Assembly (NCBI GenBank): GCA_019914995.1
Contig: CM034138.1
Location: forward strand, 3,782,001-3,846,000
Reading direction: 5' to 3'
From: Acanthochlamys bracteata
Lineage: Eukaryota; Streptophyta; Magnoliopsida; Pandanales; Velloziaceae
DNA length: 64,000 bases
Numbering within the stretch: the stretch's first letter is position 1; each line of letters begins with the position of its first letter. The translations under genes and the position numbers were made by a program. Below the pieces are notes generated by a model. It saw only the letters and a list, made by a program, of their open reading frames with translations. It ran no database searches and had not been told where the DNA came from. This document shows, piece after piece, positions 1-64,000 of the stretch.

Positions 1-792
1 AATGAAGAGTAACCAAAATGTGACTGTGACAAGACAAAAGTCCAACTCTTATCAACTATAAATACGCCAGCAAACACCATAAAAAAGTGATGTCTTTTCC
101 TCAAGCAATCATAGTACCTCAAAAAACAAGAAGGGCCCTATTGTTAACCCAGATGTTACACAAATCGTGTAAACTAGGCAAGTTACATACTCAAAGAGTA
201 CTTTCAAAATATAACCATCCTAGAATATTAGCTTGAGAAGAGGCATTCAATCTCCCTAAGGCACAGTTTGGCAGTGCTTTTCAACAACTTTTCATTTTAC
301 CTTTCTATTTCACGTTTTCCCAAATCTTTTACAACATTATACAGAACTTTTTAAAAATTTTTTTTTTTTAAAGTACAAAAAAATTTAATGTCGTAAAATC
401 TTGTTATTGTTTGTTTTATTAATTGTTTAGGAAATTAGAGCTCGTTTCTTGAAAAGTCTTCAAAATACTGTTCATTTAAGAAAACTCCATTTTATAGGCA
501 CTCCTGAGCATCCCTTAAGTGTGTAATGTATTGTACCTTGATGGTGCAGAGAGTGTATTTTTCATCTTTATGTAATGATAAACATCAAGAAAAAAGGTAC
601 TGAGAGGGCAAAGCTATGCAAAAGATTACTATCACGGCTCAATCAAACAGATACCGTACAAGAAATTACAACCCCATCGTGTTATATGTACTCTACAAAC
701 ATTAAGCATTTACGCTCTAAAGACACCAAAATCTGCCCCAAACAATTAGTGAAGACACCTACAATAAAGAAATGTTAAGTAGTATTAGCGTG

Positions 793-1352
793 ACAAATTT
801 AGAATTCTTTTCGAAACCGATTGGCAATGAGAGTGAACCTAAGTCTTTATAGATATCATTTCAGTATTATTGATAAGAAATATATAACTAAACTTTTCTT
901 AACACATGCCCTCTAGCTGAATGATTTTTTTTGTAAAATAAACTAATGCAGTTACTTGTCCTGTAATAAATTTGATGAAGCTGGCTAACTGTAAAAACCT
1001 AAAATAAAATTGGCTACTTGCTCTAAAATAAAATAAACAACTGTCATTGAATGAAGTGGGCTACCTATTCTAAAATAAAACGGACTATTTGCTCTAAAAT
1101 AAAACTGACCATGAATGCCGTTAATAAAGTGGATAATAAAATTAGACAATGAAAGAAGTGAGTCCAAGTCTTTATATGACGAACTTAGAATTAGCTACTT
1201 GCCCATACGATTCAGCCTGCTTTGATATCATATGACAAATTTGAAATTTTTCTCAAAACCACTTAACAATGAGAGGAGTGAATGCAAATATTTATGATCA
1301 TTATTTCAAAACTATTGATAAGTAATGTGAGACTAAACTTTTCTTAACAATT
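793..1352. repeat. Direct repeat pair, about 120 bp
   Basis: Two similar blocks lie about 430 bp apart in the same orientation, near 793-910 and 1229-1352. Both run from a TGACAAATTT start through a CAATGAGAG segment to ACTAAACTTTTCTTAACA. They differ at many positions, so this is an old local duplication or two fragments of one repeat family. Confidence 0.6.
985..1115. repeat. Minisatellite-like tandem repeat
   Basis: About four imperfect copies of a unit close to GGCTAYTTGCTCTAAAATAAAA follow one another between the two 120-bp repeats. A minus-strand reading frame through it is only a by-product of the repeat. Confidence 0.55.
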
Positions 1353-2381
1353 AATCTTATGACTGTAACATATAAGAACATACAGAACCTTGACCATATA
1401 GATATTACTTCACTTTTCCTTTCAAGCATAAAGTTATCACAATCTTGTAAAAACCTAGTATGGTCCATAAGTTAAGTATGATCTTATAGGAAGTCAGAGC
1501 CACTTCTTATAGTTAGAAGCATTCATTTGATAAATATTTCTCCAAGTACAAGTGCGGAAAAAACTAATGGTGGCCCAACAGCTAATTCTTATTTTTTACC
1601 TGAAAATATCCATAAGGCTGCTGAGCTTGATACTAGAAACTCAACTTGTGTTAAAATGGCCTCTATCAATACTTTTCCTTTCCTAGAACTATGACCCTGA
1701 TATAAAAGCAACTCTTTTATCAAACCCAAATTTTGTACTTGGTCCTACATCAAATTCAAATAAGAAACTCTATAACCTACTTCCAACGGAATGGTCCTTA
1801 TGAGTGTTTGGCAGAGCAACTAAAAACGTATTCTTGCTTCCTGATTCATTCAGAAGCTAGAAAAGGATGTATGGTTGCACCTTAATTCTTGATTCTAGCT
1901 TCTGATCATAGATTCTAGCTATAAAGATGTTTGATAATATTTCTGACTATGATTCTAACTGTTGAGTAGCATTGGATTTTGAAAAGCAGTTCCTGTGAGC
2001 TGAAACAAAACAAAACCAAAAAAAAAAGAAACAAGTACTAAACTACGATCTTGAGTGATCTATAATCTGACTTTGCCAAAAAAAATGATGAAATTTTTAT
2101 TTCTGTTGACAAAATCCAAAACTATGAATGCATTTTCGTAATCACATTATATTCAAATCATAGACTAAGTTCATGAATCAATCAAAATCATTTTTTGCTA
2201 TTAAAAATGGCTTGACATTAGGTATTCAAACCTCATGCTAAACAACTTGATACACTTTCCTTAGCAGTAAAAACGCAATTCTATAATCTAAGATCATGAA
2301 CTATATATACTCTAATTTTGAAACAAAGTTTGGTCTCCATTTCTCTTGCCAAACAACTATATCATGAAGATAACAGCTTGC

Positions 2382-2738
2382 CTTTGACGCAATAGTAATG
2401 CCGCGCTCACGCTCGAGGCTGATAGAGTCCATGGCGCGTTCGTGTGGTATATCAGCGCCACACTGGCGAAGAAGTCTGTCCATAAGTGTTGTCTTCCCAT
2501 GATCAACGTGAGCAATCACGGCAACGTTCCGCAAACGCTCTGGATCCAAAGCGCTCCTGGCAATAGCCGCCGCTGCCGCCGATGCGGGGGCCGCGGCGGA
2601 AGAAAGACCACGTAAGAGCGAAGGAGTAGAGAGGAAAGGACAGTGGTTTGGTGACGAAAGAGCGGTGCGACCGGCGGAGCAGCGGAGACTACGGAGAAGT
2701 AAAGCCGCTGCCATGGATGCGGCTGAGAAGAAGAACAA
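2382..2738 (-). CDS. TypA/BipA-like organellar translation GTPase, first exon only
   Basis: The exon encodes the start of a translational GTPase of the TypA/BipA family (ribosome-associated, EF-G-like). About 65 residues of Ala/Ser/Arg-rich sequence that looks like an organelle transit peptide come first. Then come the P-loop AHVDHGKT at residues 76-83 and the switch I signature RERGITI near residues 110-116. After residue 119 (Lys) the reading frame stops resembling the family, so the exon ends at 2382. The bases that follow are GCAAGC, implying a GC donor in phase 0. Translation could begin at 2738 or at the second Met (2714). The second gives an N terminus ([10 protein letters not shown]) more like the plant homologue I remember (Arabidopsis At2g31060 type), so I favour it. 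The domain is cut by the window edge; nothing indicates a pseudogene. Confidence 0.85.
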
Positions 2739-3263
2739 TAGAGTTGGAATGAAGAAAGAAAAGCTGTATGATGCGAGTTGGGGGTTGAGGGTTTACGGGA
2801 TGGACTTGGATTTTTCTACCATGTGTGGTTTGAGTTTGAGTTGTCAGGGTTTGAAAATTCAGGATATATTCTTTTCACTTCATAATACATTTTTTTATTT
2901 AAAAAACTAATTTTTACAAATTTGTAATTATATAAAAATATAAAAAATTGTTTTCAATTATAAAAATAAAATTTCATTGTATTATTTATAATAATTTATT
3001 ATGTAAAAATACGATTATGGGCTATGAACTTTTAGTAGGAGCAAAATCTGTGATTGATTATCACTGTTTATCTTGTGTCCATGTTTATAATTTGGTTGAA
3101 TCTGATTTTATTTTCAATATTTACAAAACTAACTTTTAAAACGTCGATCCATAATAGAAATACCTATATTACTACTACAAAAAATGTTCTTTATGGTTTG
3201 TGCGACATATCCCGCAACCAAAAAATTCGGCATTAAATTTTTTTTAATACTTTCTGTTTTAAT
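2739..3263. other. Intergenic, promoter side of the TypA-like gene
   Basis: AT-rich sequence upstream of the GTPase exon. No coding signal was recognised. A CTACTACAAAAAATG stretch near 3170 vaguely resembles a CACTA terminus, but no partner end was found. Confidence 0.4.
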
Positions 3264-3499
3264 TAAGGGGCCGTTTCGCTAAATTTAAAAGTTTTAATTT
3301 TTATGACAAAAGTTATTTTTTGAACTTTTAAAAAAAAAAGTAGCTGAAAACTTTTTTTAAAAAAAGGTATGTGTTTGGATAAATTTTTTTTTTTGAAAAA
3401 AAGTTGAATAAAATGTTTGGCAAAGACTAAAATATGCTTTATAATAATATATATATGTATATATATATATACACATACATATATATACATATATATATA

Positions 3500-5310
3500 G
3501 GGATGGGATGTAGGCACATTCCATCTCATAAGGCACATTGTTTACTGTAGGCACATGGTGTTGAGTGAACGGCTGTGATGCATGCACTAATCGACGAACG
3601 GCTGTGATGCGCTCCATCATTTTTAACCTAGGCACATCGACTTGCCCTCGAGCCAGCATTCTCATCTCAATCATTTTTTCCTCTCCTCTCTCTCTCTCCT
3701 CTGCGCAGCGCAGCGGCGTCTTCCACTCCGCTTCCGACCGCGAAATATAGTCCTCCACGCTCGATGCCGGCACGATTTCGCAACAGAGAGTCTCTGTTTG
3801 GGCTTTTGATCAAGATTCCCGTTCGTTTTCGTCTCCGGTTTCAACTCTAGCCCGATTTCGCAATTCCAGCCGAAATCGAGCTCTCCGCGGCTCGATTTCG
3901 CGATTGCGGTCTCCGATTCGGCCGTTGAGAATGATTCCGGCCCGATTTCGTCTCCGGCTTCCCCTCCACTCCAGCTCGATTTCATAATTCCGGCCGAAAT
4001 CAAGCTCTCTGCGGCTCGATTTTGCAATTTCGGTCTCCGATTCGGCTATTGATCAAAATTTCCTGCTCAATTTCCTCTCCGGCTTCCACTCCGGCCGAAA
4101 TCGAGCCTTCCGCGGCTCGATTTCGCGATTCCGGATTCCGATTCGGCCGTTGAGATTGATTCCGGCAAGATCTCGTCTCTAGAGTTCACTACGACTCGAT
4201 TTCGTGATTTCGGTTCGTATGTTGAGAATTAGTCCGGCCCGTTTTCGTCTCTGACTTCCACTCCGGCTCGATTTTGCGATTCCGGCCGAAATCGAGCTCT
4301 CCGCAGCTCAACTTCGCGTTTCGGATTCCGGTTCGACCGTCGAGATTGATTTTGGCCCGATCTCGTCTCTGGCTGGCACATTATTTACTGTTGGCACATG
4401 GTGTTGAATCAACGGTTGTGATGCAAACACTTAATCAGCGAACGGCTGTGATGCGCTCCATTGTTTTTAACCTAGGCACATCGACAGCGAGAAGCATTCT
4501 TAAAATTTTTTTGAGAATGTGCTCAATTGAAGCATTCCTCTCAAAAGTTTCCAATCTCCACTCCACAATGGAGTGTTGTGCTCCGCGTTTCGGCTTGTGA
4601 TCAACATTTCGGCTCGACTTCAGCTTCGTATCCTACATGATTTATTTTAATTTTCTCGACTTTGTTTTAACTTTCATTTTTGCTGAATTGTTTTACATTT
4701 CACTGATTCTGTTTTTTTGGCTGATTTTTCCACTGATTTTTCTTGGGTGTTTGGATTTGTTTTATGGGTATTGGTTTGATTTATGTAGTATTGGTTTTGA
4801 TTTATGTGATATTAGTTTTTATTATGTGGTATTGGTTTTGAATTATGTATTAGTTTTATAGTGTGTTGGATAGTTTGGCCGAAAGAATTTGTTGAATACA
4901 TGGTTGCCGAAATTGGAAAGGTATGTTGGTTTCTTGCATCACAGCTGTTGGTAAATATTGATGAGGTAATGATAGGGCTGCAAAATTGCTCTCTGTTTGC
5001 TTGCAAAGTTGCTCTCTCTTTGCTTGTTTTGGAAAAATGCTGGAAATGTAACTCTCTGTTGTGAAATGTTATCCTATGCTGAAAATATTGATGAGGCTGA
5101 TGAGGCAATGATGAGACTGCAAAATTATTTTATGTTCTTTCTTCCTCAATCGGCACTACCCTTTAATTACATGGCAAGGCAGTAAGGATGGTGGCAAATA
5201 GCAGCCGCAACCACTGCAGCTGTGATTAGAGAAAGCAGTGTAGAGAGGTAGAGAGCAATGGATGGTTTGAAACAGTCCTTTGAATCTCAGTGATTGATTA
5301 AAATCAGTCT
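3500..5310. repeat. Left long terminal repeat region of MULE1
   Basis: This matches the complement of about 9725-10825 in order. It holds the terminal GGCACAT..TTTACTGTAGGCACAT block, then CG-rich subrepeats built on CTCGATTTCGCGATTCCGG, a short AT-rich tandem repeat (about 4740-4870), and an inner block near 5170-5320 with CAAGGCAGTAAGGATGG. The left copy is longer because a second terminal block starts at about 4376 in the same orientation as the first. Confidence 0.7.
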
Positions 5311-5819
5311 TTGAACCTCCCTCCTTTTCCTCTCTTTAAATTGTTTTGATGTTGATGGATGTATCTCTTGAAATATAAGTTTCTGTAGTAAATTGAAATG
5401 TTGGCTATGTAACTCTGTATTGTGAAATGTAAGTACGTGTGAAAATCTAATTCTCTATTATGAAATGTAACTAGATCTAGAAATGTAAGTGTGCTGTAAT
5501 CAGATACTGAAAATGCAACTTTGGTGAAATGTCACCAAATCTGAAGATGTAACACTTTTCTGAAATATAAGAAGATGTATGAAATGAAATTTCATCTATC
5601 TATTTGTGTTTGTTGTCATTGGAAATTATTTGTTGTAAAAAATTATGAGATAGTTATTGTATGATGAAAACGTGCTAAGTATTATGATATAAACTAATAA
5701 ATCATTATATAATAAAAACTATTGTACAGTTATAGCAAATTATCATATATCACAACCAATTATTATTTAATTAAAAAATTATTATATAGTAGTATTTACA
5801 TAACAAATATAGAGCAATT

Positions 5820-6260
5820 AACAACATCAAACAGAGAGCAACTCAGGCAGCAAAAAAATATTTTTACTCAAATAAAGAACAAAAAGGCAGCAAACAAAGA
5901 GCATTTTTACTCAAACAGAGCAAAAATGCAGCAAACAGAGAGCAATTTTATAAGAAACAGAGCTGGTTTACATCAAACAGAGAGCAAGAAACAACAAACA
6001 GAGAGCAATTTTACAACAAACAGAGCAGTTTTACATTAAACAGAGAGCAAGAAGCAATAAACATAGAGCAATTTTACAGCAAACAGAGCACTTTTACATC
6101 AAACAGAGAGCAAGAAGCAACAAACAGAGAGCAATTTTACATCAAATATAGAGTAAGAAGGCAGTAAACAGAGAGCATGCTTGAGCTAAATTCATAAAGA
6201 CTAAGCTTGAATAGAGAGCAAACGTAAAATAATTACAATTGCATCTCAAACAGAGAGCAA
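5820..6260 (+). repeat. Tandem repeat of AAACAGAGAGCAA units
   Basis: About 15 imperfect copies of a 20-25-bp unit, alternating AAACAGAGAGCAA with TTTTACATC, lie between the left inverted repeat and the 3' end of the transposase. The plus-strand reading frame through this array is a repeat by-product. Confidence 0.75.
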
Positions 6261-6305
6261 GCTTGAACAAAATACACATTTATATTTGAACAAAAGCCAT
6301 AAAGT

Positions 6306-8665
6306 TTATACAATTTCATCTAAAAAATCATCACCTATTGATATGTCATCATCACTGTTGTTGAGATCATTTGTATTTATGGATTCATTATCATTACTAA
6401 GATTGGTTTCATCAATAACTGTCTTCTTCTTTCTGTTTGAATTTTCAAGACAATTTCGCTTATCGTGTTTAACGCCAATCTTATTACAGCAAGCACATCT
6501 TCTCCATATTTTCGCTTTACTTTTTGCAAGTGACTTCTCCAAACCGCCTTTTATTCTACTACTACTAACAGAAGCTTTTCCTTCTCTTTTCTTCCCTTGG
6601 TTTGTGAAATACTTGGATTTAAAAGTAGAATTTGAGATGCATTAACACCAACTTGTGTGCTCTCCGTGGCAGTACATGAATCATCTTTTTAGCTCTCATT
6701 AGTCTTCCTTACTTCATTGATTTGCAGTGACAACTTTTGTAATGTTTGCAACATTAATTGAAAAGTCTCGTCTGCTTCACCAACTTCATAGGCCAATTGA
6801 GTGGAAATCTTCAAAAGTTGAGTAGTTCTTAGTAGGTCAGAATGCTCATGGCCTCGTACTGCTCCACCATCATACTCGGCTCTATATTTAGTAGCCCGTT
6901 TCATCCACCTCTTAAGAATGAAGTTAAACAGGTATGTCTATGTCACGGGACTGAAAAACTTTCATAAAATGTCCACAAGGAATACCAACAAAGTCAAAGA
7001 GTTTGCATTCACAGTAGCCTTCTTTGGTGGCATGGTTGAATTTTACCTTCCACGCACGATCATCACCGAGCACTCGCGACTTGTAAATGTAAGTCGTGCA
7101 GCCATCACTATCCTTTTCATCGTCATATAGAACATATTCTACTTGAGCTTTTTCAAACTCATTTATGAATCTGTCCTACACATTTCTAGTATATATATTT
7201 GCTGCATTCTTCAAAAGATAAGCATGACCACCTATAATGCGATCAGAGTGTTCGCTCATATAATCCTCTTTCTTTTCCTTTTCCACAATTTTAGCCAAAC
7301 ACTTGTCGTTCTTCACTACAAACTCGCGAAGAGTTGTTGTAGGGTGAAAAAAGTTATTGTAAACAGAGTTCATACCTTCAAAGCGTCCTGTAGTATTCAT
7401 ATCAGCATAAAAGGTGTCAAAATGATAAGCTGGAGCTCATTTTTTTCGAATTTCGTAGATCCCTTGAAGCCATTCGTTCTCTTTCAAATTGTACTTACAT
7501 ATCAATTCATTCCATCTCATCTCAAAAGCACAAAGAGTATAAGTGTAACTAATGCACATTCGGATATCTTTTTTATATTGTGACTTTTTGAAATAAATGT
7601 GTGGAAGCTTTTCAGAAAATTTTTTCATCACATACCACAAGCAAAATCGATGTCGTGTATTCGGAAATACCTTCTCAACTACTGCAGTCATAGTTTTATC
7701 TTGATTAGTAATGAGAAAAGATGGAGCACGTCCTCCCATAGCTGCAAGCCAAGTTTCAAAAAGCCAATGGAAAGACTCTTCTGTTTTATCCAAAAGTAAT
7801 GCACAACCAAATGAAATTGAGTGCATATGGTGATTCACTCCAGTAAATAGGGCAAACGGCATTTCATACACTTTTGTACGATATGTTGTGTCAAAGAACA
7901 TCACATCCCCAAAATATTGAAATTGTAAACGAGATCGACCATCCACCCAGAAAAAATTTATTGCTCTTGCTTCACTGTCCATCTGTATTGCATAAAAGAA
8001 ATTTGGATCTTTTATACTCTTCTTCTTAAAAAAATCAAGCGCTGCGCTTGCATCCCCTTGAACAGGTTTTTTGTACTCTTTAGATGGTCCCAAATGATTC
8101 CAACAGTCTCTATCATCAAAACCAATGTGTGGTCCATCGAGAATATCTGCAACTTTATTTACTGGTATGTCTTCATCACGAAATGAATCAACTAGCATCT
8201 TCGCTGCAGCGGGCATATGTTTACAAACAGTCATGCGCATCCGTTTCGCTGGACTGACAAAGCTGTGATTATGCTCACCAATATAATGAATCACTTTCCA
8301 TAATCCAGTTGGTTGTTTTTTTATTTTTATTATTGCAGGACATCCGCATTTCACTGTGGATGTACTTCTCTTCCGGTTAATAACATTACTATGGAAGCTC
8401 TCATATGGTTGTTTTTTGGCATGGTCTTTGTACGCACCAAAGCGTTGACAGGTCATCAAACAAGAAGTGACTTCATCGGAGCCTTTTCTTTTTTCGATAC
8501 TTCGAATAACCACACTAAATCCGGTTGCTCTTCCATAATATATATAAAATTTCTTTGCAGCTTCAAGAGTTAAAAAAATCATATCTAAACATGGTGACTT
8601 TTTCTTCTCTGTTGTTATATTCTGAGTTGATGCAGCAGAATATTCGGCCTCATTTGTTTCGAAAT
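6306..8665 (-). pseudogene. FAR1/FHY3-like MULE transposase, recently inactivated
   Basis: Read on the minus strand, the order is a FAR1-type N-terminal DNA-binding region (near 8580-8230), an MULE transposase core (FFDTTYRTKVYEMPFALF near 7890 and the DKTM segment near 7700), a SWIM zinc finger (CECK..GIPCGHFM, about 7005-6950), and a basic C terminus with a CACCN..KHDKRNC zinc-knuckle-like motif near 6480. The longest open stretch is 7437-8582 (381 codons). The frame is broken by TGA at 7437-7439 (a Trp codon in the family pattern), TAG at 7176-7178, TAA at 6689-6691, and frameshifts near 6940 and 6590. The upstream part likely starts after an acceptor ending at 8666, so an initial exon is missing from the call. 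A family role in transposition of MULE1 is inferred; the protein as it stands cannot be full length. Confidence 0.85.
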
Positions 8666-9721
8666 CTATAAAAAAGGAATTGCGTTAAAAAATTGAAAAG
8701 TTATAACATAACATACTAGAGATGTATTCTTTTAAAATATTTTCTGTTCTTAATCACTTTCCATTTTATGTTCCACTTTTAATATAACAAAAATTAAGTT
8801 AACGACTGCAAAGTTTTTTCTTTTGATCTATTATGCTTGTTTTAAATTTAGTAATATAATATTCAATAAAATAAAATTTAGCAAGATATTTATCAGTTAA
8901 GACACCTTCTTCAAAATTTACAGTGTTCTGAGCTATGGAGAAGAGGAGACGAGCTTAGAGAGAACACTGAATATTTGCTTTATATCATAGGGAGAATAAG
9001 AAAAATAGACAAAATAAGTTTTGTATCGCTGGAGATTTAAAGCAAAACAGAGCAAGAATGAAGAAGAAGAAGAAATAAAATGGCGCAGAAAGAGAAAAAT
9101 AGAGCATGAAACACGAGAGAAAAATATAAGCGCGGGAGAAAGTTGGTGGCGACTGTAGCAAGCATTTAAGTAGATGTGAGCGTGGTTAAATGCAGGATGA
9201 AGTTGTGAATAAATACAACTTGGTGATGTTATCACGTATTTAGTTTTATTAATTGTAGTCGCTGTCAAATTTATGTTAACATTTATTAATATTTTCAATC
9301 GCTGTTTTTAATCATCAGCAATCGCTGTTTTTAATCATCCGCTAAAATTAAAAAAAACTATTGCAATGTATTTGAGGAAGATTTTCAACGACAACTTATA
9401 TGATAATAATGTATTTGAAGTAAATTTTGATCGTTAATATTTCACTCAACAACAGAAAGGATTTCAATAATTTAAGTATAGATAAAGAAAGATTACAACA
9501 TCAGTTTACATTTTCAGCAAAGAGGAAGATTTACAATAGAGAGGAAGAGAGGAAGAATTACATCGTCTGCTATATTCAAGCTACATTTCCAGAATTGAAT
9601 TACATTTCACAACAGAACGTTACACATCCAGTTTCGAGTTATATATCACAACAGAAGTTACACTTCCAGCAGTCATCAACAATAAAACAACAACAGAGGA
9701 AGACAGAAGGGAGGAGGCTAA
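8666..9721. other. MULE1 interior, 5' side of the transposase
   Basis: Noncoding AT-rich sequence upstream of the transposase pseudogene. It probably held the first exon and promoter on the minus strand. Runs of TTACA..CAACAGA near 9490-9690 echo the AAACAGAG repeat family on the other side of the element. No intact gene seen. Confidence 0.45.
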
Positions 9722-10829
9722 GAGGCACATGATTTACTGTAGGCAATGAGATTCAAATATACTACCCATATCAGGACTAATCGAAACCATCCAACATTCT
9801 CTCCCTCTCTGCACTGCCTTCTCTAATCGCAGCTGTAGTGGTTCCCATCTGACTTTGTTAGTTGCCATCCTTACTACCTTGCTGTGATAAAGAGGCAATA
9901 GAATGCGAAAGAAAATTTTATTTCTAGCCTCATCATTGCCTCATCTGTATATCCCAATATTTCAGTTTTGGCAACCATACATTCAACATTACATTTTCCG
10001 CCCAAACTAACCAATACATCGTAAATAAAAAATCAATACATCGTAAATCAAATCCAATACACCGTGAAACAAATTCAATACACCGTGAAATAAATTCAAT
10101 ACACCGTGAAACAAATCCAATACAACAAATACAACAGAAAACAAATCTAATACACCGCAAAAGAAATTCAATACATCATAAAATAAATCAATGAAAATCA
10201 AAATAAATAATCAAAAATAAAAACAAATCGGCTCCGGAGACGAGATCGTGCCGGAATCAATCGTAACGGCCGAACCGGAATCCGGAATGGCGAAATCGAG
10301 CCGGAGTGGAAGCCGGAGACGAAATCGAGCAGGAAATCTTGATCAATAGTCGAACCGGAGACCGGAATTGCGAAATCGAGCCGGAGTGGAGGGGAAGCCG
10401 GAGACGAAATCGGGCCGGGATCATTCTCAACGGCCGAATCGGAGACCAGAATCGCGAAATCGAGCCGCGGAGAGCTCGATTTCGGCCGGAATAGCGAAAT
10501 CGGGCCGGAGTTGAAATCGGAGACGAAAACGAGCTGGATCTTGATCAAAAGCCGAAACAGAGACTCTCTGTTGCGAAATCGTGCCGGCATCGAGCGCGGA
10601 GGGCTCGATTTCGCGGTCGGAGGCGGAGCGGAAGACGCCTAGGTTAAAAAAACGATTGAGATGAGATTGCTGGCTCGAGGGCGAGTCGATGTGCCTACGT
10701 TAAAAATGATGGAGCGCATCACAACCGTTCGTCGATTAGTGTCGCATCACATCCTTCAATCAACACCATGTGCCTACAGTAAACAATGTGTCTCATGAGA
10801 TGGGATGTGCCTACATATTATATATATAT
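9722..10829. repeat. Right long terminal repeat region of MULE1
   Basis: Inverted copy of the left repeat (compare 3500-5310). The outer terminal block is at about 10690-10816, CG-rich subrepeats at about 10240-10640, and an AT-rich tandem repeat at about 10010-10200. Its inner border at 9722 begins with a block, GGCACATGATTTACTGTAG, that again resembles the element terminus, in direct orientation. Confidence 0.7.
10010..10200. repeat. Tandem repeat of about 20 bp inside the right inverted repeat
   Basis: About eight copies of a unit close to TTCAATACACCGTGAAACAAA. A diverged complement (TTATGTAGTATTGGTTTTGA type) occurs at about 4740-4870 in the left repeat, showing that the tandem array is part of the inverted repeat. 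Cys-rich reading frames across it are repeat artefacts. Confidence 0.7.
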
Positions 10830-13800
10830 GGGAGGGGATGCGCGCACATCCCGTTGTGCGCCGTTCGATTGCTGATTAGACGGCCCACGTGTGTGCGCTT
10901 GCGCGTAAAAGAAAACAGCATACGGGAGGGCAATTTTGTCAATTCCTTATAATTTGTCTCCTCAACGCGCTGAGGGTTTTCTTTCACATTTCTTCCTTTC
11001 TCTTCTTTGCAGCAAGCTCGCCGCTGCCTCCCACTTATCGATTTCACGCTGCCGAGCCTTCTTCTTCGTCGTAGGTTCATTCTTTCTCTTTCCTTCTCTT
11101 TTCTCTAATAACTCTCAAATCTTTCTCGCTTCAAACCCTAGAATTTCGCTCGTCGGACCGAAGCGTTCAATCGCCGGCCGACGATCGAAATTAGGGCTAG
11201 CGAACCTTAGATACTTCTTCTATTCCTTCTTTTATACCTTCTACAGTCTTCAATTTCTGCATTCGTTGCCGTTAGTCCTAATTCTTTCGTCGGGCCGGAG
11301 CTTTCAATCACCAGCCGATGATCGGAATTAGGGCTAGCGGACCATCACTTCATCTTCTTCTCTTTCTTCTATGCCATCTATAGCCTTTAATTTCTGCATT
11401 CACAACTGTTCATCGGCCGTTGGCTAGAGCGTTTGAAAACCTGCCGGCGATCAAAATTCAGGTAACATTTTAAATATATTCTTATTGCAGCATTGCAATT
11501 TGAACGTTATAACTTTAAAAAACTTTTTAACAATTTCAACAATTTTTTTGACAGTTTTTTGCCGAAGAGCTTGCTGGACGAACAGTGAGTAGTCGGTGAT
11601 CAACAATGTAATTTTAACATTCACATTGTAATTTGTTTTTGTGCAGTCGATGATCATCGTCGCTTGGATGCCAATATAATGTTAAGGCATGCAGCTTAAT
11701 TTGTCTTCTTTTTGCTAGATATGAGACTCTTGTTGTTTCATAAAAATGTTAACAGCTTCTAGTTTGTGTTTTCTATAGTAAAACAATTTTATTTGGTATA
11801 TCTCTTACCAGAACTTGCTGTCAGGTATATTTGCTTCCAATTCGATTGAGCTGTTGATTTGTGTTGGAAATATTTGTGTATTAGACATCAGAAATCTTGG
11901 ATGACCTAGTTTTTCATCTCCAACATCAACCTATTGATTACCTGAACATTAAAACATTGATATTTAAGCAGAATCTTATATGCATCCTTCTTGCAGGAAC
12001 TAGAACAAAGCTTAATAAATCTGGATTAAGGCCAAGGAGATAGCTTGTATGAACGATATTTGCATGGCAGGTTTGCCCTTTTTCTTCTTTCAATTTACTT
12101 TTAAAGTTTATTTTAATTTTTTTATGATTGCCATGCAGACTGGAAGGAGAATGTGTTGATCAGTTCCTAATTGATTTGCTATATTTCGTTGATTTCATAT
12201 TATTCTTTGCTGTTAAAGATGTTTCAATTGCTAGTGCTTCTCTGGTTCAATCATCATAAAAGTGACAGCATGTTTTCTGCTCTGGTTCAAGTTAAAGTGA
12301 AGTAGTGAGTGGTTCTGTACTCATGGCCTGTAGAGCTTCTTCTTGTTTCTGTTTTTATTTTTTGTCTAATGAATGCTGATGCTTGACCCATGATTTCTGA
12401 GTGCAAAGAGAAAGGTGAAGGAGGAGAGCTACAAGAATGTAGTGCGTTGAAGTGTGTGTGAATGATTTGTAAAATGTAATGTATAATGTTGTGAATGAAA
12501 TGTACAAATTTGTGAAAGGTTTGTATAATGAATTTTTGTTGTTATGAACGGAAGCTTGAAAGTGTAAATAAAAGTGTTGCTAATGAAATGTGAAAATGTT
12601 AGAACTTTGTTTAATGAATTATTTTGTCGTCAATGGAAGGTGAATGCTTTCATTTGGACAGTGAGTGATAAGGGAATGTGAATGTAAGAGTGAATTGTTG
12701 ATGCAAAAAAATTCTTGTTATATTGTGAGTTGTTGTGAATGCTATGTAAATAGAATGTCTAGAATTTGAGTGGACTTTTGTTGTAAATGAATTATTGTTA
12801 TATTGTGAATGTTATGCGAATAAGATGTGCAAACACATAAGCTGAGTAGGCAATGTATTACATAAATTTGAACATTTAAGCATTACAAACGAGCTCGTTA
12901 GCATTCTAGTAATACTTCAACATTCATACTTGAGTACCGCTCAAGGACATTCACCATTGCTACCCCATGAACATCAATGAACAAAAAAATATTCACACTA
13001 ACAAATTTTTTGATGCCAAAACCATTAACATTCCATTCACAATTTAAGTATTACATTTGATAGTTTTGACAATAGAATTTTTAGCAAACATAGCTCAATT
13101 TTCATAATCACATCCTCAATCAAATATTGGCCAGGTTCCGTTCACAATATTATAGTTTTATTGTTACATTCACTTCGTTACATTCACAGGAATCTTTCCA
13201 CTTGTAGTCGCATCCATCGTTGGCATTACTACAGCTTTGCAATGCTCCGAAAAATTAATGCTGAGTCGATACTGAGTTCAAAGCAGAGCTACAGAATTAT
13301 GTGGTTGCATTTGAATTTTTAACACACCTCAAACTATGATTCAAACTTACAATTCAGAATTACAAATTTTGGGTTTCCTCTCCGGAAGCTTTAGTGATGC
13401 AGCAACTAAATCACCTTTCTTGATTCAACCTATAAGAGCCGAATGTCTCATTCCAGAACAGTAACCTATAATGTTAAGAATTAGAACTTAATAAATGAGG
13501 CAAGTTAAAATGTAACTCGCCACAACTTCTGAAGAAAAGACAAGGAAGAACAGACTACCTAGTGACAATAGCTCTACAAAACACGAGATCAATGAGTTCA
13601 TGAGAAATTTGAATAAGTTTTCAAGTAGCAATATCCACCAACAAAATCTTCAAAATATATCACAAAACACAAAAGTGGTAGATTTTTAATCACAAAATGT
13701 TAAAGATATGCAGTAGGTACATTATTTTGATACAACAGAGGAAAAGAACATCCTGTATTAGATGAAATTCCATCTCCGAGAAACAAGCATCTTCTCAACC

Positions 13801-14722
13801 AAAGGGGCACATCACAACAAAGCAATCTACTTGGACAAAAAAAGATGCTTTCTTTATAGCCATCAGAATTTGCACACAGCTTTCGTCTCTAAATTGCCAA
13901 AGGAACTAATCACCACATGGAAACTCATGCAAATAAACAATCATCATAAGAACAAACATGCATTTTAAGCTTGAACAACTTTCATTACAACGTCGATTCC
14001 AATCATCAACAGACAAAAACTAATAATCATCACTGCAAGAAATAAAAAGTCTTCCTATAACATACGTTTAGTTGATCACCGACGGCACTACAAAAAAACA
14101 AATTTTATAAAAATTAAATAAATAAGAAAATAGAATTATCAACTTATATTCAGCTCCAAAGTAGAAATTGATGGTTTCCTAATCCGAATTTCGATCGTCG
14201 GTCGGCGATCGAACGCTCCGGCCGCAACGAATGAATTAAAAATTGGCGCGGTGTAAGTAGAAATTGATGATGGCATAAGGTATCGAAGAAAGAGGAAGAA
14301 AAATTTATGGTTTGTTAGCCCGAATTTCAATCGGGCCGGTGATCGAGTGTGGAGGCCGTGGCAAACAAAATTCGGGCTTGAAGCTCACGGCGGGGAAATG
14401 ATGAAATATTTGAAGAGAAATGAAGGAAGGAGATGGCAAGACGAAGATTGAAAGCAGTGGCGGAGAGCGTGCAGCAGCCGGCAGTGGAAATATTGGGAGG
14501 GAGAAGGCTCAGCAGCGAGCGAGAACGAAAAAGAGAAAAAATTTTATGGAAGAGAAAGAAGGAAGAGAAATATGGTATGCGTTGAAGAAAATACCCCTCG
14601 CACCGTACTTACGTAAATGTTTCAACTCGAGATGAACCATGACCGTTTGATCGTGATCTAACGGTCAAAAATTGGATGTGCGCGGATGTGCGCAGAACAC
14701 AGATGTGCGCGTATCTGCTCCC
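10830..14722. mobile_element. Non-autonomous MULE-like element with long inverted repeats (MULE2)
   Basis: The left end GGGAGGGGATGCGCGCACAT at 10830 matches the complement of the right end, which reads GGGAGCAGATACGCGCACAT on the minus strand from 14722. Both ends abut TA repeats. Inverted homology continues inward for several hundred bases: the GCGTTCAATCGCCGGCCGAC block near 11165 matches the complement of the region near 14195. No transposase-like frame exists inside. The 5' part (10.9-11.5 kb) looks like a pyrimidine-rich leader; 12.4-12.85 kb has low-complexity GTGAATGAAATGT-like repeats. Classified as MULE-like by its long CG-rich repeats and shared target preference with MULE1; superfamily not proven. 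Confidence 0.6.
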
Positions 14723-14920
14723 TATATATATATATAATTATGTTAACTTAATGTTATTTTTTTCAAACAGATAAAAAAGTTTTGGAAAAGTTAGTCAACA
14801 TAACTTTTATTTCTGTGACTTATAAGTTAAAAAAGTAACTTATAAATTGTTCATCCAAACATTCTTATTTTACTGTTTTCAACTTATAAGTTGAAATAAG
14901 TCTATCCAAACGGCACCTAA

Positions 14921-16860
14921 AGCTTTTTGTCATTTTACAAAAAGCTCATGTTTAGGGCAACACAGCATTGCAATAAGAAGTTTGATAGGGTCGCCGAAAT
15001 AGCGCACTCATGTAGTGTTAAATGTTCTTATATAATAATAAACGGTTGTGAGTAAAGATGGCTAATGAAAATGAAAATCTTTAAATGAGGTTATTTATAA
15101 ATACAAATCGTTAGACATGTCTCTTTTAAAGAAGGATAAAAAAATATTTTAACATATTTAGATATCTACCATGTAAAATACTTTATTTATTTGTTACTTG
15201 AAATTTGTAATTTGGATGGTCCTGATATTTGTTGCTTATTGTTAGTGCCATAATTGGTATATCCAGGCTGAACTCTTTGAGTCAATTAGGACGTAAAATC
15301 GATCTCGATCGTAAAAGAATCAGTCGTGCATGTGACCCGATTTTTCACCTGATTCGATATAGGAGGATTATGGGTTAATCCGACAATCCGTTTGCGTAGG
15401 TCGATCCGCACTATTGAAAAATATTTATATGTTTTCGCAATAGTGCTGCCGCGATGGTTTCCTCCAAGTAGAGTGTATGCAAGTCGTCTGTGGTTCGAGA
15501 CTCGTATAGTTGAACGGTATCAACGCACTAGTAGAGTGAGGTTGTAGTAGTGCGTCTACAGCAGAACAGTCATCGGCATGACAAATATCACCTTATTGAT
15601 AGCGACGACGACGTGTTGTCCATTCTAACACGTAGTGTAACGATTGACTTCAAAATCAACGGTGAACAGATGGCTGTGGTCAACGGTCTGCGGAACGTTG
15701 GCCAGTACTAATTCGAGTTAAGACTTCGGAGAGATGTTATGAAGCCGTGGCCACAGGAGTGGCGTTCTGCGACAAAGGGTTAACTATAGTAAGCGCAGCA
15801 GAAGCGAATAACGAGTCGTCATAGTGGATTATTTCGATGGCAGTAGCGTTATCGACGGCTATAGGGGAGTCCACGAAAGGTGAAAAAATAATTGGATATC
15901 TGCCGAATTTCTAATTTGTGGAGAGGAGGGCATTGTAAGTCTGGTTAGGAGCGATTACAAGAGTGTCTGTGGTGAAGGGTTTGGTTGAAATGGCATTGGT
16001 CTCCTGATCCAATCTCTCCGTGTTCTCGTGTAATATGCCCTCTATCTTCTCCAGTTGTTCCGATCTCCTTGATCGAATTCGCTGGTGGAAGAGCAGGAGG
16101 AGAGAGATCGTGCTATTGCGCCGTGGGGCTGCTTCACTGGTAACACGACAAGGAGATCGTGGAGATGGAGACAGTGAACAAATGAGGGGTCTGCTTTATG
16201 GGTAATAGGGAAATGAGAGTGAAGACGGAAAGCGATGGGATTTGAAAATGATATTGACCCGGCAGGTCGACTCGTCTATCCCCGGGTTAAACCGCAACCC
16301 ACTTCCGGACAAGTTTTCAGGTCGACATCCTGTCCGATTGTGCCAACCATGGTTAGTGTTACGTACATCAATTAGAAGTCCAATAAATATCTAAAATCTC
16401 CTAAATCCAATCACTAATTTGACCAAAGGCTTCAGTACTAATATGTTGCCATACGTCAGCACTAGCCACTTGATTCACCCTAACTCTGTTGTGTCTCCAC
16501 CTTAAAAATAGTGTCGTTGCCAACACCCGATTCCTGTCGTCGTTCACCTCCTGGGTACTGCCTTTTCTCCAACGTCCTGGCACCACAACAGTAGAAGAAA
16601 AGTTAAGTGCTCAACGCATGGAGCACTACGTTGTCCTAACCACGAATGTTTCTTTTGCCGTATCAAAAGTATCCTAGATTCCGAAGTAATGCTAAGAATT
16701 AGGGCAAAAGAGAACAAAAACTATGAATGAAAAAGGTTTTTTATTAGAATACTTGGAATGCTTACAAGTATTTGATAATTACAAGTTTTTCAATGGTTAT
16801 GGATTAGGGTGTCGTCTCATTTCTATATTAATGTAGCATTCTTTCTTTATAATAGGAGGT
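14921..16860. other. Intergenic; possible degraded repeat
   Basis: No gene recognised. A more GC-rich block at about 15240-16350 contains GACCCG- and GGTCGAC-rich ends (near 15300-15430 and 16255-16345), similar in composition to plant hAT-type nonautonomous elements. Matching termini could not be fixed. Confidence 0.35.
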
Positions 16861-16879
16861 GGAGACTACTTTGATCAAA

Positions 16880-18730
16880 CAGAAGAAATTATAAGAAAAC
16901 GAATCTTTACTGATTGAAAAATATTGATTGATAAACTTCAATCGATAAAAAATACACTTACCAATTAAAACTAATCCAGTTGGTAATTCTATACCATTAC
17001 CGTTACCGACTAACACTTTATTTGGTTGGTAATTCATTTTCATTACTAACAAGACAATATAAGTCGGCAAAAATACCAACCGAAAAATAATTATGTTGGC
17101 CATTTTACTAACCGACAGAAACTGAATTGGTAAACTTACTGACTGAAACTCTTACAGTCAATAAATTTACCGACTACAAAGCCTTTCGATCGATATATTT
17201 ATTGACTATATATTAGTTGGTAAGTTTTTCGATTTATTATGCTTCTGTGGTAACATTACCGACTCCTAATTTCTTAGTCAGTAAAGTGGGCGATTGAAAT
17301 CCATATTAGTTTGACAAAATATACAAATTAGCGACTTAATACTTTTATTTTAAAATTCAAATGCTTTTTAGTGGGTAAAATTGTGTTATGTCTATAAAGC
17401 ATATTGATTTTTCTCTTTCTCATAACTACGGGCAGTCTTCCCTTATACTTTTTATTTCTCTGCGATTTGCTCTCTCTTGGCACACGACATGATCTCGTTA
17501 GACCTCTATTTTTCCTCTTAGACGATTCACTCAAAGTGCGCTCATAAAGCGAACTTCTCTATCGGTGCCGATTTCGTTAACTATTTTAGTATTTTTCTGT
17601 TATTCTAGTATATTAGCCTATGGGTATTATTAAATCTTGAAACTTATTAGATCTTTTGGAGTAATTTCAGTTTTATTTTGGAGGTTTCTAATTAAGAAAT
17701 AAGGGGTGAAGTTTGGTTAAATAATATTACGAAAAGTGAGAGAGAGAGGAGAGAAATGTTTAAAGGATTCGTCACAGTTGCTGGATCAGTTTACTTTGTT
17801 GTGATATTTTTTCAGTGCATTTCTTTCAACTAACAACAACTCCATCTCTTAATACATTCCACTAGTTCTGCCGACGTTATTTTCGATCGTCCGTATGTCT
17901 CCGCTGCTGGTCTACCTCTTCTGTGCTCTCACTCATCAAAAGTTTTAGTATTATTTATTTGGCTTTTATGTTGATTATATGATATTAATATTGTTGCTCA
18001 CCAACTGTTCGATGAAATACTTCACATAGTCCGAATAGTCAAGGAGGCTTAGTAGTTTTTCTTATTTGATTGTTGGTAGCTTGCTTGATTATCTCAATGA
18101 AATTTAGATGCAATTTCATGCAACCCTTAATGATATTTTTTCCTATGTTATATGATTATCTTTATCTAAAATAAAAATATTTTTTTAAAAAAAAAAATTT
18201 AAACATCAATAGCTCTAAACATGGCTGGTATTGCAAGCAGATCATTCGAGAAGCTTATGAAGTCCTTTTGAACAATTGAAGAATCACTTCTATTCTTCTT
18301 GGTGCAATGATTGAGATTCTTTCTGTTATTTTTGTAAAATTGTTTCAAAAAAGTTGTTATTCTTTTGATAATTCATTATAATTGTGAATGATTTCCAAAA
18401 TTATGAAAATTTCTATATATTGATTGAATGAAATTCAATAGCACTACTACTGGTTGAAGGTCAGTAATGAATTTGATAGTGCTACATTATCGGTTACCGA
18501 CTAATATTTTTACTCAGTAATCTTTTCGACTAAAAAATTTAGACAATAGTTTATAAAATTACCGACTGAAATGATATAGTCGGTAAGTTAAACAAGTTAG
18601 CGACTAAGAAGTGTCAGTCAATAGTGAATAGTTATTTGCCATATGTTTTTGTCATTCAATGGGTAAGCGTTTTAACGACGAGTTCTTACCGACCAATTAT
18701 CGACTGACTTATTTTCAGTTGGTAATATTA
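16880..18730. mobile_element. Possible CACTA-like (En/Spm) remnant
   Basis: Two clusters (about 16900-17310 and 18440-18730) carry many copies of a short motif in both orientations, ACCGACTGAAA and TTCAGTCGGTAA-like. They flank about 1.1 kb of AT-rich noncoding DNA. Arrays of short subterminal motifs are typical of CACTA transposons, but no CACTA terminus or transposase was found, so the class is tentative. Confidence 0.4.
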
Positions 18731-18779
18731 TTTTAATATGCAAGTATAGAGAATTCTATAACTCTTTATGATATAACCT

Positions 18780-21050
18780 TACATGTGTCTTTTATGTGCC
18801 ATCCTAGTGAAGATTTCGGCCAAACCTAGCCAGCATGTGATATTCTCCTCCATTTGAGCTTGCGATGACCTCATTGCACTCCTTGAACTTTTTTGGATGG
18901 GGTCGACCAATTGCAAAGGAATGTCTTTGCGTTTTCAAGTTCTATGTTGTCATATAATAGGGCGTCATAACACGCTGTTTGGCTTCGGGCTCTAGTTCAT
19001 ATGGTGGTCAACCTTGACGCCTTTCTAGTAGCTTCTTTGGACGCTCTGCTAGTATCACGTCATTATACTCCTTAAGAACGGCTTCTATTAGATAGGTGTG
19101 GGATCCTTGGACGTGATGGCTTCCTTTCCAACATAGCCTTTCTTGAATTGCATGATGCACAATGCTTTGGTCTCTAACTCGAGTGCACGCTCCATTTGGA
19201 CTATGCACATTTGGCTCCAACATAAGATGATAACGAATTTAAAAGTCGATAAATGATAGGCATGGATTTAATTGAGGAACTTCATGGCTAGGATCTTTGT
19301 TATCAAAATCCAGATTCAAAATTTAATATCCTTCAATTTTTATATCACCAAAGTTAATCTATTTTGAAATAGGTTTTTTATTTTTTTAGTAAAATCCCAC
19401 GCAGATTGCTTGCAATCTTAATCATAAAGTCGATAAGATCGTAATTTTTTTTTACTCATACTATTTTATTTTATTTTTATTTTTATTATTTTTTTTTGGT
19501 GGGGGGGAAAGGGGGCGTGGAGAGGGGGGCTTGGTGGATTTATTTACAATTTGAGAGGTTTTGTGTAAGATGTACGGGGGTTTTCAGTTTAATTATAATT
19601 TTGAAACTTTTCTTACACGAATTATTATTATGAATTTAAAAGGGTTTTCTCTATAATTTTAAAAGTACTTCAAAAGATTTTTAAAATATTTGAGAAAGTT
19701 TATAGAAGATTTTTAAAGATATTAAAAAAACTTTATATGAACTTTATCTTTAGTAAAAATTTAAGATCCTACTTAAATTCGATTTTACATTCCTATTTTA
19801 GATCCGAATTTCGGCAATCTTCGCTAGGATTATTTGAAAATCGTCCACAAAAACTATGGAGAATTAAATGTTTCGCTCCATCTTCTAAACTTGACTAAGC
19901 GGATTGAGCGACACACACAATTAGGTTAGAGGCTAAGTTTACTGTTTTCATCATGTCATTCTCTTTCGTTCCCTAGAGGCCTAGCCGCTTACCGTACTTC
20001 AGCAACGAAGTTGTCTGTGGCTCCTATGTCAACTACGGCATGAGTGCACAGACATAAGTCATTTCTTGGTAGTTGGCTTGGGTAATGAGATGTTGAGTCT
20101 AAATGCTATAAATCACTGAGAGAGACCAAACATACTGGTGACTCTTAAACTGGTTACTCCTCGAGTTGAAATATTAAGGCGTTAAGTACCCTACGGTTTG
20201 AAAAAACTTGTACTTAATGTGGTTCGTTGCATATGAAGCACGGATTCTTTAGTATCAGCGTCATGCTCTTATCTTATCATACCTATCTCCGTCTCCATGG
20301 ATCTTCGTTGTCCTCCAATGTTGTGGCATTGATCCTACTGTTGGTCTTATCTCTCTATTTTATCATATAGACTCTTTTCCTTGATCTGGGAAGAGTAATT
20401 AGTGAGTGATACGGCTTCAATGTCAAAGTTTGTACGCCCACGCCCCTCCAAATCTACTCTTACCCAATCGTTGAGGCATCCATGATGTAAAAGTGAGAGT
20501 CTTTATCAAACATGCCATCTATCTCAAGCATAAGGGTGGTGAGTACAAGCTTGAGAGTAGAGTTGATTCAGTTCGACTAAAGTCGTCACAGGCAACCACG
20601 AGTTGCTTTCTTTGCATTTGGGAGATAAGTGCTTTCAATATTACCGCTTAAAGTCTTCATATGTCTCGATAGTTAAGATGCCTTTATCTAAGTTATCGTG
20701 CTTTCGATGCTAGCACAGTTGGATTGCGTCTCGAAGTTAAGAAGGACCCATACTTACCTTAATAGTTTCGTCTTGTACATTTTGAAAATCTCAAATATTT
20801 TAACAATAACACATTAACAATTATTTTTAAAATTTAGACAAGTCTACATTGAGTTAGCTGGATGCACGGAACCAACAAGCATACCAAATTTTCTAAGTCT
20901 ACAGAACCAATCACGAAGCCACACTTCAAGCTTTCTCTCTATTCAAGCAAGCAAATAGAGAACTTTCTTTTGCAGTTGATAAAAGACATAAAGTATCCAT
21001 TCAAAATAAGTTCGAACATTTCATCAATATCAAATAAGTGACATATTGGA
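18780..21050 (-). pseudogene. Ty3/gypsy-type retrotransposon fragment, degenerate
   Basis: On the minus strand, three landmarks appear in the right order for a gag-pol polyprotein: a CCHC-like start (CFICNEPH) near 20240, a retropepsin-like segment (VVDIGATDNFVAE) near 20030, and a protease-to-RT linker (LKEYNDVILAERPKKL) near 19055. Many stops and frameshifts separate them. No reverse transcriptase core, integrase or LTRs were recognised, so the piece appears truncated before RT. This is an old host-genome transposon relic. Confidence 0.6.
19498..19536 (+). other. G-rich tract with quadruplex potential
   Basis: Four or more G-runs (8, 5, 6 and shorter) occur within about 40 bases of otherwise AT-rich DNA, separated by 3-8 bases. 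This composition can form a G-quadruplex; no function is implied. Confidence 0.4.
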
Positions 21051-21532
21051 CAAAATCGTCGATCGTAATATCTTTCAGCTCATGCCATCTTTTGGAGATC
21101 TAATTTTTGTAATAGAAATCCAACACGTCAAAGTGTCTACATTTCAAAATTAAGGTAAATTTATTTAGTAAGAAGTCTTAAATATCGTTAAAAATAACTT
21201 ATTAGATCACATTCTAGAACGGACGGAACGGTTACACTTGATTGTGCTCGAGTCATTTTGGGTTCTTATTAGTACAAATTTGATGCAAACGCAATCAGGA
21301 CATGCAAGACTATCATAAAAGATTTTATAAATATACTTTTTATAGATTATATGGAGCAGATACTAAAGATGATATTGCAAATCTCCACGAATGAAAAGTT
21401 TCTAGTAATGACACAACTCTTACTTAGTCCAACACCGAGTTCAAATTTAATTGAGAGAATATTTTTAAGGTTTTAAAAGATTTTTTCAAAATAATGACAA
21501 AATATGACCCGTTCTGTTGGACCCAAGTGCGA

Positions 21533-21592
21533 CTTGTGCTATATGGTCACACTAGATCACACATGCGATCTAGTGACACCATATAGCACTTG
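21533..21592. repeat. Strong imperfect hairpin, 26-bp arms
   Basis: Left arm 21533-21558 and right arm 21567-21592 are complementary at nearly all positions (core GTGCTATATGGT and CACTAGATC), with an 8-base loop. The surrounding 350 bp repeats fragments of the arms (GCGACTTGTG, GCACTTGATC). Confidence 0.75.
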
Positions 21593-21599
21593 ATCATGT

Positions 21600-23459
21600 A
21601 TGATCAAGTAGTATTGTTATTGGACACAAATGCGACTTGTGTGAGCATATGTTTGTTGCACAAACACGCTAGGGTCTAATACAGTTGCTGTTAGGTAGTC
21701 GACCTTTACAAACATATGTTAGTCGCACTTGGAACGCACATTTCGCACTTGATCGCATTCAGGTCCAGTGGTATTGCACAATACATGTCACACTGGGATG
21801 AACTGAGTTGCACATGTGCATTGATAAAGACAAAATCACCTAAAAAAATACTCAGTAATCATATCTTAATTTATCTTACAAGTGTACGATTGTCATCTAC
21901 CGTATAGCAGATAACGAGTTTGTTCTAAAAAATTATTGCTAACTGTAATTAAAACTATCTATCAAAGTTGCATTTTTGTGAGCAAAAGTATATGAAACTA
22001 AAAAGGTAAAATAAAATACAGATTGTGAAAACAGAGATGAAAATAACTAGAGTTTTAAAATCCATCACTAATGCTTTAAATTAATTTTAAATAAGTGTGA
22101 TAATAGATTATATGATTGTGAAGACTTTCTACGTAATACGTTGGTCCAGTTCTCAGTTACGATTTTTATTTATGATTTTAATTTTGGTCTAGTATAAAAT
22201 TATCTCTCTCTAATGTTATTTGAACTCTTTATTTAGAATTTACTAGAGATGCATTAAATCTTGTGAAATTATAAATTATATAGTTGTATTCACTTTGATC
22301 TAATAAATACTAACTACAGTTATTAATTTTGTAATTCATAAATTATACTCCGATTAGTTCTCACGAATATAATTAATAAAATAGCGTCGATGTTAAGTCT
22401 ATTTGATCAAGCATATAAATTTAAACCCAAATATTCTTCCATACAAGAATTAAAAATTCACAATTAAATAAAAATCCATACATTACAAATATTTAAGAAA
22501 TAAATCAAATTTATTAGGATTTTATTCTTAACTCTAGTTTAAAGAGTTTAGTTATTCATATTGGGATTACAAATAAATATGAGTTTAAGAAAAATAAATC
22601 TCTGTTGTTCGTCCTATCCACTATAGATTCCCTCTTGTTCTAGATCTCTGATTTTTCACGTTTCTGCTCGACGACACTGTGCAAGAAAGCGTCGGACGTG
22701 ATCCCTCTCCCTCTGGCTGTGGCTCTATTCGTCCTTATTTTTACTTAATAAGACATTTCACGTCCAATATTGAGGTGGAGATCAATTTTGTGCTGAAGGG
22801 TTTCGCGTGTGGAGGACACTCCCTGACCTCCACGGTGCTCTTGCTAGAAAGAAAAACAAACTTCATTATCCTTTTTCTAAATAAGACTCGGTAGTGCCAT
22901 TAATAATAATTCCTCTTCCTTCTTTGCTAGACCCTATTGCTACTAATGGATTGAAATTAGTAAGACCCATACATTCTTGTTTATGTCAACTTAATGCATC
23001 ATATTGACTTCCTTGTTTGTAATTTCTCTTTGCTGAGCATCTGCATAATATAAATCACATTAAATTGTAATCATTGAAACAATTAAATAAATTCTATTAA
23101 GAATTTAAAAATACACATGATTATATTGTTATCAGTCGCACTTGAGTCCAACATCACGGTTCACATATGGTCAAAGTTTAGATTAAATCTTTAATAAAAT
23201 CTTACAAATACATTCTCCCTTCGTTCCTCAAACTCAATTTTTTTAAATAAAAGACCATTGTGCTTGCCAATCGAACTATAATATTTTTTAAAAGATTTTA
23301 CAAAATATATTATTAACTAAATTTGTAATGAGTTACAAATATCTACATGTCAAAAGCCATATAGCTTGTACATTACAAAACCTATACATCTCATACAATT
23401 GAACAAAAGACATACACCTCGTATAAATCCATATCAAAATCTATCAACAGTTGATGCTA
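21600..23459. other. Intergenic, no gene recognised
   Basis: AT-rich sequence with scattered short reading frames that show no family resemblance. The first 250 bp contain more copies of the hairpin-related motifs. Confidence 0.4.
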
Positions 23460-23549
23460 CATCATTACCGTCGTAGTTTCATTTGATTATACATTTATTT
23501 TCAACTCTATCTTTGTATTCATTATTATCTTTATCAATAACTGTCAAGT

Positions 23550-26280
23550 AAAAAGATTTTAACAGATCTCAACACTAATTTGAATTTTGAAAAAAAAAAA
23601 TTAGTATATTAGGAATTGCATAACTAAGTAATAACTACACTTGCTTATTTTTTTAGATTTTCAGAATAATTTTTTTGTCATAATTAACACCTTTCTTATT
23701 ACAATAAGCTCATTTAATCCTTGTCTTCGCTTTAACCTTATGATGGTTTTTTTCAAACCACCTTTATTCTACTACCATCATTGTAAATTTTTTTCCTTTT
23801 TACTTCCCTTTGTTTACTAGATAATGAGATTCAAAAGAAAATTTAAGATACATTAATTGCAACTTTTAAAGTCTCCATGGCGGTATATGAATACACCATT
23901 GAGCTCTAGTTAGTTTTCCTTATCTTTTTGATTCGCAGTGACAATTCTTATAATCGTTGTAACATTATTTGAAAAGTCTCACTTGCTTCACCAGCTTCAT
24001 AGACAATTGATTGAATATTTTCAACAGTTGGGTAATTTTTTAATAGATCAGAATTCTCATGACCTCGCACTACTATGTCGTCATGCTTAGCTCTATATTT
24101 ATTAACTCTTTTCATTTCACTTTTCAACAATGAAGTCATCAGGTATTTCTATAACAAGCATCTGAAAACTTTTATAAGATAGTCATAAGGAAGCCCTACA
24201 AACTCAAATAATTTATATTCATAGTAATTTTTTTTGTGCCATGGTTGAATTTCACTTTTCACTCACACTCGTCATCGAGGAGTCGAGACTTATAAATATA
24301 GGCTACATAGTCACCACTTCCCTTTTCATCATCATATAGATATATTCAATTTGTGCTTTCTCCATTATTTTTAAAATTATCGTATACATTTTTCGGGTAC
24401 ACATTTGCTGTGTTTTTAGAAAAAATGCATAACTATTGACAATATGATAAAAGTATTCACTAATATAATTTTCTTCTTGTCTCCTTTTCAATAATTTTGT
24501 TCATAAATTTACCATTCCTCAAAACAAACAATCCGAAGAGTCTTAGACGAATAGAAAACATTATTGTAAATAAAGTCCATACCATCAGAGCTCCCTTTGG
24601 TGTTTATGCTAGCATAAAAAGTGTCTAATTCATAAACTATAACCTCTTTTTTTAAATTTTATATATCTCTTGAAGCCATCCGTTATCCTACAAGTTATAC
24701 ATATATAACAATTCCTCCTACCTTATTACAAAAGCATTAGGAGTATAAGTTTCTCTAATTCACATTTTGATATTTTTTAAAATTGTGACTTCTTGAAATG
24801 AATGTGTTAAAGTTTTTCAAAAAATTTCTTTATCACATGCCACAAGCAAAACCGGTACGGTGTGCTTAGAAATACCTCCTCAACGGCTGTGGTTAAAGCT
24901 CTATCTTGATCTGTGATGAGAGAAAACACGCGTCTATTCATGACTGCAAGTTAGATCTCGAAAAGCCAATTAAAAGATTTTTATTTCTAATTCAACAGAA
25001 AGCACAACCAAACTGAACTGACTTCAATTAATGATTGACTCCTGTAAGCGGTGCAAAAGATATTTCGTACACATTTTTAAGATATGTTGTATCAAAAAGT
25101 ATCATATCATTAAAATATTGAAACTATAACCATGACCTGGTCGACCATATCTAGAAGAAATTTGGATCTCCTAAGCTTCTTTTATTTAAAAAATCAAGAA
25201 TTACGGTGGCATTGCCTCCGACAGTCTTCATGTACTCTTTTGAAGGTCTCAAACAAGGCAATCAAAATTAAAATTTTAGAGAGAATAGTTTCGCTTGAAT
25301 AGGATCGTAAATTTGGGATTTTAAAACAAACTTGTAGGATTTTACATACCAATAAATTTCATAAAATTTTAATTAATACCATTAAGAATCTTTTATAAAG
25401 TTTTTTCTAATATTCTTAAAATGTTTCAGTACATTTACAAATTTTAAATTTTTTTAAATTTTATATAAAACCCCTTTATATTTTAGAAAGAATTTCTAAA
25501 AATTATGCTTTTATAGAAAAACTTTTTAAATTTTGCAGAAAACTCTCTAAAATTTTACAAAAACTTCTCTCAAATTCAATTAATTACTGAGAAAGGATTT
25601 TACTTGAACTATAATCGTTTTGGTGATGTAAAATCATAAAATATAGGATTTTAATATTCAAATCAAAATTTTGATAATTTTGTTTCCAAATGATTTTAAC
25701 AATCTCTATCATCAAAACCACTTTATGGTCCATCAAGTATATTAATAACTTTATTCACATGTATGTCTACCTCACAAAATGAGTGAATTAATATTTTCAC
25801 TGCAATAGGCATATGTTTACAGCCAGGCATAAGCATCCTATTTGCAAGACTAATTAGGTTATGACTATGCTAATCAGTATACTGAGTAATCTTGCACTAT
25901 TATCTATTAGGTTGATTTTTTACTTTTATTTTTGCAGGATATTTGTATTTTACTGTACTTGTATTTTTCTTCTAATTAACTTCTATCTCGAAAAGCCTTA
26001 TTTGTTTTTTTCTTCTTATCACGATCTTTATAATTTTCAAAATGCTCACAAATTAAATCTTTAGACACCTTGTCACTTTATCTGAACCTAAATGTTTTCT
26101 TTTGTACTTTAAATAACGGCACTAAATTCGGTTGACTTTCTATAAAATTTATATTATTTTTTTCAACTTCGAAACTTACCACTGTCATATTTAAACACAA
26201 TGACTTTTCTTTTTCTACTATGTAGTTCAGAGTTGATGCAATATAACAGTGACACTCATTTAGTTCGAAAGCTAAAGAAA
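23550..26280 (-). pseudogene. FAR1-type MULE transposase relic
   Basis: Minus-strand pieces align with the MULE1 transposase: the segment at 23948-24139 (MKRVNKYRAKHDD..) corresponds to 6689-6904, and 24303-24491 corresponds to 7176-7400. DNA-level similarity continues through the core (24600-25240) and, after an insertion, the N-terminal part (25690-26280). Numerous stops and frameshifts make it non-functional. Confidence 0.7.
25254..25685. mobile_element. MITE-like insertion in the transposase relic
   Basis: Comparison with MULE1 near 8090 shows about 430 bp of extra AT-rich DNA here. The ends are inverted: GGCAATCAAAATTAAAATT on the left, and GGAAACAAAATTATCAAAAT on the minus strand from the right. 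The insertion splits a segment that is continuous in MULE1. Confidence 0.6.
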
Positions 26281-27504
26281 TGAATTGTGTCAAAATTTTA
26301 TAAATCTATGAAACAAAGAAATGCACTTTTTTTCTGTTATAAAAATCTCTTATGTTAAACTTCAACACAACAAAATTAAAACCAAAACAAAATTTTTGTA
26401 GTCGATCTATGACTCTTTGTTTTTTTGTAAATAGATCATTGACTTTATATTTTGATCGACAGGTGGTCAAAATGATCGAAATTAGGTCGAATGAGATCGA
26501 ATATTGAAGGCAAACATAATAAACTTGAAATTACAAGTAAGAGAGGGAATACGCATATTATGTCCTTCTCCATTGTTTCTATGTTAAGCTCCAATACACA
26601 CACACACAAAAAATCATACAAAAAATCTATATAAACCATGAACCTTTTTCAAATCTTGGGACTTTATTATTTGTAGGCTGGGCCATGGAGAAAAAAAAAC
26701 AAAAGAAAGATGCCGAAAAAAAATTTTCGCCGCTGGAGAAGCTTTGTAGTAATAAATAGAAAATTTACTTTAGTACTTTATAGTATTGAAGAGAAAATTT
26801 GTTTCGTCTAAGATCGCTAGATGAATGTAGAAAGAAAAAAGAAACAATGAGAGATGGAAATTTTGATAGGCGTGGAATGGAGAGAAAATTAAAGAACGAA
26901 AAGGACAAGTGGAGAGAACATGTGCTTGGGATGGGAGAGAGCGTTGTTGGCATGCGTAAGAGTGGTGATAGGATGTGTTTTATTTGCGGTTGATTGAATC
27001 TTAACTGTTGATTTTATGAGGGTGTTTAGCTACAGGTTAATGAGTGTATATATATATAATAAATAGGAGAAGATTTATTCATATTTTTTAATTTTAAAAA
27101 GAAAAAATTTAAAGTACCCAGAAGGTTTCTTGAAACGAAAATTTAAAGAAGAGATGAAAATAAGTTGAAAAAAGCTATCCCTTTAAATTGTATTCTTGCT
27201 CTCAAACATGTTAGTGCGAGAGCTTGACATTCCTATTCATGGACTACACATACAGTAAAAAGGAGGAAAGCATATCCTGCAAGACAGTTTTGATAGTGAA
27301 ATGTATGTACATCAACTGGCCTTGACATTTCAGAAACTGAACTTATGTATCATCCTTTACGTAAACACAAAAAAATGCTCTTTATTTGCCTATGAACATA
27401 CCTATACACATCTTTCTTACTTACATAAGGAACCGATTACGTATTAACCCAAGCATGTTATTGTAGTCCCTTCTCATTCAATGTCTTTAGCTTGGCTCTT
27501 GTTG

Positions 27505-28296
27505 TCAGAAAGATGCCATCAAAATTTCCAAATATTCACGTCCGAGATCGTCTAGTTCTATAATATCTGGTTGATTGCTGAAAACCTCTTTCAGACTGGA
27601 AGTTACCTCTGATTGAGAAGTTTTTGAGCTTTTGCTCATCTCCGTGCATGTGTTTGTTTGGCAGACAATTTTGGTTTCATCTACGGCAGGTTTGGTTTCC
27701 AAAGATTTTGCAACCTTCTCAAGAGGAAAATTGAGGTAAGTGCTAGGGCCTCTCATCCTGAGAGCTGCTTTATCATAAGCCAATGCAGCTTCCTCAGCTG
27801 TATCGAATGTACCGAGCCAAACTCTCACTCCCTTTCGTGATGTGTCTCTAATTTCTGCTGCGAATTTCCCCCATGGCCGTTTTCTGACTCCCCTATAGGT
27901 TTGGGAAGTCATATCCTCTTTTGAATAACTTTGTTTGGATCCTCTGCAACTGATCACACTTGTGCTAGAGCTAGTGGAAACTTCCGTTTGATCAGAAAAT
28001 ACAATTTCATCTATCAGCTCATGCCGGTATTCTCCATCACTCGCTAGCCTCTCCAGAATAGGTGGGGGTGCATTTCCTTCAAGGCGAGGCATTTTTCCCC
28101 AACTTGGCTCTTCAATATAACTGCTCTTGCCAGGGATACTACCGCTGATGAAATGCACCCACATGTTTTCCAGGAGGGTTTCAGATGTTTTGGAGTTATC
28201 TAAGTGGTTAGCCATGGTCTTTGAATCAGAACGTGGATTTGTCATATTTTGTAATAGGACGTCTGTGAGCAAGGGGGTTTGGGAATGTTGTTTCAA
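27505..28296 (-). CDS. AP2/ERF transcription factor (ERF subfamily, group IX-like)
   Basis: An intronless frame of 263 residues. The AP2/ERF domain spans about residues 134-192 ([18 protein letters not shown].. to YLNFPLE) and carries the ERF-type Ala and Asp of AAEIRD, which predict binding to GCC-box DNA in the nucleus. A C-terminal acidic [13 protein letters not shown] segment (about 247-258) resembles the EDLL activation motif of group IX ERFs. The N-terminal third has an SWGKMPRLE-like stretch but nothing else recognised. A TATAAG sequence 6 bases upstream of the first ATG suggests that translation may really begin at Met18 (28245) or Met28 (28215). Group IX members commonly respond to ethylene, jasmonate or pathogens; here that is inference. 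The frame is intact. Confidence 0.9.
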
Positions 28297-28301
28297 GGTT
28301 A

Positions 28302-28307
28302 CTTATA
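28302..28307 (-). promoter_or_regulatory. Candidate TATA box of the ERF gene
   Basis: CTCTATAAGT on the minus strand lies immediately upstream of the first ATG. If it is the functional TATA box, transcription would start inside the annotated N terminus. It could equally be a chance match in the leader. Confidence 0.3.
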
Positions 28308-28903
28308 GAGATGCCAGCTTATGGCCAGCTCAAAGTTCATCCAGCAAAAGTAAACTAGAAAGACTTGCACTTCAAATCATAAAAATTTTCCAAAATGTGA
28401 GGTCCAAGGTTTCTAAACCCTGATAATATCAAAAGTAGGCAATCATCATAAGGGGTTGACTTCTATCCTTGCGTCAACAGTTGATCAATGCGTATTGGTT
28501 TCTTGTCTTGATTCCGGTGGAAAGAAGTATATCTATTACACGAATATCTTATGTAGACTTCCCAGACGTAGGTATACGAGTTCGTTGGTTGGAATAGGAG
28601 GCACTTCCTTTCTTATTTCTGGATAATTTCTATGTAGTTTCTTCCATGTTAACACCAAAATATAAACAAATCAGCGTACTAACCAATGATTATCAGTTTC
28701 TTACTTTAGTCGTTTGATTGTGAGATTTGACTGTTTTTAGGAAATCCTTGTAAATTCGCTTCTCTTATCCTTCGTTCTTAACGTGTGCCTCAAACATTGC
28801 TTGCAAAGTGCCATTCAAATTTAAAATGTCTTGTCTATACATTGAAAAGCAGTGCTGCTTATGCATCAATTATGACGTTATTATGGTTGTTAACAAGGTC
28901 TTA

Positions 28904-29118
28904 GGCCTTGTTTGCAGTTGCATTTTCAGAAAGCAATTCTTTTTTGCAACTTCAAAACTATTTTTGTAGTGTTTTGGAAAAAAAATTTTAATGGATTGAC
29001 GTCACATAATTATTATATATAAATTTTTTAACTCACAAAATGACAATCTTATTTTTCAAAAAAGTTAACTTTTTGTTTTTTTACAAAAGCTCTAGTTATT
29101 CAATAACACCACACGCAC
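28904..29118. mobile_element. MITE with TTA target duplication
   Basis: AT-rich 215-bp element bounded by TTA on both sides (28901-28903 and 29119-29121). The ends are GGCCTTGTTTGC and, inverted, GTGCGTGTGGTG. Fits the Tourist-like MITE group seen across the window. Confidence 0.6.
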
Positions 29119-29250
29119 TTAATCACAGAGCAAGGTATCTGCAGAGGAGATACATCACTTGCATAGAAAAAAGCATTGACAATGGGAGATGTGTCGCTTA
29201 AAATCTGACTGATGGATTTTGCAATATTCTACTTTTGCCTGATACAGTTA

Positions 29251-29447
29251 GTGTGCGTTTGGAAAAGTATTTTTCAAATTCTGATTTTTTATTTTATATT
29301 TTTTAATATATATTTTATAAATATATAAAAAATTTATTAAAAAAATTTTTAAATATAAAAAATTTTACGTAAGATCTTTTTATTATTTATTTTTTAAAAA
29401 AAATAAAAATACTTTTTATTATTTTATAAGCTCTGCAAAAACGTTCC
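29251..29447. mobile_element. MITE, same general family
   Basis: Starts GTGTGCGTTTGG after a TTA. The interior is the AT-rich palindrome with an AAAATTTTACGTAA core shared with other copies. The right end is diverged and its duplication is not clear. Confidence 0.5.
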
Positions 29448-31369
29448 ATATCATTCCAACGAGAGTTGGCACCAAGAAAATTGCGGCTTCTCAGGTTTTG
29501 TGGAGAGGATACTTGTGGAACAAACCAGCATTTGGGTATTTGATTTCTCTCGCTTGCTGCAATGTGGAATTGAAGTAAAGCAGATGTAAGATATCGTACG
29601 CCTGTATCTCGTACGAAAACCTTCTCTTACAACTACCTAGCTTTGAAGTTGTTTCTTTGAAGCAATCATCTGGAGATTCAAAACAAAAAGCTGGTGCTCT
29701 GACAGAGTGACAGTTCTAACAGACTGGGTGTAATTCTTTAGAGACAGCTCAATATGGCTATCTGGCCCTTTCAAGTTCAGTCCAAAAGCCCTCCAACGAG
29801 AGTTTGAAAATCATATATTTATTTCTGTGTACTAATTTTTTCACATCTAGCAAGGTTGAGTTGATTCAGTAGTGTTTGAAATTGCTTTTCTAGTTTTTTA
29901 TTCTAATTTTTTATTTTATATTTTTAATAAATATTTTTATAATATTTTATAACAAAAATTTAAATTTTAAAAATATAAAAATTATATTGTACGATTTTAT
30001 CAATACTTATTTTTATTATCTTATTAAATAAAAAGATAGCTCATTTTTTAAAAAATTACTAAAATAGTTTTTATTTTAAAAAAAATTTAAAAAAATACTT
30101 TCAACTATCTTCCAATATATATATATATTTGCAAAGGCCTCAGACTCTTAAGCCTAGTCCAGATGTCTGCTTGTTGTCTATCATTTGTATGGTCATTTTT
30201 GGTATCATATCCTACAGCCATGCAGTTTCTTTTTTAGTACGCATTGTTCCCTGGTTCATATGCCATTATTCAATGTAATCTTCCATGTAAAATTGATGAC
30301 ATTTCCTATCATATTGAACTAAAATTTTCTTCCTAAGATTGGTTGTGCTTGTGCGCGGCTCAGATCCACCTTCATACACTGTGAAGCACATCCTATTACT
30401 TGCCTTGCTGAAGCCGGCACCAGTGAAGACGAAGAGAGCAGATATATAATAGAGAAAAGCAGAAAGAATTAAAAGATTAGCTTATGGCCAGTTTAATGGA
30501 CGGGTATCATAATCCATATGTGCTTAATTACGATATAGACTCTCAATAGAGCTAACTAACTAGCTAAGCTTCATGCATGATTGGTGCCAAACTGCAGCGT
30601 GATGGAACTTCTCTTCGATATTTTTGGCCTAAATGCAAACGAGCAACAGTAACATTAAGTAATTTGATCATAAAGATTAAAACAGGGCAACTCTATCTAT
30701 GATTTTCAAGTATATTATTATATATAGATTATATAGCATAGGTTTCGGAAAAGGGACATAGCTCACTCGCCAATTCCCTCTGCACTATCTTGGTCTTCCA
30801 TGGCTACGTCCAGAAAGCCTCCTTCGAGGGTGAACCAACCTTTCTTCTCTGGCTCTTCCTTATGTTGCATACAGTGACAACCACATCTACTCAAGCCTAA
30901 ACTTAATTGTCGAATGATAGCGGGAGGAGTTCCAGAAGTAATGCAGTGTCGGGATTCTGACTTTCGGGACTCAACAGTTAAAGACCCACAAATAACAACT
31001 AATTACTTATTCCATTGAAGAGCAATATTCCCGAGGATGGGAGGGACTTCCATGGCCATGAACCAACCTGAAGGTTTTACCAACGAAAAACTGGCAACAG
31101 ATTTCTAGGTAAGTTGCATGCCTTGGTATAAAACATTCTTCGTAGTGCTTATTAAGTGCGTATTTGACTGATAATTATTGGTTACTTGGAAAAGCAGGAG
31201 AAACTTGGTCATGTTGTGAAAATGAGAACTTTACGAACGGTCTATTAAAATGATCCATTTATAAGAGTCGGTGACTAACTACGTCTCCGCCATCGGAACA
31301 ATGTGCAATATTCTCTTTAAGATATATTGTGCAGCATTTGGCGTCGTACAACTCAGTATCCCAAACATA
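29448..31369. other. Intergenic, gene-poor
   Basis: No established gene. Contains another MITE-like AT-rich block at about 29870-30113 that ends in a short TA repeat, and the unexplained open frame at 30763-31002. Confidence 0.4.
30763..31002 (-). other. Unrecognised open frame without ATG start
   Basis: A 79-codon minus-strand frame lies between a TAA and a TGA. Its composition is protein-like (Cys cluster CGCHC followed by KEEPEKKGWFTLEGGFLD) in contrast to the AT-rich low-complexity frames around it. It has no ATG near its beginning, so it would be an exon or a decayed gene piece. A second frame just upstream (GWFMAMEVPPILGN) also looks coding-like but is out of register. No family recognised. 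Confidence 0.25.
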
Positions 31370-32174
31370 GTTGTCAGAATCGGACCGGATATCGAACCGA
31401 AAAACTATCCAGATCACGGTTCTCGAGTTGAACCGTCGGGTCAACCAATTGAACCGTTGGATTAATAATATTAAGGCATTTTTAATTAATAATAACAACA
31501 ATCACAGTAAAAAATTTACTGTCATTATGATACTAGCAACAATAATAGCAGCAGTAATCACAGCAATAAATTAGAATATTTTGATTATGGCATTACTATC
31601 AACAACAATGACAATTACAGCAAAAATTAAAGTGTTGCCACTATGACATTACCACCACTAATAATAATAATAACAATAAAAATTTATAATGAAAAATATT
31701 TAAATAAATTAGGAGATTAAAAAAAATAAAATCATAAAATAGATAAATCACAAAAGAGATATAACCAACTTTTTTATATATACATATTTGAGTTTGAATT
31801 ACAATATAAATTTTTAAAAATCACTAATAATTAATATTTATAAATAAAATATAATCAATTATATTTTTGTATTATCACATCCAAATACAATATCTAAACT
31901 ATATATTATTTTTTAACATAGAGCTATTAATAATTAAATTTATATTAATAATATATCATCAATTTAAATTTTTTTAATTAATTTTTTTAAATTTTATTCA
32001 ATCCGGTTTGACCCAGGCGGGCGGATTGATCAGGTTAAAGTGAGTCAAAACGGATCAATTATATAGACGATTTGTTTGCAAACCCAAACCGGTTTACTGT
32101 TCGGGTCGACGATTTCCGGATCGATTCGGACGATTTTCGGATCGATCTAGACGGTTCGGTCCGAATCTAACAAC
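31370..32174. mobile_element. Non-autonomous DNA element, about 800 bp
   Basis: The ends are inverted: GTTGTCAGAATCGGACCG at 31370 and, on the minus strand from 32174, GTTGTTAGATTCGGACCG. The subterminal DNA is rich in TCGAACCG and CGGATCGAT, while the middle is AT-rich. No coding capacity and no clear target duplication, so the superfamily is open. Confidence 0.6.
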
Positions 32175-35100
32175 AATGATTTTGTTTCACAATCTTTTAC
32201 TAAACAATATTTGACACCACTTTATTAGCAAATGCTAAATGAGTGCTTGCAATCATATTGCACTTCATTTTTCTCTACTTTTTATACTAACGTCATTAGG
32301 CCACCCTTCAATAGCCTCGTACAATTCTTTTTAGTGAGAACTGATATCAGTTTTATCTTTTATAATAGAAAATTTTTTATTAAAATTATCAATATTATAT
32401 TTCATCAATGAAAACTTTAACATTGATAGCATTTTAGTATTTCGTCAGTTTTTCAAAGGAAAGTTAAGTGTTAACCACAAAACTAGCTGCAATCCCCTCT
32501 TTGTACTCACTCTCATGCTTGCTATAAGAATCACCAGTGAATCCATCTTCTTTTTTCTCTTCCCATCACTCCTCTTTCCCTTTCTTGTTACTCTCTACTT
32601 CTTTGTGGTCCCAATTTTCAGCCGTCCCCATTTTCCAAGTCTTAGCATCAACATTTTCAAAAACCTCTTCACTAGTTTATGGTCCTTCACCTCTTTAATC
32701 TTTGGTAAAGCCTTCTTATTGCTCCATCTTAACCAGCTCTTTCTCTCCTTACCAACTCCATCCAAACCATCCCTAGAGCACCTGAGAAAGAACTCTATGG
32801 CGCTCGAGCAGAAGAGAACCCTAAATTTCAGACTCTGAAGGGCTCGCCAGCCAAGTGAAAGTGTGAAACAGACGGTTTGGATCCGATTGAGCGGATCGAC
32901 GGGTCGACTTCAAAATCATCTGAATCAACTCGGATCACAATGAGTTGACTTACGGTTTATTTTCAAACTCAGTCGAATCTCATATTTCTGATCTGACTCG
33001 TCCGATCCGAACTGGATCTGACTTCACCGCCTATGACTGCAGCGCTGCTACACAACAACTCTTTTCATCACGCTAACACAATGGTCATGCGTACTGTCGT
33101 GCTGCACTACTAGTGCCTCATTGCCGCACAACTTCATTACAACATTCACACTGTAGGGTGATTGTTACTGACATAGCTCAATGACTCCTATACATGGCCA
33201 CTACATAATAAATCACGACCCTGTTCTGCTCATTAACTCTAGTTAGCTTAAATAGTTGAGCTTAGAGATCTAATCACTGTTAGGATCAATAGAGTGCCCA
33301 TTACCGCGCGACTCCAAACTGTGCACTTCTTCGCGCGTCTTTCTTCCTCCGGACAATCCGCGTCCGGATCTCTACCTTGCAATGCGATATTCTTTACTAT
33401 CCAAATTCCTTACCAAGAGATTTGGTCGTCCTGTACAACATCCTGATTAAGCAAGCGTATAGATCCATCACTCCAACAACTCCACAGCCACCGTAAATTT
33501 TTGCCGCCACTCGTGTGATGTAGTTGACTCCGCCACTACTGCATACGCTAGCTGCAAATTGTGCCTCATGATAATTCTTACAACCGTCATCTCGCCTCGG
33601 CATCTTCCTCAGCCATGATCAGCTCAGTCTTTCTCCACCTGTGCGAAGAGCTGTGTTGCTGATAGGTGCACCATTGGCGAGATAACTAGCTAGACCGAGC
33701 ACAAGCCTAGTTTCAGGCTTTAGGTCTATGAGCTGTAATCTAATTTTTTGTGTGTGCATGTGTGTTGTGCTATAATATTATAGTGAAAGTATTGTTGAAT
33801 TCAAAAGTACTACTATTGCAGTTTATGCAAAAGTGTCCGTAGATATCCAGCAAGAACCGCCAAATCAATTTTCATGCGACTATTATTATGTGTAATTTTT
33901 ATGATGCAATCTATCCTCATATACGATCCAATCTGTTTTCTTGCCAAGAGATATTCTTCCTATCTAAAACACAATAAAAGTGTCTTTCTCAATCTGACTG
34001 TTTCACAGTTATTGTTGCCTTCGATGGACTTTCAATATCCTCGATGGCGGCTCTGTTCGTTGGCATTCTGTTGCGCCAGGTGTTGACTTTCTATCGTTAT
34101 GGGTAAGAAGTACCAACTATTTTGCCTTATTGATGACCCATTTTGCTTCTCTCCAGCAATAAAACATTTATCTCTTGTTAATGAAAACTTTTATCTATCA
34201 GCTTTAATATTTTGGATCGGGTTATTCACTCATCCTTAATTCTAAAATCATTCGAAATGAACAAACATGTGGGTATAGTACCTAAAAATTTCCATACCTC
34301 AACCTTGTTTAAGTCAATTTCAAGTATATCGTCCAAGTTTACTTTCTCATCGGATGTTTTCTTTTCATATAGTATCTGTCAAAAATATCAAATGTGTTTG
34401 ATTATTGATAGACGTAACAGAAATATAAAACACACTCAAAAATTTTACGTAAGCAATACGAAAATTGAGACAACAGCAAAGCAAATACAAACACAAGAGA
34501 TTTATATAGAGTAAAATGAAAAAAAATTCACAAAAAAATAAAGTAGCCTAAAAAAATTACTAAATCAAAACAATTACAAACTCTAATATTACACTTTAAA
34601 TGAAAACTTTCAATAGAATTTATTTCTATCTCTCACACATGATATAGTACATAATATTCTAAATAAACGCCTCTCATTCATTACATAGTGTGTCCCAAAA
34701 AAATTTTTGCACTTTCAAACGGTTGGCCTTCCATTTTTTTATGTTAATTGTTCAATTTTTTTATTTTTATTTTTCAAAAGATGTTTTAAATTCTTTAACC
34801 GTTGATCATTCAAACTTTTTGAATGATGATTCATTATTATTATTCTAATATAAATACATATTTAATTAATTATATTTTAATAAATCATTAATTTACTATG
34901 TAACTGTATCCGATGAATTCTTCCTCTATTGGCCGGAACCGGAGCCATGGTGGCACGTGTGACTGACCGTACGTTCACCATAATATCCAGCATCTCTCTG
35001 AAAGTACTACTTACCTACTTAGCAAAATTATATACGCATCGAAGGGAATCGCGGCCTTGTAAGAGTTATAAGTTGTATCACTGATGAATAATGCTTGAAA

Positions 35101-35542
35101 CTATACACGTGCTTGATCAGTGACCGTGCGATCAAGCGAGGCTACTAGCTGCGTTTAAATGGAAAGATCCAGTGGATGGAGTCGGAGGTTAGGAGCTGCC
35201 ACAGGAACTCCTTTGCAGTGCTTTCAGTAGCTAGTCTATTCACAGCGGAAATGATCGTCATAGTGATTCAATAGTTCAATCTTCATTTCTTGATCATTCA
35301 ATTATTCATGGTGATAATGATCAGGTGAATTATTTAATATCTATATCTTTTAGTTACATGCATTTTATCTCTTGATACAACTGAGATGTGTTTGCCATTT
35401 ATATTTACCCCATTTCAATAATCAACTAACATGCTTAAGATAACATGATTAAATTATTCCAAGAATTGTGTAGGAAGATTGATCGACTGAGAAGCTCAGT
35501 TAATCAGCTAAAATTAATACTACAAACTAAGTATCTGATATC
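32175..35542. other. Intergenic, no gene recognised
   Basis: Short frames (for example 32515-32838, Leu/Phe/Ser-rich) show no family signature. About 32870-33030 has GGATCCGA- and GACTCG-rich DNA resembling the ends of the 31.4-kb element and may be a related fragment. The remainder is AT-rich and unremarkable. Confidence 0.4.
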
Positions 35543-37630
35543 TCAAGAAGAGAACAAGTGCTTGCTGCATTCTCTTCTGATCTCTCCTTTACTCCCCTTC
35601 TTGATTCTGATCTCACCCATCTTCTCCATAGCCTTCGCAAAAGCTGCAAAAAACTTCTGCTCATCTTTCCCCAACTCCTGCACCAACGTCTTCGTCCTCG
35701 GGTCCGAAAACAATGCCTGATCACTTTCCAACAACCCCATTCCAGCTTGAAGGTTCCCATAATACATATTATCAAACGTGAACGGAGTTGTTACATCGAA
35801 TGGTGCTACGATATCAGTGTTTCCCCCGATAGCCGGGCACGATAAACGGAGAGCTTTGAGAAGCCTTGTGTCCATTGCCGGGTCAGGTTTTTCTGTGTGC
35901 TTGTAGTTGTAGAGCCTGTCCACGAAATGATTGCAGTGAGAGAAGCCGATGGTGTGGCCCCCGGAGAGCGCTACGAGGTCTTCTGCAGTCAAGCCCTTCG
36001 ATGCAAAGAGACGGAGGAGAACATCGACGGTGGAGTTGGAACGGGGCAAGTTGGCCTTAACCTTGTATGCTAGGGACACTTTGCTGTCTTTTCTTCCGGT
36101 TTTCACTTGGTAGTAGGGGCCTCCTGTCTGCAATCAGAAACTTTGAAATAAATAGATGTGATCTACGAACCACTTTAATTTTAAAATTCAAATAAAATTT
36201 TTAACCATCCAGCTATAGTACATGGTGTATTGCGTTATAAACAATGCATCTGAAGTAAAAACTATCTCCATTAACCTCCTTCGGAAGTGTTTGCCGTCTC
36301 TAAAATTACTCCAAAACTATATTTGTAGTTAATTCTTGGACTTACTGTTTGGGAAAAAAAAATACAAGATAGAGCTTGCGGTGAATTGAATTAGTTAGAT
36401 TCAAATTACCTAAGTCGGTCCAATTTTGTAGGCAAATGGATTATGAGCTTTTGTTAGTCAAATTGATTTATCATGCACTAAATCCGTGTGTAAAAGTGAC
36501 AGTATTCAGCCATGATCGTTTTTCGTACAACCATTTGATCGTGAGTCGAAGCTCAGTTTAATTAACCACCCAACCACTGAAATTTGGTCTACTAAGTAGA
36601 ATAGAAATTAACCATATTCAATACTTCAGGAGGTCTCAAATCAAATATAATTTGGTAACTAGTTTACCGATGAGCAGATATGAGAGTTTATTGACCAGCT
36701 AATTAACATGCTAAACAACAACTACTCTGGCAAATTACATGATTACCTTGTAGATTAATTTAGCTTAGGTAGATACTCAGGCATGTGATGTGATGAAAAC
36801 AGCGTGGATGTTTACCGAGAGATTTGGCAGTTTAGGAAGAAGACAAACAGACGCTTTGACTCACTCAGTCGTGAACAAGGACAAGAAATTTTAATACATT
36901 TATTACAGATCTCTGGTTCTGCAAACAGATCACTAGTTTAGCAAGAACATCGATTCCAAAACCATGCATACAACTGTTTCTTATTTAATGAAGTATTTTT
37001 TTCCATTCAAAATATAATTAAAATTAGCGCGTAAAATTTAGAACATGAACAGTAAATTAAGATTTTATCAAATTAAGATGCAAGGATTTACCAGATGAAC
37101 GAAGTCTCTAGCAGCAATGGCAAGGATATCTGCACAGGAGACGAGACCAGGGCACTTGCTTTCTACAGCAGCTTTTGCCTCCTCCACCGTATCGAACCCT
37201 TCCGGCGCCAAACTCTTGTTCTCTTCCACGTCCCTCTCCACCTTCGCCAACGACGTCCCTCCTCGTCCTCCACCCGCCGGCGATATCAGTATCGACGCAT
37301 CACAACCCTGTATGTACAAATATATGCAACAAAGTCAAATTACCGGAATGGCGTACATGGAATATTTAACCAAACTATGTGAATAATTACTTCTACAAAG
37401 CAGTCATGGAAGAAGAGATGAATGGTGGCCGGACCGGAGACGGGAATTGTGCGGAAGCGCTGAGACGTTACAGAAGAGATGAGCTGCTCGAGTTGAGGGC
37501 AGGTTTTATTGTAGAAGCCAAGAGTGAGCTGGTGATGTATATGTGATCTTATGAGTTTTGCATTTGAGTATGAAGTGCGTGAAGGAAAGAAAACAAGACA
37601 TGAGACAGTATAGAAGAAGAAGAACAACAT
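35543..37630 (-). CDS. PER19: Class III secretory peroxidase, PER19-like
   Basis: Three exons on the minus strand, 37391-37630, 37092-37307 and 35543-36127, all joined in phase 0 with GT-AG borders, encode 346 residues. A hydrophobic signal peptide occupies about residues 1-24. The distal haem pocket is FFHDCFVEGCD (His75, Asp76) and the proximal His is H210 in LSGGHTIGF. The eight Cys expected to form four disulfides are all present (in TCP, DCFVEGC, KCPGLVSC, SHC, LSCP and RREC). The closest remembered relative is Arabidopsis PER19 (GPATIRLFFHDCF, RSNSTVD and KMGxIxxK motifs). Such enzymes oxidise phenolics with hydrogen peroxide in the cell wall. Oddity: the residue four before the distal His, normally a catalytic Arg, is His71 (codon CAT at 37418-37420), which may cripple ordinary peroxidase turnover. 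Confidence 0.9.
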
Positions 37631-37947
37631 CTCACTTGAATGAGAGTGATACGAGAGAACACGAGTAGATGAGAATCTTGTTAGGAATCGTCCGTGAAGA
37701 TGGAGAAATTTTGAAGCTGTGATGATATGAGTAGGAGCGCTAGGCGTGACATCACGAAAACTTTAAAGTCCTTATTGTTTGTTGCTCATGAAATTATACT
37801 CGTGATCTGTTCTGGCTCGAATAATAAAGAGAAACATTTTTTCATAAGGTTTATGGTCATTAATTTGTTGATGGTGGATAGAACCAATCAATAAACAATC
37901 GGTTTTACTTTTACATAATTGGTAAAAGCTATTATTTTATAAAATTA

Positions 37948-38175
37948 GGAGATACTTGGCATAGCTTTTCTCTAACTTATTCTATTTTTAGTTTTTCTTT
38001 TACAAGAAGTACTATAAAATTCTTTTAAAATTTCAAAAATATGAATAAATTATACACAATAAAATTATTATGTATATATTTTTTAAATTTACAGAAATGA
38101 TAAACTTGATCTTCTTTTAAAATCTAAAAAAACTATTTTTTAAAAATGTATTTTTAAGCAATCCCAAATGACACC
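37948..38175. mobile_element. MITE with TTA target duplication
   Basis: 228 bp, flanked by TTA at 37945-37947 and 38176-38178. Ends GGAGATACTTGGCATAGC and, inverted, GGTGTCATTTGGGATTGC. AT-rich interior. Lies upstream of the peroxidase gene. Confidence 0.75.
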
Positions 38176-38178
38176 TTA

Positions 38179-39115
38179 ATAATTTTCCAGCAATATATTT
38201 TGACATATTAAGTCTGATCATGATTCATAGTCATAATAATGGCAAAAAATAACAATTCTACTTTAGATCAAGGAGTCGGCACATATTGAAGTAACAACGT
38301 TTTGATTCTTTTTTTTTTTTTTTTTTTTTTTTTGATGATATATAACGAAGTTAGTATGTAGTATTGCCGAATTTTAGAATAATTTTGAAAAAAATATTTT
38401 ATGAAAATGTTCTCAAAGCAAGGACTGCACTGAGTATCACCCCAAAATCTATATGCTTTCTTCAAAATAATTGAAGAAAACAGACATGCAGAAAAAAGAT
38501 GAAACAGGATTTGAGATCATTCTACCTACTCTAATTGTCTCTTAGTTTTTTGTTGATGATGGAAATTTTACGCTGTTTAACCAAACACGGAAGAATATCT
38601 GCTTTTTCAACAGGAAGCAAGACACAGAACAAGTGCCATCCACTTACTATATATAAAAGTAAGAAGAATTGATCAAAAAGTACTTTGAACTACTTAATAT
38701 AAATCCGTTAAACCATTCCTGCCATAAGCTAAAAGCAGCTTTTCAAAGCTTTTAGTTTGAGATTATTTAAGGGTAGCATGTTCAGCGAATCGCTTCAAAG
38801 GATGCAACAGAAGTATACACTCTCTCCTTATGTGATTGATTGATTAAAACTGAAACAGGAAAGAGTCAGAATCTTTGCCAAAAGCTCCGGCATGATGGTC
38901 TGTCTCCAAGGCACTGTCTAGTATCCTTCGGCAACTCTAAGACCGGCAGCGTGCCGTGTTTTTGGAGCAGCTTTGTTTTGTTTGCCATTTCAATCAAGGT
39001 TTTTGAATCCAATCACTTATGGCATTTCAGATGACAAGAAGCATCTCTTCACAAATTATTGCACAAACAACTAATTCATTCGACGTATGTCTTGATTCTG
39101 TTCCTATAACATTAA
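38179..39115. other. Intergenic, with a poly-T tract
   Basis: No gene recognised between two MITEs. A run of about 25 T occurs near 38308-38332. Nothing else stands out. Confidence 0.4.
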
Positions 39116-39349
39116 GGAAGCTTTTGGTATTACTTTCTTAAAAAATAATTTTTTAATTTTTAATTTTACGTTTTTTAATATATTTTTTATAAATATTTAA
39201 AAATTTTATTTAAAATTTAAAAAATATAAAAAAATTTTACATAATACAATTTTTTTATTATTTATTTTTATTATATTTTTAAATTAAAAAAATAAAAATA
39301 TCTTTTATTTTAAAAAAATTCTATTTCAAAAGAATTTTCAAACGCACCC
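39116..39349. mobile_element. MITE with TAA target duplication
   Basis: 234 bp, flanked by TAA at 39113-39115 and 39350-39352. Ends GGAAGCTTTTGG and, inverted, GGGTGCGTTTGAAAA. The centre has AAAATTTTACATAA, near-identical to other copies in the window. Confidence 0.75.
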
Positions 39350-39669
39350 TAATTAAAAAGTAGTCATATTATATATGCTAACAAAAGCAGATTTGCTCTA
39401 TGTATATCATATATTCATATATGATGAATACATTGAACAATGCCAGGGACTTTGGGTTTTGGCTGGTAAGAGCAAAAGCTCAAAACTTCCGAATGGGTTT
39501 TCCTCGTACACCGAACTGACTAAAATGCCACAGTGGATATTTTTGGACTTCACTTATCTCACCTTCGGTTTCGATTTCTAGGCAGAGCAAGTTTGAACCT
39601 TACACGCATTAGTGAAGTTGACAATTGGATTCAGATTATTCGTAAACTTCTCCGACCAGCCCAAACTTA

Positions 39670-39870
39670 GGAAGTGTTTTAATTATCTAAAAATGAGTTT
39701 AAAAAAAATAAATTTCGTAAATATAAAATTTAATAAAAAATAAAATTTGATAAAAATAAAATTTATAATAATAATTAAAATATGTGAAGTATATTTAAGA
39801 TTGAAATTTTAGTGAAAATAAAATTTGATATAAAATTAAAATTAAAATTCGAAATAGTAACTGAAACACG
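39670..39870. mobile_element. MITE-like element, second AT-rich family
   Basis: Begins GGAAGTGTTTTAATTAT after TTA and ends, inverted, CGTGTTTCAG before TAA. The interior is rich in AATAAAATTTGATAAAA. A similar sequence lies near 51940-52170. Confidence 0.5.
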
Positions 39871-39984
39871 TAAATGAGCCGAACTCAATATCTAGAACTC
39901 AATATTTAGTGAGAGTAAGTAGAGTTCGGTAACATTAAAGCATGCCCTTACCCGAAACTTCACACGAGCATTCTATCGAACAGG

Positions 39985-40950
39985 TTACCCACCAATTTTG
40001 GCAAACATTTTCCCGAGCTCCAGAGCAATCTCCAGTTGCCCTACAGCTGCCAACCCTTCCACCACCTTCCTCCTGACCTTCAAACACGGTTCCATCCCTC
40101 TTCTCGCCATCTCCGCCGTCGTCTTTGCCGCCATCACTATCTCCCCTTCTCTCACCCAATTCTTCACCACTGCTTCATAGCCCTGAGCTGAAACTCTACA
40201 CCCTTCCATCTCCAACACCCTAACAAGCTCCGCCGCCCTTTTCGCAGGCTCCACCATTGCCACTACTCTACTCACTGACCCTCTCCTCGGCACCATTCTC
40301 TTTTCCACAACCATTTCCATTAACAAATTCTCTGCTTTATTCCACGGCAAAGCTTCAATAACAATGCAGTAACTGTTCGAATTCAAATTAGTGATACCCC
40401 GAAGCAAATGAACAGCTTTGTCTACTTCGCCGGCAAAGCAAAGTGAACTCAACAACTGGTTGAAGGTGTTAGTGTCAATCTTGCGGAGACATATTAAAAC
40501 AGAGTCTGGGCATCGGTGTTCAAGACAAAGATAAGATTTTGATAAAGGGAAAACGGAAGATCGCTCGATTGCGAAACCCGAACGGATTGCAAACTGGAGA
40601 ACAGATAATGATAGAAAGAAGAAATGGGTGATCGGGAAGAGGAAAGATTGAAGAAAAGAAATTGTTTGATGAGAAACAGACCGAGGGCGGAGAGGTTGCA
40701 GAGATTGAAGGAGATCGCTGGTGTAGCGGGCGGCGAGTGGTGGTGGGTATGAAGAGAGGAAGGAGAAAGGGTTGGAGGAAGAAATGGTCGTGGAGGAAAC
40801 TAGAGTTGGGATTAATGTGTAGTTTCTTGACTCCGTTGCTGAGCGTATTGAGTTCTGTAGAAGAAGTGATTCTGCAGAGAAATGACGACGGTGATGATGG
40901 AGTTCTCTGGCGCTCGCCGGCATTGTTATGCGCCAGACTGGCCGAAGCAT
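39985..40950 (-). CDS. Short pentatricopeptide-repeat-like protein
   Basis: An intronless frame of 321 residues. The N-terminal region is rich in Ser, Arg and Leu and could be an organelle transit peptide. Degenerate PPR units are visible from residue about 159: TFNQLLSSLCFAGEVDKAVHLL, then YCIVIEALPWNKAENLLMEM, which is a few residues shorter than a normal 35-residue unit. The best is GYEAVVKNWVREGEIVMAAK.. at about 257-291. PPR proteins usually bind organelle RNA. Residues about 100-150 look hydrophobic and unlike the family, so a small frameshifted stretch or decay is possible. The frame itself is open, and the gene ends about 800 bp downstream of the NTMC2T6-like stop, on the same strand. 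Family assignment moderate; no orthologue recognised. Confidence 0.65.
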   Translation of the reverse strand: MLRPVWRITMPASARELHHHRRHFSAESLLLQNSIRSATESRNYTLIPTLVSSTTISSSNPFSFLSSYPPPLAARYTSDLLQSLQPLRPRSVSHQTISFLQSFLFPITHFFFLSLSVLQFAIRSGFAIERSSVFPLSKSYLCLEHRCPDSVLICLRKIDTNTFNQLLSSLCFAGEVDKAVHLLRGITNLNSNSYCIVIEALPWNKAENLLMEMVVEKRMVPRRGSVSRVVAMVEPAKRAAELVRVLEMEGCRVSAQGYEAVVKNWVREGEIVMAAKTTAEMARRGMEPCLKVRRKVVEGLAAVGQLEIALELGKMFAKIGG

Positions 40951-41039
40951 TGACAGCTAAGAAAAAACTGCTTATCTACTTGCTTGCCTTGCCTGTTTAA
41001 GACTGAATACATTTACCCAAAAAATTGAAAGAAATGTTA

Positions 41040-41470
41040 TCCAAGAGATTTTCGGCAGTGCTTACTGATTTTTATTCTTAAAAAATTTTTATTTTTAATA
41101 AAATCTTTTATAATATTTTTAATATTTTTAATAAAATTTAAAAGAAATTTACATATATTTAATAAAAAAAATTTTAAGAAATTTTTAAATAATTTTATTT
41201 AAAAAACTTTTATTTCTAATGCACTCGATTACTCGGACATTACTTTTCTAAAAGATAAGTTTTTATATTTATTTTATGTTTTATTTGAAGACATGTTTTA
41301 TAAATATTTAAAATTTTATTTAAAAATTTAGAAAATATAAAAAAATTTTAAATAATGAAATTTTTTTGTATTTATTATTTTTTTAAATAAAAAAATAAAA
41401 CTCATTTTTCATAAAAAAATATTTTTTATTTAAAAATAAATATTATTTAAAAAACACTCTTAAAACGTTC
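41040..41470. repeat. Two adjacent AT-rich MITE-like blocks
   Basis: One block at about 41055-41228 (starts GGCAGTGCTTACTG) and another at about 41236-41460 (ends near AAAACACTCTTAAAACG) resemble the Tourist-like MITEs in interior composition, but their ends are diverged. They separate the PPR-like gene from the 3' end of the C2-domain gene. Confidence 0.45.
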
Positions 41471-41790
41471 CATGAACATAATTATTGTCTTAATTTCATG
41501 TCCAAGAGAAATCTCCCGACGATGAAACAGGGAAACATTTTACACGCACATCACTGAAAAAAAAAAATTATATAACTGTAAGTCAGTAAACATCAGCCTT
41601 CTGCATGCGTACCTCTATCCGCAATCAGGCTAATGTCACATGCTCTAAGTTCCTGTCGGAATTGGTCAGTATCCTAACACCTTAGTAAAAACTCACTAAT
41701 TCGGGAGTGCTGAAACACGAACTGGCATCTGCACAACTAGAACGTCCTTCATGTATTTTGAAACGCTGGCACTGCTGGAACTTCTGTAGC

Positions 41791-44700
41791 TTATACTGCA
41801 TCGGAAACTCTTTCTCCATGCACCATATCCTTGCAGTCCTGAGGTTCATTCTTTGTGCCATTCAATTCTGTTGTATCTAAGCTGTCTCTCCCAACTGTCC
41901 AAGTATACTCCAGATCATCAGAAGGTGACTCTGATCCATGGTGACTGTCGCCTTCTAGTGAATCAGGTGTTGATTCTTCCTTTGATTTGTTTGAACCTTT
42001 TCTGCTGAGTACACTCTTAAGACTGTGAGCAGATTTGCCTGCCTGCTTCATTACATTCTTTGCCATACCTTTCACACGGTCTCTGTTTGAAGGATGGCCA
42101 TCATCCTTAGCAGAGATCCCACTCTTCTCATCAGTATGTAGGTCTCTGATAGCGTTGGCATCCATTACAAGCTGGACTGCTATCTTCTTCTCTCCAACAG
42201 CAGTCAAATTTGGAGGTGGAGACGGAAAAACCTCGCACTCAGTCACCATATAACTTTTATGCCTTGGGCTTCCGTCAATTATAGAGCCTATCTTGTGAAC
42301 ACCCTTCATCATCATACCTCGCAGGCGGCCTTTACTGCCGTCAGCATTTTCAGAGTCATTTGACATTGTACCATCACTTGCATAATTCTTCTCTCTTTGA
42401 ATTTTGATTCCTGGACGCCGGTCACGACCTTTTCTTGGCTCCCACGACTGTAAAACATTGCTTCCAGGGTGGTGCACCCATAATCCTGTCTTCTCTTGTC
42501 CTTCAATATCAATGGGTTCAAATTCATCTCCCCTTTTAGAATCTTGGCCAGAAGATACCGGTATTGCATTCACATTGTCAGTAACTGATTCAGGGGTCGT
42601 AGTTTCCCCCACTTTGTATTGCTCTTCATCACCACCATCAATATGTTCCTTAACCTGCAATTTTCGTATTGGAAAAAGGTTGAACCTTTCAGATGATAAG
42701 GTGCAAGTTAAGAGTTTTAACGAGGATTACTTGGATTACAAGTATTGTTAGGGCTAGTGGAAGTTGCAAGCTCAATCATAGGTACAAATGCACATTAATC
42801 CTGTAAACATACACTAAGAAATCTTTACCTTCTCGTCTCCAGCTTCAGTTATGGTCACTGCAATGTGCAGCCTTCCCATTCTGATATCCTGCAAGAGTAT
42901 CCACTTATCATGTCTTTGTCCACCTCTCAAGTCACTGATATTAATTTTGCAGCACCTGTAAGAAAATATCAAGCGCTACCTTCATTGCTTCAATTACAAA
43001 AGATTATAAGTAAATCATATTGTAAAGACCCAAGGTGTCTTGAAAATATGTCTGCATTTCTAAGAACAGAGCGCCTTCCTTTCAGCCATAGTAAAGTAGT
43101 GGGACATTTATAGAACATAGATCAAGCTCACCAATTAACAGAGTTGCCTATAGCCTCAGCTATGATTTTTAAACTACGTTCTAACCAATTAGAGAAAAGC
43201 ATCGTCAAAAAGATAATGAAAGAAATTGATATAGCCACCATTTCCAAGAAGCATGAGGTGTGTTCCTTACAAGAAAAATACATTAATATCTTACATAGTA
43301 TGTCATATATCTCTATTTTATCCACATTTACAAATAAAGCTTATGTTAGTATTAACACAACTGGGTAGAACTACAACAAGAAATCATAAAGGCGAACTGC
43401 TTATCTGACAAAAACAAAAAACAGTATGAAACATCATTATATAGGAATGAGAAGCATACCCAAGTGCATCATCAAAGATATGATCCTTGTCCAGAACGTC
43501 AATTGACAGGACATTAGGGGCATCCCATGAAGTAATAGGAATCTTAAACTCCTCATACCATTTTGGATTCAGAGTCTTTCTCTGGATTTTTGTCTGGAAT
43601 CTGTATGAACCAAGTCGTCCTTTTACGTATGGATCAGCAAGTCCTGCATAATCATCTCCTCAACTTAAAAAGCTTATACTAAAGAAAAGGAAAGACCTAA
43701 CAAAGAAAAAACTTATGCAGAAAATAAAAAGAGTAGTAGTAAGATAAAATATTACCATTCATATCTGATGGTTTCATGTTAGCTGCCTCTAGAATCTCTA
43801 CTTTGGCAAATGCAACAGCAGATTTCTCATTCACGGTAAACCACCTATCTGAAAAGAGTTGTAAGTTGACATGTCATGTGAAGAGGTTTCTACCCTTCTC
43901 TTTTTCAGAGTTTAATCAATGGAATAGACAAAAACTGGATTTACTTGGAGACACAAAGTTAAGCTTAAAGTTTAATATCTAATAAGGTCGCATTAACTAG
44001 AAGTCATCAACTAAAAGTATATCTCCACTTTGTAGTTAAAACAGTATTACACTCAAATTACTGCTGGTTTGGTTTGTGATGTAGTAAATGGCTACCATTT
44101 TCCATAGAGAAGAAAATTGCAAGTTCATGTTTAAACTCTGAACAAACTACTCACTACTAAGACAAGATAAAGAAAGCACTTGTCAGTCTTCATGCATGAA
44201 TGACCATACACAAAGAGCTCCATCTTCACCAAAAGACAAAATGAAGAGAAAAAGAAAGAAAAACAAGAGAAACCTAAAGAATACACTTGCCACCTGTCAC
44301 ACCTGCCGATATTGCTATAATTCACACATGATACGGCAGTATGTGCCTTCACTCGAAAAATTAAAAGGCGGAATAGTTTTCTTACCTGAAGGGTCTGAGA
44401 CAAACTTCTTAACATCAATGACCAACATATTGGGCTAAGGAAGAGAAAACATGTATCAGCACATTATAGAAAAAATCTGATATTTCTGAAACTAAATTCT
44501 CTTTCAAGCATAAAAGGACTTTGTAGAGAAATCTATCGTAACTACGAAGAATAAATTAGCTCATTGCTATTAAAATCCCCTTTAAAACATCATCCTAATG
44601 ATTAAGTTGGAAGTAAATTTGCTTCAACTACCGAGCTTTATAAAAGTAATATCTCCATGTGCCAGGTACATGGAAACTGACCTCAACCAAGGTCTGCTCA

Positions 44701-47414
44701 AATGCAATGGCTAGAATCTTATCCTGCAGAAAGTAACTGAAAAGTATTAAGCAAAGTTCTAGGAAAATGCTCATCTGTGAGGATTATAAGTTGGCATACC
44801 AGCCATCCTGCAATTCCAGGTAGTTCAGCAACATCAACCCCATGATTAAAGATTGGCTTAACTGTCATTTGAAAGTATGGTGGCTCAACGAAGCAGACTC
44901 TTATGCGCTCAATTAAAGGCCATTCTCGAAGAAATCTTATGCCAACAAGTACCTGCACAATATTCCAAATTTTGAGAAGCACATACATGCATGAATGCAG
45001 AGAAAGATGGTCCTCCATAATACTCCTTTTCCTCTATAGCCAACATTAAATCTGAAAATAGATATCACATACTCTTCATCACACTGACACAGTTATGGAA
45101 CCTATTTGACCAAGATGCTAGGCTATGCACCAATGCAGACCTTGAACAAACTGAAAAGAGAAGTAGAACATAGCTCTTGCAAAGCACATTGGATTACCTA
45201 TATCTTTTGGTACAATCATAATCAACTGTCCGATTGGAGAGAAGTTATATAGAGAAGGCATATGCACTTTTCAACTACCAAAAGGGCACTACCAATGACA
45301 AGTAATGTTATAAATTTAGAGTGCTAAGCCATCCAGGTTATCATAAAAGATTCTCTAATGCTATGTCAATGAACAAGTTTGCCAATAATTCATTTTTAAA
45401 AAAATATGACAAAGCAAGATGGCTTAATTTCTCGCCTTTCCTTCAAGATGCATCCCTGTTATATGCAACTTTGTCCAAATGCCAAAACCTAGCCTTTTCC
45501 TCAGTTGCACAGCAAGGGTTGCACTCATATCATCAGCAGATAGGAAATTAATCCCCAATTCCAGAACCTGCATTCAGCCATTACATTTTATTTACTGAAT
45601 ATAATATATGAAAATGACATAGGAAACATGCAAACTGCACTATACCAAATGATCATCATCAGCTGATTCACCAAGAACTCGTATACCAGTAAATATTGGC
45701 GGGCTCCTTCCCAAGTAAAGGTGCTGCACAACTGCCTTCTTCTGTGTACATGATATATAAAACCACATTGGCAGCACGGAAGATCACTTTGCGATATTAA
45801 AAAAAGAAAAAAAAAAACTCTATATCGACGAGTTAGCTACATAAAATGGTCTACAAGTTTACAAAATACCCGGAACTATGCTTGATTAACAAATTTAAAG
45901 TAGATTGATGTGATATGCATGCCGAGACACAACTAATGTAATCCGGTGTAGTTCTTGAACCTGCATCCTAGACTGCATGATATACAGCCATATTTCTCTC
46001 ATGTTTTAAAAGGAAATTAGTACAGAGCTAAGGGTGTATCTCTTTAAAGTATCAATATGCATATCAATACATCCAAATTTTATATTTAGGAGTACAGAAT
46101 CAAGCAATTACAGATATCTTATAGTGGTTCTTCATTAATGCTTTTTACAGTACACAAAGTTTCCAGTTATACATTAATAGAATGTAATCATGTAGTCAGC
46201 AGCTACACCTACTAAGAATGGTATATGAGACATACAGCAGTCCAAGGCTTGTATTTATCCAAGAACCATGGTATCACTGGTAAAAGAAATTGTTGGGATG
46301 CGACATTCTCCATGCATATAGGCCAAATCTTTTCAACTGTGTGATTCAACCACCGTACAGTTTCTGAATCAGAAAGAAGCTGAAAAATAAACAAAAATTG
46401 AAGATGCTAAGCAAGGTATTACCAAATATTGACGTTCCAACAAAACATCGTTGTTCAATAATGTGTAACGCACTAAAACCTTTTATATGTAAATTATTGA
46501 AAAGTTGATTCATTACCTTCCGTTGGCTAGCATTTCTTCTCTCCTCAAACTGTAGGCGCTTCCTCAATCTTTGTGCATAGATAGCATTTACCTAAACAAA
46601 AATACATGTATTTGGGATTACAAAGAAAAGAAAAGAAAAATGAAAAAACTTCAAACTGACCAAATACCTTAGTGTCACGTTAGGAAAAGAAAGAGGAGCA
46701 CTTAAAGATTGTTGAAAATAAAATGCACTCCAGTGTACCAAGGGGACTCAAATACGTTGGAGTAGCAGTTTCACCAAACATCGTCCAAGCTTGGCACTAG
46801 TTCCACCATGTTGAAGACTCAAAACAGATATTTTGAAACATTATTTTTAAATTTGATACTAATAGACTATATTCCAACATAATCCTATCTTGTATCTGAA
46901 CTTGACATGCTCAAGTCAAGCAAGATTTAGATTCAAATTTAGCGTAAAGGCCCCAATTTGCTAACAATTTAAACTTAAACGAGGAACAATTTCCTTTGAC
47001 TACAATCATATAAACGTTACTATAACTGCAATGTTATAGAACCAAATAACGAATTCCGAATTCTTCCTAGTTGTGTTACATGATATATCTAACAAAATAA
47101 ATCGCAAACAAAACAAGAAAGAGAAGATTCGTCAGTGAGGAAAAACAAACATTCTCAATTTCTGAAACAACACGCGCAAATTATCCAAAATTAATCACTG
47201 GAATCAATCTGGCAACCCGTTCCAACACCTACCAACTAAGAAATCCAATCCAAAGAAGAAAGAAACCTCAAAAAATCCTCCTACTTACCGCATAGAGATA
47301 CAACACTCCGGCAACCAATATAACAGGATGAGTCCATCCAATAGATGCTGAGATCCATAGAGCTAACAGCACCACTGCCGCGTGGTGCCCCACTGATAAC
47401 TCCATCAACTTCAT
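41791..47414 (-). CDS. NTMC2T6: SMP and C2 domain membrane-tethering protein, NTMC2T6-like
   Basis: Twelve exons on the minus strand: 47289-47414, 46517-46591, 46236-46379, 45646-45741, 45436-45567, 44800-44952, 44682-44723, 44386-44434, 43756-43848, 43460-43643, 42829-42955, 41791-42654. All phases agree and give 694 residues. N-terminal hydrophobic segments (about residues 10-43) anchor it in a membrane. An SMP lipid-binding domain follows (from SDSETVRWLNHTVEKIWP to about residue 256). A single C2 domain comes next (about 273-390), with the Asp residues for calcium loops present (SDMNGLADPY and DVLDKDHIFDD). Last is a long Ser/Lys-rich tail encoded by the final exon. Related plant proteins (NTMC2 type 6, synaptotagmin-like) act at membrane contact sites. 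I chose Met at 47414 because it fits homologue length; an in-frame Met at 47474 would add 20 residues. Intron 5 appears to have a GC donor. Frame intact. Confidence 0.9.
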
Positions 47415-48861
47415 CTTTCCGATTGAAATCAAATTGTTTTCAAAGACTAAACAGGTTCCGGAACTAAAACTCAATCATATTCGTGCGAATTTAGACAGAG
47501 TGTTTGAAGAAGAAGAAGAGAAGCGTCAGTGAGTTTTGACCGAACGAGAAAATTTGAGAGAGAGAAGAAGCTTCAGAGGAATGCGCTTGTTGACGGTTGG
47601 GAGAAACCGAAGTCGAAACGAAAGCGTGCTTGCAACTTATTGGGCCCCACATGGATCGGCATGGCCAAACGAGAGGATGATGACGCGGCAGTAATCGGCG
47701 GAGTTTGAAATTGTTTATGAAATAAAATTTTTTTAAAATAAAAAATATTTTTATTTTTTTAAAAATGAATTTTTTTTTATTTTAAAAAATAATAAAAATA
47801 GTAATAAAAAGATATTATTTTTTAGAATTTTTTTACATTTCTAAATTTTTAAATAAATTTTTTATATATTTTAAATATATATATTAAAGAACGTGAATTG
47901 AAAAAAAATTAAAAAAAGTTGATAAATAATTTTTCAAACGCAGTCTAAAACAGCCTTTGAACTTCTTGGTTACGGGTTGGTTAGGTTTAGGGTTTTAATA
48001 AAACAGAACCTACTGAAATTGTTTTCGCAGAAGAATTACTCTACATTGTTGCTTAAGATCGAGGCAGAAAATTGATTTAGTGGATATTTGAGAGTATTTT
48101 ATTTTTATTTTATTTTATATTTTTTGATAAAATTTTTTAAATATTTTAGAATTTTTTTAAAATTTTAAAAGTTTAATTAGTAGAAATATAGTTCGGAAAA
48201 ATAGTAAATAGAAGTCCTTAAGTCATTTTTAATGATTCAGGAGCCTCTCTTTGGTTAAGTTGAATTACGAGGGTTTGGTTATAATAATCATATTCATCGG
48301 CCCTTTTATGTTAAATGCTGGATTTTAAAATTAAATATGGGACCATCTAACTGCGATTGATGATTATAAAAGCCTGACATTGCAAATTATCCTGAAATTA
48401 TAATATATTAGAAATTCTTGTATTTTTTGGTACCTGTCGGTGTATCTTTTTATTCTTATAACCAATTTATTTATTAAAAAATTACTTTTATTTACTTTTA
48501 GCTACACAAAAAAATATATAATGACTTTTAATTTATTTTTTAAATAATATAAAAACGTTATTCACTTTTAATAATATTATTTAATTTATTTTAATAATTC
48601 ATTTCAAGTTCAAAAGAATACATTCTGTATCTCAACCGTTAGTCATGTTTGCGTGATGGTGCATCGACCGTGGATGGAAACAGCAGGCGCACTGTCTACG
48701 CGTTAACGCGGCTGAAAAATGTTTGAATGAAATGCGATAGGAACAAGTAACAGAGTCCGTTCACTTTCGTCACTAACCATTTTAATTCAAAGTGACATCG
48801 ACTTTACAGACGTGCGCCATGGAAGTCGAGAACAAAGTAACGCGACTTCTTTTTTTATTTA
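47415..48861. other. Upstream region of the C2-domain gene, with repeats
   Basis: Probable promoter and leader of the NTMC2T6-like gene (47415-47690), then AT-rich sequence with a MITE at about 47699-47945 and another MITE-like block at about 48080-48200. No gene recognised. Confidence 0.45.
47699..47945. mobile_element. MITE, Tourist-like
   Basis: Starts near GGAGTTTGAAATTG and ends, inverted, GACTGCGTTTGAAAAATT before a TAA. The AT-rich interior matches the family in inverted orientation relative to the 39.1-kb copy. Confidence 0.5.
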
Positions 48862-49106
48862 GGAGCGTTTGAAAGTAATTATAAAATAGAATTTTTTTTA
48901 AATAAAAAATATTTTTACTTTTTTGAAAAAATAAGTTTTATTTTTTTATTTTTAAAAAAAATAAAAATATGCAATAAAAAAATTTCATTTCATAAAATTT
49001 TTTTATATTTTTTAAATTTTTTATATATTTATAAAATATATATTTAAAAATATGAAATTAAAAAAAATTAAAAAATAATTTTTGAAAAGCTAAACCAAAA
49101 GCGCTC
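48862..49106. mobile_element. MITE with TTA target duplication
   Basis: 245 bp, flanked by TTA at 48859-48861 and 49107-49109. Ends GGAGCGTTTGAAAG and, inverted, GAGCGCTTTTGG. Interior with TTTCATTTCATAAAATTTTTTT, as in other copies. Confidence 0.75.
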
Positions 49107-49228
49107 TTATTCTTCTTCCAGATTGCGCAAGAATTTCGTGACACACATCTTTATAAAATAAAAATAAAAAATAAGAAAAACGGAAAGAAAATGTTAAAAT
49201 TCCTAGTCTAGTAATACAGAATATAATA

Positions 49229-49742
49229 TAGAAATGACAACATCGATTAATAGATTACATCAAAATTATTAATCGGATTGAATCAAATCATTCAATTATA
49301 AAATTATCAATTTTAATCGATCTATTTAAAAATCAAAATAAATTCTGATCAATTTATTTAATATTTAATTATAACTAAAAATTGAACTTTTAAGAATAAT
49401 ATGCAAATTTTTTAAATTTTGTTTATTCAACAAAAAATTTAATTTTAATAGAATTTATAATTAAGTAAAAATTCATCAAAATATCATAAATTAAGAAAAT
49501 ACATATGAACTAAACTAAGAATTATTATTATTATTTAAAAATTTTAATTAATAATTAATATATATTATACAAATTATATGAATTAATTTGATTAATTTTA
49601 GATCAATTTGAAACCGATTCAAATTTATGAATTTATTGGATCAATTTTAAATTAATCCGAAACTAATTTGATTTCATTCAAAATCAAACTCAAATCTAAT
49701 TAAATTACGTAATTTTGAATTGGATTCGTTCCGTCACTTCCA
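49229..49742. mobile_element. Non-autonomous hAT-like element
   Basis: The left end TAGAAATGACAACATCGATT and the inverted right end GGAAGTGACGGAACGAATCC are similar, with AT-rich interior and repeated GATTNAATTTGA motifs. Ends of this kind are common in plant hAT MITEs. No clear 8-bp duplication was found because the next MITE starts immediately. Confidence 0.45.
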
Positions 49743-50247
49743 GGGGTGTTTGATTTAGCTTTTTCCCAATATTTTTTTTCAATTTTTTATTTCGTATTTT
49801 TTAATATATATTTTATAAATATTTAAAAATTTTATTTAAAAATTTAAAATATATAGAATACATAATAAAATTTTTTATAATATATTTTTATTATTTTTTT
49901 AAAAATAAAAAAAATAAAATTTATTTAAAAAAAATAAAATATTTTTTATTTTAAACGCACACCCTAATATGATGGAGGAAGCAGTAATGCCTGGCTATGT
50001 TTGGTTTCTAAGGATGCGTTTAGTTTTGTATTTTACAAATTAATTTTTTATTTTATATTTTTTAATATACTTATATAAATATTTATTAAATTTATTAAAA
50101 ATTTAAAAAATATAAAAATTTTACGTAGTAAATTTTTTTAGTATTTATTATTATTATTATTATTTCTAGATACAAAAATAAAATTTATTTTTTAAAAAAA
50201 CAAAAATATTTTTAAAAAATTTTTTAAAAGAACTTCCAAACTAAGTC
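49743..50247. repeat. Two further Tourist-like MITEs
   Basis: One at about 49743-49964 (GGGGTGTTTGATTTAG to an inverted GGGTGTGCGTTTAA followed by TAA). One at about 50022-50247 (TAA then GGATGCGTTTAG, ending inverted GACTTAGTTTGG). Both share the AT-rich palindrome with a central ACGTAGT or ATAATAAAA core. Confidence 0.55.
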
Positions 50248-52439
50248 TCATCTCCATTATACCTAATGTTATTTACATAATAGAATGCTGAGCTAGAAAC
50301 GTGAATTATAATGTTCTTATAAAAATAACATTTTGTTATAAGTGAAAATGTGATAATCACTAATTAGCGTGTCACAAAACTATTTACTATTTTGATGTAG
50401 AATATAAATTAATTAATTTTAATTTAATATACCTATTAACAGTTATATATTATTTCAAATTTTGATTATAATTTTGAATTCATAGTTATGTTATTTATTA
50501 GCGTGTCACTTATTGCTATTCTATCTGCAGTTTTTCAAAAGGAGTTCCCCAAAGGATTAATCTAAGGAGCGTTCTTTTTGCAGTAAATCACATAATAATA
50601 AAATAAATTATTAAATAGTGCCGTTGAAAATAAGTTATAATTTTTGTAATTTTTTTAAATAGAAATGATTTAAAGTAATATTTTGTATTTTTTTATATAA
50701 GTAAAAGTAAGTTAGAATGAATTTTTTAAGTAAAAGAAAATAAATTATGACGTGAAAAAAGAACACATCTACTGACTCATCTCATTCCGCTGATGTCCAG
50801 ATTAGGTTTTCTTGGCCTGTTCGGCGATGCTTTTCTATAAAATTAATTTATCATTTTTTTATTTTATATGTTTTAATAAAATTTTTATAATATAATATAA
50901 AATACATTTAAAATTTTAAAATATATATAATTTTACGTAGTAAATTTTTTATTTGTTATTTTTATTTTTTAGATCAAAATAATAAAATTTATTTAGTGAA
51001 ATAAAATAAAAATATTTTTTATTTAAAAAATTATTTTATAAATACTTTCAAATATCTCTTATTAAGATAGGCGGCCGGCCATATCTATCTTGATTTTGTT
51101 TTTTTAACCATTTTTTAAAATAACCATATCAGTATATTCATCTTATAGCACGACTTTAAATTCATCGAGTATTGATTCAAATAAATACTATGAGTATCTA
51201 TCTTTATGTCAAAAAATATTAACACCAAATAAAGTTTAAATATTAGTAAAAATATACATATAAAAGGTGGTGAGAATAAATAAAAAATTCTAAAAACTAC
51301 GTTTATATAGAGTTGCATAACGTCTCAAAATGTCGTAAAACTTTAATTACAAATAGTTATTGTAAAAATTTTTTAAAACATAATGTAAAATATTAATTGG
51401 TATATATGTATAATGTACGTACAAACAACAATATCGGAGGCTTTGGTTTTGAAATTGATGGCAGAAAAAAGTTTTGAATGGTTTTATCATTCTACTCTGT
51501 GTATACCAATATCGTACTCCACAACATTAAATAGGATGCGTTTGGCATTGATTTTTATTCTATTTCAAAAAAAAATTTATTTCATATTTTTAATAAATTT
51601 TTTATAATATTTCATAAAATTTATTTAAATATTTAAAAAATATAAAAAATTTATATTATAAAATTTTATTATTATTTATTTTATTATTTTTTAAAATAAA
51701 ATAAAATATTTTTTGTTTAAAAAAAATATATTTTAAAAGCACTGCTAAACACTTATAATCTAGGACGAGCTTGATGGGGTAAAGTAACTGTGAAGTAGAG
51801 CAGCCAACTGTCACAATAATAACTTTGTTATCGATGAGGGTTGCACAGAATGATCTTTTCGGTACATGTTCTGTTGACATTATAGGCGTTTTGAACGGAG
51901 TAGTGACGGGCGGCAACTTCATCCGTGATGGGATTATAATAAGGGTGAATTTCAATTTGATAAATGTGAGTTCTACAAAAATAATTTTTATAAAAATAAA
52001 ATTTGATAAAAAATTAAAATTCAATAAAAGTCGAATTTAAAGTGATAATTAAAATACTTAAATAAAATTTTTGTGAAAGTAAAAATAAAAATCAGATTAA
52101 TAAACAAAATACCTGAAGTATCAGAATTCAAATTTTAGAAAAAAAAAATAAAATTAGGTAGCAAACGAAACATGCTCTGAGTTGGATAGCAATGTCAAGA
52201 GGAAAGTGAATTTGAAGGAAGAGAAGCAGGAGAAATTGAACGGATTTGTACGAATGCTGTTATATTCGCCATGACCAAACATCGAAGAGTACGCTGATTG
52301 CTATTAGAGGAAAAAGAACTTGAAACAGATTGCTCCAAGGCACCAAGATTGATTGCCTGCCTGTAGGAAATGAGAAGCACCTAAAAATTGATCTAATAAA
52401 AAGTTAAGAACAAAGATATCACGAATCTCTGTACGAATC
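50248..52439. other. Intergenic, repeat-rich
   Basis: No gene recognised. Contains MITE-like blocks at about 50818-51060, 51534-51753 (starts GGATGCGTTTGGCA) and 51940-52170 (similar to the 39.7-kb element). Short frames are low-complexity. Confidence 0.45.
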
Positions 52440-53407
52440 ACTAAATAAATAGGTTTATTTAGTTATATAACTTTTGGAAAAAGTTATTTATATATCTGAA
52501 AAAAGATATTTATTTATATATTTTAAAAAAAAGCACAAAATTACGTAAGTTTTAGAAATAAAAAAAATTTTCATAAAAATGAAAAAATAAATAGAAATAT
52601 AGAATTTATCTTCAACCTCTCTTTAACACTTCTTCCGCCACTCTTTGATCTTCTTTTTTCGCTATTCTTCAAATATACAAATAAATATCTTCAATTATTC
52701 TTCAAATACAATATAAATTTCTTCAATTTTTTCGAAAATTTTTTGAAAACTAAAAAGTGTAAAATCAAATAGTTTGTTGAAAGAAAATTCAACAAAATTT
52801 TTAATTGAATTTCGTAATGAAAATCTAAAATTTTTTTTTAAATATTATTTAAAACATGAAAAAAAAAATTGTACAAGAAAAAATTCTTCAATCAGACTAT
52901 ATATAAGTTGAATATTAGTCGAACAATAATGTTTTTGAATTAAAAGTCATATAATTCATAAAATAAATTTATCATAAAATTTGTAATTGAATTTCGAAAA
53001 ACGCCTGCGATCATTTGTAAAAAGTATCACTTGAAACATTAACAAATTAAAAAGAAGAAAAATATCTTCGACCATATTCTTGCGCATTTGTGGAACACAA
53101 TTTTATATTTAAAATATCATATAGTTCAACAAAATAACACAAAATCGTATTTAAATTTTGTAATAAAAACTAACAAACATTTGTAAAAATATTATTGGAA
53201 ATATGAAAGAAAATTTAAAATTAAAAAAATTATCCTCAACCCGTATTACCTCCTACAAATAATAATATTTTGTCAAAATCATTCAATTTATAAAAAGCAC
53301 ATGATTCGTGATTGAATCTCGCATAAATTATTAAAAATATTTATAAAAATATTATTGGAAGCATGAAATAAATTAAAACAATAAATTTGGATTCTTAGAC
53401 ACATAGC

Positions 53408-56323
53408 TAGAGGTGCAACAGCAGGCGGGCCGGCCCGGTCCGGGTATGAAATTTTAGATCTGACCCGACAGTCCGTTATATATATTTATTTTTTAAATAA
53501 TAAATTTAAATAATATTTAAAAATATTATTAAATATAAAAAAATTGAAAATAACCTTAAAAATTATTACTAAATATAAAAAGCTTAAAAAATAACTTTTA
53601 AAATTATTATTAAATATAAAAAAATTATTATAATTTCTAATATGTATATAATTATACATTTGAACTTGTACTTGGAATATTTTCATTTAAAAATAATTCA
53701 GAAAATTGTTCAGTCAGATCTTCATTGTGAGTTGTATGCTGCATTCGTTTGACTGCAAGTTTCCAGTCTTTCAAACAAGTTAACACTTCAACCATCTCAC
53801 TAGTAAGTTGTGTTCTGCGTTCTTCAATTATCCTTCCAACTATACTAAATGTCGATTCTGAAGACACCGTTGAAACAGGAATAGTCAAAATATCACGTGC
53901 TAGTTGAGAGAGTACTGGATATCTTGTTGAATGTGTTTTCCACCAGTTCAAAATATTAAAATTTTTTGGGTTTTCATCGTCTTCTACAATGACAGTATCA
54001 CCTTCAAAATATTTGTTCAAGTCCGAAGAAGATTGCATGCTGCTTGAAGTTGAAGATGGTGTTGAACTTGAGCCAGGCTTGATGGAGATCAAAGACCAAT
54101 TGATCATTTTTTTCTTCTTACTTTGATGAGTTTGTGCCGGTGCCGCTTGTTGTTGTTGATTTCGCAAATTACCAAACCTAACTTCATAAAGATCATAAAC
54201 TTCATACAGCTTGTTACGAGCGTTAGTTATTTGCAATTGAATATCGGAAATATCTAAATACATACCAATATATGTAAGAGTATTAGTAAAATATACAAAT
54301 TTAAATCTAGGATCTAATATAAATGCAAAACAATATAAAAGAGGAATATCAGACCAATATTTTTTTAATTTTTTAGTCATTATTGTAACTATAGGTCCAA
54401 GTAATTCATCTGTTGTATGCGAATGTAGCATAGTAGCTATATTAAGAATTGAATGTAAAACTAATGAAGAAGTAGGATAGTAAACACCAGATAATAAAAC
54501 AGTAGCATCATAAAAAGTTTCTAAAAATTCTACAAGTTTTTCAGCAATAATCCAATGAGTTTCAGTAAATATATTGTTACCCATTCTTGTATTATAAAAA
54601 ATCATAAGCATAATTTTATAATCTAAAGTACTTTTCAACATTAGATAAGTAGAATTCCATCTTACTGGCATATCAAGGTTGAACTTTCGGGGCTTTAGAT
54701 GTTCTGCTATGCAATATCTTTTAAATTCAGCTAAACGTTGATTTGAACTAATAATCCAAGAAATAGCAACGCGAATATCATTAATCTGATCACTTACCAG
54801 CTGCATACCTGATTGTACGATTAAGTTGATAATATGGCAAGCACAACGTTGATGTAGTAAAATTTCTCCCATGTATGAGCTTAGCTCCATCTCAAGAAAT
54901 CGAATTGCTTTGGTATTTGCTGAAGCATTATCTAGGGTGATGGAGACAATACGGTTGCTTAAGCCCCATTCTTTAACTACACTTATAATGCGCTCAAAAA
55001 TATTTTTAGCATCATATGTGGAATCAATAAGTCTAAAACCAATAATTCTTTTTTGCATAATCCATTGTGAATCTAAATAATGAGCAACAATACTTAAATA
55101 ATCTTGTTTAGCTCTACCACTCCAAATATCAGATGTTAACGCAATAGAAAAATTTAAAGAAGTTAATTCAGATTTTTAATATAGTGCGCATTTTATTGTA
55201 ATAAATAATAATATCGCTTCTAGTAGTTGTTCTACTAACTTTTTGAAATTGTGGACAATATAATTTTTTAATATGTTCTTCATAAAAAGATGACTCACCA
55301 AAATTAATAGGTAAATCCATAGCACAAATCATACGGGCAAGAAATTCCCTAGCTACATTAGAATCATAAGACCAAGTACTTTCCGAACCATCCGTGTTGA
55401 ATTGAAGTTGAGTTTGTGAAGGTTCCCTTCCGATTTATTTTTTGGAAGCACATTTTTTACCATGTGCTAGTAAATATCGGGTACCTGCACTAGGATTAGC
55501 AGTTAAAAGTTTATTGCAAAACTTACATTTCGCCATTTTTGATTGAGTACCATCACTTAGCACTGTATATTCAGCAGTGAAATAGTTCCAAGCTTCAGAT
55601 GTTGGGACTTTTGAACGTTTTGTTGCTATTGATGTCGATCCTGAAGCCGAACTACTTCCAACACTTGGAATTGGAGGAATTTCGTTACATGTTTGATTAA
55701 AACTTCTTCTTGGAAGAATATCATCTCCTTTCTCCATACGGGCAATATCTATTTCCTCCAAATTTTGATCGTCCATGCCATAGTCATCCAAATTAATGGC
55801 ATGAAAATTTGGATCCATTTGAAATAACAACTAAAATTTTGATAATTAAAGAAATGTGAATTTAAAAAATAAAGCAAGAAATAATTTCTTTTATATTTTG
55901 TGTAAGATTGAGTAGAATGAAAATGAGATTTGAAAGAAATGTGTGAAAAATGAATGAGAATATGATGTATTTATAGGTGAAAAGTTGAATTTAAAAAATA
56001 AAAAAAAAATTAACGTTGCTGGCAGCCAACGGTAACACTACCGTTGGCTGTACAACAATCATGCTGACGTCAGCATGACAGAAAACCATATAAGATTTTT
56101 GACCTGGTCAACGATCAACGTTGACCAGGTCAAAATCAATGTTGACCGATCAACAGAACAGTGCCAGGCGGGCGGGCCAGCAGAGTCGGCCCGTCCTGCC
56201 CGATTCACTGGGCCGGACCGGTCCGATCTTGTCACTGTTCACCGGGCCGGGCGGGCCTAGAACCGGGCTAAATGGCCGAGCTGCAGGCCGGCCCGTTTGG
56301 CCCGGCCCAGATTTGCATCTCTA
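53408..56323 (-). mobile_element. Complete hAT transposon
   Basis: The 2916-bp element has inverted ends TAGAGGTGCAA (53408) and TTGCATCTCTA (to 56323). It is flanked by an 8-bp duplication, CACATAGC at 53400-53407 and CCCATAGC at 56324-56331, with one mismatch. Both subterminal regions are very GC-rich (GGGCCGGCCCGG-type repeats), as in several plant hAT families. It carries one transposase gene on the minus strand with only two lesions, so the insertion is fairly young. Confidence 0.9.
53652..55830 (-). pseudogene. hAT transposase with one stop and one frameshift
   Basis: The first part (55435-55830) carries a BED-type zinc finger (CKFC near the end, then a His and Cys in LLAHGKKC). The second (53652-55058, 468 codons) has the core with LDNASANT and CHIINLI motifs and the hAT dimerisation region (SSESTFS.. 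RRTQLTSEMVEVL) at the C terminus. The frame between them is interrupted by TAA at 55435-55437, after which the same frame stays open for about 85 codons, then by a one-base shift in an A-run (T5 on the plus strand, 55173-55177). Otherwise the sequence is well preserved. The protein would bind the element ends and catalyse cut-and-paste transposition if it were intact. Confidence 0.9.
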
Positions 56324-56831
56324 CCCATAGCCAATCGTAAGTCGAGTATTGGTCGAATAACATTAATTACAAATAATTTTCATCTTTTAGACCCATATAT
56401 AAGAAGGAAAGAAGAAACTTGGATTCTTCAACACGTAAATTTTCATATTTAAGTTAATTTTTTTTATTTTGAAATTTTCTTTAATGATTTAGTGATAATA
56501 TTCGTAGAAAAATATATCTAAATTCTTTTATTGCAAAAGTCAACCATGAAGTTTGTAGTAAAATTCATTTTATAAAGAGTATTATCTTTAAATAAAAAGG
56601 CATTGTTCAACTATATTACAAGTTGAAGACAATTTTATTTTTATTTTTATTTTTTTGGTTTTAATGATTCGGTGATATTTTCAAATAATGTTCTTAAACA
56701 TTTTACTGCGAACAAATTTTGTGATAAATTCTTTTACAAATTGTATAATTTTGAACCAAATATCATTATCTATTGTTGAATATTGGTGAAACACAATTTT
56801 GTTTTCTTTCTTAATTTTTCATATATCTTAA

Positions 56832-57640
56832 GGGGTCGTTTGGAAGTGCTTATGAAATAAAACTTTTATCAAATAGAAAGTATTTTTTTTAAAAAATAAG
56901 TTCTATCTTTTTTACTTCTAAAAAAATAAATAAAAATATGCAATAAAAAATCTCATTACGTAAAATTTTTTTTACACTTTCTAAATTTTTAAATAAATTT
57001 ACTAAATACTTATAAAATATATATTGGAAAATATAAAATAAAAAAAAGTAAAGCGTTAGGGGTGGCAATTCGAGTTTTTGCGTCGGTTCCGAGTCGACCC
57101 ATATAATAATCGGGTCAAAATTGTTTAATCCTAATCCGACCTATTTATTTATATGGGTCAAATTTATCAATCCTAATCCAACCTATTTATAACCAAGTCA
57201 AACTCGGATCGACCCATTTAATAATTAAATTATTAAATAAAAATTATAAATATTAATTTTTAATAATAATATAAAATTATTAATTATGATATATTTAAAA
57301 AGAAAAATATTAATTTTGACATAATTTATAAATTAAATAAAAATTGGTTAAAATTAAGATAAACTAAAAATATATATACAAATTAAATTCAAATTTTTTG
57401 CTATTATTTTCTAATTATTAAATAATATATACTATATAAATAGTTATACAGATTAAACGGGTCAAATTCGGGTCAATCTGAATTCGACCCGAATTCGTTT
57501 AAATTTTTCGGATTATTTTCGGATTGACCCGAACCCGACTAAATCTTGAACCAAATCTGATCTTTTCAGATCGGTTTTAGATTGAATTCTCGGATCAGAT
57601 CGAAATTTGCCACCTATAGAAAATACTAAGCCAAACGAAC
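56832..57640. mobile_element. Tourist-like MITE interrupted by a smaller hAT-like MITE
   Basis: The left end GGGGTCGTTTGGAAG follows TAA. The right end, inverted, is GTTCGTTTGGCTTAG at about 57640. Between the two halves lies a separate element (57057-57616). The left half matches the family interior (TCTCATTACGTAAAATTTTTT). Confidence 0.6.
57057..57616. mobile_element. hAT-type MITE
   Basis: 560 bp with ends TAGGGGTGGCAA and TTGCCACCTA. GC-richer subterminal DNA carries GACCCG and TCGGATCAGAT motifs around an AT-rich middle. Candidate 8-bp flanks (TAAAGCGT and TAGAAAAT) agree at only half the positions, so the duplication is doubtful. The terminal sequences are a well-known plant hAT MITE type. 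Confidence 0.65.
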
Positions 57641-59209
57641 TATATTCTTAGGATACATTTTAAGCTTTGTTTTACGAAATTCAATTATGATGATAAAATT
57701 TATTTCACAAACTATTTGTTTTAATAAGATTTACTTTTCGACTAGTATTCGATCTAGATCTGATATTTGGGGATGGTTTTTTTTACCTTCTTAACTCTTT
57801 TCCATATTTATAGTGATATTCAAAGAAAATGTTTTGAGACATTTTATCATGAAAATCAAACTCTATGATTGTTAATCGAGCAACTTTTTGTCCCACCCGT
57901 ATTCGATCTAAACAGAATATGGAGGAAGATATATTTCTTTGTTATTTTTTTCATGTTTCTAGTGATATTTTCAAGAAATATTATGAAATGTAGCTATCAA
58001 TCTTGTTATAAAATTATTTTCATAAATTGAATGATTTTTTAACCCAAAAATTGTTCTGCAAATAATACTCAATATTCAGTTAGAATATGAGTTTAAGAAT
58101 GTTTTTTCTCTTCTTCTTAAAATTTTCTTTCATATTTCTAGTGATTCTCTCAAAGAATATTTTAAATATTCCAAAAATTAATTATTTATCTTGTGATAAA
58201 ATTTATTTTTAAATATGTATGATTTTTAGACAAAAGATTATTGTTCGACCAATATTCAATCTAAAATCAAATAGGGATTAATTTTTAATTTTAATTTATA
58301 TTTCTAGTGATATTCTTAGTAACTGTTGCTACTTTTTGTTGTGAAATTTATTTTTAATCTTTTAATAAAATTTATTTTATGAACTGAATTGTTTTTAACA
58401 AAGAAATTATTCTTCCACCAATATTCAACCTACAATTGAATACTAGTCGAGCACAATTTTTTGAAAGTTTTTTTTTATGTTTCAAATAATATTCTGAGAA
58501 AATATTTATAAATTTTTAATTACGAAATTGAATCAATTATGTATTTTGTATAAATTTATGTTTAACTTTTTGTTATGTTTCTAATAGTATTCTTTAGAAA
58601 TTTGTTATAATATAATTACTTATCTTATGATAAAATTTATTCTACAGCGATGTGATTTTGAACAATAAAATTATTGTTTGGCTAATATTATCTAAAATCA
58701 AATACATATCGAAGTCATGTTTCGTTCTTTTTAAAAAATATTATAAGGATATTTAATGAAATAGTTTTGATGCTTTTTATGCAAAATAATTATGAAGTTT
58801 ATGATAATATTTATTTATAAATTGTATAATTTTTTTAACAATAAATGTTTGATTTATATTTGACCTATGGTTGAATATGGGTGGAAGTTTTGTTTCCTTA
58901 CTATAACTTTTTTCTATGTTTTTAGTGACGTTAAATGTTGTAGCCTTGTAGGCTTTTCATTTTAAATAATTAAAAGATTTTGTGTTTATAAACTGTATTA
59001 CTTTTAACAAATTAATTTTCAAATAAGTGTGAAAAAATATTGAAGAAATTTATTCTCTTTAAAGAATTGTTGAAGAGAGATGGGAAAGTGATTGAAGAGT
59101 TGTTCAAGAAATGAGCAAAGAGCGATAGACGAAAGTGTCGAGGAGAGGTTAAAAACAAATTATTTATTTCTGCTTATTTTATTTATTTAAAAATTTGATT
59201 TTAATTTTA

Positions 59210-59440
59210 GAGTATGTTTACTAACACATCAAATTTTATTTTTTTAAACTCAATTTTAATATAAAATATATATAAAAATTAAACTAAATTTTTTTATTAA
59301 TTTTTTTTAAAATTTAATTTTAAAATTTCTATAAATATAAAATTTTATTTTTACTAAATATTTTTACTTTTTATTTTACTTTTAAATTTATTTTTTAAAA
59401 ATTTCACTTTACCCACTTTCAAATCTAAATAAACACATCC
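59210..59440. mobile_element. MITE with TTA target duplication
   Basis: 231 bp, flanked by TTA at 59207-59209 and 59441-59443. Ends GAGTATGTTTACTAA and, inverted, GGATGTGTTTATTTAG. It splits the right end of the foldback-like element. Confidence 0.75.
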
Positions 59441-59756
59441 TTATAATAGTTCGGTGCTATTTTCTTAAGACATATAAATAAATATCTCTACTATTTTTCA
59501 GTCTATTACTTCATAGAAATTTTTATATTTGCACTTAGATATACGTTGCAAAATTGGTTATCATTAAGAAGAAAAAAAAGAAAAAAGATCGAGAAAGCCT
59601 AAGAATATTTTGATAAAAAAGAAGTAAAAATTTATTTTAAAAGGTAGAATTAAAATATTAATTTTCTATAGTGAAAGGGTTATTTTGAAAAAAACTAAAA
59701 GAAAAAAAGAAAAACCATCTAGAATCCGAACCAGCAAGAACAAGAGTGTCACTTGA

Positions 59757-59792
59757 TTCATTCATTCATTCATTCAATCAATCAATCAATTT
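59757..59792 (+). repeat. ATTC/AATC microsatellite in the ETHE1 leader
   Basis: About four ATTC units are followed by four AATC units and a CTCTCT tract, 40-75 bases upstream of the ETHE1-like ATG and probably transcribed as 5' leader. Confidence 0.65.
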
Positions 59793-59831
59793 CTCTCTCT
59801 ATATAGAAGAAAAATTTCTTTTCCACCCACC

Positions 59832-62800
59832 ATGCTTCTCCACCTTCGCTTACCAGGCTTGCTTCTTCTGCGCCGCTCTCCGGCGAACGAGCTCTTGTTG
59901 TTTTCTAAGCAATCGAGAAAAGATTTGGGTAGTTTTAAGGCGTCCTTCTCGAGATTCACGGCAATGGCGGCTTATAGTACACCGGCGGAGCAGAGTTCGA
60001 AGCTTCTGTTTCGGCAATTATTCGAGAAGGAATCCTCGACGTATACTTATGTCTTAGCTGATGTTGGTCACCCTGAGAAACCAGCTCTGGTACTAGTTGA
60101 CTCAAAAAGATTCAATCTTTTAATTTTCATTTTTTAAAACGTCTTAGATTTGAGCTTATTTTCTTCAATAACAAGCTGTGCTTATGTTGTATTTGCGAGT
60201 GTCAATTGCCTTATATTATCTTAGGATCATGGAAATTTGTGAATGGTAAACTAAATATTGGTGATGTAGCAAGCTGGGTTTTTTTGAGTTACTGTCCTTC
60301 ATGTTGATTTTCCATCAAGATAAATACGTCTTACATGGAAAATATTTTAACTTTTATATTTCTAAGCATGTGTTTAAGGGTAATTCTCATATATACTAGG
60401 GAATGATGCAGGACCTACTTCTGCTTTGTAGCAAAGTTTAGTTCAGTAATTCAACATTTGTATTTCTCTTGTTTAGCAATTTGAACACTAACCTTTTTTA
60501 GCATATTGTAGCATGTGTAGTAATTTGTTCATGATTAGACTGTAAACCTATTGATCAATCAGGTTAACTAAATACGGATAGTTATCAACTTCTAAGCTGC
60601 AAATATTTCATCATTTTCTTTTTGCTTGCTTTGTAGCATCTTCTGTTCAAATGATTTTCATTTTAATTATAGAGATGATGCTCTTAATTGCACTTCTGTA
60701 GTTGGTTGATCCAGTGGATAGAACAGCTGATAGAGATCTAAATCTTATCAAAGAATTGGGGCTAAAGCTAATTTATGCAATGAACACCCACTGCCATGCT
60801 GACCACGTTACTGGGACAGGTTTGATAAAGGTTTGTTGTTCCTTGCTCGTCAGACTTGTCTGCCTAATGAATTACAGATCCTCTTTTATACAACTGGCAA
60901 AGGACTTACAATGTTGTACTTGATGATTTTATCTACATCTCTATTTCCTTGGGTATATAAATGGCCTTGTAATGAAAATTACTTGCAGAGGAAGCTGCCA
61001 GGAGTGAAATCTGTCATCTCAAAGGCCAGCAACTGTAAAGCAGATCTTGTGGTAGAACATGGTGATAAAATTCATTTTGGCAATCTTTATTTGGAAGTAG
61101 GTACTCTTTCGTTATTGAAAATGCAGCTGTCTCATATCTATTTTTGCGTCTATAGTCAGTTCCATTTAAATGAAATGATTTAGTTGGACACTGCATGCAT
61201 ACAGTCTGAATTCTTCTGTCTAAAGAAGTGCGTGCTTTACTTGTGTTTTAACTTAAAGAAAGGCTAGTACATGTCAGGAGCTAGACGTCTCATGAGCCTC
61301 TCTTCAATTGATGAAACCCTATGATATTAACAATTAAGTGGTCAAATGTGACACTTCGATTGAGACTAGTTGTTTGGGCACATGTCTAGTTTGATCAACA
61401 ATCCTCCAAGTCTTGAGTTAAATCTTTTCATACACTTAATGATATTATAAATCTGCATATACAGTTTGACATTTTCTGTTGGAAGATGTGGCATGATTAT
61501 CAGTTAAAAGTGCTTTTGAAATGTTGGAGTTACCAGGAAACAGAAAGCACGGGTACGACTCCAACCAAAAATAACGAGCTGTAGTGCATAAGCATATTTG
61601 ATTCTTTAGTAGATGGATGTGCCAATATGTTAACTTGGCTGTGCTTGTTTCATATTGCTAACACGTGTATTCCTGCAGGTTCGTGCTACACCTGGTCATA
61701 CTTTGGGTTGTGTTACCTATGTCACGGGAGATGGACCTGACCAGCCCAATCCCAGAATGGCATTTACTGGTGATGCATTGCTTATTAGAGGCTGTGGCAG
61801 GACAGATTTCCAGGTACAGCTGATATCTTCTTTTACATCTAAAACGTTTCAGTGCAACTTTGTATTGTTATATACCATTTGTTCTCTCGGCCAGAAGTTG
61901 TGACCTGTTAACATCCCAAAACTATGATTCACCTACTTAAATCATGAGATAGAAATACATGAAATTGTTCAGTGCATAAGAATGTAGGCCCTAAATGTAA
62001 CGCCTTGGATGTCAAGCATGTGATATATATGCCAAGAAACCCACTTAGTTATGTGCTAAGCCATTTGAAGCGGCTCATATGACTGGTAAGTGCAAACCTG
62101 AGAAGCAAGTGTTGTGCAAAGGTAGTTTAAGTGTATGACATGCTCTATAATGTGCTGAATTCAAAGTTCTTTGGGGAAGGAAAAACAAATTTGATGAAGA
62201 TGGATTGGTTCCGGTCCTTGTCGTGGTTTTTGAGAAAGTAGATCTAGCAGGTGCAAGTCACAATTCGTACAAGCCTGATTGACCTATTTCTTATTATTCT
62301 TATTAGTTGATGACTTGACAGCATCTAATATTACTAAAGCAGTCCCTTTTTTCGAGTGTCCTCTTGCCTTTCTGGTATAGAAGTTGCTTTCCTTGTGAGC
62401 ATGGCTTTGGATGCTTTCATGAATATGCAGCAATGAACTGGATAACATCCAAATAATATCGATAGACTGATAATAGATACTGGTTTGATGCTTATGTGCT
62501 TGTCCAACTTTAGTTCTTCTATCTGCTTCAAAACCCTTATGTTTTCAAGAGAAGAATCATGTGGTTATTTCTAGGAGTCATTGAGTCATAAAATTCAAAG
62601 CATTTTAATATCTATGAGCAAGATGGACACTCCTAGTATAAATGACCCTTGGGAACAGCTCTTTATTTGTCATAGTTTGTAGCAATAAAATATGATAAGT
62701 TGTGATATAGTGTACCTTAACGGAGTGCAAGATAAATTTCAAAAACCTTAAGAGACGTCTTTGTGTTACAACTCAAAAATTGGCATGCATGTAGCTCAAT

Positions 62801-63533
62801 AACTTTAGCTTTCATGCAGGGAGGGAGTTCAGAACAACTCTACCAATCTGTGCATTTACAGGCAAGTGTGTAGCGAACATGTGCTTACAAAATTTACTTT
62901 TACTAACGTTTCTGCCCTTTTTGTTCCAGATCTTCACGTTGCCAGAGGAGACCCTGATTTATCCTGCTCATGACTACAGAGGCTTTACAGTTAGTATTTC
63001 TTGAGCTTTTTGTTTTAGACTTTCTGTTGTTTGAGCCATAGGGGTAGCATTGTGGATTTCTTCTATGGTGGTTTCTTACTAGAGTTTCTCTTTTGTCCAG
63101 GTAAGCACAGTCGGTGAAGAGATCCGCTTCAACCCTCGACTATCAAAGGATGAGGTATTTCCATAAACATCAGTTTCTAAATTGTGTAGCATAAGGTCTA
63201 AGATTCTAAGTATATGTATAACACTACAAGAGCAGCAACTGTAATTTTAATTTTGTAAGGAGTACTTTGACTTTCTTTTTTTCCATTCAAATGACCTTAT
63301 AAAGCTTTCATGTACTGTTGGCAGGAGAAATTTAAGAGTATTATGGAAAGTAAGTTCCTGACATTTCTTCTTTTCTAAATTATATCTTTTGTACTTTGTG
63401 GAACTTCCACCTTATGTCACTAATACTTTTTCTCTCAGATCTCAACCTACCGTATCCAAAGATGATGGATGTTGCTGTACCAGCAAATATGGTCTGCGGA
63501 TTACAAGATGTGAGCATGAAAGTTTCAGCCTAA
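59832..63533 (+). CDS. ETHE1: Persulfide dioxygenase, ETHE1-like (mitochondrial)
   Basis: Nine exons on the plus strand: 59832-60089, 60702-60830, 60989-61096, 61679-61813, 62820-62861, 62930-62989, 63101-63154, 63325-63349, 63439-63533. Phases agree and give 301 residues, close to the plant family length. About 50 N-terminal residues look like a mitochondrial transit peptide. The metallo-beta-lactamase fold shows THCHADH (His116, His118, Asp120, His121), ATPGH (His172), [16 protein letters not shown] (Asp197) and YPAHDY (His238). His116, His172 and Asp197 are the predicted Fe(II) ligands. The enzyme oxidises glutathione persulfide to sulfite in sulfur and cysteine catabolism. Intron 5 starts GCAAGT, a consensus GC donor. 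The protein ends QDVSMKVSA, with the TAA at 63531-63533. No lesion seen. Confidence 0.92.
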
Positions 63534-64000
63534 GTTTCTCGTTACTACAATATGTAGCAGAGACAACTCCCGCCTTATGTTAAGGAAGCTGTAGCTGCGA
63601 GTGTGTTATATAAGATTGTTTACTACAATATTGAAGGTTAATTACTTTAGTCTTCATAAGCTTGCAAAGTTGCTTAAATAAAATTGAGTTCATAATCATG
63701 AACTCCTTGGGTGTGTTTATTTTGAGATAATCTCATTTTTTTTAAAGTGACTTTAAAACATTAAATTAAAAATATTTAATAAAAATAATGTTTTATATAA
63801 ATTGTATATTAATAATAAGTTTTAAAATGAATTTTGAAAATCTTTTTTGATAGAAATTATTTTGTTTTAAAATTATTATTTGTTCATATTAAAGTGAGTT
63901 TGAAAAAATGAAGTTTAACTGGTCGGTAAATACGCCCCTTGTATGTTGTAATGGGCCAACGTACAGCTTCGGCGCCGGGGACGTTTTCTTATGACAATTT
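63534..64000. other. 3' flank of the ETHE1-like gene
   Basis: Presumed 3' untranslated region to about 63680 (AATAAA near 63678), then a MITE and about 60 bases of unassigned DNA to the edge. Confidence 0.45.
63710..63938. mobile_element. MITE with TTG target duplication
   Basis: 229 bp, flanked by TTG at 63707-63709 and 63939-63941. Ends GGTGTGTTTATTTTGAG and, inverted, GGGGCGTATTTACC. AT-rich interior, no coding capacity. It lies just beyond the likely polyadenylation region. Confidence 0.65.

Follow-up and report, generated by a model that had tools for sequence, protein, structure and literature searches.

The region between 52.5 and 59.7 kb of the window (the whole stretch analysed, 64,000 nt of Acanthochlamys bracteata; CM034138.1, positions 3,782,001–3,846,000, forward strand) has the layout of a foldback-type DNA element that occurs in dispersed copies: between inverted terminal domains lie two opposed arrays of a single diverged unit of ~170 bp (Table 1). 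Very probably, it is a decayed copy belonging to an ancient, non-autonomous and probably Mutator-type foldback family. The foldback reading, first put forward in an earlier note on this DNA, is supported by the inverted arms, by further elements with paired ends in the same genome, by a conserved unit polarity, and by words repeated at the tips.

Table 1. Parts of the element and inserted sequences (window coordinates).
Feature	Position	Strand	Basis
Left terminal domain	52493..52731	+	Terminal HMM 52493–52623; inverted homology to right outer piece
Left arm, four W-type units (52732–52857, 52904–53039, 53079–53204, 53265–53364)	52732..53364	-	Unit HMM; R2 model (derived from the left-arm units themselves)
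hAT insertion between arms, not part of the element	53409..56323	-	Pfam PF05699, PF14372, zf-BED
Innermost left-arm unit, partial, past the hAT	56323..56368	-	Unit HMM, 13.8 bits, E 2e-4
Right arm, units 1–2 (56496–56628, 56672–56761)	56496..56761	+	Unit HMM
MITE insertion, not part of the element	56832..57640	.	Read from ends and flanks
Right arm, eight more units (starts 57638, 57804, 57953, 58132, 58298, 58477, 58575, 58744)	57638..58873	+	Unit HMM
Right terminal domain, inner part	58886..59209	-	Inverted match to left terminal domain
MITE in right terminal domain	59210..59440	.	Boundaries of the earlier note; breaks an alignment continuous in relatives
Right terminal domain, outer part and tip	59441..59696	-	Terminal HMM 59452–59694, E 8e-27; tip motif 59677–59696

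The unit HMM identified four units on the minus strand (52732–53364) and ten on the plus strand (56496–58873), in agreement with the two oppositely oriented arrays of one diverged repeat described earlier. The repeat had been given a length of ~175 bp; a common diverged unit does exist (mean likeness in the window about 65%, 0.647), but it has no even period, the spacing varying irregularly from about 100 to 190 bp. With the three inserts removed, the left arm (52440–53407) matched the right arm with a score of 152 in inverted and 34 in direct orientation. The maximum inverted score was 47 in 100 dinucleotide shuffles, and the same maximum was reached among 40 further stretches of 1.8 kb taken from the window, one of which shares ~90 bp with the left arm. 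BLAST of the masked region aligned 52556–53225 with 59207–58555 (64.6% over 692 columns, E 3e-51). The outermost sequences, which had likewise been described as inverted copies of each other, were compared with the arrays excluded (52440–52731 vs 58887–59700 minus the MITE) and scored 79 in inverted orientation, against no more than 30 in 100 shuffles. The self-comparison of the outer ends that had been proposed as a check thus revealed inverted homology by both BLAST and the shuffle test. Each of the long inverted arms is built of tandem repeats, the mark of foldback (FB-type) elements.

The limits of the element differ from the previously assigned span of 52440–59520, whose right boundary was misplaced: the terminal HMM and the tip motif put it at ~59,696, ~175 bp further out. 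The earlier impression that both tips are present did not hold for the left side. The profile match there begins only at position 242 of the 383-position model (52493) and extends to position 381 (E 1e-8), so that the left domain lacks the outer ~240 model positions, tip included. With this tip gone, no target duplication can be read from the copy in the window. Among the three later insertions reported before, the hAT transposon was borne out by its Pfam domains (dimerisation, RNase-H, and BED finger); its ends are TAGAGGTGCAA and TTGCATCTCTA, and the flanking 8-bp words, CACATAGC and CCCATAGC, match at seven of eight positions. The MITE at 56.8 kb, however, is apparently not one insertion but two nested ones, the second occupying about 57058–57618 as judged from its ends.

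The relatives of this element were sought in the same genome, and the loci considered come from among the matches listed by our searches; most had been selected for their match to a query. Besides the window, the element scan covered 56 loci; the remaining fetched loci, many of which overlap and which include L032, were left out. A match to the terminal profile was found in 41 of the 57 records scanned, mostly query-matched ones. In at least 13 elements, the terminal domain is present twice, in opposite orientations: the window and at least 12 others (L018, L040, L041, L042, L043, L048, L049, L061, L078, L082, L024+L060, and L009+L079). L006/L015 is an additional palindrome bearing termini. 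On the loci covered, the proposed search for paired inverted ends was positive. The complete plan, i.e. terminal domain, units, opposite units, and inverted terminal domain, was present in L018, L040, L042, L043, L048, and L061. The terminal domain is ~380 bp long, with a tip of about GRNTTTTTG-CTTAAATGACC. A single end lay within the stretch fetched at 24 of 38 terminus places, and in 11 pattern-found loci no inverted tip partner stood out, L076 being marginal. Where units were detected, their number per arm ranged from one to ten.

The direction of the units with respect to the terminus, read by eye, was constant in 34 of 39 junctions (P 1.2e-6); this count omits a weak second T+ match in L049, the first T+ match of L080, and the outer T- match of L046. 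The five exceptions were L024 (at the cut-off used), L041, L078 right, L081, and L082 left. All seven W-unit loci included in the tree of terminal domains form one clade (support 0.99). The two arms of one element share 0.60–0.69 identity (10 elements), and termini compared across elements are hardly less alike (mean 0.624). These arm identities omit L006/L015 (0.962), because its flanks are duplicated as well, and the window, whose left terminus does not have the length required. Dispersed copies with common ends in inverted pairs and a variable number of units, as seen here, are characteristic of foldback elements.

Target duplications were proposed as a further check, and half of the relatives with intact tips carry repeats of this kind. 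Of the 13 pairs, six have two recognisable tips; an exact 9-bp word occurred at both tips in three of these six, vs none of 429 mismatched pairings. The anchors were hand-picked, and the limits of 6–14 nt from the anchor were fixed when all three positive pairs were already known. The direct repeats are TTATTTGACC (10 bp) in L024/L060, TGAAATTTG in L043, and ATTAATTTT in L082, in whose flank the 9-bp word is present a second time. No tip repeat was found in L061, L078, and L040, the tips of which are also intact. A looser test (40 nt, any word of at least 9) was positive for two of five pairs, vs 10 of 640 ordered mismatched pairings. In these three relatives, and with limits set post hoc, a target-site duplication lies flush with the tips, as in foldback transposons. 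MULE target duplications measure 8–11 bp, usually 9, and those of hAT and P elements 8 bp. The repeats of 9, 9, and 10 bp in the three relatives are within the MULE range.

In the search for a coding partner, none of 160 MULE/Mut domain matches (150 of 494 PF10551 candidates scored; 10 of 11 PF03108 rows taken in) lay less than 10 kb from any of 55 terminus places, which include tip-only and unfetched matches; the nearest was at 12.4 kb. A tip-pattern search for an autonomous partner gave 27 matches, vs eight with the reversed control. Thirteen loci were fetched (11 pattern matches and two known elements); nine matched the terminal profile (E <=0.01) and four did not. Reading the longest open frames of these loci by eye, L080–L082 excepted, revealed no transposase, and the L075 tip used as a query matched only L075. 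These foldback transposons could belong to a superfamily other than Mutator (P/Galileo-like or hAT-like) or to a class of their own, as the absence of MULE domains near the termini among the candidates scored would suggest. The tips, which mostly start with G, are otherwise without a known signature, and Galileo, a P relative, has the same arm plan (PMC3688188). Nevertheless, tip repeats of 9 bp, and of 10 in L024, suit Mutator better than hAT or P, and the plant foldback FARE is now placed with MULEs according to PMC4486113. We consider a non-Mutator origin unlikely.

One terminal domain is followed by two kinds of unit, W and C. These share at most one short motif: in 200 shuffles, the inverted score of 20 compared with a shuffle maximum of 19, and the direct score of 22 was equalled twice. 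A likeness between terminal domain and units, such as that reported for Tetris, did not rise above the level of shuffles here. Units of this size are typical of plant satellites, and the alternative raised at the outset was that a rearrangement had inverted a piece of a ~170-bp satellite, without any transposon. Several observations lean that way. Head-to-tail W arrays without a detected terminus were found in L028 (seven units) and L027 (three units), in a stretch of ~3 kb each, and C units occur outside the element in head-to-head clusters without termini (L050–L058). Average likeness within and between loci was nearly the same (W, 0.660 vs 0.654; C, 0.659 vs 0.658), with the window supplying most W pairs. 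The idea that an element's own units resemble one another no more than they resemble those of other elements was abandoned after a per-locus count: eight of 11 loci with at least two W units exceeded the between-locus mean of 0.633 (range 0.647–0.730). The excess was clear in seven loci (0.697–0.730), with the window (0.647) and L027 (0.659) apart; internal likeness was 0.705 in L028 and 0.722 in L032, which has a weak terminal match. Little or no homogenisation is seen in the window and in L024 (0.626), but this argues weakly against a satellite because some arrays are modestly homogenised locally. The rearranged satellite is disfavoured since the same plan, with the terminal domain paired in inverted orientation, recurs at independent sites with conserved unit polarity. 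The 9-bp words at the tips and the shortness of the arrays, with at most 10 units per arm, also speak against it, and we regard this explanation as highly improbable.

Hairpins and the adjoining gene were considered as well. The right tip lies 135 bp upstream of the ATG of an ETHE1-like gene. Local hairpins in 12 of the 13 W units tested (of 14) were equalled or beaten by 9–60 of 60 mononucleotide shuffles, and the idea of a conserved hairpin in every W unit was rejected; for the unit at 58298, none of 60 such shuffles matched the hairpin. Individual C pieces do fold, and RNAalifold found no consensus pair in C-unit alignment A3 (14 pieces, gappy), for which reason no selection on structure is claimed. 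Rfam gave no match over 51500–60500. It is hardly credible that selection maintains the locus as a hairpin source of small RNA or as a promoter element of the ETHE1-like gene: long inverted arms could give a hairpin transcript and the tip is close to the ATG, but likeness between the arms is only ~65%, three inserts interrupt them, and neither Rfam, the shuffles, nor the C-unit alignment point to a maintained structure.

The preferred reading, a non-autonomous foldback transposon, would imply that a Mutator-like transposase recognised the tips and moved the element in trans. Repeated internal binding sites may be supplied by the arrays of units, an idea taken from Galileo, whose repeated arms are documented to hold multiple sites for the transposase (PMC3688188). 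Array length may change through unequal exchange or slippage, and the arms may become inverted by copying back at palindromes within units. The consensus C-type period contains a palindrome of its own, and the centre of L042 is a similar palindrome. The inversion centres of nine C elements are 39–453 bp long, and no shared junction was seen among them. The window copy would afterwards have received the hAT and two or three MITEs and lost its left tip. More speculatively, and with little confidence, we propose that one transposon terminus captured two repeat arrays and that the foldback builds itself; as C units are also found clustered head-to-head away from the element, unit, cluster, and transposon may be interconverting states of one palindromic repeat. 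If so, an array copied back at any unit hairpin would become an inverted-arm element at once.

The copies of this family are numerous, old, and independent, and two kinds of unit lie behind a common terminus, which makes unit turnover and the origin of inversions open to comparison. A diverged array that might be filed as a satellite or as simple AT-rich sequence can be a transposon beside a gene start. To our knowledge, few foldback families have been described in plants. FARE is a foldback element of Arabidopsis with long palindromic ends.

FARE is cited in PMC3169594 and PMC4486113, and the latter places it in the MULE class. By description, it resembles the present family as a plant foldback with long palindromic ends, but in the present family no coding element was found. 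Tm1, a Mutator/Foldback element of root-knot nematodes, also has composite inverted ends with variable inner repeats and target duplications of similar size (8–10 bp, mostly 9, in 45 of 53 complete elements). It differs in its inner motif of ~14 bp, vs ~170 or ~240–370 bp here, and in that some copies encode transposase (PMC3169594). MuTAnT, a MULE of Medicago, shares the plant host and inverted ends made of modules that fold back; it differs in targeting TA microsatellites, in size (90% are 200–300 bp), and in having a known putative autonomous copy (PMC4486113). Galileo of Drosophila has long inverted arms with internal tandem repeats, but belongs to the P superfamily and its transposase is known (PMC3688188).

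Tetris, a foldback of Drosophila virilis, has an outer flanking domain followed by a variable number of ~220-bp tandem repeats per inverted arm, and likeness between its terminal domain and units is reported (PMC4079207). Tetris also resembles the present family in having no apparent coding capacity, 8–10-bp target duplications, and no transposase-bearing element found, in sharing its tips with another element (DAIBAM), and in units that are also arrayed without the flanking domain. The host of Tetris is an animal, however, and its units are ~94% alike (PMC4079207), vs about 63–65% here; the present family has two unit kinds behind one terminal domain and its terminus-free C clusters are head-to-head, the likeness being one of description. 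Judged by such analogies, the family is most likely closest in plan to Tetris and FARE, and most likely represents an additional member of an already known foldback type.

The inverted-array structure of the window copy, at ~52.5-59.7 kb, was confirmed. With the hAT element and two MITEs masked, self-comparison gave inverted matches 52556-53225 / 59207-58555 (64.6%, E 3e-51) as well as direct matches inside each arm. The inverted score of arm versus arm was 152, against maxima of 47 both in 100 dinucleotide shuffles and in 40 window stretches. The outer non-array pieces, which the earlier note had taken for inverted copies of each other, scored 79 versus 30 or less in controls. That note's opposed arrays of one unit, said to meet near 56.45 kb, were recovered with four minus and ten plus units, and a partial minus unit places the turn-around at ~56.37-56.50 kb. 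Its right boundary at 59520 falls short, since alignments with relatives show homology further out, to a tip at ~59,696. Nor are both tips present: the 383-position profile of the terminal domain matches the left side from position 242 only, the left tip being lost.

Features of the foldback copy in the window
Feature	Position	Strand	Remarks
Left terminal domain	52493-52623		profile positions 242-381 of 383
Left-arm units	52732-53364	minus	four units, unit profile
hAT insertion	53409-56323		interrupts arms
Partial unit	56323-56368	minus	unit profile
Right-arm units	56496-58873	plus	ten units, unit profile
MITE insertion	56832-57640		interrupts arms
MITE insertion	59210-59440		interrupts arms
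Right terminal domain	59694-59452		profile positions 29-296 of 383

The hAT and both MITEs interrupt the arms and are later than the foldback copy, as had been supposed. The 8-bp flanks of the hAT agree at 7 of 8 positions. A second MITE (GGGTGGCAA ... TTTGCCACC, about 57058-57618) apparently lies inside the longer one. At locus L009 (~248-951), the truncated terminal domain of another foldback copy adjoins a hAT whose open frame resembles the one in the window's hAT; one hAT family seems to have inserted in both copies. An ATG at 59832 follows the right tip at a distance of 135 bp, and the first 92 codons from there match 2gcu, putative hydroxyacylglutathione hydrolase 3 (E 1.3e-10). We take this gene to be ETHE1-like.

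Arm queries in DNA searches of the genome (195.5 Mb, 557 contigs) revealed loci sharing the terminal stretch. Terminal matches were present in 41 of the 57 records scanned, most of which had been chosen because of a match to a query, and merged into 38 places. Termini formed an inverted pair in 13 elements, the window copy and 12 others, the paired relatives being ~1.0-4.7 kb long including inserts; 24 of the 38 places showed a single end within the stretches examined. The paired loci L006 and L015 (G000:C13:5066839-5073004) are an additional, special case. They form a palindrome no shorter than 5.8 kb, whose arms are 87-92% alike, take in flanks beyond the foldback termini and have a third copy ~490 kb off (L007). 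This appears to be an inverted duplication of far more recent date, with a foldback copy at its centre. L067, L069, and L075 combine the terminal domain's outer ~110 bp with other inner sequence; the tip may be common to further element families (compare the tips of Tetris).

A target duplication was sought in six pairs with a recognisable tip at both ends. An exact 9-bp word occurred at both tips in three of them: TGAAATTTG in L043; TATTTGACC, part of the 10-bp TTATTTGACC, in L024/L060; and ATTAATTTT in L082, where it occurs twice in the right flank. No shared 9-bp word was found in L061, L078, or L040. Mismatched tip pairings gave 9 of 9 in 0 of 429 cases, with the allowed tip distances fixed only once the positive pairs were known. 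Under looser limits, the result was 2 of 5 pairs versus 10 of 640 ordered mismatched pairings. The shared words are good, not final, evidence of insertion.

One terminal domain lies outside two kinds of unit. W units, of period ~170 bp in the window, occur there and in L003, L007, L009/L079, L024, L025, L029, L077, and L080-L082. In C units the core measures 105 bp and the period 242-372 bp (15 pieces taken); they occur in L018, L040-L044, L046, L048, L049, L061, L062, L064-L066, L074, and L078. The C-unit query gave at least 125 matches (40 of 399 first-look candidates scored), many to the core only. All seven W-unit loci in the terminus tree (window, L003, L007, L009, L024, L025, and L079) fell into one clade (support 0.99). 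The clade also took in some loci where no units were detected and a single C locus, L066; L070, whose W match is weak, fell outside. Where terminus and nearest unit were both readable, 34 of 39 junctions had the unit in one and the same orientation with respect to the terminus (P = 1.2e-6 versus random orientation): 18 of 21 left-type, the exceptions being L024 (at the cut-off used), L041, and L082, and 16 of 18 right-type, except L078 and L081. In L050-L058, C-unit cores stand head-to-head, ~40-50 bp apart, every ~410 bp and ~73% alike; the stretches examined there contain no foldback termini. Such head-to-head pairs also adjoin W units in L079.

In ten elements the two arms were 0.60-0.69 identical, barely exceeding the mean of 0.624 found between elements (sd 0.039, n=867). 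The copies are thus old, and two ends cannot be linked by their identity alone. Pooled unit identities averaged alike whether or not the units shared an element; in the same arm, the other arm, and other elements they were, respectively, 0.660, 0.650, and 0.654 for W units and 0.659, 0.669, and 0.658 for C units. Per locus, W units were 0.659-0.730 identical in L009, L025, L027, L028, L029, L032, L077, and L080, versus 0.633 between loci, with little or no excess in the window (0.647), L024 (0.626), and L081 (0.621). Some arrays were accordingly renewed locally after spread, that of the window hardly, which makes turnover a weaker argument against a satellite fragment inverted by rearrangement than first thought. 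The foldback interpretation is supported by the inverted paired ends in relatives, the mostly conserved internal polarity, and the 9-10-bp tip repeats in three relatives.

We regard the family as non-autonomous, old, and probably of Mutator type; a Mutator-type enzyme would have moved it in trans. None of 55 terminus places lay within 10 kb of the at least 160 MULE/Mut domain matches (150 of 494 PF10551 candidates scored), and visual inspection of the longest open frames in the loci examined revealed no recognisable transposase. The window has a MULE transposase domain match at 7620-7904 (minus strand; open frame of 415 aa), between tandem repeats rich in G+C (3844-4092, 10234-10467, and 11150-11401); the terminal model has no match around it. 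A long palindrome in the C-unit period consensus, and another such at the centre of L042, suggest that inverted arms may arise there by copy-back, a speculative step. Hairpins did not exceed shuffles in 12 of 13 window W units tested, covariation was not found in the C-unit alignment, and a comparison of nine element centres showed no junction that they share. By analogy with Galileo (PMC3688188), the repeated units may be extra transposase binding sites.

No description of the family was evident in the titles and abstract openings of the papers listed in literature searches, and we do not claim it to be unpublished. On the Mutator side, it is paralleled by plant FARE elements, by description. 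Further such parallels are MuTAnT (PMC4486113) and nematode Tm1 (PMC3169594). Nearest in plan is Tetris of D. virilis (PMC4079207), compared by description rather than sequence: it shares with our family a flanking domain with variable repeats, there of ~220 bp, has 8-10-bp TSDs where three of our elements have the 9-10-bp tip repeats, shares its tips with DAIBAM, and has repeats that also occur outside the element.
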